In this document: positions 1 through 64,000 of the stretch, piece after piece
Layout: every line of letters starts with the position of its first letter
Position numbering within the stretch: the stretch's first letter is position 1
Source: Paenibacillus dendritiformis
GTDB lineage: Bacteria; Bacillota; Bacilli; Paenibacillales; Paenibacillaceae
Length of the DNA: 64,000 nucleotides
Assembly (NCBI RefSeq): GCF_945605565.1
Contig: NZ_OX216966.1
Span: 4,766,001-4,830,000, forward strand
Direction of reading: 5' to 3'
Translations under genes and position numbers: made by a program
The notes under the pieces: model-generated
Database searches by the model: none
The model's input: the letters and a program-made list of their open reading frames with translations, nothing else
Told to the model about the DNA's origin: nothing

Positions 1-365
1 ATGGCTTCGAACATGGCCGCCAGACCTGCCTTATCGTCCGAGCCGAGGATCGTGGTGCCGTCGCTGCGTATGTAGCCGTCCTCTCCGAGCTGCGGGCGAA
101 TGCCGTTGCCCGGCTTGACCGTATCCATATGGGAGGTGAAGAACAGGCGGGTGCCGCCTTCCTGTCCCGGCGTCGCCGGCCAGTTCACGATCAGGTTGCC
201 TGCCCCATGCCCCGTCACCGGAGCCGTATCGTCCTCGGTCACCTGCAGTCCGAGCGCTTCGAATTGCTGCTTGAGCACGTCGCAGATTGCGCGCTCGTTT
301 TTCGTCTCGCTGTCCACCTGCACCAATTCCATGAAATGCTTCACTACTCTATCCTGTTGAACCAT
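1..365 (-). CDS. M20-family metallopeptidase (PepT/YqjE-like), N-terminal part
   Basis: Only the first 121 codons are inside the window; the gene runs off the left edge. The translation begins MVQQDRVVKHFMELVQVDSE and contains FFTSHMDTVKPG and GSDDKAGLAAM, the usual metal-binding His/Asp motifs of M20/M25 di-zinc aminopeptidases such as peptidase T and B. subtilis YqjE. The start is fixed by AGGAGG (375-380 on the complementary strand) nine bases upstream of ATG. The family hydrolyses small peptides in the cytoplasm; the exact substrate cannot be told from this fragment. It is divergent from the next small gene. High confidence in family, moderate in subfamily. Confidence 0.85.
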   Translation of the reverse strand, partial: MVQQDRVVKHFMELVQVDSETKNERAICDVLKQQFEALGLQVTEDDTAPVTGHGAGNLIVNWPATPGQEGGTRLFFTSHMDTVKPGNGIRPQLGEDGYIRSDGTTILGSDDKAGLAAMFEA

Positions 366-454
366 ATTCGCTTTCCTCCTGACGAATTGTTCGTTACAAT
401 AAGGGTAATGATCTGAAATTCAGCTATTGCTGAAGAAAGGAGCTTACCCGTTAC

Positions 455-556
455 ATGCAATCCAAAAAGTGGTTCAAAATTATCGTCTATCTGATGCTGG
501 CGGCCATGCTCGTGTCCACTGTGCTTGTGCTGATCGAGCCGTTATTGTACGGCTGA
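455..556 (+). CDS. prli42: Prli42-type stressosome-associated membrane peptide (33 aa)
   Basis: A 33-codon gene with one hydrophobic segment (about residues 8-28) after a basic start MQSKKWFKIIVYLM and a short tail ending EPLLYG. Size, Lys/Arg N-terminus and single transmembrane helix match Prli42, the miniprotein that anchors the stressosome to the membrane in Listeria and is conserved in Firmicutes. AAAGGAG (436-442) lies upstream with a rather long spacer of 12 bases. It is divergent from the peptidase gene and convergent with lipB. The identification rests on length and composition recalled from the family, so function is inferred. No stressosome gene is seen in the window. Confidence 0.65.
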   Translation: MQSKKWFKIIVYLMLAAMLVSTVLVLIEPLLYG

Positions 557-697
557 CAGCGGCAGCATCCGGAATGGGAGGGACAGGCTGTTCCCGACAG
601 GACGCCCTGCCCTCCCGCTATCCCTGCGCAGCCTTCGTTCCGCCACTCCGCTCAACGCCCATGCAGGGGCGGGAACTCACTCCGCCTGAATCCGCTG

Positions 698-1474
698 CTA
701 CCTGCTCCGCGCCTCCAATGGCTCGACAATCGCCTCATCATACTCCAGCACCTCGGCCAAGTAAGGCAGCAGCCGTCTGCCGACGTCCTCTACCGTAAAT
801 TCCATGCCTGTGCAGTCCTCCAGAGAAGTGACACCATACTCGCTGATTCCGCACGGCACAATGCCGCTGAAGCCGGCTGCCTGGATGCCGCTCTTGACGT
901 TCAGGGCAAATCCGTGGCTCGTGACGAAGCCCCGGTGCCGGGAGCATTTATTGAACTTGACGCCGATAGCGGCCAGCTTCACGTCTCCGACCCAGACGCC
1001 CGTATATTCCGGCTTGCGGCTTCCCTCGATCCCGAACGAAGCGAGAAGCCGAATGATCGCTTCCTCCAGGGAGCGCAAGTAGCCGTGAAGGTCGATCCGC
1101 TTCCCTTCGAGCAGCAGCAGCGGATAGCCGACAAGCTGCCCCGGACCGTGATAGGTGATATCCCCGCCGCGGTCAATCTGATAGACCGCGATGCCTTGCG
1201 CCTTCAATTGCTCGGGAGACAGCAGCAAATGCTCCGGATGCCGCTGCGATCCGATCGTGTAGGTCGGCGGATGCTCCAGCAGCAGCAGCGTATCGTCCCG
1301 CTCCCCGCTGTCGACCTGCTTCACGATGCTTTTTTGCAGTTCCCACGCTTCGCCGTAGTCGGTAAAGCCCAAATGATGAACACGAAGTTTTCTCCCGCCT
1401 TGTGCCGATTCTGCCGTTCCATTCATCCTGATATCGCCTTCTTTTGTTAAAAAGTCTTCTCTCGTGCCGTTCAT
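698..1474 (-). CDS. lipB: Octanoyl-[ACP]:protein N-octanoyltransferase LipB
   Basis: 258-residue LipB: transfers octanoate from acyl carrier protein to the lipoyl-domain lysine of 2-oxoacid dehydrogenase E2 subunits, the first step of lipoate assembly, in the cytoplasm. The family motifs RGGDITYHGPGQLVGYPLL (substrate pocket), the region around KLAAIGVK with the conserved Lys, and SHGFALNV followed by the catalytic Cys in IVPCGI are all visible. The start chosen (ATG 1474) has AGGA six bases upstream, overlapping the bkdB stop; a second ATG at 1426 would remove a 16-residue leader and is also possible. It sits 14 bases downstream of bkdB on the same strand, so it is very probably cotranscribed with the E2 that it modifies. 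Confidence 0.93.
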   Translation of the reverse strand: MNGTREDFLTKEGDIRMNGTAESAQGGRKLRVHHLGFTDYGEAWELQKSIVKQVDSGERDDTLLLLEHPPTYTIGSQRHPEHLLLSPEQLKAQGIAVYQIDRGGDITYHGPGQLVGYPLLLLEGKRIDLHGYLRSLEEAIIRLLASFGIEGSRKPEYTGVWVGDVKLAAIGVKFNKCSRHRGFVTSHGFALNVKSGIQAAGFSGIVPCGISEYGVTSLEDCTGMEFTVEDVGRRLLPYLAEVLEYDEAIVEPLEARSR

Positions 1475-1488
1475 GCCGGTTCCTGCGC

Positions 1489-2862
1489 TCAGTACACTTT
1501 CGTATCGAGCGTATAGCCTTCCAGATTCTCCTTCACGCGCTGCAGGAAGCGGCCGCAGATGACGCCGTCCAAAATGCGGTGATCGAGCGATAAGCACATG
1601 TTCGCCATCGAGCGGACCGCGATCATGTCGTTGATGACGACCGGCTTCTTGACGATCGACTCGAACGTCAGAATCGCCGCCTGCGGATAGTTGATTATCG
1701 GGTAGGACAGAATCGAGCCGAACGAGCCCGTATTGTTCACGGTGAAGGTTCCGCCCTGCATATCATCGGGTCTGAGCCGTCCTTCGCGCGTTTTGCGCGC
1801 CAACTCGTCGATTTCCCGGGCGAGGCCCGCAATGTTCTTCTGATCCGCATGCTTGATGACCGGCGTCAGCACCGAGTCTTCCGTGCCGACCGCCAGCGAC
1901 AGATTGATGTCCCGCTTGACGATAATCTTGTCGACAGCCCAGACCGAGTTCATGATCGGATAATCCTTAATCGCGTTGACGACCGCCTTGAGCACGAAGG
2001 CGAGATAGGTCAGATTGAAGCCTTCCTTGCGCATGAACTCGTCCTTGACCTTGTTGCGCAGCAGCACGAGATTCGTCACGTCGACTTCAATCATCGTCCA
2101 CGCATGCGGAATCTCGGAGACGCTTTGCCGCATCCGGCTCGCAATCGTATGGCGGATAGGCGTCACGTCAATGAACGTCTCTCCGCGGCCGGCTTCCTCT
2201 ACTTCGATGGTCGGTATGCGCGGCGAATCCGCCAGATGGAGCCCCGAATGGCGCACCGGCACCTGAGCCGCATCCGGCAGCGGCTCCGAAGCTGCGTTAG
2301 GGGCCGGAGTTCCGGCCTGGCCCGCCGGCGATGAGGCTGCTTGGCGAAGCGTCTGCCCGCCCGCACCTGCTCCAGCGCCTGCGGCAGTCGCTCCCGACTC
2401 GACGGCCGCCTGCACGTCCTTCCGCGTAATCCGGCCGCCTAAGCCGGAGCCCTTCAAGCGGGTCAGATCGATGCCATGCTCCGACGCCAAGCGTTGGACG
2501 GCAGGCGAGTAGCGCCCGCTCATATCTTGCCCGGCGGAAGCAGGCGCCGGGACGCTGCCCTGCGCGGCGGCAGGCTTGTTCGCCTGCCCTGCGTCCGCCG
2601 GAACCGCAGCCGCTTCCGTGCGGACGCGGCAGATAACGGCGCCGACGGCTACGGTCTCGCCCTCTTGCGCGATAATCTGTTCCATGACGCCCGCTTCGGT
2701 AGCCGGCAGTTCAGCAACGACTTTATCGGTAATGACTTCACAGATTGGCTCATACGCCTCGAACGAGTCTCCGGGCTTCTTCAGCCATTTGCCGATCGTA
2801 GCCTGCACAAGCGATTCGGCCAACTGCGGCATCGTGATTTCTTTCCCATTAACATCAGACAT
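1489..2862 (-). CDS. bkdB: Branched-chain 2-oxoacid dehydrogenase E2 (dihydrolipoyl acyltransferase)
   Basis: 457 residues. One N-terminal lipoyl domain with the modified lysine in EVITDKVVAELPA (Lys47), an Ala/Pro-rich linker, a peripheral-subunit binding domain (GRYSPAVQRLASEHGIDL...GRITRKDV, about residues 115-155), a second Ala/Gly-rich linker and a C-terminal catalytic acyltransferase domain ending in LSLDHRILDG, with the catalytic His. It transfers branched acyl groups from E1 to CoA and forms the core of the complex. GGGAGTG precedes the ATG. The upstream E1 genes, the unlinked-spaced E3 gene and lipB downstream support a branched-chain rather than pyruvate specificity; the latter is inferred from the E1 sequences. 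Confidence 0.93.
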   Translation of the reverse strand: MSDVNGKEITMPQLAESLVQATIGKWLKKPGDSFEAYEPICEVITDKVVAELPATEAGVMEQIIAQEGETVAVGAVICRVRTEAAAVPADAGQANKPAAAQGSVPAPASAGQDMSGRYSPAVQRLASEHGIDLTRLKGSGLGGRITRKDVQAAVESGATAAGAGAGAGGQTLRQAASSPAGQAGTPAPNAASEPLPDAAQVPVRHSGLHLADSPRIPTIEVEEAGRGETFIDVTPIRHTIASRMRQSVSEIPHAWTMIEVDVTNLVLLRNKVKDEFMRKEGFNLTYLAFVLKAVVNAIKDYPIMNSVWAVDKIIVKRDINLSLAVGTEDSVLTPVIKHADQKNIAGLAREIDELARKTREGRLRPDDMQGGTFTVNNTGSFGSILSYPIINYPQAAILTFESIVKKPVVINDMIAVRSMANMCLSLDHRILDGVICGRFLQRVKENLEGYTLDTKVY

Positions 2863-2962
2863 TGATTTTCACTCCCGTTCTTGACAACCGGCCGGACCCT
2901 GCGAATCTGCGGCATGCTTGAGCACAGTGCCGGCGTTCCGCCTGTCCGGCCGCTTCCCGTCC

Positions 2963-3946
2963 TTAGAACAACGCCAGCTCGCGCATGGCATCCTTGACCT
3001 TATCCTTGTTCAACATAAAGAACTTCTCGAGCGGAGGGCTGTACGGTCCTGCCGGAATATCCGGGCTGCACAGTCTCTTGATCGGCGCGTCCAGATCGAA
3101 CAGCAGCTCTTCCGCAATAATGGCGGAGACCTCCGCGCCGATACCTCCCGACTTGTTGTCTTCATGAATGATCAACACTTTGCCCGTCTTCGCCGCCGCT
3201 TCGAGAATCGCTTCCCGATCCAGCGGTTGAATCGTGCGCAGATCAAGAATATGCGCGCTGATCCCTTCCTTGGCCAGCTCATCCGCAGCTTGCATCGACA
3301 TATGGACCGGCAGGCTGTAGGTGATGACGGTAATATCCGTTCCTTCGCGCACGACATTCGCTTGTCCAATCGGAACGACATAATCGCCTTCCGGCACTTC
3401 CCCGCTAATCATGCGATAGCATTTCTTATTCTCGAAATATAATACCGGGTCCGGGTCGCGGATAGCCGCAATGAGCAGACCCTTCGCGTCATAAGGCGTG
3501 GCCGGAGCGACGATCTTCAATCCGGGCGTGCCGAAAAAGACCGATTCGGGACATTGTGAATGGTACAGTCCGCCAGCCACCCCGCCCCCAATCGGGGCGC
3601 GAATGACAAGCGGACAGGACCAGTCATTGTTGGAGCGGTAGCGGATTCTCGCCGCTTCGCTGATAATCTGGTTCGTCGCCGGGAACATGAAGTCCGAATA
3701 CTGCATTTCTGCGATCGGCTTCATCCCGACCATCGCGGCGCCGATCGCGACGCCCGCGATCGCGGATTCGGCCAGCGGCGTATCGAGCGAGCGCGCTTCG
3801 CCGAATTGCTCATACAGCCCCTTCGTCGTCGTGAACACGCCGCCCTTGAGCCCGACATCCTCGCCAAGCACGAATACGTCGGCATCCCGTTCCATCTCTT
3901 CCTTCATTGCCGTTCGTATTGCGTCAATATAATCGATTACCGCCAT
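2963..3946 (-). CDS. bkdAB: Branched-chain 2-oxoacid dehydrogenase E1 beta subunit
   Basis: 327 residues, the normal length of BkdAB. The start MAVIDYIDAIRTAMKEEMER follows GGAGGAAGCAGGCAC inside the end of bkdAA, so the two genes overlap by 10 bases and are translationally coupled. Family signatures include VLGEDVGLKGGVF, TPLAESAIAGVAIGAA and RAPIGGG. With the alpha subunit it decarboxylates branched 2-oxoacids from Val, Leu and Ile, which gives the iso- and anteiso-acyl primers used for membrane lipids. A longer upstream in-frame extension exists but lies entirely inside bkdAA and is not credible. Confidence 0.94.
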   Translation of the reverse strand: MAVIDYIDAIRTAMKEEMERDADVFVLGEDVGLKGGVFTTTKGLYEQFGEARSLDTPLAESAIAGVAIGAAMVGMKPIAEMQYSDFMFPATNQIISEAARIRYRSNNDWSCPLVIRAPIGGGVAGGLYHSQCPESVFFGTPGLKIVAPATPYDAKGLLIAAIRDPDPVLYFENKKCYRMISGEVPEGDYVVPIGQANVVREGTDITVITYSLPVHMSMQAADELAKEGISAHILDLRTIQPLDREAILEAAAKTGKVLIIHEDNKSGGIGAEVSAIIAEELLFDLDAPIKRLCSPDIPAGPYSPPLEKFFMLNKDKVKDAMRELALF

Positions 3947-4968
3947 GTGCCTGCTTCCTCCTCCGCATAGACGTGCCGCAGCGCCTCTTCTCCAGCCGGG
4001 AAGGCAGCCTGCTCGGCGTACGCGATATCGCGATCCACCATCGATTTGATGTCCGCGATGAGCTGCGCGTCCTCTTCCTCTGACCAGAGGCCGCATTCCA
4101 TCAAATACGCCTTGTAGCGAGGCAGCGCATCGTTCTTCCAGTTCATCTCCACTTCTTCCTTCGACCGGTATACCATATCATTGTCCGAAGTCGAATGCGG
4201 AGCCAACCGGTACATCACCGCCTCGATAAGAGTAGGCCCTTCGCCCCGAAGCGCCCGCTCGCGTGCTTCCTTGACGGTGCGATACACCTCCAGCACATCG
4301 CAGCCGTCGATGCGTACCCCAGGGAAGCCATAGCCCAGCGCCCGGTCGCTGATGCGTCCCGCCACCTGCTTGTCCAGAGGGACGGAGATGGCATACTGGT
4401 TATTCTCCACCATCACGATCATCGGCAGCTTATGCACGCCCGCGAAGTTGCACCCCTCATGGAAATCCCCCTGGTTGCTCGAGCCGTCGCCCAGCGTGAC
4501 GAAGGAGACCGCTTCTTCGTTGCGCATTTTCGCCGCCAGCGCAATGCCTACGGCATGCGGCACTTGCGTCGCCACCGGACTGGATCCGGTGACGATGCGA
4601 AGTCGCTTGCAGCCGAAATGGCCCGGCATCTGCCGGCCGCCGCTGTTCGGATCCTCGGCCTTGGCAAAAATGGCCAGCATCAATTCTCTTATCGTCATAC
4701 CGACGGACAGGACGAATCCGTAATCGCGGTAATAGGGTAAAAAATAGTCTTTCTCCTTATCCAATGCAAATGCCGCACCGATCTGGGCAGCTTCCTGACC
4801 GATACCGGATACGTGAAAATTGATTTTTCCCGCCCGCTGCAGCAGCAGCGCCCGTTCATCGTACATGCGGGCAAGCCGCATCTTCCGGTACATGTCAACC
4901 GCCTGTTCATCCGAGAGTCCGAGGGACTCATGCCTCGTCTTCTGACGAGTATTCACTTCCGGCGTCAT
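3937..4968 (-). CDS. bkdAA: Branched-chain 2-oxoacid dehydrogenase E1 alpha subunit
   Basis: 343 residues. The thiamine diphosphate motif runs from GDGSSNQGDFHEG to ENNQYAIS (about residues 160-195), and the phosphorylation-loop-like segment YRLAPHSTSDND follows. The ATG at 4968 is chosen because AAGGAGG lies eight bases upstream; another ATG 21 bases earlier actually precedes that ribosome site. It decarboxylates branched 2-oxoacids and hands the acyl group to the lipoyl arm of BkdB. The 136-base gap to lpd holds no gene and may carry a promoter, but I cannot define one. Unlike B. subtilis, no ptb, bcd, buk or bkdR gene is in the cluster within the window. Confidence 0.94.
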   Translation of the reverse strand: MTPEVNTRQKTRHESLGLSDEQAVDMYRKMRLARMYDERALLLQRAGKINFHVSGIGQEAAQIGAAFALDKEKDYFLPYYRDYGFVLSVGMTIRELMLAIFAKAEDPNSGGRQMPGHFGCKRLRIVTGSSPVATQVPHAVGIALAAKMRNEEAVSFVTLGDGSSNQGDFHEGCNFAGVHKLPMIVMVENNQYAISVPLDKQVAGRISDRALGYGFPGVRIDGCDVLEVYRTVKEARERALRGEGPTLIEAVMYRLAPHSTSDNDMVYRSKEEVEMNWKNDALPRYKAYLMECGLWSEEEDAQLIADIKSMVDRDIAYAEQAAFPAGEEALRHVYAEEEAGTWR

Positions 4969-5104
4969 GAAGCAGACCTCCTTATTCATTCAAGTCTGTC
5001 GCAAGTATAATACCAGGTACTAAGACTTGACTCTAAACTTATTATACTCTCATCGTTCTGAAAAAGAAAACATCAGCTAAAGTCAGGTTCCGCTTCCGGA
5101 TGCG

Positions 5105-6532
5105 TCAGATATGAATCGCTTTGCCTTCTACGGCCAGCATCGCTTCGGTCAATATCTCGGAGAGCGACGGATGCGGCCGGATGACCTGCCCCATCTCCCA
5201 CGCGGTCGCATCCAGCAGCATGGCTGCCGAAGCTTCCCCGATCAGCTCGGTCGCATGGGGCCCGACAATATGAACGCCGAGCAGATCGCGGGACCGGGCA
5301 TCCGCAATCACCTTCGCGAACCCTTCCGGTTCGCCGTGCACCAGTGACTTGCCGACCGCATGCAGCGGCACGCGGCTGACCTTCACGTCATAGCCTGCGG
5401 CTCTCGCTTCCTGCTCCGTCCAGCCGATTGAGGCCGCTTCCGGACGGGAGTAGATCGCGCGCGGAATGTTCCGCGAGTCATAACCAACCGACGTATCGCC
5501 GCACAGATGGCGCACGGCGGTCAGACCTTCGGCTGCAGCGGCATGAGCCAGTTGCAGGCCGCCGATCACGTCGCCAATCGCATAAATATGGGACTCGTTC
5601 GTCTGCATCCACTCGTTGACGCGGATGAACCCTTTCTCCGTTTCCAGGCCGACATTTTCCAAGCCGATATTCTCGATATTAGCCTGTCTTCCTATAGATA
5701 CGAGCAGCTTGTCCGCATTTATGCTTACGCTCTCCCCGTTTTCCTCAATAATGAGATGAACTTCTCCCCGCTCTTCATCCTTATGTACCGCTTCCGGCTG
5801 AAGCGCCGCCTTCGTATGGAAGCGGACGCCCCGCTTCGCCAATTGCCGCTGGAGCTCACGCGCCGTCTCTTCCTCTTCCATCGGGACAATGCGCTCCCCC
5901 GCTTCGATGACATCGACCTCCACGCCGAAGTCGGCAAGCATCGATGCCCATTCGACGCCGATGACGCCGCCGCCCAATATGGCAACGCGCGCCGGAAGCT
6001 TCTCCCATTCCAACGCCTGATCCGTCGTAACGATGAGGTCTCCATCGGCGTCCAGTCCCGGCAGCATCCGCGGACGGGATCCGGTCGCGATAATGAGATG
6101 CTTCGGCACGATCGTATCGGCCTCCTTATCCGGGTATTCAACCGCCACCGAACCGCTCTTCGGGGAAAAAATCGACGGCCCCATGACCCGTCCGGTGCCA
6201 TGAATCACTTCAATCGCATGCTTCCGCATCAGCATCGAGACCCCTTGATGCAGCTTCTCGACAACGTCCCGTTTGCGGGCCTGGACATGGTCAAAGCGCA
6301 GCTTCACGCCCTCGACCTCGATGCCGTAGGCCGAACCGTTCACCGCTTGCTGATACACTTCCGCGCTGCGCAGGAGCGCCTTGCTCGGAATGCACCCGCG
6401 GTGCAGGCAGGTTCCGCCCAGCTTCTCCCGTTCAATGACGACGACCGATTTCCCCGCTTGCGCCGCCGCGATGGCCGCGACATATCCGCCCGTTCCTCCG
6501 CCCAAAATGGCTACATCGACTTGCTTTGTCAT
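5105..6532 (-). CDS. lpdA: Dihydrolipoyl dehydrogenase (E3)
   Basis: 475-residue FAD-dependent disulfide oxidoreductase. N-terminal dinucleotide site AILGGGTGGYVAAIAAAQAG, redox-active disulfide GGTCLHRGCIPSKALL, NAD site VAILGGGVIGVEWAS and C-terminal dimer motif RPHPSLSEILTEA with the catalytic His. It reoxidises the dihydrolipoyl group of BkdB. The ATG at 6532 is preceded by AAGGAG with an eight-base spacer; an in-frame GTG nine bases earlier is less likely. It is first in the bkd cluster. Sequence fits the LpdV type of E3 associated with branched-chain complexes, by context rather than a diagnostic residue. Confidence 0.94.
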   Translation of the reverse strand: MTKQVDVAILGGGTGGYVAAIAAAQAGKSVVVIEREKLGGTCLHRGCIPSKALLRSAEVYQQAVNGSAYGIEVEGVKLRFDHVQARKRDVVEKLHQGVSMLMRKHAIEVIHGTGRVMGPSIFSPKSGSVAVEYPDKEADTIVPKHLIIATGSRPRMLPGLDADGDLIVTTDQALEWEKLPARVAILGGGVIGVEWASMLADFGVEVDVIEAGERIVPMEEEETARELQRQLAKRGVRFHTKAALQPEAVHKDEERGEVHLIIEENGESVSINADKLLVSIGRQANIENIGLENVGLETEKGFIRVNEWMQTNESHIYAIGDVIGGLQLAHAAAAEGLTAVRHLCGDTSVGYDSRNIPRAIYSRPEAASIGWTEQEARAAGYDVKVSRVPLHAVGKSLVHGEPEGFAKVIADARSRDLLGVHIVGPHATELIGEASAAMLLDATAWEMGQVIRPHPSLSEILTEAMLAVEGKAIHI

Positions 6533-6724
6533 ACCAAGCACTCCTTTTTATCGTCCGAATCCATTGGTTCTATTGTACTCCCTTTTTCCGGCACCGCCAA
6601 ACCTGAATCTGTCAACCGCCCTCGCCCCAAGGGCGCGATCTGATTAGACAATCCCCCGATTTCAAGGTAAGATAAAACATAGTTAATGATGAATGATGAA
6701 CATATTCCGACAGGTGATCTATTC

Positions 6725-7093
6725 ATGAGACAGGATACGCATGTGATAACCCGCTTTATTGCCATCTTGCTGCTCGTCATTCCGGGCCTTCTTGCGACCT
6801 TCGGCTTTTTGACGATGAAGAACGTCATCTTCGATTACATCGCCGACCATGGGAATGACAGTCTCGCCGCCCCTTCCTTCGGCTGGCTTCCTTTCCTTGG
6901 CGGCTTCGTCATGTTCGCCATCGGAGTCGCCTTTATCGGCGGTTGGGTGTTCTACCGCGACCGCAAGCGGAATTACGTCGCCCCCCGCTTCCGCAAGAAG
7001 AAGGGGCCGCGGCCGGCCTCGTTCAAGCCCATGATCGATCAGCAGGCCAGTGCCCGCGATGGTTCGTCTTCCGAACCTCCGGCCTCGTCATAG
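6725..7093 (+). CDS. DUF2627 membrane protein
   Basis: 122 residues with two hydrophobic segments (about residues 8-28 and 55-75) separated by a short extracytoplasmic loop, then a basic cytoplasmic tail YRDRKRNYVAPRFRKKKGPRP. This layout is that of DUF2627 proteins (B. subtilis YqzF type), which lie next to bkd genes in many Bacillales. AGGTGAT precedes the ATG at 6725; an upstream in-frame ATG at 6686 lacks a ribosome site. Function unknown. It diverges from lpd and ends in a strong terminator. Confidence 0.8.
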   Translation: MRQDTHVITRFIAILLLVIPGLLATFGFLTMKNVIFDYIADHGNDSLAAPSFGWLPFLGGFVMFAIGVAFIGGWVFYRDRKRNYVAPRFRKKKGPRPASFKPMIDQQASARDGSSSEPPASS

Positions 7094-7096
7094 CAC

Positions 7097-7139
7097 AAAA
7101 CGGTCTCCCCGCCCTTCCGGACGGTTGGAGACCGTTTTT
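7097..7139 (+). terminator. Rho-independent terminator after the DUF2627 gene
   Basis: Ten-base perfect stem AACGGTCTCC / GGAGACCGTT followed directly by TTTTTG. It ends the plus-strand gene and, being nearly symmetric, may also serve the convergent minus-strand gene that stops at 7150. Confidence 0.9.
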
Positions 7140-7149
7140 GCTTTTCCTC

Positions 7150-8658
7150 TTATTTATCGGACCGGTCTTGATCCAGCTTGGCGCGCAGCCGCGCCAGTTC
7201 CCGCTCTACCTGCTCCTCCCGGCTCCATTGCTTCGCCTCGTCTTCTGCGGCCTTCTCTTCCTGCTCCGCCCCTGCATCGGGCCCGCCCGATGCAGCAGAG
7301 GCACCATGTTGAGGATCGGGTATCTCGTCCACAGATAGCTCCTCCTGCGGCTCCGCCACAGCATCCGCCCGAATAATAAGCTGCGATCCATCCTGGAACT
7401 CCATCGTACGGCGGACGGGAGGATTCTCTTCTGCATCCTCCCTCGTCTCTTCCGGAACGGCCGATCCCGCGTAAGGCAGCATCCGGTCCGGTATCGTGAT
7501 GGCGTTGCGGGTTCCGCTCATCTTTTCATAGAAGAGACGCTTATCCCGCCGGAAAATATGCAGCAGCACATGCAGACCCACGAACGCATTGAAGACGAGC
7601 CATAAAATGATGACAATCGGCGCGAACCCGCCCAATTCGGCGAGATAACCGGAATTCAACACGTAGAAAAATACATAATTGATCCCGCCGATACCGAAAT
7701 ACAGCAAGCCGTACCGGATGAGCAGACCTTTGAAAGAAAGCTTGTTCGTCCGCTCCGGATCCGCCGCCAAGCGGTCATCGATCAGATGAATGCGCGTCAC
7801 CCATTTGCCGAATGTCTTCCCTTCGGTCCACAGCGGCATCAGAATGAAATAGACGAAAATCGTTATCGCCAGCACCCATCCATTGGACTCCAAGTAGTTC
7901 AGGAAGTGATCGACGTCATTCCCGTTGGCCGCCACCATGAAAATGGCGATAATCCAGTAAATAAATCCGATGCACAAATAGTCGAGCCAGAGGGCAATCG
8001 CCCGGCGAATGAAGCCAACCGGCCTGCGCGTCAGATCCACGTCCGCATCCAATTTGCTGCTATGCGGCAGGAAATACGTAATCAAGGGAGCCAGCACAAA
8101 TCCAAGCATCCCGCCGACCGTATTGAGCATCAAATCATCGACATCGAACAGCCGGTATGGGCACGCATAGATCCCGTATAAGCCCGTGCGCTGCGTCGTC
8201 TCGAAAAAGAGAGACACAACAAAGGCGATAATCGTCGTCGCCAAGAACGATTTTCGGAAATAATAACGAAGATAGACCCCCAACGGCAATGTTAATGCGA
8301 CGTTGAAGGCCGCCTGCCAGAAAGCCCGCTCCCCTAATATCGTCACATAGGTCGAAGGCTGGGACCAGACGACATTCGTCTCCTTCATAATGTCGCGGAT
8401 AAATGTGAATGGAATCCATTGAGAAAATACACCGCTCCCGCCGGGCACGCAGTTATCGCGATTGGCTGGCAGAGGCAGAATGACGAGATAGTACGCTGAA
8501 ATAAAATAAAGCAGCATCGAGTACAGCACAAAGGACCGTACTTTGTTCACGTAGCCATATTTGCGGTACTGCACGATTAAAAACGGCAGTGTCAGAAAAA
8601 AGGCCGCGATCGGAAATGTGATCAACGCGATTTTGATCGGAAATAAATAAGCATTCAT
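7150..8658 (-). CDS. VanZ-RDD fusion integral membrane protein
   Basis: 502 residues. The N-terminal half has several membrane segments and the VanZ pattern: YYLVILPLPANRD, the conserved ETTQRTGLYGIYACPYRLFDVDDLMLNTVGG block and a helix after it. The middle part, from RRPVGFIRRAIALWLDYLC to GKWVTRIHLID, is an RDD domain with its Arg-Asp pair region and four helices. The last about 110 residues are acidic and probably cytoplasmic. VanZ proteins are linked to glycopeptide or lipoglycopeptide tolerance; RDD proteins are of unclear or ion-transport function. The start at 8658 has AAAGGGG about 13 bases upstream; earlier ATGs lack a ribosome site. Function is unknown. Confidence 0.82.
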   Translation of the reverse strand: MNAYLFPIKIALITFPIAAFFLTLPFLIVQYRKYGYVNKVRSFVLYSMLLYFISAYYLVILPLPANRDNCVPGGSGVFSQWIPFTFIRDIMKETNVVWSQPSTYVTILGERAFWQAAFNVALTLPLGVYLRYYFRKSFLATTIIAFVVSLFFETTQRTGLYGIYACPYRLFDVDDLMLNTVGGMLGFVLAPLITYFLPHSSKLDADVDLTRRPVGFIRRAIALWLDYLCIGFIYWIIAIFMVAANGNDVDHFLNYLESNGWVLAITIFVYFILMPLWTEGKTFGKWVTRIHLIDDRLAADPERTNKLSFKGLLIRYGLLYFGIGGINYVFFYVLNSGYLAELGGFAPIVIILWLVFNAFVGLHVLLHIFRRDKRLFYEKMSGTRNAITIPDRMLPYAGSAVPEETREDAEENPPVRRTMEFQDGSQLIIRADAVAEPQEELSVDEIPDPQHGASAASGGPDAGAEQEEKAAEDEAKQWSREEQVERELARLRAKLDQDRSDK

Positions 8659-8978
8659 CGTTGCTGGCTTACCCCTTTGTTGCACAGTCATGTTTTTGTA
8701 TGTAAATAGCGTATGGCTGCCGCACACCGAAGTCTTATTTTGGACGCAGACGTATGCGGCGATTCCTTCAACGCTCGTCTATTTTACCGTATTTCGCCGA
8801 ATTCTCCAATAAAAATCGTGCAATGCACCATCCCAGCGAACCGAGGCCATTTCTCGAACCTGACAATTCAAAATTTCTTCTTATTTTATAGCCCTTTTTC
8901 GTCATGTTTTTCCATGCGAAGCCTGATAAAATGGCAACATGCAACAGCCAAATCGGATAAAGGAGGAATCAACGAGCC
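8659..8978. other. Intergenic region between divergent genes
   Basis: About 320 bases between the divergent VanZ-RDD and DJ-1/PfpI genes. It is AT-rich towards the right and must hold both promoters, but no box pair is convincing. AAAGGAGG (8959-8966) is the ribosome site of the right-hand gene. No other feature is visible. Confidence 0.5.
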
Positions 8979-9590
8979 GTGATTCATGTAGGAATTTTAC
9001 TGTATAACGACGTAGAGGTACTTGATTTCGCAGGGCCATTTGAAGTCTTCGCCGTAACGGAGCAGACGCTGAACTCTACAGCCAGTCCTTTTCTCGTGCA
9101 AACCGTGTCAGAAGACGGCAAGCTGGTAACCGCGCGGAACGGGTTAAAAGTACAGCCCGATTACAGCTATGACCATGCACCTCGCTTCGATATTCTCATC
9201 GTGCCCGGCGGCCCGGGAAGCCGGACAGAAATGTATAACAAGACGACGATTCAATGGGTGCAGAATCGCATGGATGAGGTAAATATTATGGCCTCAGTCT
9301 GCACCGGGGCCTTAATCTTGGCAGAAGCCGGATTGCTCGACGGCAAGACCGTAACAACCCATTGGAATTCCTACGATCGGTTGGAAAATGACTACCCTAA
9401 CCTGACGGTGAAGCGAGACGTCAAATATGTCGATGAAGGCAATATCGTCACATCCGGCGGCATCTCGGCGGGCATTAATATGTCCTTCCATCTCGTCAGC
9501 CGGCTGCTGGGCAAGGACGTTGCCGAACGCACGGCCAAAAGAATGGAGTATGATATTGATTTATCGAATGAGCCGGAAAAAACATCATAA
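8979..9590 (+). CDS. DJ-1/PfpI family protein
   Basis: 203 residues forming one class-I glutamine-amidotransferase-like domain. The nucleophile elbow is SVCTGALILAEAG with the reactive Cys, preceded by DILIVPGGPGSR and followed by HWNSYDRL, in the pattern of isonitrile hydratase/AraC-N-terminal type DJ-1 proteins rather than PfpI proteases. It starts with GTG (8979) behind AAAGGAGG. Members act as isonitrile hydratases, glyoxalase-like or stress proteins; the precise activity cannot be read from the sequence. It stands alone, with a terminator about 125 bases downstream. Confidence 0.88.
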   Translation: MIHVGILLYNDVEVLDFAGPFEVFAVTEQTLNSTASPFLVQTVSEDGKLVTARNGLKVQPDYSYDHAPRFDILIVPGGPGSRTEMYNKTTIQWVQNRMDEVNIMASVCTGALILAEAGLLDGKTVTTHWNSYDRLENDYPNLTVKRDVKYVDEGNIVTSGGISAGINMSFHLVSRLLGKDVAERTAKRMEYDIDLSNEPEKTS

Positions 9591-9712
9591 AGCAGATCTA
9601 ACTTGATGAGGTTAAAACAGAGACAATGCCAGAATCAACCCTGCTCATCGCTCCATTGAAAAGAACTGGCGTTAACACCGCACGACTTTTGGACTGCCTG
9701 GTTAGATAATGG

Positions 9713-9752
9713 AAAAGCCCCCGGCGGGATATATCCGCTTGTGGGGCTTTGC
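9713..9752 (+). terminator. Probable terminator after the DJ-1/PfpI gene
   Basis: Hairpin AAAGCCCC ... GGGGCTTT with an inner inverted pair GCGG/CCGC. The T run after it is short. It lies 123 bases past the stop, so it ends transcription of that gene or of a decayed gene in the gap. Confidence 0.6.
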
Positions 9753-9832
9753 CTTCACCGCATGCTTATATTCATGAAGAGCAACTCCCTGGAGACCAAG
9801 TAAATGCATCCGCGCTAACCTTTATTCGCACT

Positions 9833-9901
9833 CTCCCCATCAGTCAGGACAGACGCATATGGGTTTATTCCGCCCTATAATCATTCTCCCCATGCTTCAG
9901 G
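9833..9901 (+). repeat. Two degenerate copies of the CTCCCCAT..TCAGG intergenic repeat
   Basis: CTCCCCATCAGTCAGG (9833-9848) and CTCCCCATGCTTCAGG (9886-9901) lie 53 bases apart. They share the core of the repeat family seen at 41923-42178 and, inverted, at 43444-43818. The rest of the 9591-9947 gap holds a terminator and no credible gene. Confidence 0.5.
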
Positions 9902-9947
9902 AGCCCAAATACGTATGTGAGGCGTCGACTATCAGTTAAATCCCGTT

Positions 9948-10379
9948 TTATTCAACAGGGCCTTTTTCATATGACTTGCGGTCAGATACGCCAAGATACG
10001 ACTTCAATCCATCCTGAAGAATTCGCGAGAAATTAACATTCGCCTCTTCCGCAGCGTCGTTAAGCCATTTCGTAATGGTTAACGTTTTCTTGACAGCCTT
10101 CTGCGCCATATAGTCACGGAAGGGCGGCATCCATACGTCGACGAGAACAGCCGACTCGTTAGCATGGAGTCTAAGGTCAAGCGTACGGGTTGGTTCCGGA
10201 ATCACTTCTCCGTCTTGTTCCATCCCGTACAGATGGACCGCAAGACATTCTTTTGCCATACGAAACGCCTCTTCGTCGGTCTCCCCGCAAGAAAATGCTC
10301 CGGGTAAGTCCGGGAACCTCACGGAAATACCATCATCTGCATAATCGAAGATCGCAGCAAAGATATATCGGTCTTTCAT
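9948..10379 (-). CDS. HicB-family antitoxin, without a HicA partner
   Basis: 143 residues: an N-terminal partially degraded RNase-H-like HicB fold (AIFDYADDGISVRFPDLPGA, CGETDEEAFRMAKECL) and a C-terminal ribbon-helix-helix/Arc-like DNA-binding segment (KKTLTITKWLNDAAEEANVNFSRILQ). In hicAB systems HicB binds and neutralises the mRNA interferase HicA and represses the operon. The ATG at 10379 has AAGGGAG nine bases upstream. No 60-residue HicA-like frame is found on either side, so this copy is an orphan regulator or a leftover. Minus strand, with no gene upstream for 240 bases. Confidence 0.82.
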   Translation of the reverse strand: MKDRYIFAAIFDYADDGISVRFPDLPGAFSCGETDEEAFRMAKECLAVHLYGMEQDGEVIPEPTRTLDLRLHANESAVLVDVWMPPFRDYMAQKAVKKTLTITKWLNDAAEEANVNFSRILQDGLKSYLGVSDRKSYEKGPVE

Positions 10380-10526
10380 AATTTTCAACTCCCTTACTAT
10401 TATTCCATAACTCCTCTACTATATCGGAACTTATAAACTGCTGGTGAAAAATGAGGAGCCTGTTAATCGCTTAGATTTTAAGCTTCACAAGAAAGTGAAA
10501 AAAGGGGGATGATTTTTAATACAAAG

Positions 10527-10557
10527 AAACTCCATTTCGGTAATCAAAATGGAGTTT
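10527..10557 (-). terminator. Hairpin downstream of the serine hydrolase gene
   Basis: Inverted repeat AAACTCCATTT / AAAATGGAGTTT with an eight-base loop, about 65 bases past the stop at 10623 when read on the minus strand. The following U content is weak (TCTTTGTATT), so termination is probable, not certain. Confidence 0.55.
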
Positions 10558-10622
10558 GCGGGTAGCTTAAACAATTTATAGCTGGGCTACCTTGATCATG
10601 GTTAGCCTAGGCAAATATATAT

Positions 10623-11645
10623 TTAATCCAGTACAGCCGGGATAATGCCTTCCTTAATCAGTGTCCATCGATCACGCGGATTGATGCTGAATTCGGATGC
10701 AATGGCAACGACCAGTTCCTTTTCCGGAATGCAGCAAATGACATTACCGCCATCGCCTAGTGCCGAGTAGGCAAAAACTCCGTCCTCTTCGCGCAACCAC
10801 CATAGATACCCGTAATGATTGGGGTTCATCTCCGTTGACTGGTCAATCCATGTTCCCGAAATCACCTGGTGATGGTCCCACATGCCACGGTGCAGATACA
10901 AAACGCCAAACCGTGCCATATCCCGGGCAGTTAACGTAAGTCCCCACCCTCCCGTGGAGTTGCCTTGAGGATCCGTAACCCATCCTTTCACGTTTTTCCC
11001 GAATAAGTCGTCAAAGCCGAATGATTTCATTTCGAAATTCGGGATTTCTCTCATGCCGATCGGTTTACATAAATGTTGGTCGGCAAACTCACGGGCGCTT
11101 TTTCCGGTGCTGCGAGTGATAATGGCTGAAAGCAGGTGCGCCCCGGCGGTGGAATATTTGAAAGCTCCGATACTCCCTTTTTGGCCCAGTATATCCAGCG
11201 TATACTTTACCCAATCGGGTTGCATGCACAGCTTGTCCAACGGTTCATGCCAGTTCTCAAATGGATAGGGAGCCGTCATCGTGAGAAGATGGCGAATCGT
11301 GATGTCCCGCTTCTGCCCAACAGCGTCGGCGGCCACATACTCGGGGAAAAAATCAAGCACCTTCTGGTCAACATTTTGAATATATCCTGCATCTATGGCA
11401 ATCCCAATAAGGGCAGATAGGATGCTTTTCGTTACAGATGCAACATGATGCGTATCATCCGGGCCATAGCCATTAAAATATCTTTCATAAGCAATGTATC
11501 CTTTTCTCACTACCACAATGCCGTTTATATTGCTGTACTCGGATTTTATCGCAGGTTCAAGCCCTAACAGCTTGTCAGCGTCCATTTCTAAAGCTGCCGG
11601 GTCTGCGGCTTGCCATTCTGTCGTTGGCCAGTAACTTCTTTGCAT
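10623..11645 (-). CDS. Serine hydrolase, class C beta-lactamase/penicillin-binding-protein fold
   Basis: 340 residues. The SxxK nucleophile is in HHVASVTKSILSALIG, the YxN-equivalent Tyr is in FKYSTAGAHLLSAII, and the third motif region is in SALGDGGNVICC. No signal peptide is seen, so it is likely cytoplasmic, as is usual for esterase-type members of the family; resistance function should not be assumed. AGAGAGG precedes the ATG. It starts 23 bases after the MerR-type gene and both are on the minus strand, so the regulator probably controls it. Substrate unknown. Confidence 0.87.
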   Translation of the reverse strand: MQRSYWPTTEWQAADPAALEMDADKLLGLEPAIKSEYSNINGIVVVRKGYIAYERYFNGYGPDDTHHVASVTKSILSALIGIAIDAGYIQNVDQKVLDFFPEYVAADAVGQKRDITIRHLLTMTAPYPFENWHEPLDKLCMQPDWVKYTLDILGQKGSIGAFKYSTAGAHLLSAIITRSTGKSAREFADQHLCKPIGMREIPNFEMKSFGFDDLFGKNVKGWVTDPQGNSTGGWGLTLTARDMARFGVLYLHRGMWDHHQVISGTWIDQSTEMNPNHYGYLWWLREEDGVFAYSALGDGGNVICCIPEKELVVAIASEFSINPRDRWTLIKEGIIPAVLD

Positions 11646-11668
11646 GATAGGTACCTCTCTACAAGACG

Positions 11669-12490
11669 TTATTTTTTCTTTACAGGAAAATACACTTCGG
11701 TAACGATATCTTCAGGCACTACTTGATTGGGGTCGGTTACATACACTTCATATGGGGATTTCACCAATTCATAGCCTTCATTTTCTACCCATTCCCTCAG
11801 CCTGGCATATACCGATGTCAGTTCTGAGTATGAACCCTTTAACACAGATTTCGCACAAAGGCCTCCGGGGAAATCTCTCGTTCCCTTTACCGCTTCCGCT
11901 ACCGGGATGGCAAACTCTGTGTCGTTGCCGGCCGGATTGTATTCCGGGCTGTGATAAATCGTCATCGGCGCACCAAGCAGGGTGAGTTTTTCAGTAGCAA
12001 TTTTTGTATAGAGCCCGCTAAAATACGTTCCATATCCTGCAACATAGTCATCACTGCTCAGCATCTGCCGCATATAAAGGATATTCATTGGCCCGGTTTC
12101 AACAAGCTGCACCTCTATATGGTCAAGGTGTGACATCATTGGCATGCCCTTCTCTAAATTTGCAATATCGCGATTCATTTGATTTAGGGCATATGCGAAA
12201 GCATTTATCTTTTCCTGTACTTCCCTTCGCTTGCGATTCAGGGCAGAACGAAGCTTATCTTCTGATTGATCCTCTTCCCATTCCAAAATGTCTTTAATTT
12301 CTTCGAGAGAAAAATAATAAGATTTCAGACGGTTAATCAGGAGCATCTTTTTGAGTTGCCTGATGGAATAATACCGATAACCGTTTTCGGGATTAATCTC
12401 ATCAGGATGGATTAGCCCAATTTCAGCATAATATCGAAGCGTTTTTGTAGACACTCCGCATATCTTTGAGAATTCTCCAATCGATAGCAA
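11669..12490 (-). CDS. MerR-family regulator with GyrI-like effector domain
   Basis: 273 residues. N-terminal winged helix (SIGEFSKICGVSTKTLRYYAEIGLI, NGYRYYSIRQLKKMLLI), a dimerising coiled coil (about residues 75-115) and a C-terminal GyrI/BmrR-like small-molecule domain (about 125-273). Such proteins activate genes for multidrug tolerance by untwisting long-spacer promoters. The start is placed at a TTG (12490) since GGAGGTGA lies just upstream; the preceding ATG is upstream of that site. Gene order suggests it controls itself and the adjacent hydrolase gene. Confidence 0.87.
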   Translation of the reverse strand: MLSIGEFSKICGVSTKTLRYYAEIGLIHPDEINPENGYRYYSIRQLKKMLLINRLKSYYFSLEEIKDILEWEEDQSEDKLRSALNRKRREVQEKINAFAYALNQMNRDIANLEKGMPMMSHLDHIEVQLVETGPMNILYMRQMLSSDDYVAGYGTYFSGLYTKIATEKLTLLGAPMTIYHSPEYNPAGNDTEFAIPVAEAVKGTRDFPGGLCAKSVLKGSYSELTSVYARLREWVENEGYELVKSPYEVYVTDPNQVVPEDIVTEVYFPVKKK

Positions 12491-12589
12491 GAGGTCACCT
12501 CCATTCTTCATTTTTTACGGACGAAATGCTTTACATATCAATCTTATTCCATTTCACTGTACGCTTTACCCTACGGGCAAAGTCAACGG

Positions 12590-12627
12590 CAAAATAAAAA
12601 AGGAACCCAACGTTAACGTGGGTTTCC
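12590..12627 (-). terminator. Terminator for the phage-remnant genes
   Basis: Read on the minus strand, stem GGAAACCCA ... TGGGTTCC with an internal palindrome is followed by TTTTTTATTTT. It lies about 90 bases after the stop at 12717 and ends the small leftward cluster 13612-12717. Confidence 0.85.
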
Positions 12628-12716
12628 CTGCAAGGAGAGCCTTAACAGAAGTACTCGGTATTGATAATGCTGTACACCTGCCAAAACCACGCAAGCCGCG
12701 CACATCGAAAATAAAG

Positions 12717-13043
12717 TTAGTAAGTCACGGCTTCGACGAATTGAAAATTGTAGTCCATTGTCCAGTCGTGATGATCCCGAAGAAAATCGTAAAATGTTAA
12801 ATTCCGAAGGAAGTCGAGAACTCGTAATATAAGCGCCTGTTCGTCGGCTTCTTTACGTTTTAACAGCCCCAGCCATAATCCGGCCTTTGTGCTGGTATAT
12901 ACGTCACCTTCGTCCTTCTTGCACACATGATACATCCACATTACATTATTCTCGATAGCGACTAGGTAATCGTCTGCGACTAAATACCCGTTCAGATGGA
13001 TGATCTCATAGCCGAGATCCAGTTCTATGACCGCCTGTTTCAT
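12717..13043 (-). CDS. Hypothetical protein, phage-remnant cluster
   Basis: 108 residues, no signal peptide or membrane segment, acidic, with several Trp/Tyr/Phe residues. I do not recognise it. Its start overlaps the stop of the upstream gene by four bases (ATGA-type coupling), which supports a real compact operon of phage style. It is followed by a strong terminator. A phage origin is inferred from overlap, size and the neighbouring XRE repressor. Confidence 0.6.
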   Translation of the reverse strand: MKQAVIELDLGYEIIHLNGYLVADDYLVAIENNVMWMYHVCKKDEGDVYTSTKAGLWLGLLKRKEADEQALILRVLDFLRNLTFYDFLRDHHDWTMDYNFQFVEAVTY

Positions 13044-13381
13044 GCCGCGCTTACCTGCTCTATAATGAAACCGAGCTTCAACATTTGGTCGTATGTCACC
13101 GTACCTACTCCGGCAACCTCGTCGGCCAATGTCTGCGGTGCGATGCTGTGTATAACGCTCGGAAGGAATACCGGCCGTTTAACGCGTTTCTTATCGAAGC
13201 TGGACTTTGCCGGATCGGCCCACGGTACCTTCTCGCTGCGAATCATTAGCGCGTCGCTTTCTGCGGCTAGGTATTCCTCCCGGTCTACTTTGAGGACTAC
13301 GTTCAGCAATTCAGTCGTTCTCTCGCCCTTCGCAAGAAGTTGTGCGTCTCGTTGATTTATCGCCATATCCATCGTTTTCAT
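13040..13381 (-). CDS. Hypothetical protein, phage-remnant cluster
   Basis: 113 residues, soluble, begins MKTMDMAINQRDAQLLAKGE. Not recognised. GGAGGGAG lies ten bases upstream of ATG 13381, inside the tail of the preceding mini-gene, and the end overlaps the next gene by four bases. The tight overlaps suggest translational coupling. Likely a phage accessory or tail-associated protein, but nothing in the sequence proves that. Confidence 0.6.
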   Translation of the reverse strand: MKTMDMAINQRDAQLLAKGERTTELLNVVLKVDREEYLAAESDALMIRSEKVPWADPAKSSFDKKRVKRPVFLPSVIHSIAPQTLADEVAGVGTVTYDQMLKLGFIIEQVSAA

Positions 13382-13437
13382 GTCGTTACTCCCTCCTTAA
13401 TATTGATTTCCTCAACAATGTCGGTAATGGTCATCAT
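13378..13437 (-). CDS. Possible 19-codon mini-gene between two phage-remnant genes
   Basis: Begins MMTITDIVEE and ends in TGA overlapping the ATG of the next gene (ATGA). Its ATG pair overlaps the last codons of the TAG-interrupted gene. No clear ribosome site, so it may simply be a coupling leader or chance frame. Confidence 0.3.
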   Translation of the reverse strand: MMTITDIVEEINIKEGVTT

Positions 13438-13612
13438 AACGTTCAAGCTGCGTCTAATCCGTTTGCTTTCCGTACGCTTTCCGGTAACGCTGATTGACGG
13501 CCTCTACCTACGAATCAAGCGCCGCCTTGACGGACTGATTCGAGGCAAGCTCGTCCGTATCACTTCGATTGAGCTTATTAAGCTGTTTGACATAGCTTTG
13601 CACCATACACAT
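13412..13612 (-). pseudogene. Small phage-type gene interrupted by two in-frame TAG codons
   Basis: AAGGGGTG stands eight bases before ATG 13612. The frame reads MCMVQSYVKQLNKLNRSDTD... for 34 codons, meets TAG (13508-13510), continues VEAVNQRYRKAYGKQTD, meets a second TAG (13454-13456), then TQLERYDDHYRHC and TGA (13412-13414). The reading after each TAG is protein-like and ends exactly where the next frame begins. Both TAGs could derive from TGG (Trp) or CAG (Gln). The simplest view is a decayed gene; the first 34 codons may still be translated. No frameshift is needed. Function unknown. Confidence 0.55.
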
Positions 13613-13655
13613 GCGATTCACCCCTTATTGGCAATAGGAAACTAGCAGAAAAGTG

Positions 13656-13737
13656 TATACTTTTCCGAAAAAAAGAGTATAATTTTAACAGCAGTATACG
13701 CTTGAGGTTATATTAATAATATACGCTTATGGTCATA
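13656..13737. promoter_or_regulatory. Direct-repeat operator region upstream of the XRE repressor
   Basis: Two 25-bp-spaced direct repeats, TATACGCTTGAGGTTATA (13695-13712) and TATACGCTTATGGTCATA (13720-13737), share 15 of 18 bases. A third partial copy TATACTTTTC is at 13656. They lie between the rightward repressor gene and the leftward phage genes, the expected place for a Cro/CI operator. Confidence 0.6.
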
Positions 13738-13760
13738 ATATATCAAGGGGAAATTATAAA

Positions 13761-13985
13761 ATGTTGAAAATTAAGATCAAGCTCAAGGAAGTTTTGAAGG
13801 AAAGAGGACTTACCCAAATGGAGCTTTCTGAACTATCAGGAGTGGCGCAGGCTAGAATCTCAAAACTCTGTAGCGCAAATAGACAGGAGGTTAATTTAGA
13901 GATGTTAGAGAAGATTGCCCACGCCCTAAATATCAAAGATATATCTGTTCTATTGCAATTTGAAGAAACAGAAACAAACGATTAG
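13761..13985 (+). CDS. XRE/Cro-type repressor
   Basis: 74 residues, nearly all one helix-turn-helix domain: LKEVLKERGLTQMELSELSGVAQARISKLC, then LEMLEKIAHALNIK. AAGGGG precedes the ATG. Its size fits the single-domain regulators of defective prophages and toxin-antitoxin loci. It is divergent from the 13612-12717 cluster and probably represses that promoter and its own through the direct repeats just upstream. Base composition is more AT-rich than the surrounding core genes, consistent with acquired DNA. Confidence 0.85.
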   Translation: MLKIKIKLKEVLKERGLTQMELSELSGVAQARISKLCSANRQEVNLEMLEKIAHALNIKDISVLLQFEETETND

Positions 13986-14035
13986 AACAGAGACCAAATA
14001 AAGTAGACGTTTAAAAATCGATATGCTATGCTATC

Positions 14036-14158
14036 ATATAAATAGAAAAGGAGCCGTGCTCGAACACGACTCCAGTGCAATAGCCGCTTCAAAGGCGCTG
14101 GCTTTTATGGTGTTGGAAATAGACCGCTAACCTTTTCGCGAGGGCGGTCTATTTCTTT
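14036..14158 (+). ncRNA. Candidate type I antitoxin RNA (RatA-like arrangement)
   Basis: An AT-rich promoter-like stretch (about 14009-14040, -10 candidate TATCAT) precedes a short transcript region with no frame. It contains a perfect hairpin GGAGCCGTG...CACGACTCC-type dyad (14051-14073), a second dyad (AGCC...GGCT, about 14082-14103) and a strong terminator (14116-14155). The terminator and 3' end overlap the 3' end of the small toxin gene on the other strand, the same convergent overlap as in B. subtilis txpA/RatA. The RNA call is an inference from structure and arrangement. Confidence 0.6.
14116..14155. terminator. Bidirectional terminator shared by toxin and antitoxin transcripts
   Basis: Twelve-base perfect stem GAAATAGACCGC / GCGGTCTATTTC with a 16-base loop. 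U-rich on both strands (TTTCTTTG rightwards, TTTCC leftwards). Confidence 0.85.
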
Positions 14159-14248
14159 GTGTGCAGGTATATCAGCAGCGTCACGACAAAAATCAATAAC
14201 GCGATTCTCCATATTCCGAATTACGGATAGCGCTTTATATACACACAC
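14149..14248 (-). pseudogene. Frameshifted holin-like type I toxin gene
   Basis: GGAGGTG lies eight bases upstream of GTG 14248 and reads MCVYKALSV, the usual N-terminus of Paenibacillus/Bacillus holin-like type I toxins. Right there the frame breaks: the hydrophobic remainder FGIWRIALLIFVVTLLIYLH-TKK-TAG is in the +1 frame, ending at 14149. Loss of two bases near 14221 would explain it (expected ...SVMFG...). In the unbroken GTG frame the product would be hydrophilic and non-toxic. The ribosome site is also paired in a CTCCC/GGGAG hairpin (about 14257-14272), a typical toxin control feature. Confidence 0.65.
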
Positions 14249-14344
14249 TGGCATCACCTCCCTTACGGGAGATTAGCCGACCACCCACAAAGCCATTCTA
14301 TTGCATGGCAATTATACCGGTGAAAACCACCGAACAAAGAAACG

Positions 14345-14372
14345 GCCCCGCCAGCAACGGCAGGGCTTTTTC
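14345..14372. terminator. Hairpin downstream of spo0A
   Basis: On the minus strand GCCCTGCC pairs with GGCGGGGC (one G-U pair), about 155 bases past the spo0A stop; the plus strand gives the same stem with one mismatch and a TTTTT run. The remaining 14281-14525 sequence shows no gene I can support. Confidence 0.55.
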
Positions 14373-14525
14373 ACGTGCAGTCCCAACGATAATCCGAACA
14401 ATATCGACGAACGGGTTTAAAAAAGGGATTTCGAGAATTCTAACGATTGCATGTCTTTTGTTACGACACCGACAAGTTATCGAGCATAAACGTTCAAAAT
14501 CCCCCGCCAACCCCCACTACGCCTT

Positions 14526-15344
14526 TCACGACACCTTATGCTCAATCCGCAGCTTATCGGCAACCATCGCGATGAATTCGCTGTTGGTTGGCTTCGACTT
14601 GCTGATGTTGATCGTGTAGCCGAACAGGCGGCTGATGCTGTCGATGTTGCCGCGGGTCCAGGCCACCTCGATGGCATGGCGAATCGCGCGCTCGACGCGG
14701 GAAGGCGTCGTTTTGTATTTCTCGGCAATGGCCGGATACAGCGTTTTCGTGATGGAGCCGAGAATTTCGATGTTGTTGTACACCATCGTAATCGCTTCGC
14801 GCAAGTACTGATATCCTTTAATATGCGCCGGAACGCCGATTTCATGTATGATGGACGTAATATTTGCATCCAAATTCTTGGTCTTGCCCAATTGGACGAC
14901 ATTCGACTTCGAGGAGGTCATGTAGCTGCCGGCATTGGAGCCGCCTACGGACGGAGTCGAAGCGACGCCAGCCAGCTGCCGGATGCGGTTCGCCAGGATA
15001 TCCATGTCGAACGGCTTCAGGATATAATATGACGCGCCGAGCTGCACGGCACGCTGCGTAATGCTCTCCTGGCCGAATGCGGTCAGCATGATGATCTTCG
15101 GTTGCGGGGACAGATTCATACTGCGTAAACGTTCTAACACGCCCAGACCGTCCAGGTGAGGCATAATAATATCGAGAATGAGCACATCAGGCACCGCTCT
15201 CGTCTGTTCCAGGAATTGAAGCACCTCTTCGCCATTATAGGCGACACCGGTGACAACCATGTCTTCCTGTTCCGATAAAAAATCAGCTAATAAGTTCGTG
15301 AACTCTCGGTTGTCGTCCGCTAACAGTATTTCGATCTTTTGCAA
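14526..15344 (-). CDS. spo0A: Sporulation master response regulator Spo0A
   Basis: 272 residues. Receiver domain with acidic pocket LLADDN, phospho-acceptor Asp58 in [12 protein letters not shown] and Lys in YYILKPFD; a Gly/Ser-rich linker; and the C-terminal Spo0A DNA-binding domain (from about residue 150) with the recognition region [19 protein letters not shown] and the sigma-contact end [17 protein letters not shown]. Phosphorylated Spo0A binds 0A boxes and commits the cell to sporulation. Start at TTG 15344 because GGGAGG is eight bases upstream; an earlier in-frame TTG precedes that site. It is followed by a hairpin and preceded by a sigma-H promoter and three 0A boxes. Confidence 0.97.
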
Positions 15345-15417
15345 CTTCTGATCCTCCCTTGTCAAAGTTTAGCATTCCCGAACATTCATGTCGTTGGCTT
15401 TCCTCTACAAGAATAAC

Positions 15418-15446
15418 TTATTCGACACCAAGAATGAAATTCCTTC
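15418..15446 (-). promoter_or_regulatory. Sigma-H promoter of spo0A
   Basis: On the minus strand GAAGGAATT (15446-15438) matches the -35 consensus RNAGGAWWW at every position, then 11 bases, then GTCGAATAA (15426-15418) matches RNNGAATWW at every position. The -10 box is about 75 bases before the TTG start. B. subtilis spo0A also uses a sigma-H promoter. Confidence 0.85.
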
Positions 15447-15537
15447 TGTCGAAAACTTTTTTTCTTTATTTTTTTAGGAACATGATTTATAATGTATAGT
15501 TATTCATTTTTTCTACATCATTCGTATTCCTTCGACA
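15421..15537. promoter_or_regulatory. Three 0A boxes upstream of spo0A
   Basis: Exact TGTCGAA heptamers (either strand) at 15421-15427, 15447-15453 and 15531-15537. The first overlaps the sigma-H -10 box and the second abuts the -35 box, which suggests direct autoregulation by phosphorylated Spo0A. Confidence 0.75.
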
Positions 15538-15570
15538 TGCAAAAGGCGAATAAGCGCATAAAAAGAAGGC

Positions 15571-16908
15571 TCACGCAGCATGTGAGCCTTCCCTGCTGGA
15601 GGTCGGGGGTGGCGAGAGCACCACGCCCGCATCCTGCAGCATCCATTCAATGAAGCAACCGTAGCCGGAGCTCGGATCATTGACGAACACGTGAGTGACG
15701 GCGCCAATGAGCTTGCCATTCTGTATGATGGGACTTCCGCTCATCCCTTGGACAATGCCCCCGGTCTTTTGCAGCAATCTAGGGTCTGTAATGCGGATGA
15801 CCATCCCTTTGGTGGCCGGTGACGTCTGCTTCGTCACATGAACCACTTCCAGCTTGAATCGTTCCACCTGCTGGCCGTTGACGACCGTAAGCATTTCGGC
15901 GGGGCCTTCCTGCACTTCCTCGCTGAAAGCGACAGGGATCGGCTCCGTGTACAGACTATGCTCCGGCTGATTCGTCATTTTGCCAAAAATGCCAAACGGT
16001 GTATTGCGTTCAATATTGCCCAATACGCGGCTTTCCTTCAAGAAATGAGCCCGCTTCTCGCCAGGCTCGCCATTCTGGCTTTTGGAGATGGAGGTTACAT
16101 TGGACTGAACAATTTCGCCCTGGCCTACCGTGATGGGCGTCTGTGTATCCATGTCGGTAATGACATGGCCAAGTGCCCCGTACACCCCTTGATCGGGAGC
16201 ATAAAAAGTAAGCGTGCCTACCCCCGCGGCGGAATCCCGGATATATAACCCAAGCCGCCAGGTCTTATCCTCCACATCATAGGCCGGCTTCAGCTTCGTC
16301 TTCATCTCGGTGTCGCCCCGCTGAATGATCAGTTCAATCGCCTGTTTCTTCTCGCCGGCTTCGCGAACAATATCCGCCACCTTGGTCACATCGTTAAGGC
16401 GGGTTCCGTTCATGCTCATAATCATGTCGCCTAACCGGACGCCTGCTTCTTCACCCGGCGATATTTTGCGCTCAGGTCCGACATGAACAAGATGGTGCCC
16501 GACGACGAGAATCCCCGACGATTTGACCTTGACGCCGATCGTCTGCCCCCCGGGAACGACCCGCAGGTTAGGAACGACATTGACCTTCAACGTCTTCAAC
16601 GGAATGCCGCCGAACAGCTTCAGCTTCAATTCAGCCTGTCCGGTCTGGGAGGATTGCAGCGAGATCGGCTTCTGCAGCGATAAGCGGAAGGAGGTCTCGC
16701 TCTGCCCGTTGACCTTCAGAATATCAGGCCGATCCACGGTGGCCTGCGCTTGCACAGGCATGACCAGATTCAGTTGCTTGTGTTCTCCTTCAAAAAGGCG
16801 CAGATGATCAGGCAAAGCCGCGTAGGTGCGGAAAGGGGCTGTGGTGCAGCATAAACAAACAATAATGGCTAGCATTAGACCGAGCAGCCGTTTTGCGTTG
16901 GGGTTCAA
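15571..16908 (-). CDS. spoIVB: SpoIVB serine peptidase (PDZ, S55 family)
   Basis: 445 residues with an N-terminal membrane anchor (about 7-25), a PDZ domain (about 130-215, VRLGDMIMSMNGTRLND) and the S55 protease domain: catalytic His in GALGHVITD and Ser in GGIVQGMSGSPIIQNGKLIGAVTHVF. It is made in the forespore, secreted to the intermembrane space, and cleaves SpoIVFA to activate pro-sigma-K processing. The start at TTG 16908 has AAAGGAG upstream; a GTG nine bases earlier is too close to that site. It follows recN and precedes spo0A, the conserved Bacillales order. Confidence 0.94.
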   Translation of the reverse strand: MNPNAKRLLGLMLAIIVCLCCTTAPFRTYAALPDHLRLFEGEHKQLNLVMPVQAQATVDRPDILKVNGQSETSFRLSLQKPISLQSSQTGQAELKLKLFGGIPLKTLKVNVVPNLRVVPGGQTIGVKVKSSGILVVGHHLVHVGPERKISPGEEAGVRLGDMIMSMNGTRLNDVTKVADIVREAGEKKQAIELIIQRGDTEMKTKLKPAYDVEDKTWRLGLYIRDSAAGVGTLTFYAPDQGVYGALGHVITDMDTQTPITVGQGEIVQSNVTSISKSQNGEPGEKRAHFLKESRVLGNIERNTPFGIFGKMTNQPEHSLYTEPIPVAFSEEVQEGPAEMLTVVNGQQVERFKLEVVHVTKQTSPATKGMVIRITDPRLLQKTGGIVQGMSGSPIIQNGKLIGAVTHVFVNDPSSGYGCFIEWMLQDAGVVLSPPPTSSREGSHAA

Positions 16909-17028
16909 AGGTGTCACACTCCTTTGTTGACGGAAGCTTTGACGAAAAAGGGCGTGCCCGTTTCGTAACATTAAGGTAACCTTGACCCCAGCGTTTTATG
17001 AGTGAAAATCATTCCTCAAGCCCTTGAA

Positions 17029-18750
17029 TTACGCACCTTTTTGACGTTCAGCCAACTTCAGCATTTCTTGAGCATGATGCATGGTTCTTTCCGTTACTTC
17101 CACTCCGCCAAGCATGCGAGCCAGTTCGGCAACACGCCCTTGTTCCTGCAATTCCGTTACCTGGGTCGATGTGCGTTCATCCCGCACCAGCTTCTCTATG
17201 TAGTAATGATGATCCGCCATGCAGGCGACTTGCGGGAGGTGAGTAATCGCGAACACTTGGCCGCTGCGAGATACTTCCGCCAGCTTCTCCGCGATGGCCT
17301 GGGCCGCCCGGCCGCTTACTCCGGTATCCACCTCATCGAAGACCAGCACCGGAATGCGATCCATCTCGGCAAATATCGTCTTCAACGCCAGCATAATCCG
17401 CGACAGTTCCCCGCCGGATGCGATCTTATGCAGCGGACGCAGCGGTTCGCCCGGATTCGGAGAAATCAGGAATTCCGCATCGTCCCATCCGTTCTTCGTG
17501 AAGCGGACGTTCACTCCGTTCACGTCGAAGCCTTGTCCGTCCTGAAGCCGTTCCAGACGGACATCGAGTCGGGTTCGTTCCATATGAAGATGCTGCAGCT
17601 GCTTCTCGATCCGCTTCGTCAGCTTATCGGATAATTCCCGTCTGGCATCGCTTAATGCCCGTGCCCGCTTGGCCAGCTTCGCGAGCCGCTCCTCGCCTTC
17701 CTTCTCCAGAGCGGCAATCCGCTCATCCTTATGCTCGATTTTATCCGCCTCAGCCTGTATCCGTTCGCCATAAGCGATCATTTCTTCCACTGTCGCTCCA
17801 TATTTCCGCTTCAACCCGTTCAACTGCTCCAGCCGATCCTCAATCTGCTCCAACCGCTCCGGATTGAATTCGATATTCTCCCGGTAGTCGCGCAGCTGAT
17901 ATGCCGCATCCTCCAATTGATAATAGGCGGTCTGCAGCTGTTCGACCATCGGCTGGAACCGCGCGGGATCATACGGCATGACGTCCTCGAGCTTCGCGAT
18001 GGCGACGCTGACCGCATCCATCGCGCCTTGACCATACAACCGCTCATAAGCATGATTGACATGATCCATCAGCTTCTCGGCATTTGCTAGTTTGCGCTTT
18101 TCTTCCGCCAATAATTCATCCTCGCCCACCTGGAGGCCGGCATTGTGAAGCTCTTCAATCTGAAAACGGTACAGATCAAGCATCTGGTACGCTTGCTGGC
18201 TTGTCTGCTTCAGTTGGTTCAGCTCATGCTGCAGCGCCATGAAGCAGCCGAATTCTTCGCGGTACCGCTTCTTGAGCGCAGCCAGCTCTTCCCCGCCGTA
18301 AGCGTCAAGCCAATCCAGATGCCGCTCTACCTTGAGCAGAGATTGATGCTCGTGCTGCCCGTGGATATTGATCAGCAGCTCGCCAACTTCCCGCAGCATC
18401 GTCAGATTGACCATTTGGCCATTGATGCGGCACATGCTCTTGCCGTTGGCCGTCAATTCCCGGCGAATGATAAGCAATTCTTCTGCATTGGCCTGAATGC
18501 CCAGCTTCGCGACAGCCTCCCATGCCGGATGATCTTCGGGCAGATCGAAGGAGGCCTCCACTTCCGCCCGATCACAGCCATAGCGCACGAATTCCGAGGA
18601 ACCGCGGGCTCCCCCGATCAATCCGAGCGCATCAATAATAATCGATTTGCCGGCGCCTGTCTCCCCGGTCAGAACGTGAAATCCTTGATGAAACTGAAGC
18701 TGAACGGATTCAATGACCGCCAGATTGGTGATGGATAATGCGATTAACAT
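17029..18750 (-). CDS. recN: DNA repair protein RecN
   Basis: 573-residue SMC-like ATPase: Walker A GETGAGKSIIIDALG near the N-terminus, two long coiled-coil arms (about 150-360), then the ABC signature ASGGELSRIMLALK and Walker B VLVFDEVDTGVSG. RecN gathers at double-strand breaks and tethers ends. Length is normal for Firmicutes. It lies 23 bases after argR, likely in the same transcript, as in B. subtilis. Confidence 0.96.
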   Translation of the reverse strand: MLIALSITNLAVIESVQLQFHQGFHVLTGETGAGKSIIIDALGLIGGARGSSEFVRYGCDRAEVEASFDLPEDHPAWEAVAKLGIQANAEELLIIRRELTANGKSMCRINGQMVNLTMLREVGELLINIHGQHEHQSLLKVERHLDWLDAYGGEELAALKKRYREEFGCFMALQHELNQLKQTSQQAYQMLDLYRFQIEELHNAGLQVGEDELLAEEKRKLANAEKLMDHVNHAYERLYGQGAMDAVSVAIAKLEDVMPYDPARFQPMVEQLQTAYYQLEDAAYQLRDYRENIEFNPERLEQIEDRLEQLNGLKRKYGATVEEMIAYGERIQAEADKIEHKDERIAALEKEGEERLAKLAKRARALSDARRELSDKLTKRIEKQLQHLHMERTRLDVRLERLQDGQGFDVNGVNVRFTKNGWDDAEFLISPNPGEPLRPLHKIASGGELSRIMLALKTIFAEMDRIPVLVFDEVDTGVSGRAAQAIAEKLAEVSRSGQVFAITHLPQVACMADHHYYIEKLVRDERTSTQVTELQEQGRVAELARMLGGVEVTERTMHHAQEMLKLAERQKGA

Positions 18751-18773
18751 GGACTCCCCTCCCAGGATGCCGT

Positions 18774-19223
18774 TTACGAAATATACTCTTCAATTTGCGC
18801 TACGACTTGATCGCTTTGCTGCTTGGTCCGGCAAATGATAAGTATCGTGTCATCTCCGCAGACGGTGCCCATAATCTCCGGCCACTCGATGTTATCCATC
18901 AGTACGGCAATGGCGTTCGCCGTGCCCGGCAGACATTTAATCACGACCAGATTTTCCGTGCTGTCGATGCTGATGAAGTTATCCAGCAGCGACCGCTTCA
19001 GCTTTTGGGCCGGGTTGAATCGCTGATCGACCGGCAGCGAATATTTGTACCGCCCGTCTTTCATCGGAACTTTGATCAAATGCAGTTCCTTCATGTCCCT
19101 GGACACGGTAGCCTGCGTCACGTGGTAGCCTGCGCTCCGTAAGGCATCGACTAATTCATCCTGGGTTTCGATCTCGTTGTTCATTATGATTTCCCTAATT
19201 TTGATATGTCGTTGACCTTTCAT
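18774..19223 (-). CDS. argR: Arginine repressor ArgR/AhrC
   Basis: 149 residues. N-terminal winged helix ([30 protein letters not shown]) and C-terminal arginine-binding, hexamer-forming domain with [11 protein letters not shown] and [14 protein letters not shown]. It represses arginine biosynthesis and activates catabolism when arginine is high. GGAGGG precedes the ATG by six bases. No arginine operon is in the window; position next to recN is conserved. Confidence 0.95.
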
Positions 19224-19304
19224 ATGAGCCCTCCGTTTTCGTTCCTTCTACTCTTGGCCTTGGCTGCAGCCAGCGAGACGGTTGTTGATATCCTTAGTAT
19301 TGCC

Positions 19305-19766
19305 TTAATCACCGTGGACATAGGCTTCCCCCCAGTCCATGCGAATCAGGCGCACCCTGCGTTCCAACATATCTACGACTAGCAGGCCGGCGCTGTCGGG
19401 ATAGGCGGCGAAGTAAGGCATCCACTGCCGCTTCATGCCGCTGCCGTCCCAATCGAGCTGCATCCGTTCGCGTGCGATACGAACAATATACCACTGATTG
19501 TCGCGCTTGACGATCATATCGATCCAGATGCGGGCATCGATCTCCTCTCCGTCTGCCGTGAAATGCAAGGGCATGCAGAACTTGCCGCCAATCAGCTCAT
19601 ACCCGGCATCCTCGACGAGCTGCAGCGCTTCCTCATCCTCCGGAAACCGATCGCTAAGGCAGACATCCTCCATCGGCTCGGGAGAATGGGCGTACTGCCG
19701 CACGCCGAAGCCGATCCAAATCAGTATCCCGATAAAAATCAATCCCATTACCCAAATATCGCTCAA
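19305..19766 (-). CDS. Membrane-anchored hypothetical protein
   Basis: 153 residues: one N-terminal membrane helix (SDIWVMGLIFIGILIWIGFGV) then a soluble mixed alpha/beta domain, probably extracytoplasmic or cytoplasmic depending on orientation. I do not recognise the family. The start is put at TTG 19766 since GGTGGTGAT is just upstream; an earlier in-frame GTG at 19778 overlaps that site. It lies between tlyA and argR on the same strand. Its role is unknown. Confidence 0.7.
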   Translation of the reverse strand: MSDIWVMGLIFIGILIWIGFGVRQYAHSPEPMEDVCLSDRFPEDEEALQLVEDAGYELIGGKFCMPLHFTADGEEIDARIWIDMIVKRDNQWYIVRIARERMQLDWDGSGMKRQWMPYFAAYPDSAGLLVVDMLERRVRLIRMDWGEAYVHGD

Positions 19767-19821
19767 TGGAATCACCACCCCGCTATGATGGCAAGCGAAC
19801 CGCCGCTGCCTGCCAATGCAT

Positions 19822-19867
19822 AAAGAAAGCTCATCCGTCGGATGTCTGTCCCGGATGAGCTTCTGCG
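19822..19867 (-). terminator. Terminator after tlyA
   Basis: Eleven-base stem AAGCTCATCCG / CGGATGAGCTT with a 14-base loop, read leftwards into TTCTTTAT, 20 bases past the tlyA stop. Confidence 0.8.
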
Positions 19868-19886
19868 GATGGAATCGAATGAAGGA

Positions 19887-20717
19887 TTAAGAGGTCGAGC
19901 GGAAGACCGAATTGGCTTCGTGGACGACCCCGTGAATCTGCTCGCGGGATGCCGCGGGTTCCGGCGAGCCGCCTTCCGGCACGCTCCAATAGGCCAAAAA
20001 CTCGATATTCCCTTCTCCTCCCGTAATAGGAGAATAGGTCAATCCTTCCAGACGGAAGCCCAATGATGCGGCAAAATCCAAAATCTCCCTCAGCACCTGC
20101 TCATGCGTCCCCGGATCCCGGACGACGCCCGATTTGCCGACCTTGTCTCTTCCCGCCTCGAATTGGGGCTTAATCAGCGCGATGACCCGGCCCGGCTTAC
20201 CGATGAGCGCCTGAAGCGGCGGCAAAATCAGCTTGAGAGAGATAAAAGACACATCGATGGTCGCCGTATCCGGAACCGGGCCTTGCAGATGCTCCGGCTC
20301 CGTGTACCGGAAATTAGTCCGCTCCATGACATGCACCCGCTCGTCATTGCGAAGCGACCAATCAAGCTGGTTATAGCCGACATCAATGGCATACACGTAG
20401 CGCGCCCCATGCTGAAGGGCGCAGTCGGTAAATCCGCCTGTTGAAGCACCGATATCCAGCATGACGGCATCCGTCATCGAGAGGCCGAAGTGGCGAATCG
20501 CCTTCTCCAGCTTCAAGCCGCCCCGGCTTACATAAGGATGGACCGCGCCCTTCACCGTAATCGTTCCGTCCCGGGGGACCTTCGTCCCCGCCTTCTCAAT
20601 CCGTTCCTCGTTCACATATACCAAGCCGGCCATAATGGCGGCTTTCGCTTTTTCACGACTGTCGTAATAGGCCTGCTCCACGAGCAGAACATCAATCCGT
20701 TCCTTCGGTATGGACAT
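19887..20717 (-). CDS. tlyA: TlyA-family rRNA 2'-O-methyltransferase (YqxC)
   Basis: 276 residues: N-terminal S4 RNA-binding domain (RIDVLLVEQAYYDSREKAKAAIMAGLVYVNEERIEKAG) and an FtsJ/RrmJ-type SAM methyltransferase domain with motif I LDIGASTGGFTDCALQHGA and the catalytic Lys near LIKPQFEAGR. Members methylate 16S and 23S rRNA and can act as haemolysins when exported; rRNA methylation is the likely role here. AGGAG stands six bases before ATG. The gene lies 32 bases after dxs, and the dxs-tlyA-argR-recN order is conserved. Confidence 0.92.
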   Translation of the reverse strand: MSIPKERIDVLLVEQAYYDSREKAKAAIMAGLVYVNEERIEKAGTKVPRDGTITVKGAVHPYVSRGGLKLEKAIRHFGLSMTDAVMLDIGASTGGFTDCALQHGARYVYAIDVGYNQLDWSLRNDERVHVMERTNFRYTEPEHLQGPVPDTATIDVSFISLKLILPPLQALIGKPGRVIALIKPQFEAGRDKVGKSGVVRDPGTHEQVLREILDFAASLGFRLEGLTYSPITGGEGNIEFLAYWSVPEGGSPEPAASREQIHGVVHEANSVFRSTS

Positions 20718-20749
20718 GCTGTACTCCTGTCTGTCATTGCGTACTCGGG

Positions 20750-22648
20750 CTAGGCCCGGCTCATCCGGTTATCGCCATGGGCGAAGAGCATCGTATGCAC
20801 TTCCTTCACCAGCTGTTCCGCCGTAAGGCCCGCCTCCTGGCGCTGCTCCTTGATGCTGCCGTGTTCTACGAAGCAATCGGGAACCCCGATAGGCTTCAAC
20901 TTGACGCCGAATACATGATGCTGCGCATAATACTCCATAATGGAGCTGCCCAAGCCTCCTGCCACGGAGCCCTCCTCCAGCACGATCATCGGCAGCTGCT
21001 CTCTGGCGAGCATGGTCAGCATCGCCTCATCCAGCGGCTTCATGAAGCGCGCATTGATGACGCGCAGCTGAATGCCTTCGCGCCGCAGCTGCTCCGCCGC
21101 TTCCTCGGCCACCTGAACCATCGGGCCGATCGCGAACACAGCGGCATGATCGCCAGGGCGTACCACTTCCCATGTCCCGATCGGAATCGGAAGCAGCTCG
21201 GCATCCAGCTCGACGCCGACACCATTCACGCGGGGGTACCGCACTGCAATCGGTCCTTCGTCGTAATCGAGCGCCGTCTTCAACATATGGCGCAGCTCGT
21301 TTTCGTCCTTCGGCATCATCAGCACAATATTCGGAATATGGCGCATAAAAGCGATATCGTACACGCCTTGATGCGTCTCTCCGTCCGGTCCGACGAACCC
21401 GGCGCGATCGATAGCGAAGATCACGTTCGCGCTCTGGCGGCAAATGTCATGCACCACCTGATCGTATGCCCGCTGCAGGAAGGTGGAGTATACCGCAAAT
21501 ACCGGCTTCATCCCTTCCATAGCCAACGCGGCGCACATCGTGGCGGCATGCTGTTCGGCGATGCCGACATCGATCATGCGCCCCGGGAAGCGCTCTGCGA
21601 ATCCGAGCAGTCCGGAGCCGCCCGGCATGGCCGGCGTAACGGCCACCACGCGATCGTCCTGCTCCGCCAGCTCGACGAGCGTCTTGCCGAACACCTCGGT
21701 GTACATCGGATTGCCTACCGCCTTCAGCACTTGTCCGGATTCTATCTTGTACGGCGAGATGCCATGCCATTTATGCGAATCGGCTTCCGCCGGCGTATAT
21801 CCTTTGCCTTTGCGGGTAACGACATGAATAAGCACCGGGCCGTTCACGCGGCTTGCTTGCTGAAAAATATCGATCAGCTTGTCAATGTCATGCCCGTCGA
21901 CGGGTCCGAAATATTTCAGCCCGAACTCTTCGAACAGCATGCCGGACACGACCAAATATTTGAAGCCGTCCTTCACCCGTTCCGCGGTCTTGGCCAGCTT
22001 GCCGCCAATCGCCGGAATCTTTTTGAGCAGCTGCTCTACTTCTTCTTTCGCCTTTAAATAGTTCCGGTCAGAGCGTATTTTGCACAAATAGTTATGTAGC
22101 GCTCCGACATTCGGGGCAATCGACATCTCATTGTCGTTCAGCACGACCATCAGATTCTTCTTCTCATGCCCGATATGATTGAGCGCCTCGAGCGCCATGC
22201 CTCCAGTTAACGCACCGTCGCCGATAACCGCGATTACCTTGTTGCTCTCGCCCTTCAAATCCCGGGAGAGCGCCATTCCCATCGCCGCGGACAGCGACGT
22301 GCTGCTGTGACCGGCTTCCCATACGTCATGCTCGCTCTCCGCGCGCTTGACGAAGCCGCACAGCCCCTTGTACTGGCGCAGCGTATCGAACCGCTCCTTG
22401 CGGCCGGTTAATATTTTATGAACGTATGCCTGATGGCCGACGTCGAATATCATTTTGTCCCGGGGACTGTCATATAAATAATGCAAGACAAGCGTAAGCT
22501 CGACGACGCCCAGGTTCGATGCCAGATGTCCTCCGGTCACCGCCAGCTTTTCAATGAGAAATTGTCGAATTTCTTCCGCCAGGACAGGCAGTTCTTCCTT
22601 CGTCAACCGCTTCAGATCGCTAGGTTGGTTAATCTGTTCGAGCAGCAC
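20750..22648 (-). CDS. dxs: 1-deoxy-D-xylulose-5-phosphate synthase
   Basis: 632 residues. Transketolase-like thiamine enzyme that joins pyruvate and glyceraldehyde 3-phosphate in the first step of the MEP isoprenoid pathway. Visible motifs: [11 protein letters not shown], the cofactor motif [16 protein letters not shown]...NDNEMSI, the pyrimidine-domain Glu in [17 protein letters not shown] and [15 protein letters not shown]. The start is GTG 22648, with GAGGGA upstream and 20 bases of overlap with the end of oapA. ispA, the next isoprenoid step represented here, lies on the other side of the OLE RNA. Confidence 0.96.
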
Positions 22649-23267
22649 GGGAATTCCCTCGCTTTCGTTGTTTCGATTTGCCGCGTTTCTTGGTGAACAA
22701 GCGGATATGGAGCTTGGTCTCCAAAAAATAGAAGCATTTGCCGATTAGTAATACAATCGATGTGGAGTAATGAATCGCAAATGACTTCCCCAACGCTTTG
22801 CCTCCGACGGTTAATGCGGATACGAGGCCGGTGAAGGTAACGCTTACCACCGTCGTCATCCATACGCTCTCCGCATTCATGGACCATAGCAAATTCGTCA
22901 CTACGATCGCCGTGGCCGAACCGCTAATCACCCCTGTCATGTCACCAATCACGTCATTGCAGAAGTTCGAGAAACGATCCGCGTTGCGCACGATATAGAT
23001 CGCTTGCTTGGCTCCGCGCACCCTCTCCGCCGCCATCGCATGGAACGGAGTCTCCTTCGCGGCTGCCGCAGCTAAGCCCATAATATCAAAAAACACTCCA
23101 ATAAGCACGAGCATCAACACGATCACCATACCGACGGCCCAGCCCGCGTTCCCCAGCATTGACGTGGAGGCAACAGACAATATGACGGCCATCGCAAAGG
23201 TGACGAAAAAAATGAATATGCTCCACTTGACGGAATGTTTGAATGAAAACTTCATTATCGCTGTCAA
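22629..23267 (-). CDS. oapA: OLE-associated membrane protein OapA
   Basis: 212 residues with about four membrane segments (15-35, 38-60, 105-128, 138-160) and a highly basic C-terminus ([20 protein letters not shown]) suited to RNA binding. OapA is the membrane partner of OLE RNA and is encoded just downstream of it in extremophilic Firmicutes, between the RNA and dxs, exactly the place here. The segment [20 protein letters not shown]...NADRF is loosely like the helix of CNNM/DUF21 magnesium transporters. Start is TTG 23267 behind AAAGGA, or an ATG 12 bases later. Identity rests on context plus topology. Confidence 0.82.
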
Positions 23268-23324
23268 CTCATCCTTTTATGAGATGTTCCCACGAACGAA
23301 CTCATTATATGTGTCTTGATAACC

Positions 23325-23979
23325 AATAATGGTTGGAGTGGTAGCTTTCTGGATAAACGCTGTGGCTTAGGTCCAGTAGGTTTTCCCAGACGCCCGCCTC
23401 CCCGTCGCCGGGCAGGCCGTTTCCAATTAAGAGCGTCTTGACGCCGTCGCCGGACGTCAGACTGGATTACCACTTAGACCACACTATAATCCCCACAAAG
23501 CCTCACAATGTGAACAGTCTAGGAGTTTTCCTCGAGCAGCCCTGAACCGACCCTTAGCCTCTTTTGCAAATCAGATTTCAAGCGGCATCCGATAGGCAGG
23601 TCTTTGGCCTAAGACCTTCGTATCTACACATCCGCTATCCCTGCAGACTCACTCAAGGCAGGCTACGCTACATACAAGCCACCCGCACGGAACGATCCGG
23701 CAAGCCGGAGAGCGTTCCGCGTGACTCGCAATATAGGTTCATACCCCAAGCCGTAATGCGGCGCGCGAGGGCGCCGTACCACGCACTTGGGCCTCCGCGG
23801 AAGCGGGGTCAACGCCCACATGCCATTGTGGATCGCCCCACAACCTTAACTCCCAGCATCAGCCCACGACTGGGCGTCGCAAGCCAACACCAGGAACTTC
23901 ATCGATGTGCCCTTTGGCGAATTTTTAGGCCCGCCTTCGGTGTCGGGAGGCCGACTAGAATACTGCACCACTCTATGTA
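23325..23979 (-). ncRNA. ole: OLE RNA (ornate large extremophilic RNA)
   Basis: About 650 bases with no credible gene, between ispA and the OapA gene, in the isoprenoid/DNA-repair operon where OLE RNA always lies. Many strong hairpins support a folded RNA, for example CGGAACG/CGTTCCG enclosing CCGG/CCGG (23686-23722), AGGTCT/AGACCT (about 23602-23621) and GGCC.CCCG/CGGG.CC near the 5' end. A promoter sits just upstream. OLE RNA forms a membrane ribonucleoprotein with OapA and helps tolerance of cold, short alcohols and magnesium stress. The 3' end is approximate. I did not match the published consensus base by base. Confidence 0.8.
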
Positions 23980-23985
23980 CGCTCT

Positions 23986-24009
23986 ATTATATCACAAAAC
24001 GGGAAAGCG
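23986..24009 (-). promoter_or_regulatory. Promoter of OLE RNA
   Basis: Extended -10 TGATATAAT on the minus strand (TATAAT at 23991-23986) with a weak -35 (TGATTC) 17 bases upstream. Predicted start near 23979. It would allow OLE RNA and the downstream genes to be transcribed independently of ispA. Confidence 0.65.
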
Positions 24010-24052
24010 AATCACTCGATATCATTTCCATGGAAGCGTGGCCCTGGAATTC

Positions 24053-24072
24053 CACCGGTCATCAGACCGGCG
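24053..24072 (-). terminator. Hairpin after ispA
   Basis: GCCGGTC / GACCGGT stem with a TGAT loop, seven bases after the ispA stop. No U run follows, so it may be an mRNA end-stabiliser or processing site rather than a terminator. Confidence 0.4.
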
Positions 24073-24078
24073 AGGGAT

Positions 24079-24993
24079 TCAGAATTGGCGCTCCAGCAAA
24101 TAATCCGCCAGCTCGTACAGGCGCGCCGGATAAGGAAATCCGGCCTCCCTCACCGCTTGCTTGGCTTCTTCCGTCAGCCGGACGACCTCCTGCTTCGAGG
24201 CCTCCAGACCGATAAAATACGGGTAGGTCACCTTCCCGCTCTTCTCATCGCTTCCCTTCGGCTTGCCGAGCAGCCCTTCTTCGCCGGTGATGTCCAGAAT
24301 ATCGTCCTGAATCTGGAAGGCGAGGCCGAGCTTCGTCCCGAATTCGGTCAACGCGTTCAGCTGCGCTTCATTGGCCCCCGCCAGATGGGCGCCTGCGCGA
24401 AGCGCGAACACGATCAGATCGCTCGTCTTGTGAAGATGAATATATTCAAGCTGGTCCAGCGTCGTCAATCCCTGCTCACCCTGCATATCGGCGGTCTGGC
24501 CGCCCACCATCCCACGCATGCCGGCATAGACGGACAGCTCCTCGGTGATAGTCAGGGCGATCTCGGCCGAGATGCCATGACGGCGCGCACATTGCGCAAC
24601 CGTGTAGAAGGCATGGGTCAGGAGCGCATCGCCCGCCAAAATGGCGAGGGCTTCCCCGAACACCTTATGGTTAGTCGGCTTGCCCCGGCGGTAATCATCG
24701 TTATCCATCGCCGGCAGATCATCATGCACGAGGGAGTACGTATGTATCATCTCGATGGCGCAAGCCACCGGATCGGCGGCTTCCAGCGGGCCGTTCAGGC
24801 TCTCGCATGCGATGACAACACAGAGCGGCCGCAGGCGCTTGCCCCCGGCCATCAGCGAATACAGCATCGATTCCTTCAATTCGGCAGGCACCTGCCAGCC
24901 GGCGGGGAATTGAGCCGGCAGCAGCCGCTCAATCCGCGCGACGTGACGCTCCAAATAAGAAGCGAACCTTTCTTCCGCTCCGGCGTTACTCAA
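24079..24993 (-). CDS. ispA: (2E,6E)-farnesyl diphosphate synthase
   Basis: 304 residues. All-alpha prenyltransferase: first Asp-rich motif VHDDLPAMDNDDYRRG and second motif AFQIQDDILDITGE, with the KRLRP substrate loop AGGKRLRPLC. It condenses IPP with DMAPP/GPP to farnesyl diphosphate for quinones and undecaprenyl phosphate. It overlaps the end of xseB. TTG 24993 has GGGTGAT upstream; GTG 25002 is an alternative that adds three residues. The gene is separated from dxs by the OLE RNA locus. Confidence 0.94.
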   Translation of the reverse strand: MSNAGAEERFASYLERHVARIERLLPAQFPAGWQVPAELKESMLYSLMAGGKRLRPLCVVIACESLNGPLEAADPVACAIEMIHTYSLVHDDLPAMDNDDYRRGKPTNHKVFGEALAILAGDALLTHAFYTVAQCARRHGISAEIALTITEELSVYAGMRGMVGGQTADMQGEQGLTTLDQLEYIHLHKTSDLIVFALRAGAHLAGANEAQLNALTEFGTKLGLAFQIQDDILDITGEEGLLGKPKGSDEKSGKVTYPYFIGLEASKQEVVRLTEEAKQAVREAGFPYPARLYELADYLLERQF

Positions 24994-25252
24994 TCCGATC
25001 ACCCGCTTCTTCCGCTGGGAACGGCTGCCGCTTCAATTCGCCATTCTGCTCCGACAAGACCTCGATTTTGCGTTCCACCTGCTCCAACTTGCGGGCGCAT
25101 AGACCGGACAGGCCCATCCCTTCCTGGAAAAGCTCGATCGCCTGCTCCAGCGGCACATCTCCGCTCTCCAACTGCTCGACGATATGTTCGAGCTTCTCCA
25201 TTGCGGTCTCGAAGCTCATTTCCTGCATGGTAGTTTTTTCTTGATTATCCAT
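24986..25252 (-). CDS. xseB: Exodeoxyribonuclease VII small subunit
   Basis: 88 residues with the family core MSFETAMEKLEHIVEQLESGDVPLEQAIELFQEGM, a helical hairpin that binds the large subunit in several copies. Together they degrade single-stranded DNA in both directions. It starts three bases after the xseA stop and overlaps ispA, so the three genes are coupled. An ATG at codon 9 or 12 would also fit. Confidence 0.93.
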   Translation of the reverse strand: MDNQEKTTMQEMSFETAMEKLEHIVEQLESGDVPLEQAIELFQEGMGLSGLCARKLEQVERKIEVLSEQNGELKRQPFPAEEAGDRIE

Positions 25253-25255
25253 CGA

Positions 25256-26611
25256 TCAATCGCTGTCTCCTTTCATCGACCAGACGTGGCAATCGAGCTG
25301 CCCGTCGTTCAGCTTCACGCGCACGACGTCTCCCAGCTGCACATCCTTAATCGTGCGGATAATGTTCTCTTCCCGCTCATCATAGACGAGGCTGTACCCG
25401 CGCGCCATGATCTTCAACGGACTCAGGGCGTCCAGATGCTTCAGATGCGCGCCGAGCTTCAGCCGCCGCTCATTCATCTGCATCGCCATCGTCCGGTGAA
25501 GCTGCCGTTCGATGCCGTTCAGCCGCTCCCGCGCGGAACGCACCTGATGCACCGGCGTCTGCTCCCGCAGGCGTCCGCGCAGTTCCCTCCACCGCTCGTC
25601 CGCTTGCTTGAAGCGGCTGCGCGACCGGTATGCGAGCCGCTCACGCAGCCGTTCATACCGCTCCTGATGCTTCGCCGTCAGCAACTCGGGCTTGCGAAGC
25701 ACGGGCGAGCGCTGGGCGCGCAGCAGCCGCTCCTGGCTCTGCTGCACCGTTCGCCGCATGCCGTGCCGCATCCGCTCCGCCAGATGCTGAAGATGCTGCC
25801 GCAGCTCCTCCTGATGCGTCACCGCCAATTCGGCGGCCGCTGTCGGCGTCGGCGCACGCAGATCGGCGACGAAATCCGCAATCGTGAAGTCCGTCTCATG
25901 CCCAACGGCCGAAATGATCGGGATCGCCGACTGGGCGATGGCGCGCGCCACGATTTCTTCGTTGAAGGCCCACAGCTCCTCCAGCGATCCGCCGCCGCGC
26001 CCCACGATTAGCACGTCGGCTTCCTGGTGGCGGTTCATCGCCTCGATGGCCGCCGCGATCGAGGCAGCCGCCTGATTGCCCTGCACCAGCACCGGATAGA
26101 GGACGACATGGACGCCGGGCTGGCGCCGCTGCAGCGTAATGATAATATCGCGCACCGCGGCGCCCGTCTGCGACGTAATAACCCCGATCTTCTTCGGGTA
26201 GCGGGGCAGCGGCCGCTTGCGCTCGACAGCGAACAGCCCTTCCGCTCCCAAGCGCTCCTTCAACTGCTCGAACGCCGCATACAAGCTGCCGATGCCGTCC
26301 GGCTGCATATGCTGCGCATAGAATTGATACTGGCCGTCGCGCTCATATACCGTCACGTTGCCGCGGGCGATGACGCGCGCCCCTTCCTTCGGCCGAAAGG
26401 GAAGCCGTTGATTGTAGGATGCGAACATAATCGTCCGCAGGCGGCTGTCCGCATCCTTCAGCGTGAAATACATATGGCCGCTGGAATGGTGGGTGAAGTT
26501 CGATATTTCGCCCCGTACCCAGACATCCTGCAGCCGGGCATCCCCATCCAGCTTCATTCGTATATAACGGTTCAGATCCTTAACGGACAGAACCCGTGCC
26601 TGATTCGCCAT
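25256..26611 (-). CDS. xseA: Exodeoxyribonuclease VII large subunit
   Basis: 451 residues: N-terminal OB fold (VWVRGEISNFTHHSSGHMYFTLKD), catalytic region VGVITSQTGAAVRDI-type (here KKIGVITSQTGAAVRDIIIT) with VGRGGGSLEELWAFNEE and SAVGHETDFTIADFVADLRAPTPTAAAE, then a long coiled coil and a C-terminal tail. The start is ATG 26611 with AGGAGG eight bases upstream; a longer frame exists but starts upstream of that site. Confidence 0.95.
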   Translation of the reverse strand: MANQARVLSVKDLNRYIRMKLDGDARLQDVWVRGEISNFTHHSSGHMYFTLKDADSRLRTIMFASYNQRLPFRPKEGARVIARGNVTVYERDGQYQFYAQHMQPDGIGSLYAAFEQLKERLGAEGLFAVERKRPLPRYPKKIGVITSQTGAAVRDIIITLQRRQPGVHVVLYPVLVQGNQAAASIAAAIEAMNRHQEADVLIVGRGGGSLEELWAFNEEIVARAIAQSAIPIISAVGHETDFTIADFVADLRAPTPTAAAELAVTHQEELRQHLQHLAERMRHGMRRTVQQSQERLLRAQRSPVLRKPELLTAKHQERYERLRERLAYRSRSRFKQADERWRELRGRLREQTPVHQVRSARERLNGIERQLHRTMAMQMNERRLKLGAHLKHLDALSPLKIMARGYSLVYDEREENIIRTIKDVQLGDVVRVKLNDGQLDCHVWSMKGDSD

Positions 26612-26746
26612 TCCGGCAGCCTCCTCCCCCCGAGACATCCTGCCATATGAACGTTAGCGGTTGCGGCCCGTGCGGCGGTTCGTTGCTGCGGTTCATCCTT
26701 CGGTTCGTCCCCCGATCCGCTGCATGGCTTTGCAACCTGCCGCCGG

Positions 26747-27622
26747 CTACGCCTGGGCCAAAGCCTTCGCCAAGCGGTGGAACCGTTCCGCCGACTTGAG
26801 CGTATTGGACATCAGCATCGTAATCGTCATCGGACCGACGCCACGCGGCACCGGCGTAATCCAGGAGCACAGTTCCTTGACATCGTCGGTGTCGACATCG
26901 CCGACGAGCTTGCCGTTCTCCAGCCGGTTCATGCCGACATCGATGACGACGGCTCCCGGCTTAATGAAGGAGCGGTTCACGAAATGCGCCTTGCCGATGG
27001 CGACGACGAGAATATCCGCCATTCGGGACAACTCTTCGATATGCTGCGTGCGCGAATGGCACATCGTCACCGTCGCATGCTCGCGTTGCAGCAGCAGCGA
27101 GATCGGCTTGCCGACGATATTGCTGCGGCCGATAACGACGGCATGCTTGCCAGCGATCGGAATGTCGTTGCGCTTGAGCATTTCCATAATGCCTGCCGGC
27201 GTGCAGGGCAGAAGAGACTCGTCGCCAAGCACCATGTTCCCGACGCTGACCGGATGGAAGCCGTCGACATCCTTCTCCACCGCAATCGCGTCAATGACCG
27301 CCTTCTCATCGATATGAGACGGCAGCGGGAGCTGGACGAGGATGCCGTGAATCGTCGCTTGCGCGTTCAGGCGGCCGACCAGATCCAGAAGCTCTTCCTG
27401 GGAGGTCTGTTCCGCCAGACGGTGCACTTCCGAATAGAACCCCAATTCGAGACAGGCTTTATGCTTGCTGTTCACGTATACATGGGAAGCCGGGTCGTCG
27501 CCCACGATGACGACTGCCAATCCGGGGCGGGTTCCTTGCTCGATCAGCCGTGCCGCCTGCTGCTTGATTTCTTCACGTATCGTCTGTGATAATGCTTGTC
27601 CATTCAAAAGTTGCGCTGTCAT
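26747..27622 (-). CDS. folD: Bifunctional methylenetetrahydrofolate dehydrogenase/cyclohydrolase
   Basis: 291 residues. Active-site Lys in YVNSKHKACLELGF, the motif ILVQLPLPSHI, and the NADP-binding Rossmann part VVIGRSNIVGKPIS ending with GVGPMTITMLM. It interconverts 5,10-methylene- and 10-formyl-tetrahydrofolate for purine and methionine-start synthesis. GGAGGAGAG precedes ATG. It lies between nusB and xseA on the same strand, with a 135-base spacer before xseA. Confidence 0.96.
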   Translation of the reverse strand: MTAQLLNGQALSQTIREEIKQQAARLIEQGTRPGLAVVIVGDDPASHVYVNSKHKACLELGFYSEVHRLAEQTSQEELLDLVGRLNAQATIHGILVQLPLPSHIDEKAVIDAIAVEKDVDGFHPVSVGNMVLGDESLLPCTPAGIMEMLKRNDIPIAGKHAVVIGRSNIVGKPISLLLQREHATVTMCHSRTQHIEELSRMADILVVAIGKAHFVNRSFIKPGAVVIDVGMNRLENGKLVGDVDTDDVKELCSWITPVPRGVGPMTITMLMSNTLKSAERFHRLAKALAQA

Positions 27623-27667
27623 GGTCTCTCCTCCATTCGTTCATATAAGCTCGCCCTAGGTTGCCGA

Positions 27668-28201
27668 TTATCCCCGCAATTCGCTCTCCGTCGCGGTTCC
27701 ATCCGCCGGCTCATCGTCCTTGCGATGAGCGCTTCCGCCTGCACCCGCATCCGCACCGTCCTGCTGGCCGCTGCGATCGCGCAGCATTTGGCCGAGCACG
27801 CCGTTCACGAACTTGCCCGACTCGTCGGTGCCGAAATGCTTGGCCAAAATGATCGCTTCGTTGATGGCCACCTTCGGCGGCACATCGGTACGGAACGCCA
27901 TCTCATAACAGGCGAGGCGCAGCACCTGGCGATCGACCCGCGACAGCCGGTCGACCTGCCATCCTTTCAAATAACGGGCCAGGATAGCATCGATCTCGTC
28001 CCGCTTCTTCCAGGTGTCGCGAACCCATTCCAGCACATGCTCATGCATCGCCCGCGCGTGCTCCGGCTTCAGCCCGATTTCATTCTCTTCTTGATTCGAT
28101 TCCGAAACGATCATGTCCACCGCTTGTTCAGGGGTCACGTCCGTCATTTCCAGCTGATACAAGCTTTGAACTGCCATCTCTCTGGCAATGCGTCTCTTCA
28201 T
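27668..28201 (-). CDS. nusB: Transcription antitermination factor NusB
   Basis: 177 residues, longer than the usual 130-150. The family signature is complete: RRIAREMAVQSLYQLEMTD, LARYLKGWQVDRLSRVDRQVLRLACYEMAF, PPKVAINEAIILAKHFGTDESGKFVNGVL. The extra 35 residues are a charged, low-complexity C-terminal tail (after about 142). NusB with NusE binds boxA RNA in rRNA leaders. It follows a strong hairpin after the DUF2273 gene, so its expression may be partly separate from the acc/asp23 genes. Confidence 0.94.
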   Translation of the reverse strand: MKRRIAREMAVQSLYQLEMTDVTPEQAVDMIVSESNQEENEIGLKPEHARAMHEHVLEWVRDTWKKRDEIDAILARYLKGWQVDRLSRVDRQVLRLACYEMAFRTDVPPKVAINEAIILAKHFGTDESGKFVNGVLGQMLRDRSGQQDGADAGAGGSAHRKDDEPADGTATESELRG

Positions 28202-28314
28202 GAAAAAAACTCCTCCTGCATCTATATAGCATCCGACTCGCCACTTTCACACAACCGTCGAAGGTGGCTCCTTCTCTCTAGGCTGCCATGGCCCATCCGG
28301 AATCATGCCCAGTC

Positions 28315-28396
28315 CAAAAAATCCTATGACCGCCCCGATTGTTGTTCCGTCGGTAAGAGACCGGCGGTCAAGCAGTCGTTCGGAGCGTCCATAGGA
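28315..28396 (-). terminator. Terminator or attenuator between the DUF2273 gene and nusB
   Basis: Read leftwards, TCCTATG directly after the DUF2273 stop pairs with CATAGGA just before TTTTTT, and inside it GACCGCC pairs with GGCGGTC. The 3' arms are contiguous and followed by six T. This large two-stem structure should end or attenuate transcription. Confidence 0.65.
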
Positions 28397-28627
28397 CTAC
28401 TTAAACCTATCAAACCGTTCTGACAGCCATAATCCGATACGCCGCCACGGGAACATGGGGCCCAGCTTCAAATCTTTTTGCCTGCCTACATTGTATCCGA
28501 TGAAGACGAGCAGCGCAAAAAATAACATATCCCAAAATCCGGCGATCAAATAAATGACGCCGAAAAAAATTCCAGCCGCGATGCCGATGATGCGATTCCT
28601 GTGACTCTCCCACCATTCATTCCACAT
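28397..28627 (-). CDS. DUF2273 small membrane protein
   Basis: 76 residues: two closely spaced membrane helices (about 11-50) and an amphipathic, basic tail (FPWRRIGLWLSERFDRFK). DUF2273 proteins are usually encoded with Asp23/Gls24-family and AmaP genes, and here the three lie in a row. GGTGGTGAG precedes ATG. The exact role is unknown; it is thought to belong to an alkaline/envelope stress complex. The frame stays open for 49 codons after TAG. Confidence 0.85.
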   Translation of the reverse strand: MWNEWWESHRNRIIGIAAGIFFGVIYLIAGFWDMLFFALLVFIGYNVGRQKDLKLGPMFPWRRIGLWLSERFDRFK

Positions 28628-28643
28628 CCGGAAAGCTCACCAC

Positions 28644-29183
28644 CTATTCAACTCGCGCTTTGAAGGTCTGCGTCTGGACCACATTCGCCACATACACCGA
28701 TACGTATGATACCGGAATCCCCGTAATTTGCTGTACATAGTCGCGAACCTGGCGCTGGACCTCCTCCGTCAGCTCAGGAATGGACGTCTCGCCGTCTACG
28801 ACCGTCCGGATAACAATGTCCAGTCCGGCCTCATTCGTGCGGATGCGGGCCTTCAAGTCCTTGACTCCCCGTACTCGTCCGGCCGCCTTGAGCGCCAGGT
28901 TCTCTATCGTCTCAATCGAGATCTTGATATCGCCAATCTCTGTCCGCTGATCGATCGAAGGCAGCGCCGTACGCTCTCTCCGGATCGACACATAGAAAAA
29001 ACGGATGCTCAACAGAAACAACACGGCGGCGGTCGCGATGACCGTCGACTGCAGCCAGAACGGCTCCGTCAGCCGAATCGGCTGGGCGATGAAGCCTGTA
29101 GCGGCAAGAATGACAGCTATGGCAATCGTGCCGATCGCGAAACTGTATATAAACAGGAAGAGCCTGTCCACAATTTTGCTCAC
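28644..29183 (-). CDS. amaP: Alkaline shock response membrane anchor protein AmaP
   Basis: 179 residues. Two N-terminal membrane helices (about 8-30 and 42-65) followed by a cytoplasmic Asp23-like domain (DIKISIETIENLALKAAGRVRGVKDLKARI, VSYVSVYVANVV). In Staphylococcus AmaP anchors Asp23 to the membrane. GTG 29183 is the start, nine bases after AAAGGAGG. It is located between an Asp23-family gene and the DUF2273 gene. Confidence 0.88.
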   Translation of the reverse strand: MSKIVDRLFLFIYSFAIGTIAIAVILAATGFIAQPIRLTEPFWLQSTVIATAAVLFLLSIRFFYVSIRRERTALPSIDQRTEIGDIKISIETIENLALKAAGRVRGVKDLKARIRTNEAGLDIVIRTVVDGETSIPELTEEVQRQVRDYVQQITGIPVSYVSVYVANVVQTQTFKARVE

Positions 29184-29226
29184 ACTAGCCTGCCTCCTTT
29201 GAACAATTTCGTATTGAATGGCAGTA

Positions 29227-29247
29227 AACCCCCTCCAAGAGGGGGTT
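29227..29247 (-). terminator. Short GC hairpin between the Asp23-family gene and amaP
   Basis: AACCCCCT / AGGGGGTT with a five-base loop, followed leftwards by TTACTG. It is 11 bases past the Asp23-family stop. It may attenuate amaP expression or protect the mRNA end. Confidence 0.5.
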
Positions 29248-29258
29248 CCATATCGCTC

Positions 29259-29666
29259 TTATTTAACTCGTGCCGGATCCGTCTCTTCCACCTTCTCTTG
29301 CGCCTTGAAATGGACGTCATGCACGTGCACGTTCACTTCTACGACATGAAGCCCGGTCATCATCTCGATCGAGCGCTTGATGTTCTGCTGAATCTCGCTG
29401 GCTACGGTAGGAATGCGATGGCCGTACTCAATAATAATATTGACATCGACAGCCGCTTCACGCTGTCCTACTTCCACCTTCACGCCCTTGGACAAGTTCT
29501 TCCGTCCGAGCATCTCCGCGATGCCGCCGGCGAATCCGCCGCTCATGCCTTCTACGCCTTCCACTTCGATTGTCGCGAGTCCGGCGATAACTGCAATGAC
29601 CTCCGGCGCAATCTGGATGTTGCCCAAATCCGTGCGCTCAAATTCCGATGCGATTGCCTGATTCAT
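29259..29666 (-). CDS. yqhY: Asp23/Gls24-family envelope stress protein (YqhY)
   Basis: 135 residues with the family pattern IAPEVIAVIAGLATIEVEGVEGMSGG, VDVNIIIEYGHRIPTVASEIQQNIKRSIEMMTG and VVEVNVHVHDV. YqhY lies next to accB-accC in Firmicutes and is linked to control of malonyl-CoA formation; loss of it in B. subtilis selects acc mutations. It is separated from accC by about 110 bases. Confidence 0.9.
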   Translation of the reverse strand: MNQAIASEFERTDLGNIQIAPEVIAVIAGLATIEVEGVEGMSGGFAGGIAEMLGRKNLSKGVKVEVGQREAAVDVNIIIEYGHRIPTVASEIQQNIKRSIEMMTGLHVVEVNVHVHDVHFKAQEKVEETDPARVK

Positions 29667-29777
29667 CCGTCACACTCTCCTCATCTTTTTGTACTAGAGG
29701 CAGTTCCTGTCCATGATTAACCTAACTATACCATTTGACCCTGCACAAGACAAACGGCGCTGGCCAATCTAGGACTA

Positions 29778-31121
29778 TTAGACCTCGTGTTCTTCCAAAA
29801 ACTTAATGTCAAAATCACCCTTGATGAACGTAGGGTGTTCAAGCAGGCGGATATGAAACGGTATTGTCGTATGAATGCCCTCGATCGCGAATTCGGACAG
29901 CGCCCGCTTCATGCGGTCGATCGCCTCTTCACGCGTCGGCGCCCATACAATGAGCTTGGCAATCATCGAATCATAGTGCGGCGAGATCAGGCAGCCTGGA
30001 TAGGCGGCGCTGTCGACGCGAACGCCAAATCCGCCCGGCGCCAGATAGAAACCGATCTGGCCGGCCGAAGGCATGAAGTTGCGTGCCGGATCCTCCGCAT
30101 TAATGCGGCACTCTATAGCCCATCCGTCAATGACGACATCCTCTTGACGGAAAGATAAAGGTTCGCCTTGAGCGACGCGAATCATCTCCTGAATGAGATC
30201 GATTCCCGTAATCATCTCCGTTACCGGGTGCTCAACTTGAATCCGGGTATTCATTTCCATAAAGTAAAAGCTACCGTCCGGCCCGAGGAGAAACTCCAAC
30301 GTGCCTGCACCGGAGTAATCGACAGCCAGCGCGGCCCGAACTGCCGCTTCTCCCATCCGCTCCCGGACTTCGGGCGTCAATACCGGACATGGCGCTTCCT
30401 CGACCAGCTTCTGGCGGCGCCGCTGCACGGAGCAGTCGCGCTCACCCAAATGAACGGCATGGCCATGCTTGTCGGCAATGATCTGAATTTCCACATGTTT
30501 CATTCCGGTTAAATACTTCTCCAGATACACGCCCGCATTGCCGAACGCTTTCTCGGCTTCCTGCTGAGCAGCCGTCATCTGCTTGATCAGGGCTTCTTCG
30601 TCCTCCGCGATGCGGATTCCTTTGCCTCCGCCGCCTGCGGTAGCCTTAATAATGACAGGATATCCGATATCACGCGCTATCATAAGCGCCTGCTCCAGAT
30701 CCTCGACCAGTCCGTCCGATCCGGGAATAACCGGAACGCCGGCGTCTTTCATCGTCTGCTTGGCGACGGATTTGTCGCCCATGCGCTCGATGGCATCTGC
30801 AGACGGGCCGATGAACGTAATGCCGCATGATTCGCAGATCTCCGCGAAGTCCGCGTTTTCCGCCAGGAACCCGTACCCCGGGTGCACGGCGTCGCATTCC
30901 GTCAACGTGGCGACACTCATCAGATTCGTAAAGTTCAAATAACTGTCCTTGGACGCGGTGGGACCGATGCAATAGGCTTCATCGGCAAGACGCACATGCA
31001 GCGCTTCCCTGTCCGCCTCCGAATATACGGCGACCGTCGCGATACCGAGCTCGCGGCAGGCGCGAATGATGCGAACGGCTATCTCACCGCGGTTAGCGAT
31101 TAAAATCTTATGGAACTTCAT
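29778..31121 (-). CDS. accC: Acetyl-CoA carboxylase, biotin carboxylase subunit
   Basis: 447 residues with start [25 protein letters not shown]-grasp Gly-rich loop [12 protein letters not shown], and the metal/catalytic region [22 protein letters not shown]. It carboxylates biotin on AccB using bicarbonate and ATP. AAGGAGG precedes ATG 31121; the longer frame begins upstream of that site. It lies 46 bases after accB. The accA/accD genes are not in the window. Confidence 0.96.
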
Positions 31122-31167
31122 CCTTGGACCTCCTTGGCTGGGCATCGTAATGGAATGACGGGATACG

Positions 31168-31659
31168 TCATTCTGGCTTCACCAGGAATAAAGGCTGGCC
31201 GAATTCGACCAATTGACCGTTCGTTGCTAGCACCTCGACAATCTCGCCCTTGACCTCGGCTTCCAGCTCGTTCATCAATTTCATCGCTTCCAGAATGCAC
31301 ACGACCGTCTTCTCGTTGATCTTGTCGCCCACCTTGACATACGCCGGTGATTCCGGGGAAGGCGCGCTGTAGAAGGTGCCGACCATCGGGGATACGATGC
31401 GGACCAACCCCGCCTGCTCTTCCTTCTTCTCCGGCTGTGGCTCAGCCGCTGCCGTGACCGCCTCTGAAGGGGCAGCGACCGCTGCTGGAGCAGGCGCTGG
31501 ATATGTAAGCGGAGCGGCCGATGTCTGGACATTGAACACCTCAGTCTTGCCGGGCTTCCGGATCGCGATGCGGCAGCCTTCGTTCTCTATTTCCAGTTCA
31601 TGTACGGATGTCTGGTCCAGGAGCTTGATCAGTTCCTTGATTTCGCTAATTTTGAACAA
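31168..31659 (-). CDS. accB: Acetyl-CoA carboxylase biotin carboxyl carrier protein
   Basis: 163 residues: N-terminal helical part, Ala/Pro-rich linker (about 48-80) and a C-terminal biotinyl domain with the biotin-accepting Lys in [15 protein letters not shown]. It begins with TTG 31659 behind AAGGAGTG. A promoter with extended -10 lies about 75 bases upstream, so accB is first in the accB-accC-yqhY-amaP-DUF2273 transcript. Confidence 0.96.
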
Positions 31660-31733
31660 CTTGAATCACTCCTTGAGACGATATGTATGAGCAAGTAGAT
31701 TATGTTATCAGGCGGACAATCTACGACGTATGT

Positions 31734-31741
31734 ATTATATC
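31734..31741 (-). promoter_or_regulatory. Extended -10 promoter of accB
   Basis: TGATATAAT on the minus strand (TATAAT at 31739-31734). The -35 region is poor. Located between the spoIIIAH terminator and accB. Confidence 0.55.
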
Positions 31742-31757
31742 ATAATCGCCTCAAATG

Positions 31758-31785
31758 GAAAGAGCCCAGTTTTTTGACCGGGCCA
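31758..31785 (-). terminator. Terminator of the spoIIIA operon
   Basis: On the minus strand GCCCGGT pairs with ACTGGGC (one G-U) around a CAAAAA loop, then TCTTT. It lies about 20 bases after the spoIIIAH stop and separates the sporulation operon from accB. Confidence 0.65.
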
Positions 31786-31802
31786 GTTCCGACAACTCTG
31801 CA

Positions 31803-32525
31803 TTATTCCGAGACATACTGCACGCTTACCTTGTCCTGCGTCACGTTCAGCTCTTTCATCATTCTCGAGATGATGTCCACCGCTTCGGACACTTCCATCT
31901 TGTTGCTCTGCACAACGACGGTGAACCGGTCGTCCTCCTGTGTAATGACCGCGCTGTTGTAATCTTTCTGCAGCTCGGTTTCCAGATTGGAGATTTTCAC
32001 CTCGCGCTCCTCCAACTGGTTCATATCTTCATAGGCTTGCGCCAGCTTGTCGCCCGTCGTCTTGTCGTCGTTGATCATGCCCATCAGCTTTTCCAGCTCC
32101 TGCTGGTACTGCTCGTTGCGCTCCATCTGCTTCTGCTCGATCATGCTGCGCTTCATCACGTCTTCGGCCACGACTTGATCCAGCATCGCCTGCTCCTTGT
32201 CCTCCGGAGTCGCCTCTGGCGCCGCCGCATCCTGTCCTGGCTGTCCGCCCTCGACGTTGACCGTAGGGTCGGCTCCTTGCTCTTGTGCTTGCTCCGGAGC
32301 GGCCGTTCCATTCTCTGCCGCCTTGGCCTGCTCCCCGACGGACACCTCGGTCACTTCCACTTGCGGAAGCTGGGTCGCTTCCGTCGCGTCGCCCTTCAGC
32401 TGCTGCTGCTCGGCCGCCATTTCAGGGGCTTTGGGCGTGTCCTCCGTGAACAGATAATAAGCGGACAGCACCACCATCAAGCTAAGCATCGATACCAGCC
32501 ATATCGTTTGTCTTTTCGTATTCAT
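31803..32525 (-). CDS. spoIIIAH: Stage III sporulation protein SpoIIIAH
   Basis: 240 residues: N-terminal membrane anchor (about 8-27), a long low-complexity Glu/Ala/Gln stretch (35-125), and a C-terminal ring-building (EscJ/PrgK-like) domain with VAEDVMKRSMIEQKQMERNEQYQQEL and TVVVQSNKMEVSEAVDIISRMM. Mother-cell SpoIIIAH binds forespore SpoIIQ in the intermembrane space, forming the channel or feeding tube. It is the last gene of the operon. The linker is longer than in B. subtilis. Confidence 0.92.
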   Translation of the reverse strand: MNTKRQTIWLVSMLSLMVVLSAYYLFTEDTPKAPEMAAEQQQLKGDATEATQLPQVEVTEVSVGEQAKAAENGTAAPEQAQEQGADPTVNVEGGQPGQDAAAPEATPEDKEQAMLDQVVAEDVMKRSMIEQKQMERNEQYQQELEKLMGMINDDKTTGDKLAQAYEDMNQLEEREVKISNLETELQKDYNSAVITQEDDRFTVVVQSNKMEVSEAVDIISRMMKELNVTQDKVSVQYVSE

Positions 32526-32574
32526 CGTCCTTTTTCTCCTCCTTCACGATTCATGCATTATGCAGGTTGATTTG

Positions 32575-33225
32575 CTACTCGGCGATTTTGCGCGGCACGA
32601 CGGAGATTCGATAGGCAGGCACATTCAGCCCTTTCTCGACCGCATCGACGATGAGCGACTTGACGACGGCATTCTCCGCTCCTTTGGCGACGACGACAAC
32701 GCCGCGAACCTTCGGCTTGATGCGCTTGGTCACGATCGGCGTCTTGCCGTCGGAAGACTCGTACATCACAATCTCGCCGTCCCGGGTATGCTGCGTCGTA
32801 TGCCGCTTGCCCCCGTTCGCATCGGTCTCGTCCGTAAGCTGCTGGTTGTCCTTGAAGTTGCGCTGGACGACGATTTCTTCTGTCGAGTCAATCGTGACCA
32901 ATACATCGACTTGTCCCACACCTACAATTTCCTCCAAAATGGACTTCACCCGGGCTTCGAATGTCATCTCCACCGACTCAAATGAGCCCGGCGCAGCCGG
33001 TGTGGACGCGTTCTGCTCCGCGCCGTCAAATACGCCTACCGCCGGCGGTTCGCGATTGCTTGTGCCCTTCAGCCATCCGCCACCCCCGGACTGAAACGTG
33101 CCGTACAAGAGGAGCGCCGCGCCGGTCAAGCCGAGAAGAAGCAGCCAGCGGAACGCTTTGATCCGTTTGGAACCGTTCGAGCCCTTGCCGATCCACTGTT
33201 CAATCTGCTGCAACCACTTCGCCAA
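32575..33225 (-). CDS. spoIIIAG: Stage III sporulation protein SpoIIIAG
   Basis: 216 residues with a membrane helix (about 26-43) and an extracytoplasmic ring-building domain (FEARVKSILEEIVGVGQVDVLVTIDS; KIRGVVVVAKGA-like PKVRGVVVVAKGAENAVVKSLIVDAV). It forms a large ring between mother cell and forespore. Start is TTG 33225 after AAAGGCGG. Preceded by a 110-base gap after spoIIIAF. Confidence 0.92.
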   Translation of the reverse strand: MAKWLQQIEQWIGKGSNGSKRIKAFRWLLLLGLTGAALLLYGTFQSGGGGWLKGTSNREPPAVGVFDGAEQNASTPAAPGSFESVEMTFEARVKSILEEIVGVGQVDVLVTIDSTEEIVVQRNFKDNQQLTDETDANGGKRHTTQHTRDGEIVMYESSDGKTPIVTKRIKPKVRGVVVVAKGAENAVVKSLIVDAVEKGLNVPAYRISVVPRKIAE

Positions 33226-33335
33226 CGCTATCGACCGCCTTTGCGTAGTATGGACCTGCTCTCACTTGTCCTATTTTCACCTATACGCGCGGCTGGCGAT
33301 TTTATGACGGTTTGTCCGCATTTTTTTTGCTGAAA

Positions 33336-34109
33336 CTATCTTTTATAGGCGCCTGCCGGGACCGCGCCTTCCGGCGACCAGGACACCGCAATCTGCTCGG
33401 GCTTCACGAGCCAGGCGGAGGTCAGCGCCCCGACGGCGGCCGCCTCCAGGCGCAGATGCTCGCTGCCCGTGCCGGAGGCAGGCGCGTCCTCCGGCGCTTC
33501 CGGCGGCGGGCTGCCGGCCTCGATCGGCTCGATCCGAACCGGCTCGATGGCCGCGACCGGGTTCGGCTCGGGCGGGCCGCCGCTGGCCGGGGCTGCCGCC
33601 TGCTCGGTGGCCGGGGCCTCCTCCAGGGTGAGCGCTATCCGCTCGATCGCCGGCTGCCCCTGCCTAGCGACATGCGTCAGCGTCACGTGCACGGCCGCCA
33701 CCTGTACGGCCGCTCCCCCGTTGGACCCGGCAGCGCCCGCCTGGAGCAGCGCCCGGTTGATCTGCTCCTTCATGCTCGCTTCCATCTGCGCGCCGGCTAA
33801 TCGGAGCGCCTCCTGCTCGCGTGCGCGCGCCAGCCGTTCCCCTTCCCGCCGGATCTGCTCCAGCGTCTTCCCTTCAGGACTCTTGGCGGTAGAGGTGTTC
33901 AGCAGGGAATCCCATTCGCGGGCGAGCTCCGCCGTCACGTTGGAGTCGAACAGGCGCAGCACCGGAGATAGCAGCGTGAGGAGAATAATCAGGCTGAGCA
34001 TCAGCTTGACATAGCGCTGCATCGAACGATTCGGCAGCAGCAGGTCGATGAAGGCGGCCAGCAAAATGACCATGATGATCTCTTTGAGCCATTGACTGAA
34101 CCATTGCAT
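33336..34109 (-). CDS. spoIIIAF: Stage III sporulation protein SpoIIIAF
   Basis: 257 residues. Two N-terminal membrane helices (about 8-27 and 33-52, with VKLMLSLIILLTLLSPVLRLF) then a soluble domain expanded by Ala/Pro/Glu-rich sequence (about 165-225), so it is longer than the about 200 residues seen in B. subtilis. Part of the SpoIIIA-SpoIIQ complex. The DNA of the linker is very GC-rich and repetitive. Confidence 0.88.
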   Translation of the reverse strand: MQWFSQWLKEIIMVILLAAFIDLLLPNRSMQRYVKLMLSLIILLTLLSPVLRLFDSNVTAELAREWDSLLNTSTAKSPEGKTLEQIRREGERLARAREQEALRLAGAQMEASMKEQINRALLQAGAAGSNGGAAVQVAAVHVTLTHVARQGQPAIERIALTLEEAPATEQAAAPASGGPPEPNPVAAIEPVRIEPIEAGSPPPEAPEDAPASGTGSEHLRLEAAAVGALTSAWLVKPEQIAVSWSPEGAVPAGAYKR

Positions 34110-34133
34110 ATTCCTGCCTCCCTTCTCTCCCGC

Positions 34134-35381
34134 CTACCTCATCATGACCGCGACATTACCTGCCGTCAGCAATATCGTAATGGCCAGGAAGAACATCAGG
34201 CCGACAGCCGCGAGCGCGGCGAAGACGTAGATCATGCTTTTGCCGACCGTCTTGAGGCACTCGGCTGCCGGCGTGTCGCCAAGCGGCTGCATGATGGCGG
34301 CGGAGACGTTGTAGATGAGCGCCAGCGTCACGATTTTCAATGCCGGGAACGCGCAGATGAACAGCAGGATGACCACCCCGGCCAAGCCGACCGCGTTCTT
34401 TACGAGCAGCGAGGCGGATATGACCGTATCGGCGGCATCCGAGAAGACGCGGCCGACGACAGGCACGAAGTTGCCGGTAATATACTTCGCTGTCCGGACC
34501 GTCACGCCGTCGGTGACCGAGCTCGTCGCGCCCTGCACGGAGATGACGCCCAGGAAGACGGTCAGCAGGACGCCCAGGAGGCCGATGCTGATATTGCGCA
34601 ACAGATTGGCCAGCTGGGTTACTTTGTACTTGTCCGACAAGGCGCTGACAATGTGCAGCAGCGTGGAGAAGAACAGCAGCGGAAAGACGCCGGTATAGAT
34701 GAGCGTTCCGATGAGATGCACCATGAAGACGATGAGCGGGTGCATGACCGAGACAGTAACGAGATTGCCCATCGAAGCAAGCAGCGTGAACAGAAGCGGC
34801 ACCATCGCCATCATGAAATGAATCATGCCCGATATCGCTTCCTTCGCATAGCCGATCGCCACATGGAAGCTGTTGATGGCCAAAATAATGATGACCATAT
34901 AAGATACGGCATAGGCGATCTTGCTGACGGCATTCCGTTCGAACGCCGATTGCAGCGTCTCCAGCACCATGCTGAATACGGCCAGAATGACAATGGTCAG
35001 AATGAGCTTGCCGTTCAAGATTACTTCCTGCATCAGGAACTTGCCGAGCGCTTGCAGTACCGCCCCGGTTGTGAGCTTCTCTCCCCCGGGCAGCAGCAGA
35101 TCGATAAAATCGGGCAGCGAGTCTCTGGGAAAAAAGCCGCTGTATTTGCCCAGCAGTTCGTTCCAATAGCGCTCGACATCCCCCGTATCCAGCTTGTCCG
35201 CCTGCTCGCGGCCCCACTGTTCGGTTACCGCCTGTACATGGGAATTCCCCGATTCCCCCTGAGGGGACTCGGGAGAGGCGTACCCGGACCCGATGAAGGC
35301 GAACAGGAAGCATAGCAGAGCCGAAGCCCAGATGCGCATCCTCTTCAGCGGCGGCTTGTCTATACGTCGTAATCGATTCAT
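34134..35381 (-). CDS. spoIIIAE: Stage III sporulation protein SpoIIIAE
   Basis: 415 residues: signal-peptide-like start (IWASALLCFLFAFIGSGYA), then eight or more membrane helices, as in the multi-pass SpoIIIAE. Conserved parts include DFIDLLLPGGEKL, LNISIGLLGVLLTVFLGVIS-like RNISIGLLGVLLTVFLG and VQGATSSVTDGVTVRTAKY. It sits in the mother-cell membrane of the channel complex. It lies 12 bases after spoIIIAD. Confidence 0.93.
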   Translation of the reverse strand: MNRLRRIDKPPLKRMRIWASALLCFLFAFIGSGYASPESPQGESGNSHVQAVTEQWGREQADKLDTGDVERYWNELLGKYSGFFPRDSLPDFIDLLLPGGEKLTTGAVLQALGKFLMQEVILNGKLILTIVILAVFSMVLETLQSAFERNAVSKIAYAVSYMVIIILAINSFHVAIGYAKEAISGMIHFMMAMVPLLFTLLASMGNLVTVSVMHPLIVFMVHLIGTLIYTGVFPLLFFSTLLHIVSALSDKYKVTQLANLLRNISIGLLGVLLTVFLGVISVQGATSSVTDGVTVRTAKYITGNFVPVVGRVFSDAADTVISASLLVKNAVGLAGVVILLFICAFPALKIVTLALIYNVSAAIMQPLGDTPAAECLKTVGKSMIYVFAALAAVGLMFFLAITILLTAGNVAVMMR

Positions 35382-35393
35382 TCCCTCTCCACC

Positions 35394-35783
35394 TTATGTT
35401 GGCAGCAGTCTCATTACGGTCTCGATAATGACGCTAATGATTGGAACCGCCAGCACCATGATGAGCACCTTGCCCGCCAGCTCGATCTTCGAGGCGATGC
35501 CTTCCTGGCCGGCGTCCCGCACCACCTGGGCGCCGAATTCGGCAATATAGGCGATTCCGATAATCTTGAGAATCGTCTTCAGGTAGACTGGCTGAATCCC
35601 GGATCGATCCGCCAGATCCTCCAACACGTGAATGACGATATCGATTTTGCCGATTAGAAAAATAAAAATAATAACTCCGGTCACGGTCGAGATCAGAAAG
35701 GCGAACATCGGCTTCTGTTCTTTGACCACCAGCACAAGAATGGCTGCAATCAATCCGAGACCGACCACCTGTATGATTTCCAC
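35394..35783 (-). CDS. spoIIIAD: Stage III sporulation protein SpoIIIAD
   Basis: 129 residues with four membrane helices and the family end GKVLIMVLAVPIISVIIETVMRLLP. The start is GTG 35783 (VEIIQVVGLGLIAA), matching the usual length; an upstream in-frame ATG would add 17 atypical residues. Component of the SpoIIIA membrane complex. Confidence 0.92.
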   Translation of the reverse strand: MEIIQVVGLGLIAAILVLVVKEQKPMFAFLISTVTGVIIFIFLIGKIDIVIHVLEDLADRSGIQPVYLKTILKIIGIAYIAEFGAQVVRDAGQEGIASKIELAGKVLIMVLAVPIISVIIETVMRLLPT

Positions 35784-35834
35784 GGAAACACACCTACCCG
35801 GAAAATGCGGCCACGCCGCGCTAGTCAATTTCAC

Positions 35835-36038
35835 TCATTGGAACAAAAAGATGGTCCGGATCTCTTGAAAGAGATGATCCAGCAGACGGACGACCATGAA
35901 CAGGACAACGACGAAGCCGATGACCGTCACCCAGTGCGCCATGTCCTCTTTGCCCATTTGCTTGAGCACGGTATGTATCATGGCCACGATAATGCCGATC
36001 CCGGCGATTTGGAAAATGGCGCTGACATCCACATTCAT
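35835..36038 (-). CDS. spoIIIAC: Stage III sporulation protein SpoIIIAC
   Basis: 67 residues, two membrane helices, starting MNVDVSAIFQIAGIGIIVAM, the typical tiny SpoIIIAC. It resembles the N-terminal half of SpoIIIAD. GGTGCCAGGA-like ribosome site precedes ATG. Eleven bases separate it from spoIIIAB. Confidence 0.92.
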   Translation of the reverse strand: MNVDVSAIFQIAGIGIIVAMIHTVLKQMGKEDMAHWVTVIGFVVVLFMVVRLLDHLFQEIRTIFLFQ

Positions 36039-36049
36039 TTCCTGGCACC

Positions 36050-36574
36050 TCAATACATCAAGATAACGGCCAACAAGCCGCTCAATACGCCGAGACTGCG
36101 GCACATCGTGCCATACCGCTGGTATTCCTCACGGGCCACGAATTCTTCCTGCTCCAGCTGCTTGATCGCATGGCGGATATGCTTGCGCTGATCGTCGCGA
36201 TCGCTGATGCCGAGGCTGTAGCCCAATTCGAGCAGAATGCGCAGGTCTTCATTCGCCAGCGCCGTATTCCCGCGATGCCGCTCCCAGGACAACTGCCACG
36301 CTTCGCGTGCGGTGAGCGGGATCGCATCCGCGGCGTCCATCCCCTGCGCCGCATCGGCGAAGACGGCGCGCAGCGGAGACGGCAGCTGACGGCTAATCTC
36401 GGCGAACGCCGCAGCAAGCGGCGTATGGCCGTACATGATGGCCGTCTCCAGCCGCTGAAGCGCATGGTTGAGCAGGCGGAGCTGCTTCGGCCGGGCCGCG
36501 TAGGAAGCGGCCTTGAGCCAGCCGATGCTCGCCGCGGCGGCGATCAAGAGGGCCGATCCGAGGAGCTTGAACAT
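36050..36574 (-). CDS. spoIIIAB: Stage III sporulation protein SpoIIIAB
   Basis: 174 residues with an N-terminal membrane helix, a type-II-secretion F-like helical domain (about 35-145; ALQRLETAIMYGHTPLAAAFAEIS) and a C-terminal helix ending LSGLLAVILMY. It resembles GspF-type platform proteins. The ATG lies 30 bases inside spoIIIAA, so the two are coupled. Confidence 0.92.
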   Translation of the reverse strand: MFKLLGSALLIAAAASIGWLKAASYAARPKQLRLLNHALQRLETAIMYGHTPLAAAFAEISRQLPSPLRAVFADAAQGMDAADAIPLTAREAWQLSWERHRGNTALANEDLRILLELGYSLGISDRDDQRKHIRHAIKQLEQEEFVAREEYQRYGTMCRSLGVLSGLLAVILMY

Positions 36575-37569
36575 TCCGGCCGCCTCCCTTCCATCGTCAG
36601 CACGGGCTTTTGCAGCACTCTGCCTTTCTCGTCGTATACTCTTCGCTGCCATTCCCTTTTGGCCCGGCGGAGCGTGACAATGCGGCGGAAAGCCCCTTCC
36701 TCGAGCAGCTGCCGGAGGCCGGGGCGGCGCAGCAGATCGTCCATATCCTCCGCATGCGCGGTGGCAATCAGGCGGACGCCGGCATGCATCGCCTCTCTCA
36801 TCGCCAGCACATCTTCCTCCCGTCCCATCTCGTCGACGGCAAGCACGTCGGGCGACATCGAACGGATGAACATCATCATCCCTTCCGCCTTGGGGCACCC
36901 GTCCATCACGTCGGTCCGATAGCCGAGATCATAGCTCGGTACGCCCTTGATGCAGCCGGCAATCTCGGACCGCTCGTCGACGACGCCTACCTTGAGCGCC
37001 TTCCACCTCGCTTCGGGATGATGCCATAATCCGCTGCCGATCGCCCGCACAAGGTCGCGCAGCAGCGTCGTCTTGCCCTGCTGCGGAGGCGACACGATCA
37101 GCGTATGATGAACAAGGGCATGCTTGAAATCAAGCAGCATCGGCATAACCGAAGCCGCGATGCCGTGCACCTCGCGTGCAATCCGCAGATTGAAGCCGGT
37201 AATCTCCCGCAGATGGCTTACCCGGCCTTGCGCGAGCACCGTGCGGCCGGCGAGGCCAATCCGGTGTCCGCCCGGAATCGTGACGAATCCGCGGCGCAAT
37301 TCTTCCTCCATCGTGTACAACGAATGATTCGTTATCAGATCGAGCAGCTGATGCCCATCCTCCCGGCTTGGGCGGTAGGCGGCATCCGGATTGTCCGTAC
37401 GCTCCCCCCGCTCCGTCACGAGCTGGAAGTCGCCCATGACGCCGATTTCGAGCGGGCGTCCTACGCGGATGCGAATCTCCTCCAGCTCCCGATATGTGCC
37501 GGCGGGCAGCCGCATCAGAATTGACTTGAGCATCGACGGCAGCACGGCCGACCAGCTTAGCGCTTCCAT
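36544..37569 (-). CDS. spoIIIAA: Stage III sporulation protein SpoIIIAA (AAA/secretion ATPase)
   Basis: 341 residues. Walker A SPPQQGKTTLLRDLVRAIG and Walker B-like VLAVDEMGREEDVLAM, in a GspE/VirB11-type ATPase fold that powers the SpoIIIA complex from the mother-cell cytoplasm. Start ATG 37569 with GGAGG eight bases upstream. First gene of the operon; a sigma-E-like promoter lies about 60 bases upstream. Confidence 0.95.
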   Translation of the reverse strand: MEALSWSAVLPSMLKSILMRLPAGTYRELEEIRIRVGRPLEIGVMGDFQLVTERGERTDNPDAAYRPSREDGHQLLDLITNHSLYTMEEELRRGFVTIPGGHRIGLAGRTVLAQGRVSHLREITGFNLRIAREVHGIAASVMPMLLDFKHALVHHTLIVSPPQQGKTTLLRDLVRAIGSGLWHHPEARWKALKVGVVDERSEIAGCIKGVPSYDLGYRTDVMDGCPKAEGMMMFIRSMSPDVLAVDEMGREEDVLAMREAMHAGVRLIATAHAEDMDDLLRRPGLRQLLEEGAFRRIVTLRRAKREWQRRVYDEKGRVLQKPVLTMEGRRPECSSSSDRPS

Positions 37570-37625
37570 TGGCATTCCCTCCCGTGTCATCATTCGACAG
37601 CCGGACAACCTGGGCTTGTATCCCT

Positions 37626-37656
37626 ATATGTATGGCGCCGTGCCGCGTTTTATGCC
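37626..37656 (-). promoter_or_regulatory. Sigma-E-like promoter of spoIIIAA
   Basis: On the minus strand GGCATAAA (-35 like, 37656-37649), about 14 bases, then CATACATAT (37634-37626), matching the sigma-E -10 CATACANT. Position fits the mother-cell operon, which is sigma-E controlled in B. subtilis. Confidence 0.5.
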
Positions 37657-37689
37657 CTCTCCGGGCCCGGCGCCTCGAATGCCCGGTTC

Positions 37690-37959
37690 CTACTTTTTCA
37701 AAATGCCGATAAGCAGACAGGATACCCCGGCCGCAATCCAGGCGATCTTGCTCCAGTTCAGCTTATCTGCGATGCCGATGAGACCGATGGTCGTCGTCGC
37801 GATGAGAACGAGCGGACCGACAAGCGCAAGCAGAGAATTGACGGCCAGCGCCTTCTCCGGCTCATTCAGCTTGAGCATTATCAGAGCCGCGGTAATTTCC
37901 AGGCAGCCCGATATTATGCGGAGCCCTGACATGCTGGCTACAAATTTATCGACGGACAA
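37690..37959 (-). CDS. yqhV: YqhV-family (DUF2619) membrane protein
   Basis: 89 residues with three membrane helices and the family sequence SGLRIISGCLEITAALIMLKLN. It starts at TTG 37959 behind AAAGGAGGTG. yqhV lies just upstream of spoIIIAA in Bacillales and is under sporulation control there. Function unknown. Confidence 0.85.
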   Translation of the reverse strand: MSVDKFVASMSGLRIISGCLEITAALIMLKLNEPEKALAVNSLLALVGPLVLIATTTIGLIGIADKLNWSKIAWIAAGVSCLLIGILKK

Positions 37960-38231
37960 CTTCGCACCTCCTTTCGCTGCGACGGTAACGGATGAGCCGA
38001 TCCATATTCACCGGCAGCTCCGACGCCCGCAGGCGTATTCTGTGTGGCCTGTCCTTCCCTGTCATTGACCATTGTATGCGAAGAGCTATCCCTTTCATGC
38101 TCGTCCCTTATATTCCCGCGCCATCTTCTCCCTTGCCCGCACTTCCCGCCGGGGTAGGCACCTGTCAGCAGGCGGGCGCATATATTGCTTGCATGATTCG
38201 ACTAATCTGGGGATATGAAGGGGATTATGTG

Positions 38232-39047
38232 ATGAGTCTTTCTGAACCTCAAATCGAACAATGGCCTCTCGCCATGGTAGATCCGAGCGGAGTACGAACC
38301 CACAAGCCGAGAACAACCGGATTGACGATGGTGATGGACAAAGGCTTGGGAGCGAACGCATTTGCCGATCTCCTCTCTACAGCTCATGAGCATATCGATA
38401 TCATTAAGCTGGGCTTCGGCACGGCTGCGGTTACGCCGGCCCCGCTGTTGTCATGGAAGCTGGACACGGCGCGGCAGTACGGGGTTACGGTGATGCCAGG
38501 GGGGACATTTCTCGAATACGCCGTCGCCAAAGGCATGGTCGAACCATTTTTTCATATGATGAAAGAAATGGGCTTCACTGGAATCGAAGTATCCGACGGG
38601 ACGATTGTGCTGCCGCGGCAGAAGCGCAATGACCTGATCCAGCGCGCCCGCGAGGAAGGGTTCTTCGTCTGCTCCGAATACGGGAAGAAAGCAGCCGGCT
38701 CCACCTTCATCTGGGACGATGTGTTGGAAGCGTTCAATGAAGATATTGCGCATGGCTCCGAATGGATGACGCTTGAAGGCAGGGAATCGGGAGCAGGCGT
38801 CGGCGTATTTGACGAACGCGGGAGCTGCGATACGGAGATGGTGTCAATGATTGCCGAAGCGGTGCATTCCCCGCAGCGGCTCATGTGGGAGGCTCCGCGC
38901 AAGGATCAGCAGACCGCCATTCTCCGAACGCTCGGTCCGCAAGCCAATCTGGGCAATATCGCGCCGGATGACATTATCGCTTGCGAGGCGCTACGGCGGG
39001 GATTGCGTTCCGATACGATGGGTCATTTGCTGGACACGGTGAAGTAG
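38232..39047 (+). CDS. Phosphosulfolactate synthase (ComA/YitD family)
   Basis: 271 residues. TIM-barrel enzyme that adds sulfite to phosphoenolpyruvate to give (2R)-phospho-3-sulfolactate. Signatures: TTGLTMVMDKGLGANAFADL, DIIKLGFGTAAV, VMPGGTFLEYAVAKG, GIEVSDGTIVLP and the late EAPRKDQQTAILRTLGPQANLGNI. AAGGGG stands eight bases before ATG 38232; upstream in-frame ATGs are not supported. In spore formers this makes sulfolactate, stored in spores (B. subtilis yitCD), not coenzyme M. The phosphatase gene follows 57 bases later. Confidence 0.9.
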   Translation: MSLSEPQIEQWPLAMVDPSGVRTHKPRTTGLTMVMDKGLGANAFADLLSTAHEHIDIIKLGFGTAAVTPAPLLSWKLDTARQYGVTVMPGGTFLEYAVAKGMVEPFFHMMKEMGFTGIEVSDGTIVLPRQKRNDLIQRAREEGFFVCSEYGKKAAGSTFIWDDVLEAFNEDIAHGSEWMTLEGRESGAGVGVFDERGSCDTEMVSMIAEAVHSPQRLMWEAPRKDQQTAILRTLGPQANLGNIAPDDIIACEALRRGLRSDTMGHLLDTVK

Positions 39048-39104
39048 AGCCTCAATCTAACGGCATCGCCAATGCGAATTCGAGAGAGGAAGGGGGGAGC
39101 AACT

Positions 39105-39827
39105 ATGCAAGTCGATGTCATAGCTAGCGTCAATGAAGCAAGAGCGATTGAACTGGCGAACCGAACGGTCATCGTCATCGATGTGCTTCGGGCGACGAGC
39201 ACCATCATTACGGCGCTGGCGCACGGGGCATCCGGCATCCTGCCGGTCGAAACGGTGCAGCAGGCCAAGCAGGCTGCCCGTGACGGGGACATAACGGGAG
39301 GCGAGCGTAATTGCAAAAAAATACCGGGCTTCGATGCCGGCAATTCTCCGTTCGAATATATGGGCGAGAGCGTGTACGGGAAGCGTGTCGTGCTGACGAC
39401 GTCGAACGGGACGCGGGCCATCCACAAGGCGTCGAAGGCCGACGTCATATTGGCCGGCGCCTTCCTGAACGCGTCGGAATGCGCGCGTACCGCCTACCAA
39501 TTGCGCAAGGACATTGCGGTATTATGCGCCGGCACGCAGGATGAGTTCGCCTTCGAGGACGCTCTATGCGCCGGTCTCATCGTCGCCGAGCTGTTCCGGC
39601 TTGGCCGCCAGGAACAGGAGATGCGTACGAATGACCTCGGGAGCATTCTCGTCAGCGCCTATCGCCACCATGAAGGAGCGATTCCGGAGGCGCTGCTCGC
39701 CTGCTCCGGCGGCATGCGCCTTGCGAAGCTGGGCTACGCCAATGATGTCGAATACTGCGCCGGCATCGATACGGTGTCGGTCGTACCGGTGTGGGTTCAG
39801 CAGATGATGCTTCCATTTGCGACATAG
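39105..39827 (+). CDS. 2-phosphosulfolactate phosphatase (ComB/YitC family)
   Basis: 240 residues. It removes phosphate from phosphosulfolactate, the second step. Motifs: [21 protein letters not shown] (Mg-binding Asp), [33 protein letters not shown] and [21 protein letters not shown] 39105 follows a GGGGGGAG ribosome site. It forms a two-gene unit with the synthase gene. Expression in the mother cell or forespore is plausible but no sporulation promoter was identified. Confidence 0.92.
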
Positions 39828-39967
39828 AACGCGCCTGTTCATGGATGATAAGGTATGATCGTTGTTCTAAACGGAAAGGGCTTGTTCATACAATAAATAG
39901 AGGATGTTCAATACGTCCCCATTTGATCAATTGGACGGACAAACTTTCTTGTCGAGGAGCAATAATC

Positions 39968-40429
39968 ATGAATGGCGAGTTGGTACTGGTTATACTCATT
40001 GTTGTCGGACTGGTCAGCCGTTCTCCGATCATTACGACGGCTGCATGCATTCTGCTTATCGTTAAGCTCGTACATCTGGAACGGTATCTGCCTGCCATCG
40101 AGCGGAGAGGACTGGAATTGGGGCTATTGTTCCTGACGATAGCCGTGCTTGTCCCCTTCGCCGCCGAGCGGATTACGGCCGAACATCTCTGGAGCACACT
40201 GACATCTTGGCCGGGAATTCTCGCGTTGACCGGCGGGGCCATCGCCACGTCCATGAACGGCCGCGGCCTGGAACTGCTGAAAAATGATCCGCAGATGATC
40301 GTCGGCCTTGTTGCCGGGTCTCTGATCGGGATCGTTCTATTGCGGGGCGTGCCCGTGGGCCCGCTAATGGCGGCCGGAATTACCGCCTTGCTCTTGACCA
40401 TTAGCCGATGGATTATTGATAAGTTCTAG
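39968..40429 (+). CDS. DUF441 (UPF0756) membrane protein
   Basis: 153 residues with four membrane helices and the pattern [45 protein letters not shown] and [22 protein letters not shown] of UPF0756/YtwI proteins. AGGAGC precedes ATG 39968; the long upstream frame overlaps comB and is spurious. Function unknown. A hairpin terminator follows. Confidence 0.9.
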
Positions 40430-40463
40430 CCCGTTTCCCCCGCCTCTTCAGAAGCATGACAAC

Positions 40464-40492
40464 AAGCCGGCCCTCGCGGACCGGCTTATCTT
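40464..40492. terminator. Bidirectional terminator between DUF441 and lysC
   Basis: AAGCCGG / CCGGCTT with a ten-base loop, followed rightwards by ATCTTGC and leftwards by GTTGTCATG. It lies between two convergent genes. Confidence 0.65.
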
Positions 40493-40505
40493 GCAGCTTC
40501 CTATA

Positions 40506-41024
40506 TTATCTGCGGTCTTTCGGACCGCCGACGAACGCTTCCTCTACCGCATCCAGGCCGTATGAAGTGTGAAGTGCACCAATAATATCATTCAGCTTGC
40601 CGTTGGACACGACGCAGGAGACTTTGATCTCGGACGTGCTTACCATTTTAATGCTGACGCCCGTCTCCGAGATGACGCGGAACATTTGCGCCGCGACGCC
40701 AGGGTGGCTGACCATGCCTGCGCCGACGATCGAGATTTTGACCAGATCGGCTTCAGAGGTCACTTCGCGGTAAGGAACTTCGCTCCGGATGTTCTCCAGC
40801 ACCTGAACAGCGCGATCCCGGTCATGCAGCGCCGTCGTGAACGAGAAATCGGCCTCCCCGTTCGTTACCCCGCTCTGAACGATGATATCTACATCGATCT
40901 GCTCATCGGCGAGCGCGCCGAACATGCGAGCGAGTACCCCCGGAAGATCGGCGACGCCGAGAACACTGATGCGTGCCACATTTTTGTCATAGGCGATGCC
41001 GCTAACGACCACCCCTTGCTCCAT
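40506..41024 (-). CDS. Aspartokinase beta subunit from an internal in-frame start
   Basis: In-frame within lysC: ATG 41024 (MEQGVVVSGIAYDKNV) preceded by AAGGAGG with an eight-base spacer. The 172-residue product covers the two ACT domains, close to the 17-kDa beta subunit known for B. subtilis LysC. Confidence 0.6.
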   Translation of the reverse strand: MEQGVVVSGIAYDKNVARISVLGVADLPGVLARMFGALADEQIDVDIIVQSGVTNGEADFSFTTALHDRDRAVQVLENIRSEVPYREVTSEADLVKISIVGAGMVSHPGVAAQMFRVISETGVSIKMVSTSEIKVSCVVSNGKLNDIIGALHTSYGLDAVEEAFVGGPKDRR

Positions 41025-41759
41025 CTTCGCTTCCTCCTTCACATAGGTCCCTTCATTGTAATTGAAGCTTGATCGCACGACGAGACAGACCTTGTTATGC
41101 TTCGCATATTCTACAGCCCGGGGGTGAAGAACCGCCGCGCCAAGATTGGCCAGCTCCAGCATTTCATCGTAGGAGATCTCCTTCAGCTTGCGCGCACGGC
41201 GCACGATTCTCGGATCGGTAGAATAGATTCCGTCGACATCCGTATAGATTTCGCACACATCAGCTTCAATCGCCGCAGCCAGCGCGACCGCCGTCGTGTC
41301 GGATCCGCCGCGGCCGAGAGTCGTAATCTCACCGCCCTCGGTCATGCCTTGGAAGCCGGCGACGATGACAATGTTCCCCGCTTGCAGAGCCGATTGCACG
41401 CGCTCCGGAACAATGTCCGTAATGCGCGCCTTCCCATGCGTGGCGTCGGTCCGGAAGCCCGCCTGCCAACCCGTCATCGACATGGACGCATGGCCCAGCT
41501 TCTGGATGGCCATCGACAGCAAGGACACCGAGATCTGCTCGCCCGTACTCAGCAGCATATCCATCTCACGGGCCGGAAGTTGATCGTTTATACTTTTCGC
41601 TTGATCAATCAAATCATCCGTCGTATCGCCCATGGCAGACACAACGACAACACATTGGTGGCCTTCTAATTTTTTCTCTACGATCCGTTCGGCAACCCGC
41701 TTCATCCGTTCGACCGTGCCGACGGAGCTGCCACCGAACTTCATAACGTATAGTGCCAC
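40506..41759 (-). CDS. lysC: Aspartate kinase, LysC type, with internal beta-subunit start
   Basis: 417 residues. N-terminal amino-acid kinase domain (VMKFGGSSVGTVERMKRVAE; GRGGSDTTAVALAAAIEADVCEIYTDVDG) and two C-terminal ACT domains (about 265-330 and 345-405). It phosphorylates aspartate for lysine, diaminopimelate, threonine and methionine. An internal ATG at 41024 has AAGGAGG eight bases upstream and would give a 172-residue product of just the ACT region, as in the alpha2-beta2 aspartokinase II of B. subtilis. Start GTG 41759. A -10 TATAAT lies at 41813-41808, but no lysine riboswitch is seen in the leader. Confidence 0.94.
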   Translation of the reverse strand: MALYVMKFGGSSVGTVERMKRVAERIVEKKLEGHQCVVVVSAMGDTTDDLIDQAKSINDQLPAREMDMLLSTGEQISVSLLSMAIQKLGHASMSMTGWQAGFRTDATHGKARITDIVPERVQSALQAGNIVIVAGFQGMTEGGEITTLGRGGSDTTAVALAAAIEADVCEIYTDVDGIYSTDPRIVRRARKLKEISYDEMLELANLGAAVLHPRAVEYAKHNKVCLVVRSSFNYNEGTYVKEEAKMEQGVVVSGIAYDKNVARISVLGVADLPGVLARMFGALADEQIDVDIIVQSGVTNGEADFSFTTALHDRDRAVQVLENIRSEVPYREVTSEADLVKISIVGAGMVSHPGVAAQMFRVISETGVSIKMVSTSEIKVSCVVSNGKLNDIIGALHTSYGLDAVEEAFVGGPKDRR

Positions 41760-41922
41760 GCTGACTCACTCCCACCCTCAATGGACTGTATCAATCATTA
41801 ATTGCATATTATAGCACGTTTTTGGGCGGATGGAAGAAGAAAATACAAAAATCACGGACGACCTGATACCCTTCATCCTACTTCGTTCGGATTGGGCAAA
41901 ATAGAAGAAACTGTGCTCATGA

Positions 41923-42178
41923 CCTTATGAATATCGTCCCCATCGCTCAGGAGCTTTCTTACTTATTTTATATCCTGCTGTGCCCTAAACAGTGATTCTC
42001 CCAGACACTTAGGTCGCCTCGCGCATCCTTATGACGAATCTCCCAAGCGCTCAGGTACCACGCGCAACCTTATGGCGAGTCTCCCAAATACTCAGGTACC
42101 TCGAGCATCCTTATGACGAATCTCCCAAACACTCAGGTACCTCGAACATCCTTATGACGAATCTCCCAAGCGCTCAGG
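41923..42178 (+). repeat. Array of 29-bp repeats with a 41-bp period (left of the transposase-like gene)
   Basis: Full copies of CCTTATGACGAATCTCCC-type 29-mers start at 42027, 42068, 42109 and 42150, exactly 41 bases apart, with 12-base spacers that are themselves similar. More divergent copies are at 41923 and, truncated, 41994. All read CCTTATG...CTCAGG rightwards. The spacers are too short and too alike for CRISPR. The rest of the 41760-42363 gap shows the lysC -10 box and the promoter below. Confidence 0.85.
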
Positions 42179-42283
42179 TCTGCTCCAACCTTCAAAAAAT
42201 CGTTTCCTAATATGAGTTGGACATACCCAATCAAATTATGATTTCATTGGGATTTTTCAGGCTCTATTATTCCACTTTCATAC

Positions 42284-42333
42284 TTGTTATGGAAACATAT
42301 GTTTGATATAATCAGAAACAAGAACACATGTTT
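42284..42333 (+). promoter_or_regulatory. Sigma-A promoter with palindromic operator
   Basis: TTGTTA (42284-42289), 17 bases, TATAAT (42307-42312) with extended TG. The spacer holds the perfect palindrome AAACATATGTTT (42293-42304), and a second imperfect copy AACACATGTTT follows at 42323-42333. The sites, 30 bases apart, suggest a repressor binding both. Confidence 0.75.
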
Positions 42334-42363
42334 GTATTATTTATTTAGGAGGAGGCTGCTGTG

Positions 42364-43281
42364 ATGAATGGGTGGTCGAACGTCGGTACGTTGGAGGAGT
42401 TAATGAGTCAGTATCCTACAGAAGAATCATGCATTCCTGCCCTGTTTGCGTTGAAATGGCCTCACGGCTTTCGCTGCCCGAACTGCCGGCATACCCGCGC
42501 CTATGTAATCCGGACGCGGCGGCTTCCTCTGTATGAATGCAGCGACTGCCAACACCAGACGTCTCTGATGGCCGGTACGATCCTGGAAGGAAGCCGGACC
42601 TCTCTGCGGAAATGGATCGCTGCGATCTGGCTTGTCTCTCATCCTGCTGCAGGAATTAATGCGGTTAGGCTGAGCTCTATGCTTAAGGTTACCTATAAAA
42701 CTGCATGGGCGATGCTGCATAAGATTCGTATAGCGATTAGCTGTGCCGATGAGGAAGAACGGCTTGATCATCGTGTGTTTGGCTTTATTGCCTTTAATGG
42801 CCCGCGCCAATATCCCAATGTCGATCTGGCTCCACGGGAGCAGCCGATTATCGTGGCAGCCTCGCTGGATTCGAACGGAGAGGAACGGCAATATAAAATG
42901 AAGCAGGTTAACCGGCAGCATATGTCCGGGAAGCTGTTGCTTCCTTGCGGCCGCGATCATTTTATCGCAGAACATGTCACTGCGACCGAGTCCATGATCT
43001 CGATCATTCGCCAACGATTTCGGGTAAAGCAAAACAGTCCATTGTATACTGTGTTCCGACGTGCGCAACGTTGGTTATGCGATACGTTCCGCGGGATAAG
43101 CGGCAAGTATTTGCAGTATTATTTGGACGAATTTTGTTACCGGGAAAATGCTATCGCACTCCAGGAGGCAGGATGGGAACCCTTGGCGGCGATATGCTGT
43201 GCCGATAACGGGGCAAGACGCCGGTACTTATGGAGAGCTACCTCCTCTCAAACCCACGATCGCTATCTTATAGCTGCCTGA
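42364..43281 (+). CDS. IS1595-like transposase-derived protein lacking clear catalytic residues
   Basis: 305 residues. N-terminal zinc ribbon (CPNCRHTRAYVIRTRRLPLYECSDC), helix-turn-helix region (NAVRLSSMLKVTYKTAWAMLHKIR) and an ISXO2-like C-terminus (FRGISGKYLQYYLDEFCYREN). The usual DET after the HTH is LDH in EEERLDHRVFGF, the second Asp is not found, and the HTN..E motif before the last region reads NSPLYTVF. So the active site appears lost although the frame is intact. AGGAGGAGG is five to eight bases upstream. No terminal inverted repeats or target duplication are visible; the flanks carry arrays of opposed repeats. It may be a domesticated DNA-binding protein. Confidence 0.75.
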   Translation: MNGWSNVGTLEELMSQYPTEESCIPALFALKWPHGFRCPNCRHTRAYVIRTRRLPLYECSDCQHQTSLMAGTILEGSRTSLRKWIAAIWLVSHPAAGINAVRLSSMLKVTYKTAWAMLHKIRIAISCADEEERLDHRVFGFIAFNGPRQYPNVDLAPREQPIIVAASLDSNGEERQYKMKQVNRQHMSGKLLLPCGRDHFIAEHVTATESMISIIRQRFRVKQNSPLYTVFRRAQRWLCDTFRGISGKYLQYYLDEFCYRENAIALQEAGWEPLAAICCADNGARRRYLWRATSSQTHDRYLIAA

Positions 43282-43443
43282 ATGAATCACTACAGGAATC
43301 CTCAAAGGGGATATGCCTGGTGGACTGATCAGTCTCTCTGTTCTCAGTAAATTTTGTTGAGAATCTAGTTAAAAGTTCTATTTTTTGATTGGGTCTGTTT
43401 TTGTGCTTATCACTACATTACCGAGCTTCTAGCAACGCAGCTT

Positions 43444-43818
43444 CCTGAGTTACGGGGATAACGGGGTAAGGGGAGTTTGGTTTTGTCATTTCTTTAGAAA
43501 AAAGAGCCTGAGCTACGGGGATATTGTGCATAAGGGGAATATACAGATGTCCTGGGCTCGCAAGCTGAACATACTTATTCCTCAGACAGAGTTAATGGTC
43601 CTGTCAAACAGTGTTTCTGGCCATATCATGCGAAGAATTGATCGTTCAGAAGGAGTATCTGATCATATCAGGTAGAGTTACTAGTCATGTTAGGCAAAGT
43701 TAGCGGTCAAGTCAGGCAGCCGTACACGCTTGACTTCCTGAGCTGCGGGGATACTCATCATAAGAGTTCGAGGATACTTACATACATAAGTCCGGGGATA
43801 CAGACCCTGTCATAAGAG
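43444..43818 (-). repeat. Inverted-orientation copies of the 29-bp repeat (right of the transposase-like gene)
   Basis: Copies read CCTGAG..ACGGGGATA....CATAAGG, the complement of the left array: 43444-43471, 43507-43535 and 43737-43765. Two further degenerate copies with a 26-27-base period continue to 43818. Together with the 22-base repeats they fill the 43282-43845 gap; no gene is seen there. Confidence 0.75.
43590..43719 (+). repeat. Degenerate 22-bp tandem repeat
   Basis: Six consecutive units of about 22 bases with consensus near AGTTACTGGTCATGTCAGGC: starts at 43590, 43612, 43634, 43656 (20 bases), 43676 and 43698. Each centres on a GTCA/ATCA..GTCAGG element. Confidence 0.6.
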
Positions 43819-43845
43819 ACGCAAGGCAACCACAACAAGGCAGAT

Positions 43846-43884
43846 AAAAACCCCAGAAGCGATCTATCTGCTTCCGGGGTTTTT
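43846..43884 (-). terminator. Terminator of efp
   Basis: CCCCGGAAGC / GCTTCTGGGG (one G-U) with TTTTT on both sides, 30 bases after the efp stop. Confidence 0.88.
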
Positions 43885-43913
43885 CGGAGCCGGCGATTGC
43901 CGACATCCGTTAA

Positions 43914-44471
43914 TTAGGCGCGGGAAATATATTTGCCTTCTCGCGTGTCGATCAGAAGGACGTCTCCTTCGTTGATGAACAGCGGCACTTGAACGTTGAG
44001 GCCGGTTTCCACGGTCGCGTTTTTGGTTGCGCCTGTCGCTGTGTTGCCCTTGACGCCTGGCTCGGTCTCGACAACCTTCAGCTCAACGCTGTTCGGGAGA
44101 TTGATGCCGATAATCTCGCCTTGGTAGCTGCTGATATGAACGATCATGTTGTCTTTGAGGAAGTTCAGTTCCCATTCGAGCTGATCCTTCGTCAGATTGA
44201 ACTGATCATAGGTCTCATTATCCATGAACGTATATTCATCTCCGCTGTTGTACAGGTACTGTACTTCGCGGTTGTCGATTTGCGCCTTCGCAAGCGTCTC
44301 GCCCGCGCGGAACGTTTTCTCCACCGTGTTGCCGTTGCGCAGGTTTTTCAGCTTGGAGCGCACAAACGCAGCGCCTTTGCCCGGCTTCACATGCTGGAAA
44401 TCGAGGACCGTAAAAATATCTCCGTCCACTTCAACTGTCAATCCTGTCTTAAAATCGTTAACTGATATCAT
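43914..44471 (-). CDS. efp: Elongation factor P
   Basis: 185 residues in three beta-barrel domains. The tip loop [17 protein letters not shown] carries Lys32, the residue modified in other bacteria; the C-terminal INTRE-type end [16 protein letters not shown] is standard. EF-P rescues ribosomes stalled at polyproline, relevant to the Pro-rich E2, AccB and sporulation linkers here. It lies 80 bases after the Xaa-Pro peptidase gene, as in other Bacillales. Confidence 0.97.
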
Positions 44472-44551
44472 TCGCTTGATTCCCTCCTACAATTATGCAA
44501 CCCAGATTCCTTGGACGGAGTAGATCCCTGATGCTCCCCAATCCTGTCCGA

Positions 44552-45628
44552 CTACATGTCCAATACGAGCAGTTCCTTGGTCGATTGAGTCATAATCTCA
44601 ATTCCGCTGTCCGTAATGACAATATCGTCCTCAATGCGCACACCGCCGAAGCCCGGCAAATAGATGCCCGGCTCGACCGTTACCGTCATGCCCGGGGTGA
44701 GCACATCATCGGACGAAGAAGCAAGACGAGGCATTTCATGGATTTCCATGCCTACGCCGTGCCCGGTGCTGTGTCCGAACTGATCGCCATATCCATGGCG
44801 CTTGATAATATCGCGCGCCAACGCGTCAGCTTCCCGTCCCGTCATGCCCGGACGGATGTGAGCCAGCGCATTCAGCTGTGCTTCCAGTACAATATTATAA
44901 ATGTCCCGGTGTTTATCCGACGGAGTGCCGAGAACGACAGTCCGTGTCAGATCGGAACAGTAGCCGTTGTACAATGCGCCGAAATCAAATTTAATGAATT
45001 CGTTGCCTTGAATGACCCGTTCGCTCGCCACGCCGTGCGGAAGCGCCGAACGCTCTCCGGATGCGACGATCGTATCGAACGAGCTGGATGTGGCCCCATG
45101 CTTGCGCATGAAAAATTCCATTTCCAATGCGAGATCCTTCTCCCGCACGCCAGGCTTGATGAAGCCAAGAATGTGACTGAAGGTTCGGTCGGCCAGTTCG
45201 GCAGCTTCCCTCATTACCGCCAGTTCCTCCGCATCCTTGATCATCCGCAGATCTTCTACCAGTCCGCCGACCGGAACCAGTTCGATCCCTTGCAGTTGCT
45301 CGCTGTATGCGGCATATGTCGAATACGTCACATGCTCCTGCTCGAAGCCGATTCGGGTCAGGCCCGCCTCGGACAGCAGCTGCTTCAGTGTGTCTGTCAT
45401 TTTCGGCGCGTGCTCCACCACTTGCATATGCTTCGCCTGATCCGATGCTTGCGTCGTGTAACGGAAATCCGTCATTAGAACCGCCCGATCGGCTGTAATG
45501 AAGACGTAGCCTGAAGATCCGGTAAATCCGGTCAAATAACGCCGGTTAACCGCACTGGTCACAAACAATGCTTCCAAGCCGCGAGCTTCCATCGCTTCTC
45601 TCAATCGAGTAATGCGGTGTTGACTCAT
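44552..45628 (-). CDS. M24-family Xaa-Pro peptidase (YqhT)
   Basis: 358 residues: creatinase-like N-terminal domain and pita-bread metalloprotease domain with ligands in [19 protein letters not shown] (two Asp), [15 protein letters not shown] (His), TVEPGIYLP and [11 protein letters not shown] (two Glu). It removes the N-terminal residue or splits dipeptides before proline. The start ATG 45628 has AGGAG nine bases upstream, not the ATGs a few codons earlier. Between efp and aroQ, a conserved order. Confidence 0.93.
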
Positions 45629-45682
45629 ACTCATCATCTCCTGACATGGACTATTGTCAATCCGTTATTCGGGCCCGCCCGA

Positions 45683-46132
45683 TTATTCCCGCTTCGAATC
45701 GCTTACAGCCTGATGAAGCGCCATAAGTCCCAACTCGTAGGACCTCGATCCGAATCCCGCAATCTGACCGAGGACAACCGGTGCGGTCACCGACACATGC
45801 CGGAAGGCTTCCCTTTTATGTATGTTCGACATATGAACTTCAACTGTCGGGATGTTCACGGCGCTGATCGCATCGCGCAGCGCATAGCTGTAATGCGTCA
45901 GTGCGCCCGGATTGATCAGGATGCCGTCATGCGTGCCGTAAGCGGCATGGATGCGGTCGATCAGTTCGCCTTCGTGATTGCTCTGGAAGGTCTCCAGCCG
46001 GACGCCCCATTCCTCCGCCATCCTCGTCAGCCTGCCCTCTATGGCAGCCAACGATTCGTCTCCGTAGACTCCGGGCTCACGTATGCCGAGCATGTTCAGA
46101 TTCGGTCCGTTCAATACCAGATAGGAAGCCAA
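45683..46132 (-). CDS. aroQ: Type II 3-dehydroquinate dehydratase
   Basis: 149 residues: [20 protein letters not shown] (catalytic Tyr), [19 protein letters not shown] and [17 protein letters not shown]. It dehydrates 3-dehydroquinate in the shikimate pathway; it forms dodecamers. The start is put at TTG 46132 with AAGGGG eight bases upstream (GTG 46141 is the alternative). Confidence 0.95.
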
Positions 46133-46252
46133 GCCGTACACCCCTTTCCCCGTACACGATTACATGAGAATCCTCACGTATTTTAACATACGAAGCGGCA
46201 AATGAGAAGCGCAACCGCAGAGGAGAAGCTTACTTTTCGGCACCCAGACAAT

Positions 46253-46849
46253 TTACATGACAGGCTGAGGCTGCGTGCGGTCGTCGGATGCATCCCCGCC
46301 GCCGTCATTCCCTCCCTTGTCCGGCGAATCTTGCCGGTCTCCCGGCGCACCGGATTGATCGGGATCTTGCGGCTCGCGCTCCCGCTCTTCATTGAATTCC
46401 GTCGCCACGGTATAGCCGATGAACAGCCCCCACAGCAGCATCGTGCACGATTCCGTCCATATCGTATTCCATGTCGTCTGCCGCACCGGCGGAACCAGGC
46501 CTAGCAGCGGCCCGGGTATGACGAACAGGATAACCCACCACACGAGACCGTAGACTACGCCTGCCCAAGGTCCCGGCACTTTGCGGAGCACAAGCACATA
46601 CAGCAGCGCCGCCAAAATCGAGAAGACGATGAATGCGACAAGCCCGAGAAGCTGGCCGTCCACCGTAGTCAAATAGGCATGCTTGTAAAACGGCTCGACC
46701 AAAAAACCGGGCACGATTATCGTAAAGCTAAATATATAGCCAAGCCAATGCAGTCCCCCCCATATCAATCCGGCAAAAAAACCGGTCAGCACGCCGAACG
46801 AGAACGGATTCGTCCGCTTCTGCTGCATCCGGGTTTGACGTTCGTTCAT
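46253..46849 (-). CDS. yqhR: YqhR-family membrane protein
   Basis: 198 residues with four membrane helices (about 18-40, 62-85, 90-110, 125-150) and an acidic, Gly/Asp-rich C-terminal tail. The region NPFSFGVLTGFFAGLIWGGLHW fits YqhR of Bacillales, and it lies between aroQ and yqhQ as there. AAGGGGAG precedes ATG 46849. Function unknown. It is divergent from the DUF1385 gene. Confidence 0.85.
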   Translation of the reverse strand: MNERQTRMQQKRTNPFSFGVLTGFFAGLIWGGLHWLGYIFSFTIIVPGFLVEPFYKHAYLTTVDGQLLGLVAFIVFSILAALLYVLVLRKVPGPWAGVVYGLVWWVILFVIPGPLLGLVPPVRQTTWNTIWTESCTMLLWGLFIGYTVATEFNEEREREPQDPDQSGAPGDRQDSPDKGGNDGGGDASDDRTQPQPVM

Positions 46850-47041
46850 ATTGATTGCTCCCCTTTCCTCGGACAATATTACATATGCGGTAGTATGCTC
46901 CAATCGGGAAAGGGAGATTACAGAATTCCGCAAATCATGATGTGGAAAACGGTGTTGAAATTCGTTACAATAATATAACATTCCTAATACATTAGTACTG
47001 ACTGCACAACTGTTTTTGAATACATGAGGATGGTGAAGAAT

Positions 47042-47992
47042 TTGTCTGAACAGCAAAACCGGTCAATTTATGGCGGACAGGCCGTTATCGAAGGCGTCAT
47101 GTTCGCTGGCAAGCATGTCAATGTGACAGCGGTCCGCCGTAAAAATAAGGAAATCACTTTTTATGAAGTTCCGCGCGAAGACAAGCCATGGCTTACCGCT
47201 TTGAAGAAGATTCCCTTTATCCGCGGGTTCGTCAGCCTGCTGGACGCAAGCGGCAAGGGGTATCAGCATTTGACTTATGCTGCGGAGAAGTACGCCGAGG
47301 ATGAGGAAGGAGAGGATGCGGCGGAACAGGGAAAAGACGATGGCAAATGGAATCTCGTCATGATTATCGGGGTCGCAGCCGTCGGCGTTCTGTCGCTTAT
47401 TTTCAGTAAAGTCATCTTTACCGCCGTTCCCGTCGTCATTGAGCAATTTTTATTCGGAAAAGCATTCGATAATCGGGTCATTCATACGCTGATTGAAGGA
47501 ATTATTAAAATTATTTTCCTGCTTGCCTACTTGTGGCTGATCGCCAAGACGCCGATTATCCGAAGACTGTTCCAGTACCACGGCGCGGAACACAAGGTTA
47601 TCACCGCCTATGAAGCAGGGCTGGAGCTGACGGTTCAGAACGTGCAGAAGTTCAGCACGCTTCATTACCGCTGCGGCAGCAGCTTTATCATTTTATCGGT
47701 CATCGTAGGTGTCGTCATTTACTCCTTCATCCCATATGATAATTTATGGGAACGGATTTACCCCCGACTCCTGCTTATCCCCGTCGTCATGGGCGTAGCT
47801 TATGAGTTCCTCCGCCTGACTAATGCGCTGAGAGATGTACCCGTGCTGCGCTGGCTCGGCTACCCCGGCTTGTGGCTGCAGTTGCTGACGACGAAGCCGC
47901 CGACCGACGATCAAGTGGAAGTATCCATCGCTTCGTTCAACCGAATGCGCGAGTTGGATCAGGAGTTGACCGCGAAGAAAGCGGCCTCCTGA
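47042..47992 (+). CDS. yqhQ: DUF1385 membrane protein (YqhQ)
   Basis: 316 residues. N-terminal signature YGGQAVIEGVMFAGKHV, then four membrane helices, and the conserved YHGAEHKVITAYEAG and HYRCGSSFIILSVIV motifs with His/Cys residues that suggest metal or nucleotide binding. Length and motifs match DUF1385. The start is assigned to TTG 47042 by comparison with the usual MSEQ.. start; ATG 47024 lacks a ribosome site. Function unknown. Confidence 0.9.
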   Translation: MSEQQNRSIYGGQAVIEGVMFAGKHVNVTAVRRKNKEITFYEVPREDKPWLTALKKIPFIRGFVSLLDASGKGYQHLTYAAEKYAEDEEGEDAAEQGKDDGKWNLVMIIGVAAVGVLSLIFSKVIFTAVPVVIEQFLFGKAFDNRVIHTLIEGIIKIIFLLAYLWLIAKTPIIRRLFQYHGAEHKVITAYEAGLELTVQNVQKFSTLHYRCGSSFIILSVIVGVVIYSFIPYDNLWERIYPRLLLIPVVMGVAYEFLRLTNALRDVPVLRWLGYPGLWLQLLTTKPPTDDQVEVSIASFNRMRELDQELTAKKAAS

Positions 47993-48041
47993 GCAGCATC
48001 GGCTTCTGCGGTACAAGACCACAGGCGAAAGGAATGATGAT

Positions 48042-48353
48042 ATGCGCGCATTTCCAAGATGGGCTCTGGCTGTAATCCTTGCGTTGGCCGGGATTGGCGT
48101 ACTGTACTCCGCCCTGCAAAGAGGCATCGCATCGTTGCTCATTCCCGTCGTGCTGATTGCAGCGGTGTTCCTCCTATATAAGCTGGGACCGAAGAAATCA
48201 GCCGCCCCCAAAATCAAGAAGTCGGCACAAACGGAAGCCAAGGCGAAGGGCAACGCGAACCGGCAGCCGAAGCGGATCCGGCCCCGATCTCAGGCCAACC
48301 TGCGGGTCATTGAAGGAAGCAAGCCGAAGGAGAACAAGAAGAATACGAAGTAG
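48042..48353 (+). CDS. Small basic membrane protein, hypothetical
   Basis: 103 residues: two membrane helices (about 8-26 and 29-48) followed by a strongly basic tail (KKSAAPKIKKSAQTEAKAKG, QPKRIRPRSQANLRV). The tail could bind RNA or phospholipids. AAAGGAATG precedes ATG. It follows yqhQ by about 50 bases on the same strand and ends at a strong terminator, so both are likely one transcript. I do not recognise a family. Confidence 0.75.
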   Translation: MRAFPRWALAVILALAGIGVLYSALQRGIASLLIPVVLIAAVFLLYKLGPKKSAAPKIKKSAQTEAKAKGNANRQPKRIRPRSQANLRVIEGSKPKENKKNTK

Positions 48354-48359
48354 CGGAAC

Positions 48360-48390
48360 GGAAGCGCTCGCCATGGCGCTTCCTTTTTTA
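48360..48390 (+). terminator. Rho-independent terminator
   Basis: GGAAGCGC / GCGCTTCC stem with an eight-base loop followed by TTTTTTATTT. It ends the yqhQ transcript. Confidence 0.93.
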
Positions 48391-48394
48391 TTTC

Positions 48395-48422
48395 TTAACA
48401 TTTCATTAAAATTCCATTAAAT
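48395..48422 (+). promoter_or_regulatory. Three 11-bp-spaced TTAA half-sites
   Basis: TTAACA (48395), TTAAAA (48406) and TTAAAT (48417) at exact 11-base steps. They resemble PhoB/PhoP-type direct-repeat boxes bound by OmpR-family regulators. A TACAAT at 48460 within CTCCCTGTACAATC is a -10 candidate for the gene at 48639. Confidence 0.6.
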
Positions 48423-48638
48423 AAAGTGACAGATTGATGCATTGCGATTCATCTCCCTGTACAATCAGACCGTAACGCTTCTTTTTTCTTGATGCCGACT
48501 CGGCTCCCCTCCTTCGCTGCACAAGCGTCAGTTGGATGCGCAACTTTTTTCCTCAATTGTACGTAAAAGGCTCTGGAATAATTATTTAACAATTATCCAA
48601 CACGCATGTTACCCCCTAAAAGAGAAGGAGTGTTCTTG

Positions 48639-50387
48639 ATGAAACGCAACAAATCAGGTAGTGTGAAACTTATCGCATTCAGTACGGTTTTGGCTTGGCA
48701 GTTATTATTTCCATTTGCTGCCGTACAAGCCTCCGATGCAAGCCATGTGCTTGCTTTAACAGCCGATAAGGCCGCAATGTCTCATAATGGACAAGAGCTT
48801 GCTGCCGATCAGCCCGTTGTCGAGAAGGACAACCTGGCTTATATTCCGCTGAAGAGCGTGGCGCTCCTCTACGGATTCTCCGTAACCTATGATGCCGCTG
48901 CGAAGGAAACGGTAGCCAGCAAAGAAGACATGACGCTTCGGTTCAAAGCAGGCGCGAAAACAATTGATGTCAACGGGACGGCAGTGGAATCGGCAGGAGA
49001 GATTTTCAGCCAGAAGGGCAGCTTAATGATACCGCTTCGCACATGGGCTGACATTACGGAGAGCCAGCTGAAGGTGTCCGGATCGGAATATACGCTGTCC
49101 TGGACAGAGGTCATCGTCGAGCCCTCCCCTCCCGTCGCCAATTTCAAAACCGACAAGTCCGTCTATCGAATGGGCGAAAATATTCGGTATGAGGATCTGA
49201 GCGAAGACGAGCATAGCGAGATCGTAAAGCGTACCTGGACAGGCAAAGCGTCCGCCTTCTTCGAACCCGGGGAGCATGAAGTTACGCTTCGGGTCGAGAA
49301 CGAACACGGGAAGAGCGATACGATCACTCATAAGATTACCGTTACCAATGATTCCTTATATACACCGAACGAGCACGGGCTGCTCTACGCTGAACCCGGA
49401 AGCAAATTTCCGGTTGACCGCAATGACGTGCTCGTCTATGAACCGGTCAATTATACGACAACGACCAGTCCAATGACCTTCGTCCGCAGCAATAGCCCGG
49501 AGCATCTGTATGGGGAGGAAGGTATCGGTTACCAGGATACGCTCTCGGGAAGCTTCCGGATTAACATCCACAATCAGAACCGTTCGCAGCAAGATATATC
49601 CGTATACTTGCTGGCGACGAATCATGGCACCTCCGATGCCAATGTCAAGCTCAACGCCTTCGGGATGGGCGGCCCGACCAAATATGTGTCCACCAGCGGC
49701 AAAACCGCCGTATCGCGGTTCCTGGACTCTCTCGCCAAGTCCGAACCGGTCCGGACGATGAAGGTGCCAGCCGGCGAGACGGTCGTGGTCCTGCCCGAGA
49801 TCAGCAAATCTCCGATGAAGGGCGGGCTGACCATGACATCCTATTCCGAAATTCATACGGACCAAGAACTTGAATTCTCGGTTGTCATCCTGAATCCGGA
49901 CAAGGATCCGATCGAAGCGCTGCCGGAGCTTCCCGTGCTGGATCGGGACGGCAAGCATGTGCGCGGAACATTCCCCGAAGGAAACCGCACGTTCCACGTC
50001 AATCAGGTGCTTGGCACCAAGCCGCAGCGGATGATTATCGGGGATAATGATCTCGATACGTTCGTGACAGGCTCCGATAGCGTCACCGGCCTGGAGGAGG
50101 TCAATATCGGGAACACCGGGGTGCTCTATGATGTGGAACTCCAGGTTGCCCCGCACACCCTTGTCGGACTGAACGCGCGCGGCGGACATTATGCGGGCGC
50201 CTTCCTCGTGAACGGCAAAGTCGTAAATATGCTGGATGGAAGCATACTTATCAATCCGGAAGAGGTCGGCGTTCTGCACCGGACAGGCGATCGAGAAGAG
50301 ACGGTTCATCTGACCTTCGTCCTGGCCTCCGGAAGCAATCTTCCGATTCATATGCTGTTCCTGCCGGTGCCGGAAGCAAAAGAATAG
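48639..50387 (+). CDS. Secreted copper amine oxidase N-domain protein with PKD-like domain
   Basis: 582 residues. A signal peptide (about 1-32, ending VQASD), a copper-amine-oxidase N-terminal-like domain (about 35-155; LAYIPLKSVALLYGFSV, GSLMIPLRTWADI), a PKD-like beta domain (about 165-240) and a long beta-rich part of unknown type. Such N-domains are common in Paenibacillus surface proteins. No enzyme motif is seen in the C-terminal part; no anchor or S-layer domain either, so it is probably released or wall-associated. AAGGAG precedes ATG 48639. Upstream half-sites suggest control by the adjacent two-component system. Confidence 0.8.
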   Translation: MKRNKSGSVKLIAFSTVLAWQLLFPFAAVQASDASHVLALTADKAAMSHNGQELAADQPVVEKDNLAYIPLKSVALLYGFSVTYDAAAKETVASKEDMTLRFKAGAKTIDVNGTAVESAGEIFSQKGSLMIPLRTWADITESQLKVSGSEYTLSWTEVIVEPSPPVANFKTDKSVYRMGENIRYEDLSEDEHSEIVKRTWTGKASAFFEPGEHEVTLRVENEHGKSDTITHKITVTNDSLYTPNEHGLLYAEPGSKFPVDRNDVLVYEPVNYTTTTSPMTFVRSNSPEHLYGEEGIGYQDTLSGSFRINIHNQNRSQQDISVYLLATNHGTSDANVKLNAFGMGGPTKYVSTSGKTAVSRFLDSLAKSEPVRTMKVPAGETVVVLPEISKSPMKGGLTMTSYSEIHTDQELEFSVVILNPDKDPIEALPELPVLDRDGKHVRGTFPEGNRTFHVNQVLGTKPQRMIIGDNDLDTFVTGSDSVTGLEEVNIGNTGVLYDVELQVAPHTLVGLNARGGHYAGAFLVNGKVVNMLDGSILINPEEVGVLHRTGDREETVHLTFVLASGSNLPIHMLFLPVPEAKE

Positions 50388-50453
50388 GGTTGCGTTATTG
50401 CGCAGTTACGCGCATCCTATATAGAGAGAAAAAAATTCGGTTGATTGGCGCCA

Positions 50454-50491
50454 TCAAGACGCTGCCGGGCGGAATGCCCGGGGCGTCTTGA
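50454..50491 (+). terminator. Long hairpin between the secreted-protein gene and the response regulator
   Basis: TCAAGACGC / GCGTCTTGA enclosing GCCGGGC / GCCCGG. Very stable, 65 bases after the upstream stop. No T run follows, so it may be an attenuator. Confidence 0.55.
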
Positions 50492-50570
50492 AGCATGTCC
50501 CGCCGCTTCGCTTCCAGAGGGGACGTGTCACAACGCACAATCGTACCTACACTGCAAAGGAGTCAGTCTG

Positions 50571-51269
50571 ATGCCGAAAGAGACCATTCTATTGGTAGAC
50601 GATGAGAAAGAGATTATTGAGCTTATCGAAATTTATTTAAAAAATGAAGGGTATGAACTGCTGAAGGCGCCGAATGGCCTGGCCGCCCTCGAATTGCTGC
50701 AGAACCATAAGGTCGATCTGATTATATTGGATGTCATGATGCCGAAGATGGACGGGATTCAGGCCTGTATGAAAATACGGGAGCAGAACAACACGCCGAT
50801 TATTATGCTGTCGGCCAAGAGCCAGGATATCGATAAAATCGCAGGCCTTAGCATTGGAGCGGACGACTATGTCACCAAGCCGTTCAATCCGCTCGTCCTT
50901 ATTGCCCGCGTCAAGTCGCAGCTGCGCCGCTACAAGCAGTTCAATACGGCGCGCCCGGCGGACGAGAATGAGATCCAGATTGACGACCTCGTCATTAATT
51001 TTGCCACTCACTCGGTAACCGTGGATGATGTGCCCGTGAAGCTGACTCCGCGCGAATTCGCGATCCTGAAGCTGCTGGCGGTGAATCGGGGGATCGTATT
51101 GAGCATGGAAAAAATATATCAGGAAGTATGGAACGAACCGTTCATGGAATCCAAAAACACCGTCATGGTCCATATTCGCAAGATTCGCGAGAAGATCGAA
51201 AAAGATAACCAAAATCCGAGATTTATTAAAACCGTATGGGGCATTGGCTACAAGATGGAGTCCCTGTAA
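50571..51269 (+). CDS. OmpR/VanR-type response regulator
   Basis: 232 residues. Receiver with Asp-Asp pair LVDDEKEI, phospho-acceptor Asp54 in LIILDVMMPKMDG and Lys in DDYVTKPFNP; winged-helix DNA-binding domain with LTPREFAILKLLAVN and the KNTVMVHIRKIREKIE recognition helix. AAAGGAG stands eight bases before ATG 50571. It pairs with the kinase that starts 26 bases later. Likely targets are the flanking envelope genes; the signal is unknown. Confidence 0.93.
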   Translation: MPKETILLVDDEKEIIELIEIYLKNEGYELLKAPNGLAALELLQNHKVDLIILDVMMPKMDGIQACMKIREQNNTPIIMLSAKSQDIDKIAGLSIGADDYVTKPFNPLVLIARVKSQLRRYKQFNTARPADENEIQIDDLVINFATHSVTVDDVPVKLTPREFAILKLLAVNRGIVLSMEKIYQEVWNEPFMESKNTVMVHIRKIREKIEKDNQNPRFIKTVWGIGYKMESL

Positions 51270-51295
51270 AACGGGATGCGATAGGAGTGTCATGA

Positions 51296-52525
51296 ATGGG
51301 AAAACCGAAAAGCGCCAACCTCATCCGTACCGTCCGCTGGAAGTTCCTGCTCGTGTTCCTCGGCAGCGTGAGCCTAACCGCATTCATCATGCTGCTTGGC
51401 CGCTTGCTGGCCGGGTACTTGCTGTTAGAGCCTCCCTACAACGGACCGCTCATCTGGGCGGTGAACAATATCGGCTCGAAGCCGATCATGATCGTGACAG
51501 GTATCGCATCGTTTCTATTGTTTTATTTTCTGTTCAGCCGTCCCATCATCCGTTATCTGAACGAGATAACATACGGACTTCAGGAAATTGCCAAGGGACA
51601 ATTCGATTATGTCATTCCGGTCAAATCGTCGGATGAAATCGGATCGATCGCCTATCGGATTAACGTGTTGTCCGAAGAGTTGAACAGCTATTTGCAAGAG
51701 ATTACTTACGGACTGCAGGAGATCGCCAAGGGGGAATTTGAGCATGTCATTCCGGTAAAGCCTGCCAACGATCTCGGCCTGGTCGCCGAGAGCATCAATC
51801 ATATGAGCGCCCAACTCTATCACTCCATTCAGGAGGAGCGCAATGCCGAGAAGACGAAGAACGACCTGATTACGGGCGTCTCGCATGACCTGCGCACCCC
51901 GTTGACCTCGATTCTCGGCTTCCTTGAGCTGATCGAAAATGACCGCTACCACGATGAGGTCGAGCTGCGGTACTATGTTAATATTGCATATGAGAAAGCA
52001 TTAAGCTTGAAATATTTGATCGATGACCTGTTCGAATTCACGCGCATCAACAACGGACTTCCTCTCGAATTGACCGAACTGGACATGACCAGCTTCATCC
52101 GGCAGCTGGCGGAGGAATTCGTGCCGAGTCTGGAGAAATCGGGCATGATGTGCCGAATCAACGCCCCTTCCGAGCCGCTGTACATCATGGCGGATGGAGA
52201 CCGTCTCGTCCGATCGTATGAAAATCTCATCTCGAATGCGATCCAGTACGGCAAGTCCGGGAAGTATGTCGATATCGAGCTCGGCAAAGAAGAGGAGCAG
52301 ATCTATGTGAAGGTCACCAATTACGGCGATCCGATATCGGAGAGGGATCTGCCATATATATTCGACCGCTTCTATCGGGCGGAGCAGTCCCGTTCCAAGG
52401 AGACCGGCGGGACCGGCTTGGGACTGGCCATTACGAAGAGCATTATTGAGGTTCACGGCGGGAAGATCTCGGCGACGAGCGATCGCAACAAGACGACATT
52501 TACGACTCGCTTCCCTTGCGCCTGA
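51296..52525 (+). CDS. Sensor histidine kinase with a duplicated HAMP
   Basis: 409 residues: two membrane helices (about 17-38 and 62-81), then two nearly identical HAMP units (from residue 87 and 132, 45 residues apart, each YL.EITYGLQEIAKG.F..VIPVK), an H-box VSHDLRTPLTSILGF with His197, and the ATPase domain with NAIQYG, G1 and GTGLGLAITKSIIE. The extracytoplasmic loop is only about 20 residues, so it may sense the membrane itself or a partner. ATG 51296 follows AGGAG. Partner: the regulator just upstream. Confidence 0.92.
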   Translation: MGKPKSANLIRTVRWKFLLVFLGSVSLTAFIMLLGRLLAGYLLLEPPYNGPLIWAVNNIGSKPIMIVTGIASFLLFYFLFSRPIIRYLNEITYGLQEIAKGQFDYVIPVKSSDEIGSIAYRINVLSEELNSYLQEITYGLQEIAKGEFEHVIPVKPANDLGLVAESINHMSAQLYHSIQEERNAEKTKNDLITGVSHDLRTPLTSILGFLELIENDRYHDEVELRYYVNIAYEKALSLKYLIDDLFEFTRINNGLPLELTELDMTSFIRQLAEEFVPSLEKSGMMCRINAPSEPLYIMADGDRLVRSYENLISNAIQYGKSGKYVDIELGKEEEQIYVKVTNYGDPISERDLPYIFDRFYRAEQSRSKETGGTGLGLAITKSIIEVHGGKISATSDRNKTTFTTRFPCA

Positions 52526-52551
52526 CCCGCCGGCGCCTTCCTCATCGTTTG

Positions 52552-52606
52552 CTAAGAAAATAATAAGGATTTCCGATCCGTTTTCGTAAGATACATATTT
52601 TATACT
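52552..52606 (+). promoter_or_regulatory. TAAG half-sites and -10 box upstream of the acyltransferase
   Basis: CTAAG (52552) and ATAAG (52563) are 11 bases apart, and GTAAG (52586) follows 23 bases later. TATACT at 52601 starts 15 bases after the last half-site. The same 23 and 15 spacing is seen before the deacetylase gene. Confidence 0.5.
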
Positions 52607-52692
52607 CGTTTATAGGGCATGTTCCGCAGGAACTGGTTTAAGGCCTGCTTGAACATCTTCTTATAGATATTTCGCATGGGAGGTATGACATC

Positions 52693-53853
52693 ATGGCAAC
52701 CGGACGTGAAAAGCTGTCCGAGGTGCAGTTGGTACGCGCGATGGCGATCATCGGAGTCCTGTCCGTTCACTCGACGTCATTTGCGACGCTGCAGATGAAG
52801 GATTCCAATTTTTACTGGATGTACAGCTTCATGAATATATTTATGAAGATTGGCACACCGACATTTTTATTTCTGAGCAGCTTCGTGCTATTCTACAATT
52901 ACTTTTCGAGGCCTTTGGATTCTAAGCTCATCGGTAATTTCTACAAAAAACGGCTAAAGTACATTATCATTCCTTATTGTTTGTTCTCGGTATTTTACTT
53001 CGTCATTTTGCATTTTACTCATTACCGGGACCGTGCTCTGGACGAGACGCTGATCAAATTTTTCACCCAGTTGGCTACGGGCAAGGCGTATACGCATCTA
53101 TACTTCGTCTTCATCAGCATCCAATTCTATCTGCTGTTCCCGATTTGTCTGTGGCTGTTCAAGCGGAAGCCGGCCATCGCCAAGTGGAGCATTCCGCTCG
53201 GACTGGCCATTCAGTGGGGCTTCATCCTGCTTAATAAATACGCGCTTCAGGTGCCTAACAAAGGGAGCTGGTCGCTCGCGTATATGTCCTACTTCATGCT
53301 GGGAGCCTTTCTGGGCATCTACTATCCAAAGCTGAAGAACTGGCTCATCATCAGCCGGGAAAACGCGACCGCGCCGCGTATCGTATCCTGGATTGCCCTA
53401 TGGACGGTCGGGCTATGCGCCGGACTCGGACATGTGTACATCTGGCATACGACACGGCTGTATGGCGCAAGCTACAATTCGCTCTTGTATGAATTGATGT
53501 GGAACGTTCACACCTATACGTTCGCGATTATGGCATTTCAGATCGCGTTTCTGCTTCGGCGCCATGCTTGGCCGTGGCTCGTTAACGGAATGCATCGGCT
53601 TGGGGAAATCTCATTCGGCATTTATTTAATTCATCCATTCTTTTTGTTCGTCTATCGCAATTTCCCGCCGCATACTTCAAAATCGCCGCTCTTGCATATG
53701 TGGTATGCCGGCGGATTCTTGTCGGCGCTTATCTTGTCCTGGATTACGGTCTCCCTAACGGTGCGCTTCGTGCCTCAGTCGTGGCTTATCTTCGGGAGCA
53801 CGCCTCCACGGAAGAAAAGCAAGCCTGAACAGGGCGTGGCCGCGAGCGGCTGA
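52693..53853 (+). CDS. Acyltransferase family 3 membrane protein
   Basis: 386 residues with about ten membrane helices. The family signature is present: N-terminal SEVQLVRAMAIIGVLSVHSTSF with the catalytic His, and later GTPTFLFLSSFVLFY and GEISFGIYLIHPFFLFVY. Members O-acylate extracytoplasmic polysaccharides, teichoic acids or peptidoglycan. Location by a peptidoglycan/polysaccharide deacetylase gene and a two-component system suggests cell-wall modification. GGGAGG precedes ATG; a strong terminator follows. Confidence 0.88.
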   Translation: MATGREKLSEVQLVRAMAIIGVLSVHSTSFATLQMKDSNFYWMYSFMNIFMKIGTPTFLFLSSFVLFYNYFSRPLDSKLIGNFYKKRLKYIIIPYCLFSVFYFVILHFTHYRDRALDETLIKFFTQLATGKAYTHLYFVFISIQFYLLFPICLWLFKRKPAIAKWSIPLGLAIQWGFILLNKYALQVPNKGSWSLAYMSYFMLGAFLGIYYPKLKNWLIISRENATAPRIVSWIALWTVGLCAGLGHVYIWHTTRLYGASYNSLLYELMWNVHTYTFAIMAFQIAFLLRRHAWPWLVNGMHRLGEISFGIYLIHPFFLFVYRNFPPHTSKSPLLHMWYAGGFLSALILSWITVSLTVRFVPQSWLIFGSTPPRKKSKPEQGVAASG

Positions 53854-53861
53854 CCCTGAAT

Positions 53862-53896
53862 ACTCCGTCCCGATCTGATGCGGGGCGGAGTTTTTT
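53862..53896 (+). terminator. Rho-independent terminator after the acyltransferase gene
   Basis: ACTCCGTCCC / GGGGCGGAGT with one G-U pair, followed by TTTTTT. Confidence 0.92.
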
Positions 53897-53905
53897 GCGT
53901 CCTTA

Positions 53906-54001
53906 TTAAGGAATGCTTAAGGAAGGTGGTAATTATTTCGCGTTAGATAAGCATTTGTTAAGATTTGACTCACAAGATCATTAAGATCCTCCCTCTACAA
54001 T
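53906..54001 (+). promoter_or_regulatory. TTAAG half-sites and -10 box upstream of the deacetylase
   Basis: TTAAG at 53906 and 53917 (11 bases apart), and at 53958 and 53981 (23 apart). TACAAT at 53996 lies within CTCCCTCTACAATC, nearly the same as upstream of the gene at 48639. The last half-site starts 15 bases before the -10 box. Confidence 0.55.
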
Positions 54002-54034
54002 CTCGTTATGAGATGAACGAAGGAGGATTTTTTA

Positions 54035-55288
54035 ATGAAAGCCCGCTTATTATACCCTGCCAAAATCGCACTTGCGCTTCTGTCTTTATTCATGGTGCTG
54101 CAAGGCTGCGGCTTGAACCGAAGCGTTAAGGAGGTAGCATTCATTATAAATGGACAAAAGTTGGAGAAACCCGTCTCCGTTGTCGTGGACGACGGAACGC
54201 TGATGGTCCGGGCATCCTCTGATCAGATCTGGAAGGAATTGGGGATGTCAATCGAGGAATATTCCCCGCCGACATCATCTTCCGTCTACTATTCGAACCA
54301 GGTTGCCGTATTAATGTACCATCAGCTCGTCGACCAGCCGGATAAGAAGAAGCCTCACTTGCTGCCGGTCGATCAATTCGAGGAGCAGATGAAGCTGCTT
54401 AAGGAACGGGGATTTCATGTCATCAGCATGGATGAATATATTGATTTTATGACGGCGGGATCCTCGATTCCGGATAATGCCGTGCTGCTTACCTTTGATG
54501 ACGGCTACGAGACGTTCTATACGCACGCCTTTCCAATATTGCAGAAATTCGGCTACACCGCCACGAACTTCGTCATTGTCGCCAGCATAGACAACCAGAC
54601 CGGCAAGCCGAAGCTGACGTGGGATCAGATGCGTGAAATGAAGAAAGCCGGCATGAGCTTCTACAGTCATACATACAACTCCCACCGCCATGGCCCAATT
54701 AATGCCACAGGCAAGGAGAAGCCGATGCTGAGCCGCCATCTGTACTTGAAGGACCGAGATCGAGTCGAGACCGACGAGGAATATATCGGCCGCATTACCG
54801 GCGACCTGGCCACCGCCGAGAAGCGGCTCCGGGAAGAGCTGGGCAACACGCGCAGCATCGTCGCGTTCCCGTACGGAGCTTTTAACCAGGATGTGCTTGG
54901 CGTTCTCAAGACGCTGAATATTGAGCTCTCCTTCACCATCAAGCCGGGAATGACCAGCCGGGAAGACCGCAACGCCTTCCGTTTCAATGCGGGAACGATC
55001 AAGCAAACGCCCGAAGAGCTGATTCAGTTGCTTAGCGAAGGCGGGTATGCGAAGAAGAAGAAAAAAAATGAGGTTTATGTCCAGGTCAACGGCAAAAATG
55101 TCAATTTTAAAAAAAAACAACCCCTGTTAGAGGATGGGGACATCTTGATTCCTTTGCGGGAACTGTGCCAAATGTATAACATTGAGCTCAACTGGAACGG
55201 CTCGCAAAACACCGTTTCATTGAAAACCGATCCCGTACAGGAGGATTCCCCTGTGGATCCTGGAAGCGATGGCGTCACTTCCCCATGA
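54035..55288 (+). CDS. Lipoprotein polysaccharide deacetylase with copper-amine-oxidase N-like domain
   Basis: 417 residues. Lipobox LQGC with the lipidated Cys at about residue 25, a short linker domain, a NodB deacetylase domain (about 95-330: LLTFDDGYETF; metal His region SFYSHTYNSHRHG; FPYGAFNQDVL) and a C-terminal copper-amine-oxidase N-like domain (about 345-395). It is anchored to the outer face of the membrane and likely removes acetyl groups from peptidoglycan or a wall polymer. GGAGG precedes ATG. Ends near a convergent terminator. Confidence 0.9.
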   Translation: MKARLLYPAKIALALLSLFMVLQGCGLNRSVKEVAFIINGQKLEKPVSVVVDDGTLMVRASSDQIWKELGMSIEEYSPPTSSSVYYSNQVAVLMYHQLVDQPDKKKPHLLPVDQFEEQMKLLKERGFHVISMDEYIDFMTAGSSIPDNAVLLTFDDGYETFYTHAFPILQKFGYTATNFVIVASIDNQTGKPKLTWDQMREMKKAGMSFYSHTYNSHRHGPINATGKEKPMLSRHLYLKDRDRVETDEEYIGRITGDLATAEKRLREELGNTRSIVAFPYGAFNQDVLGVLKTLNIELSFTIKPGMTSREDRNAFRFNAGTIKQTPEELIQLLSEGGYAKKKKKNEVYVQVNGKNVNFKKKQPLLEDGDILIPLRELCQMYNIELNWNGSQNTVSLKTDPVQEDSPVDPGSDGVTSP

Positions 55289-55354
55289 CGCGTTCCTTCT
55301 TCGCGAACCTGACTTTTCGCCCGCGCCTTTCCTGCCCGAATTCAAGACCGAACC

Positions 55355-55392
55355 GAAATAGCGCTGCTGCTTAACCGCGGAGCGCTATTTTT
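55355..55392. terminator. Bidirectional terminator between convergent genes
   Basis: AAATAGCGCT / AGCGCTATTT with a 15-base loop, followed rightwards by TTTC. It lies just before the stop of the patatin-like gene. Confidence 0.8.
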
Positions 55393-56370
55393 CTATATTT
55401 TATAAGCCATGCTATGAAAAGCTTTGAACATCTCTTTGTACTTTCCGAAATCCCAACCCTTAAAGAACTCCGTGCCCGCCTCCAGGCCGGAAGCGAATAA
55501 CGCCATGCTCTGCTCCAGCGTAAGATCGAAATCAGTCGTGCCGATGCCAAGCGTCGGAATTTTGATGGTCCGGTACTGGTTATGCTTCTCGATATACCGC
55601 TGATCATGAGCGGACATCATCGTGCCGAAAATCGCTTGCAGCATCGACAGCAGCCCGGAGATCCGGTGCGGATGGTTCTCCCTCTTCCCTACCATCTGGA
55701 TTCCGATCGTCGGAATGCAGTTTTTGCCCCCGCCCGCCGCATCCTCATCGAACAGCCATAGCGGAAAATTGCTCAGCAAGCCCCCGTCGACGATATAGGA
55801 GAACTGCTTATTGAACGGCTTGCTTTTGCGCACAGCCGATTGGAAGGACTGACGGATGATAACGGGATCAAAAAAATACGGAATGCTGGTGCTCATCCGA
55901 ACGGCTCTGCTTACGAGAAATCGGTTCGGATCGATTCCGTACTGCTTAATATCGTCGGGAAGCACGAGCAGCCGCCCATTGGAAATATCCGAGGCGATAA
56001 TGCGCAGCCGGCCGGGCTTGACGTCGCCGAAGGTGCGGACCCCTTTTTCCAGCAGCCGCTGATGGACCCAGTATTCGAGCCGTTCTCCGGAATACAGGCC
56101 TTTCTTCAGCAGCAGCCGCATGGCCGGCCCAACCCATTTGACTTGAAAAATCGGAGCCCGCTGCAAAAAGGAGGAGAATGGCATCTCCATCATGAGATGG
56201 CGCATCTCTTCCGCCGAGTAGCCTGCAGCGAGGAGCGCGGCCACGACGGAGCCCGAAGAAGTCCCGGCCACGCGATGAAAGGAAAATCCGTAGTTCTCGG
56301 CGGCCTGAACCGCTCCGGCCAACGAAATGCCTTTGACGCCGCCGCCTTCAAAAACAGCATTGATTTTCAT
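55393..56370 (-). CDS. Patatin-like phospholipase (RssA type)
   Basis: 325 residues: oxyanion-hole loop FEGGGVKGISLAG, nucleophile elbow GTSSGSV, Asp of the dyad in VDGGLLSNFP. It is a cytoplasmic acyl-ester hydrolase with unknown lipid substrate; no signal peptide. ATG 56370 has AAGGGGG ten bases upstream. It follows the glycoside-hydrolase-like gene by about 100 bases on the same strand. Confidence 0.92.
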   Translation of the reverse strand: MKINAVFEGGGVKGISLAGAVQAAENYGFSFHRVAGTSSGSVVAALLAAGYSAEEMRHLMMEMPFSSFLQRAPIFQVKWVGPAMRLLLKKGLYSGERLEYWVHQRLLEKGVRTFGDVKPGRLRIIASDISNGRLLVLPDDIKQYGIDPNRFLVSRAVRMSTSIPYFFDPVIIRQSFQSAVRKSKPFNKQFSYIVDGGLLSNFPLWLFDEDAAGGGKNCIPTIGIQMVGKRENHPHRISGLLSMLQAIFGTMMSAHDQRYIEKHNQYRTIKIPTLGIGTTDFDLTLEQSMALFASGLEAGTEFFKGWDFGKYKEMFKAFHSMAYKI

Positions 56371-56468
56371 AGAGGGAATACCCCCTTCCGGCACATACGC
56401 GGATCGTATTACTGTTATGTATGCGCGGAAGAGGGCGGTTATGATGAGGTTATAGTAGTGCGGTACTT

Positions 56469-58097
56469 TTATTGCTCATAATACTGCTTCAGCCGAGCAG
56501 CCACGTCCTTCGCATTGTTCAGCAAATCCTTCGCGCTGAAGAAAATGCTGCCGGCCACGCTCTCATACTGCTTGTTGTAGTCCAGTTGGCGGATAAGCAC
56601 ATCGGCGCTGGACCAGTCCTTCTCCTTCGCGTCCGCGAGTTTGTAAGCGGCATGCCCGATATACAGATCTACGCCGGTTCCTGCCGTCTCCTTCATCCAC
56701 CAATCGACCAGCGTCTTGTAGTCTGCTGCCGAGTGGCCGATATGCCAATATATTTGCGGCGCGATGTAATCAATCCAGCCATTCTTAATCCAGGTGCGCG
56801 TATCGGCATACAGGTCATCATAGGTGTTCACGCCGGCCTTCGTATTCGAACCTGTCGGATCAAGACTCGCATTGCGCCACACTCCGAACGGGCTGACCCC
56901 GAAGCGAATATTCGCCTTGCTCGCCTTAATTTCCCCATTCAATTGCTCAATGAACTGATTGACATTGTTGCGCCGCCAATCGCCTTTGTTATTGAATACT
57001 TTGTTGTACGCTTTGTAGGAAGCGTCGTCACGGAAAGGCTCGGCAGCCTGTCCGTACGGATAGAAGTAATCATCCAGATGGACTCCGTCGATATCGTATC
57101 CGTTCACTACTTCCATAATCGTATCGATAATGAACTGGCGCGCTTCCGGCACGCCCGGATCATACATCAGCTTGCCGCCATGCTTGACGACCCAATCCGG
57201 ATGCTGCTTCGCCGGATGATCGGCCGCCAGCTTGGCTATGTCTCCCTGCACGCTGATCCGGAACGGGTTGAACCAGGCGTGGAACTCCATTCCCCGCCGG
57301 TGGGTCTCTTCGATCATATAAGCGAGCGGATCATAGCCCGGGTCCTGCCCCTGCTTGCCAGTCAGCCATTCCGACCACGGAAGAAGCTTCGAAGGGAAGA
57401 AGGCGTCCGATGTCGGTCTCACCTGAACGAAGACCGCGTTTAACCCCATACCTTGCAGCTTGTCCAGCATATCGGAATATTCCTTCTTCTGCTGCTCCGG
57501 GTTGGCCCCTTTGCGGGGATCGGCTGGCCAGTCGATATTATATACGGTGGAAATCCAAGTGCCCTTCAAGCCCTCGGTATGTATTTCTTCCGCCCCTGCA
57601 TTTCCTTGCGAACCTGTATTTCCTTGTGATCCTGTATTGCCTTGTGCTCCTGCCTCGCCCGTGAACAGATTCACCCTGCGCTCCTCCTGATTCCACTTGA
57701 CGGTCAGGCCCGTGTTCTCCCCGATGAACCGCAGCGGCACCATCGTTCGGCTGTCCCGCATCTGCGCTCCGGCGTCCAGCGCCACCTTCTCTCCGTTGAC
57801 GAGCGCCGTATCGCTGCCAATCATGAGCTGGATGACGGTGTCATCCTTGCGGAACTCCACCTCCTGCTTGCTCTTGTCCCAGCCTACCGTCGCACCCACA
57901 GCTTCCCCGACGGCGCGGAACGGAAGCATCGTTACGTTCTTCCCCGGCACTAGATAAGGTGCCACGTCGGTGACAAGCCTCTTCTGATCGAGAAAAATGG
58001 TAATGTCATTCGCCGCTGCCTGCGCAGGCGCCGCCAATCCGGCCCCGAACAGCAGCGCCGCCATCGTTCCCGACAGGAGGCGTCTCCAGATTGTCAT
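56469..58097 (-). CDS. Secreted glycoside-hydrolase-like protein (DUF187/GHL10) with copper-amine-oxidase N-domain
   Basis: 542 residues. Signal peptide (LLSGTMAALLFGAGLAAPAQA), copper-amine-oxidase N-like domain (about 30-145), a six-residue Gly/Asn/Thr/Ser/Gln repeat linker (about 148-168), and a TIM-barrel GHL10/YngK domain (about 175-540) with TWISTVYNIDWP, FVQVRPTSDAFFPS, DGVHLDDYFYP (acidic residues) and YIAPQIYWHIG. Members are thought to act on peptidoglycan-related glycans. Starts near a GAGAGAGG ribosome site. Ordered before patatin. Confidence 0.9.
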   Translation of the reverse strand: MTIWRRLLSGTMAALLFGAGLAAPAQAAANDITIFLDQKRLVTDVAPYLVPGKNVTMLPFRAVGEAVGATVGWDKSKQEVEFRKDDTVIQLMIGSDTALVNGEKVALDAGAQMRDSRTMVPLRFIGENTGLTVKWNQEERRVNLFTGEAGAQGNTGSQGNTGSQGNAGAEEIHTEGLKGTWISTVYNIDWPADPRKGANPEQQKKEYSDMLDKLQGMGLNAVFVQVRPTSDAFFPSKLLPWSEWLTGKQGQDPGYDPLAYMIEETHRRGMEFHAWFNPFRISVQGDIAKLAADHPAKQHPDWVVKHGGKLMYDPGVPEARQFIIDTIMEVVNGYDIDGVHLDDYFYPYGQAAEPFRDDASYKAYNKVFNNKGDWRRNNVNQFIEQLNGEIKASKANIRFGVSPFGVWRNASLDPTGSNTKAGVNTYDDLYADTRTWIKNGWIDYIAPQIYWHIGHSAADYKTLVDWWMKETAGTGVDLYIGHAAYKLADAKEKDWSSADVLIRQLDYNKQYESVAGSIFFSAKDLLNNAKDVAARLKQYYEQ

Positions 58098-58175
58098 GAA
58101 TCCTCTCTCTCCCTTGCATCTGATATTTCAGACTTGATCACATATTCAAGCCCTACTCTATTAGACGCACAAAAC

Positions 58176-58207
58176 AAAACATCTGTTTCTCTCGAAACAG
58201 ATGTTTT
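58176..58207. terminator. Terminator after mntR
   Basis: AAAACATCTGTTTC / GAAACAGATGTTTT, 14-base perfect stem with a TCTC loop, starting at the mntR stop codon. U-rich in both directions. Confidence 0.9.
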
Positions 58208-58635
58208 TAAGAAGATTCGTTCTCTAATTCACCGCGCACGCCGGCGAGATCCTTGATGCGTTCGGGGTCACGCTTGAAATATTCGACAAGCGCTTCGATG
58301 CACGTAATGGAATCCCAGCTCAAGTGATGCTCGATTCCTTCCACATCCGTGTAGATGTTCTCATGCTGCACGCCGATCATCTCCAGGAATTCCTCGAGCA
58401 GATGGTGGCGGTCTACTAGCCGTTTGCCGATTTTTTTGCCCTTGCTCGTCAGCACGAGCCCGCGGTATTTCTCATAGATCAGATATTGATCCTTATCCAG
58501 CTTCTGAATCATCTTCGTAACGGAAGATGGATGTACCTCCAGCCCTTCCGCAATATCCGATACACGGGCGTACCCTTTCTCATCAATCAGCTTATAAATA
58601 CGTTCCAAATAATCTTCCATGCTTGGCGTAGGCAT
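58207..58635 (-). CDS. mntR: Manganese-responsive regulator MntR
   Basis: 142 residues of the DtxR family. The N-terminal winged helix ([24 protein letters not shown]) and metal-binding residues known from B. subtilis MntR are present: Asp8, Glu11, His77 and the Glu-Glu/His of [11 protein letters not shown]. With manganese it represses Mn importers and activates exporters. ATG 58635 is preceded by GAGGGA. It is divergent from splB. The transporters it controls are not in the window. Confidence 0.95.
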
Positions 58636-58743
58636 CAAGCGTCCCTCATTTCATCCACGATCGCTAACAATATCCATAAGATAGTGTACCATGTTCATGT
58701 AAGCAAGTTCAACCATAGCAGGGAAATACGGCTTTTTCCATGC

Positions 58744-58771
58744 GAATTTGAGTGAAAAATGAAGCATACTA
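58744..58771 (+). promoter_or_regulatory. Sigma-G-like promoter of splB
   Basis: GAATT (58744-58748), 16 bases, CATACTA (58765-58771). The -10 fits the sigma-F/G pattern CATNNTA; the -35 is one base off. B. subtilis splB is sigma-G dependent. Confidence 0.5.
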
Positions 58772-58849
58772 ACCGGGTATGATTGCCTGCCGGGAGCTTG
58801 TTGCCCGGTGCGGGCCGGCAGTAACCACTATCGAGGAGGGGCGAGCGAA

Positions 58850-59917
58850 ATGGCGTCACAATCCGAAACACAGCAGGACAAGCGGCGGGATACGCGACTG
58901 TTCGTGCCTGATCTCGTCTATTTCGAGCCGGGGGCGCTAGAATATCCGAAGGGAAAGCAGATTATGGACTGGGTCAAGTCGCGGGGGATAGAATACCGGA
59001 TGACGACATCGCATAACCGGATTATGGATTTGCCGGGGGATACCGATGCGGAGAAATACCGGATGGCGAAGCGCACCCTCGTCGTAGGCGTCCGGAAAAC
59101 ATTGACCTTCGATCAATCCAAACCTTCCGCCGAGTACGCGATTCCGATCGGAACCGGCTGTATCGGCCATTGCCATTATTGCTATCTTCAGACGACGCTT
59201 GGCGCCAAGCCCTATATCCGGGTATATGTCAACTCGGATGACATATGGGCAGCGGCCGTACGCTACATCGAAGAGCGGAAGCCGGAGATTACGCGCTTCG
59301 AAGCGTCCTGCACCTCGGATCCGCTGAGCATCGAGCATATTACCGGCAGCCTGTCCGACCTGATCGAGCGGATGGCCGATGAGCCGTTCGGGAAGCTCCG
59401 CTTCGTCACGAAGTACCATCACGTCGACCCGCTCCTCCCGCTCCGGCATGGCGGCCGCACCGATGTCCGCTTCAGCATTAACAGCGAATATGTCATTCGC
59501 CACTTCGAGCCGGCCACCTCGCGCTTCGAGGAGCGGATCGAGGCGGCCCGGCGCATCGCCGCAGCCGGTTATCCGCTTGGCTTCATCATCGCGCCGATTA
59601 TGTGGCATGACGGCTGGGAGGAAGGGTATGACCAACTGCTCGCGACGTTGTCCGGCGCCTTGCCGCGGGAAGCGAGCGAGCGGATCACGTTCGAGCTGAT
59701 TCAGCACCGCTTCACGAAGACGGCCAAAGCCGTCATCGAAAAGCGCTACCCGAAGAGCAAGCTGGAGATGAATATCGCGGAGCGCAAGTATAAGTGGGGC
59801 CGCTGGGGGCAAGGGAAATATGTCTACCCGGATGAGCGGGCGAACCGGCTGAAGGAATTCATCACCGGGCGCATCGATGAATACTTCCCTGCTTCCCGCG
59901 TGCTGTATTTTACGTAA
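58850..59917 (+). CDS. splB: Spore photoproduct lyase
   Basis: 355 residues. A radical-SAM enzyme that reverses the thymine dimer of UV-irradiated spore DNA during germination. The Fe-S cluster motif CIGHCHYC (Cys104/108/111), SAM region and the essential later Cys (Cys154 in EASCTSDPL) are intact. The N-terminus includes DLVYFEPGALEYPKGK. ATG 58850 follows GAGGAGGGG; the longer frame has no site. It stands alone between mntR and a terminator. Confidence 0.96.
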   Translation: MASQSETQQDKRRDTRLFVPDLVYFEPGALEYPKGKQIMDWVKSRGIEYRMTTSHNRIMDLPGDTDAEKYRMAKRTLVVGVRKTLTFDQSKPSAEYAIPIGTGCIGHCHYCYLQTTLGAKPYIRVYVNSDDIWAAAVRYIEERKPEITRFEASCTSDPLSIEHITGSLSDLIERMADEPFGKLRFVTKYHHVDPLLPLRHGGRTDVRFSINSEYVIRHFEPATSRFEERIEAARRIAAAGYPLGFIIAPIMWHDGWEEGYDQLLATLSGALPREASERITFELIQHRFTKTAKAVIEKRYPKSKLEMNIAERKYKWGRWGQGKYVYPDERANRLKEFITGRIDEYFPASRVLYFT

Positions 59918-59946
59918 GCCACGGATTCCGAGCGTGAACAACAACA

Positions 59947-59990
59947 AACCGGGCATGCCCTCTCCATCGGTGGAGAAAGCATGCCCGGTT
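59947..59990. terminator. Hairpin between splB and ccdA
   Basis: AACCGGGCATGC / GCATGCCCGGTT, 12-base stem with a 20-base loop. Few T follow. It serves as terminator for splB and possibly the convergent ccdA. Confidence 0.75.
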
Positions 59991-60031
59991 CTCTGATGGG
60001 CAGCATCGCGATCCTTGTTAAGATGCCGCTC

Positions 60032-60748
60032 CTATGTAAGCCGCCTGAGCCATTCCGGCGTGATCTGCTGCAGCCAAATATTGATCTGGTTCAAATGATC
60101 GGTAAACAGCAGCACTCCCATGATGATCATCACCGCGCCGCCGAACTTCATCATGGCGTTCGAATAGCGGAGCAGCCAGCGCGTCGATCCAATGAAGAAC
60201 GACAAAATAAAGAACGGCAGCCCGAAGCCGATACAGTAGGCGGTCGTCATCACGATGCCCAGGCTCGGCTCAGAAGCCGACAAGGTGAAGATCGCGCCGA
60301 GAATCGGGCCGACGCAGGGAGACCATCCAGCCGAGAAGCCCATCCCGAACAAAAACGATCCGAGGTAACCTCCCTTGCGCGACACATCGAACTTCCATTC
60401 CTTCATCAGCAGCTGCGGCCGGAAGACACCCATGATGACAAGGCCCATCGCAATAATGATAATCGCCGACACTTGACGGACCGTATCCCGATACTCGGCC
60501 AGGAATGATCCGAGGAAGGTCGCGCTTAACCCCAACGTATAAAAGACGACGCTGACCCCGAGAATGAAAAACAATGTATGCGTCATCGTCTTCCAACGAA
60601 CGACCCGCTTGTTGCGCTCTTCTTTCAATTGATTGACGGACATGCCCGTAATAATTGAAAGGAACGTGGGATACAACGGTAAGCAGCATGGGGAAATAAA
60701 TGAAATGACTCCTGCCCAAAAGGCAACCCAGACCGTTACATCCGACAT
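60032..60748 (-). CDS. ccdA: Cytochrome c biogenesis/thiol-disulfide protein CcdA
   Basis: 238 residues, six membrane helices, with the two redox Cys regions: ISFISPCCLPLYPTF (note CC, not the usual CVLP) and GWSPCVGPILGAI. CcdA passes electrons from thioredoxin to extracytoplasmic thiol enzymes for cytochrome c and spore cortex synthesis. GAGGAGG precedes ATG. No cytochrome gene is adjacent; this lone state is common in Paenibacillus. Confidence 0.92.
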   Translation of the reverse strand: MSDVTVWVAFWAGVISFISPCCLPLYPTFLSIITGMSVNQLKEERNKRVVRWKTMTHTLFFILGVSVVFYTLGLSATFLGSFLAEYRDTVRQVSAIIIIAMGLVIMGVFRPQLLMKEWKFDVSRKGGYLGSFLFGMGFSAGWSPCVGPILGAIFTLSASEPSLGIVMTTAYCIGFGLPFFILSFFIGSTRWLLRYSNAMMKFGGAVMIIMGVLLFTDHLNQINIWLQQITPEWLRRLT

Positions 60749-60828
60749 GTTGACCGCCTCCTCCCTAGTTCACGCGCCGGGGCGGCGGAACGGCTTCATG
60801 CAGCGGAAGTGCCGCCATTCCGACAGAC

Positions 60829-61632
60829 CTATACCTTTACCCCCCGGCGTATCACTAAGGTTAATATTAACATGGCAATCAATAGTAATACAATCGTCGC
60901 TCCGGGAGCCAGGTTCCACACGCCTGCCATCAGCAGCCCGGCGATGACGGCGGACTCCGACACGAGCACGGAGATGATGACCGCCTTCTTGAAGCTCTTG
61001 GCGAGGAGCAGGCTGGTCGCGACCGGAATCGTCAAGAGCGCCGATACGAGCAAGGCGCCGACGATCTTGATCGCAACGCTGATGACCAGCGCCGTCAGCA
61101 CGGTTACGGCGATATTCAACCAGCGGACCGGAAGCCCGTTCACCGCGGCCGCATCCTCATCGAAGGTCAGCATGAACATTTCCTTGAAAAAAATAATCAT
61201 AAAGACGACGACGATGACCGTCACGGCCCCGACAACCGTCAGATCCGTGCCGTTCAGCGTATAGATGCTGCCGAATAAATAATTGGTCACGTTCGCGTTG
61301 AAGCTTCGTCCCAGCGTAAAAAAGAGCGAGGCCAACGCGACGCCGCCCGACATGATGACGGCTATCGACAGCTCCGCATACGTCTTATACGCCTTGCGTA
61401 GCCGCTCGATCGCCACCGCTCCCAGCAGAGCGAAGACGACCCCCATCGCGAGCGGATAGATCCCGAGCAAAAAGCCGAGCGCCACCCCGGCAATCGTCAC
61501 ATGAGCCAAGGTATCCCCAATCATGGACAGCCGGCGCAGCACGAGAAACATCCCCATCAGCGGTCCGGTAACCCCGATGAGCAGACCGCCGATAAGGGCC
61601 CTCTGGAAAAACTCCGAAAATATAATATCCAA
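60829..61632 (-). CDS. znuB: Zinc ABC transporter permease
   Basis: 267 residues, eight or nine membrane helices, ABC-3 family (GVTGPLMGMFLVLRRLSMIGDTLAHVTIAGVALG; FDEDAAAVNGLPVRWLN). It begins with TTG 61632 behind AAGGGG. Third gene of the znuA-znuC-znuB unit; the Zur site upstream of znuA suggests zinc rather than manganese. Confidence 0.93.
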   Translation of the reverse strand: MDIIFSEFFQRALIGGLLIGVTGPLMGMFLVLRRLSMIGDTLAHVTIAGVALGFLLGIYPLAMGVVFALLGAVAIERLRKAYKTYAELSIAVIMSGGVALASLFFTLGRSFNANVTNYLFGSIYTLNGTDLTVVGAVTVIVVVFMIIFFKEMFMLTFDEDAAAVNGLPVRWLNIAVTVLTALVISVAIKIVGALLVSALLTIPVATSLLLAKSFKKAVIISVLVSESAVIAGLLMAGVWNLAPGATIVLLLIAMLILTLVIRRGVKV

Positions 61633-61682
61633 TCTATACCGACCCCTTCACATCATTTGCTAGCAGCATGCCGCAGCGGCAT

Positions 61683-62441
61683 TCAGACGATGACGCCATG
61701 CGTCAAACCCGGCTCCAGACATTCCGCCTCATGGGAATGCTTCACATAGAAGTGGAAATTCCCGCAGGAGCCTGCCGGCTCGTCGCCAAGCCACGAATTC
61801 ACCAGGTCCAGATCGTGGGAGACCATGACGAAGGTCATCCGGTGATGCTCATGCAAATGCTGCAGCAGACTGAAAAACTCCTTCTGCGTGCCGGCATCGA
61901 TGCCGACGGTCGGTTCGTCCAAAATCATCAAGTCCGGCTTGTTCACCATCGCCCGGGCCAAAAAGACGCGCTGCTGCTGCCCCCCGGACAGCTGTCCGAT
62001 TTTTTTGTGAGCCAGATCCTCGATCCGCATCGCGGCCATCGCATCGACGCATTGGCTGATTTCCTGCTTCGACAGCCTGCGGAACAGGCGGCTCCGGTTG
62101 TACATCCCGGACTGCACCACCTCCATGACCGTGGCGGGGAACAGCGGATTGAACGAATTTTTTTGCGGAACATACCCTACACGTTCCCACTGCTTGAATC
62201 GCTGAATCGGCGTGCCGAACAGCCTCACTTCCCCGGCGGTAGGCCGAAGAAGGCCTACCATTAAGCGCAGCAGCGTCGTCTTGCCTGCCCCGTTCGCCCC
62301 GATGACCCCTACGAAGTCCCGTTCTCTCACCGTGAAGTTCACATTATCGAAGACCTTCTGCCCTTCATAGTCAAAACCGACATGATCCAACGTGATGACC
62401 TGCCCGTGGCAGGGATCGGTTACGTGCATTGTTCTAGTCAT
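61683..62441 (-). CDS. znuC: Zinc ABC transporter ATP-binding protein
   Basis: 252 residues: Walker [21 protein letters not shown], signature [16 protein letters not shown], Walker [16 protein letters not shown], and H-loop VSHDLDLV. It drives zinc uptake. The C-terminal end has extra Cys/His residues ([20 protein letters not shown]), often seen in ZnuC homologues. Located between znuA and znuB. Confidence 0.94.
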
Positions 62442-62514
62442 CTCTCTTCCTTATTCTCCCGGCCGGATCGCCGCCCGCGCCGGAATGTATCCTTCTTGCC
62501 CGAAAGTATCCTTC

Positions 62515-63519
62515 TTATTGTAACGCTAGAAGGAGATTTTGCAAGTTGCGCTCCATCAGGGTCACATAATTATCGCCCGCCGCTTCCTGCTCCTGCGTCA
62601 AGCCTTCGAGCGGATTCAAGACGAGCGTATCGACCTTCGCTTCCGAAGCCAGCGTCTGGGCCAATTGATCGGATACCAGTTCTTCGAAAAATACATATTT
62701 CAGCTGCTTCTCCTGCATCAGCTTCGATAGATTCAGCAGATCCTGCGCGCGCGGCTCCGCATCCGGGGAGATGCCCATAATGGCATGCTGGTGCAGATCG
62801 TAATCCCGCGCCAAGTATCCGAAGGCCTGATGCGACACGACGATATCGCGCTTCGCCACGTCCTTCAGCTTCGACGTATATTCCTGGTCGATCGAAGCCA
62901 GCTTCGCTTTCAACTGCTCATAGTTCTTCTCGTAGTCGGCGCGATGCTCCGGATCGGCATCCACAAGCGCGTTCTTCACATTCTCCACCATGATGAGTGC
63001 AGACTTGGGACTGATCCACGTATGCGGATCGATATCGCCATGGTCATGTCCATGCTCATCCTCATGGGCATGCTCGCCCTCGGCGTGCGCTTCTTCCCCG
63101 TGCTCCTCTTCCTCTTCACTCGCCTTTATCAGCGTGATTCCATTGCTGACCTCGACGGTCTTCACCTTCGAGCCGGCTTCAAGCCCCTTTTGGAAATCAG
63201 GCAGCCAGCCTTCGAATCCGGCTCCGTTCACGAGCAGCAATTGCGCGTTGGACGCATTTTGCAAATCCCGGCTCTTCGGTGTCCAATCATGCGGCTCGAC
63301 TCCCGTCGGGATAAGATTGGTCACCTGTACATGGTCCCCTCCAATCTCGCTCGCCATGTAATAGATCGGATAGAAGCTTGTGATTACATTAACCTTGCCG
63401 TTGGCCGCTCCTTCCGCGGCCGAATCGTTATTCGCGCATGCATTCAGCAGCAGAAGACCGCAAGCGAGCAGCGCCAGCATGATGAACCGCAGCGACAGAC
63501 GTCGTTTCCCAAGATTCAT
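62515..63519 (-). CDS. znuA: Zinc-binding lipoprotein ZnuA
   Basis: 334 residues. Lipobox LLNAC with Cys28, cluster-9 metal-binding fold with His in GVEPHDWTPKS, VVSHQAFGYLARDY and the C-terminal Asp/Glu, and a His/Glu/Asp-rich loop (about 135-165) with HAEGEHAHEDEHGHDHG, typical of zinc-specific members. It captures extracellular zinc for ZnuBC. AAAGGGAG precedes ATG. A Zur box lies 33 bases upstream. Confidence 0.95.
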   Translation of the reverse strand: MNLGKRRLSLRFIMLALLACGLLLLNACANNDSAAEGAANGKVNVITSFYPIYYMASEIGGDHVQVTNLIPTGVEPHDWTPKSRDLQNASNAQLLLVNGAGFEGWLPDFQKGLEAGSKVKTVEVSNGITLIKASEEEEEHGEEAHAEGEHAHEDEHGHDHGDIDPHTWISPKSALIMVENVKNALVDADPEHRADYEKNYEQLKAKLASIDQEYTSKLKDVAKRDIVVSHQAFGYLARDYDLHQHAIMGISPDAEPRAQDLLNLSKLMQEKQLKYVFFEELVSDQLAQTLASEAKVDTLVLNPLEGLTQEQEAAGDNYVTLMERNLQNLLLALQ

Positions 63520-63551
63520 ATTCCAACTCCCTTTCCTGTCCTTGTTCTTTC

Positions 63552-63574
63552 TATTTCGTAATTATTACTATTAA
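63552..63574. promoter_or_regulatory. Zur box
   Basis: TTCGTAATTATTACTATT around 63555-63572 matches the Bacillus Zur operator (TCGTAATNATTACGA) with one mismatch in the right arm. It lies just downstream of the znuA -10 box, so zinc-loaded Zur would block transcription. Confidence 0.8.
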
Positions 63575-63575
63575 G

Positions 63576-63603
63576 ATTATAGCAGGGTCGAAGCACATGT
63601 CAA
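63576..63603 (-). promoter_or_regulatory. Sigma-A promoter of znuACB
   Basis: Exact TTGACA (63603-63598), 16 bases, exact TATAAT (63581-63576) on the minus strand. Confidence 0.85.
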
Positions 63604-63637
63604 TCCCCTCTTTACGGAAAAAAAATAGTTTCATGTT

Positions 63638-63666
63638 TTGACATCTTTCTACACCGATCATAAGAT
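63638..63666 (+). promoter_or_regulatory. Sigma-A promoter of uppP
   Basis: Exact TTGACA (63638-63643), 17 bases, TAAGAT (63661-63666), about 60 bases before the start codon. Confidence 0.75.
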
Positions 63667-63728
63667 GATAGAGGGTCATCTGGCATCTGAATCCCGCGGC
63701 AAACCTATTTTTATAAGGAGTGAAGAGT

Positions 63729-64000
63729 TTGGAATGGATAGACTGGCTGAAATACGCCATCCTTGGCCTGGTGCAAGGGGTTACGGAACCCATCCCGGTG
63801 TCTTCAAGCGGACATCTTGTTATCGTTGAGAAATTATTCGGCTTACATATCGAAGGGCTTGGATTTGAAGTATTCGTCAATTTCGCCTCTTTATTGGCTA
63901 TTCTGCTCATTTACCGCCTAGATATTGCGCGGCTGGCCGTCAACACATGCCGCTTTCTGTTCCGCCGCGACCCGGCGGCGAAGGCCGACTTCATGTTCGT
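63729..64000 (+). CDS. uppP: Undecaprenyl-diphosphatase UppP (BacA), N-terminal part
   Basis: The first 90 codons are in the window and the gene continues to the right. It starts with TTG 63729, eight bases after [26 protein letters not shown], then [19 protein letters not shown], the catalytic motif of UppP (Glu and Ser/His residues), and [15 protein letters not shown]. It dephosphorylates undecaprenyl diphosphate to recycle the wall lipid carrier and gives bacitracin tolerance. It is divergent from znuA. Confidence 0.93.

Follow-up and report, generated by a model that had tools for sequence, protein, structure and literature searches.

The DNA between ispA and dxs in the window (i.e., the 64,000-nt stretch of Paenibacillus DNA analyzed here) poses a two-part question: does it encode OLE, one of the largest structured bacterial RNAs, together with its protein partner OapA, and how durable is that pair among relatives? 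The preliminary description of this DNA had placed an OLE RNA between ispA and oapA, and a Rfam covariance-model search of the region bore this out, with RF01071 matching positions 23322-23987 on the minus strand at 507 bits (E 9.1e-146; gathering score, 50) from end to end of the model (1-616 of 616, not truncated). The possibility, raised at the outset, that no OLE covariance match would be found is thus decisively closed by this hit. A single copy was found in the whole 6.72-Mb one-contig genome. Full-length OLE accordingly spans 23322..23987 by the model; the RNA proper likely starts at about 23979 and runs from P1 to P1 over 23973-23336. The proposed gene order, xseA-xseB-ispA-OLE-oapA-dxs, also held (ispA and dxs named by Pfam, xseA and xseB by eye), with ispA upstream at 24079..25002 (minus strand; polyprenyl_synt, 203 bits) and dxs at 20750..22648 (minus strand; DXP_synthase_N, 418 bits), the latter overlapping oapA by 20 bases.

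A conserved protein frame across the interval had been named as the competing possibility. A same-strand frame reaching into the RNA (23264-23473) has no Pfam match, and the full-length OLE RNAs of 79 named relatives vary from 583 to 736 nt, a range ill-suited to a conserved coding frame. The window RNA shares 97.7-98.3% identity with its counterparts in five close relatives, including Paenibacillus dendritiformis and P. popilliae, with oapA dS of 0.12-0.22 to three of the five. It is therefore a further OLE of the well-studied kind, in one copy, from the P. dendritiformis neighbourhood.

Elsewhere in the window, positions 14051-14305 (minus strand) match BsrG (RF01412) at 55.2 bits against a gathering score of 55, and an overlapping stretch at 14034-14119 (plus strand) matches RatA (RF01776) below threshold (35 bits against 49). 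Such an arrangement, over 14034-14305, is that of type I toxin-antitoxin modules of the TxpA/BsrG-RatA kind, and it lies downstream of a gene that, by eye, is Spo0A-like. The toxin frame appears to be broken, as the start preceded by a good ribosome-binding site and the short hydrophobic stretch are in different frames.

To examine the architecture of the RNA, 33 OLE RNAs of named species (33 of 80 loci) were aligned with that of the window; stems were named after the published papers and their positions assigned by eye. Across P1, P3.1, P3, and P4 together, 96.6% of cells are standard pairs and 18 of 26 pairs show change on both sides. None of 500 shuffles equalled the observed values on any of five measures, and shifting the partner by one column lowered pairing to 53% or 48% in a sliding control that favours the stems, these having been written from the window sequence. 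On the minus strand, P1 joins 23967..23973 to 23342-23336 (97.5% of cells paired; 4 of 7 pairs changed on both sides), P3.1 and P3 share a 5′ strand at 23939..23953 and have 3′ strands at 23542-23537 (98.5%; 4 of 6) and 23553-23547 (91.4%; 5 of 7), respectively, and the P4 hairpin, with its A-rich loop, occupies 23916..23935 (99.5%; 5 of 6). Rfam's printed consensus structure leaves P1 and P3 unpaired, so neither was forced by that model. RNAalifold predicted 156 pairs, 81 of them changed on both sides, and added P2, which contains UCUAG (5′ strand 23955..23966, 3′ strand 23522-23514, minus strand).

In the available text of PMC12265935, P2 is one of two OapA-contact regions of OLE and the P3 stem is proposed as its membrane-crossing part. 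In all 112 RNAs compared, the P3/P3.1 5′ strand measures 13-15 nt, whereas the P8 segment ranges from 21 to 73 nt; this constancy fits a membrane-crossing stem but does not discriminate, other short segments being equally constant (one is 8 nt in all 112). As a separate matter, the OLE of Paenibacillus alkalitolerans (L070:1742-2477) carries a 43-nt insert in a domain-2 segment, which is thus 59 nt long there and 15-16 nt in 111 of the 112 aligned RNAs.

Directly upstream of P1, at 23994-23986 (minus strand), lies the extended -10 element TGATATAAT, from which a transcription start near 23979 is predicted. There is no good -35 beside it, hence its absence from the sigma-70 scan list. A loosened form, TGNTANANT, was searched for between 60 bases ahead of the model start and 22 beyond it and compared with mononucleotide shuffles; it occurs near the OLE start in 77 of 81 loci, i.e., in 19 of 19 on the Paenibacillus side (the window and L053-L070; shuffle mean 1.0, maximum 4) and in 58 of 62 others (mean 3.8, maximum 12). 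The promoter that had been noted at the expected 5′ end of the RNA is thus conserved well beyond the window; its proposed independence from ispA gains from this conservation and from Bacillus halodurans, for which the available text of PMC9723947 gives ole its own promoter together with presumed processing. Of 20 family members that lack a standard OLE (among them G026, described below), 19 retain the element between ispA and dxs (shuffle mean 2.3, maximum 6); the promoter thus likely persists once the RNA is gone and serves dxs from then on. A search for terminator-like sites found none at the 3′ end of OLE, making it likely that here, too, the RNA would be processed out of a transcript continuing into oapA and dxs.

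Immediately after OLE comes oapA (22629..23255, minus strand, from an ATG; an upstream TTG at 23267 is also open), identified by position and homology, with a CNNM-like predicted fold. Its 208-residue membrane protein is homologous to 80 named relatives, all encoded behind OLE, and is 52% identical to that of H. halodurans DSM 497 over the best segment (residues 4-189). Among 81 OapA proteins, 45 columns are conserved at 97.5% or more, and the basic C-terminal tail (residues 184-208; 22632..22706, minus strand) bears a net charge of +2 to +11 in 80. Magnesium transporters of the MpfA/CorC/CorB type combine CNNM, CBS, and CorC_HlyC domains; OapA, in contrast, stays below the CNNM cut-off (PF01595; 18.1 and 20.9 bits against 28.4) and has no CBS or CorC match in Pfam. 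The best matches to its predicted fold are the CNNM/CorB/CorC transmembrane domains, in a model built from 63 sequences (pLDDT 76); an earlier one, based on 14 close sequences, was of low quality (pLDDT 49) and was set aside. Both the sub-threshold CNNM match and the CNNM-like predicted fold fit the earlier naming of the gene ahead of dxs as oapA. Elsewhere in the genome are encoded OapB (matching PDB 7k9b, E 7.3e-26) and OapC (matching YbxF 3v7e, E 3.1e-22).

The system hence resembles that of H. halodurans in matching the whole OLE model, with stems P1-P4, domain 2, and an extended -10 promoter, in its placement between ispA and oapA-dxs, and in the presence of OapB and OapC in the genome. 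Published phenotypes of the H. halodurans system concern ethanol, cold, and magnesium, and ole can be deleted there. The window RNA differs from the 628-nt RNA of H. halodurans DSM 497 in being 666 nt by model span, largely through a longer P8; OapA, at the stated 52% identity, has a longer basic tail; and the genome encodes three MpfA-type proteins. These three (CNNM + CBS + CorC_HlyC; L002-L004, at G000:C1:2495974, 3981699, and 3480642), alongside a full OLE ribonucleoprotein, run contrary to a published trend of at most one MpfA-type protein beside OLE, as far as the available text states it. A CNNM tally, unbalanced by kinship and with CBS and CorC domains checked for the window genome's three proteins only, gave 1-3 above-cut-off proteins per genome with full OLE (n = 11), 2 and 3 in two reduced-OLE genomes, and 2-6 in 21 OLE-lacking genomes (G011 counting two likely halves of one gene). 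The notion that full OLE goes with fewer MpfA-type proteins was not pressed, given the overlap between groups and the unbalanced sample.

As for the durability of the pair, OLE was found in 13 of 245 sampled genomes of the family, and OapA in the same 13; the window's genus accounts for 10 (of 19 genomes) and a second genus for 2 (of 3), with one further genome beyond these. A sample of 398 genomes from across the phylum had OLE in 284. When named genomes were scanned for OapA and the best 80 of 317 relatives kept, OLE was present at all 80 loci, with a full-length RNA at 79. In print, OLE and OapA are said to be perhaps never found one without the other. Several short or split phylum copies were not counted as deletions, since they lie at or near contig ends (G359, G394, G425, G456, G475, and G506) or contain runs of N (G546). 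OLE is split at contig ends in six phylum-sample genomes (L165-L168, L170-L171, and L174-L177); possibly, its strong hairpins hinder assembly. OLE scores in G473, G626, and G258 were 282, 275, and 170 bits, and each locus has an OapA-like frame, weak in G258 (47 bits). In the window's genus, the ispA-dxs gap of four genomes without OLE (G161, G024, G106, and G069) is about 350 nt long; its sequences resemble one another and gave no OLE match.

Three genomes of the family hold intermediate states. In Paenibacillus sp. NAIST15-1 (G138/L059; its two records are the same assembly), an OLE RNA of 371 nt, still above the gathering score at 237.7 bits, stands beside an open oapA. By blastn and cmscan alignment, it is missing 297 nt corresponding to 23610..23906 (minus strand). 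The gap takes out P5 to P8 as well as the 5′ half of P9, so that a domain 1 (P5-P9) is not to be found in this RNA; in blastn, window-RNA pieces 13-81 and 379-634 lie next to each other in the copy (L016). The missing stretch includes the palindrome CAUCGAUG, which, by our own placing, is taken to be the P4a OapA site named in the accessible part of PMC12265935. The promoter, P1-P4, P3, and domain 2 are retained. Conservation reaches 97% or more in 147 of the remaining columns, and NAIST15-1 departs from it in one; by eye, a C faces U there, in a domain-2 helix where the other 34 RNAs all have a standard pair. Its OapA has an I103N change unique among the 81 proteins, as is the product of a frameshift that swaps the basic tail for one of net charge 0, the lowest of all (the rest being +2 to +11).

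In G040, the first ~105 nt of OLE are left, joined directly to the ATG of an open oapA; all 54 covered columns conserved at 97% or more are intact. The purine-rich stretch fit for ribosome binding before oapA in P. terrigena is absent in G040, and its OapA carries R94W, at a position occupied by R in 67 and by K in 14 of the 81 others. In G026, the promoter and the first ~36 nt of OLE (23.4 bits by Infernal, below the gathering score) are followed by oapA fragments. Each reduced RNA is known from one assembly. In a FastTree tree of 39 Dxs proteins, several deeper nodes of which are weak, P. terrigena, which has full OLE, is sister to G040 (support 0.995), G026 falls outside these two (1.0), and P. 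alvei is the closest relative of NAIST15-1 in the tree, as its sister (1.0). Provided that this single-gene tree holds, there were at least three separate losses. A literature search on OLE RNA and Paenibacillus found no paper, and one on ole/oapA loss found no such deletions in the titles and abstract starts of the top matches listed.

Are these RNAs dying, or do they still work? The dN/dS of OapA is 0.056 from NAIST15-1 to P. alvei and 0.057 from G040 to P. terrigena, within the 0.043-0.151 of the eight pairs computed between species that each have a full RNA, with saturated dS values excluded. Most derived changes in oapA are at third codon positions (12 of 14 in NAIST15-1; 13 of 17 in G040). 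In the remaining RNA, 11 derived changes lie on the NAIST15-1 branch and 8 on that of P. alvei, with 5 unresolved. At a dS of 0.51 between the two species, roughly 90 changes in 371 nt would be expected, by our estimate, under neutrality over the whole branch; the 11 observed thus mean either a recent deletion or continuing constraint on the remnant. Judged from sequence, the reduced lineages give no sign of long neutral decay, and either their losses would be recent or the remnants still work. With the lesions in oapA of both NAIST15-1 and G040, recent loss is in our judgement the better reading, each lineage being represented by one assembly.

We are highly confident in the following account. 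The window encodes a full-length OLE that would be transcribed from a predicted extended -10 promoter of its own. Together with OapA, OapB, and OapC, the RNA would form a complex that is bound to the membrane and acts in stress responses, like the one published for Halalkalibacterium halodurans, putatively with RNA dimerization, membrane insertion, and a corresponding physiological role. The OLE-oapA pair, rare in the family, is likely undergoing repeated loss, with three species caught in intermediate states. The order of loss was likely RNA before oapA, i.e., the RNA would break first and oapA would follow, the RNA being already cut down in both species with an open oapA. Such losses would perhaps be tolerated because these genomes also carry MpfA-type transporters.

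Other accounts fare less well. That the stretch is a mere long leader or promoter region of oapA-dxs, with no RNA gene, would suit both the missing terminator and the extended -10 of OLE-lacking relatives, where the promoter likely also serves dxs; the end-to-end model match and the covariation, P1 included, which ties both ends of the RNA, nevertheless refute a leader-only account, and we give it virtually no credence. The patchy presence in 13 of 245 family genomes might instead reflect horizontal gain in a few Paenibacillus lineages rather than loss in the rest. This is very improbable, as the pair occupies the same ispA-dxs place in all 13 and in distant loci with checkable flanks, G026 holds a relic of both genes at that very place, and OLE is common across the phylum (284 of 398).

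A different challenge is that the RNAs of NAIST15-1 and G040 are working minimal OLEs, the P1-P4 part, alone or together with domain 2, being all that OapA requires. Their intact conserved columns (146 of 147 and 54 of 54), the retained promoter, P1-P4, P3, and domain 2 of NAIST15-1, and the low dN/dS of both OapA proteins are what one would expect of such RNAs. We nonetheless consider this unlikely in view of the mismatched domain-2 pair, frameshifted tail, and I103N of NAIST15-1, the lost ribosome-binding site and the tryptophan of G040 where R or K is otherwise invariant, and the full-length RNA at 79 of 80 named loci. In its boldest form, NAIST15-1 would run a natural minimal OLE from which the cytoplasmic dimer domain is gone and in which P1-P4, the P3 stem, and domain 2 act with OapA. 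Although a long shot, this would place the indispensable activity of OLE in domain 2, the structurally unresolved part, and would explain the loss of the basic OapA tail in the same lineage.

The reduced copies can be compared with shortened OLEs already published. Variants 1 and 2 (TANB77 and RF39 clades; available text of PMC11332333) are likewise shortened RNAs in living lineages that keep OapA. There, as described in that text, parts of P7-P9 are shortened or lacking, whereas NAIST15-1 is also without P5 and P6 and G040 without nearly everything; unlike those variants, both occur beside full-length sister species.

Ultimately, what the present study adds is this erosion series. It suggests that, of the two, the RNA is the first to go, and it conflicts with the published view, if strictly read, that OLE and OapA might never be found separately. 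Set against that published expectation, an open oapA beside a gutted RNA makes these species natural tests of it, and NAIST15-1 and G040 thus provide natural deletions for asking what role domain 1 plays and whether OapA works alone.
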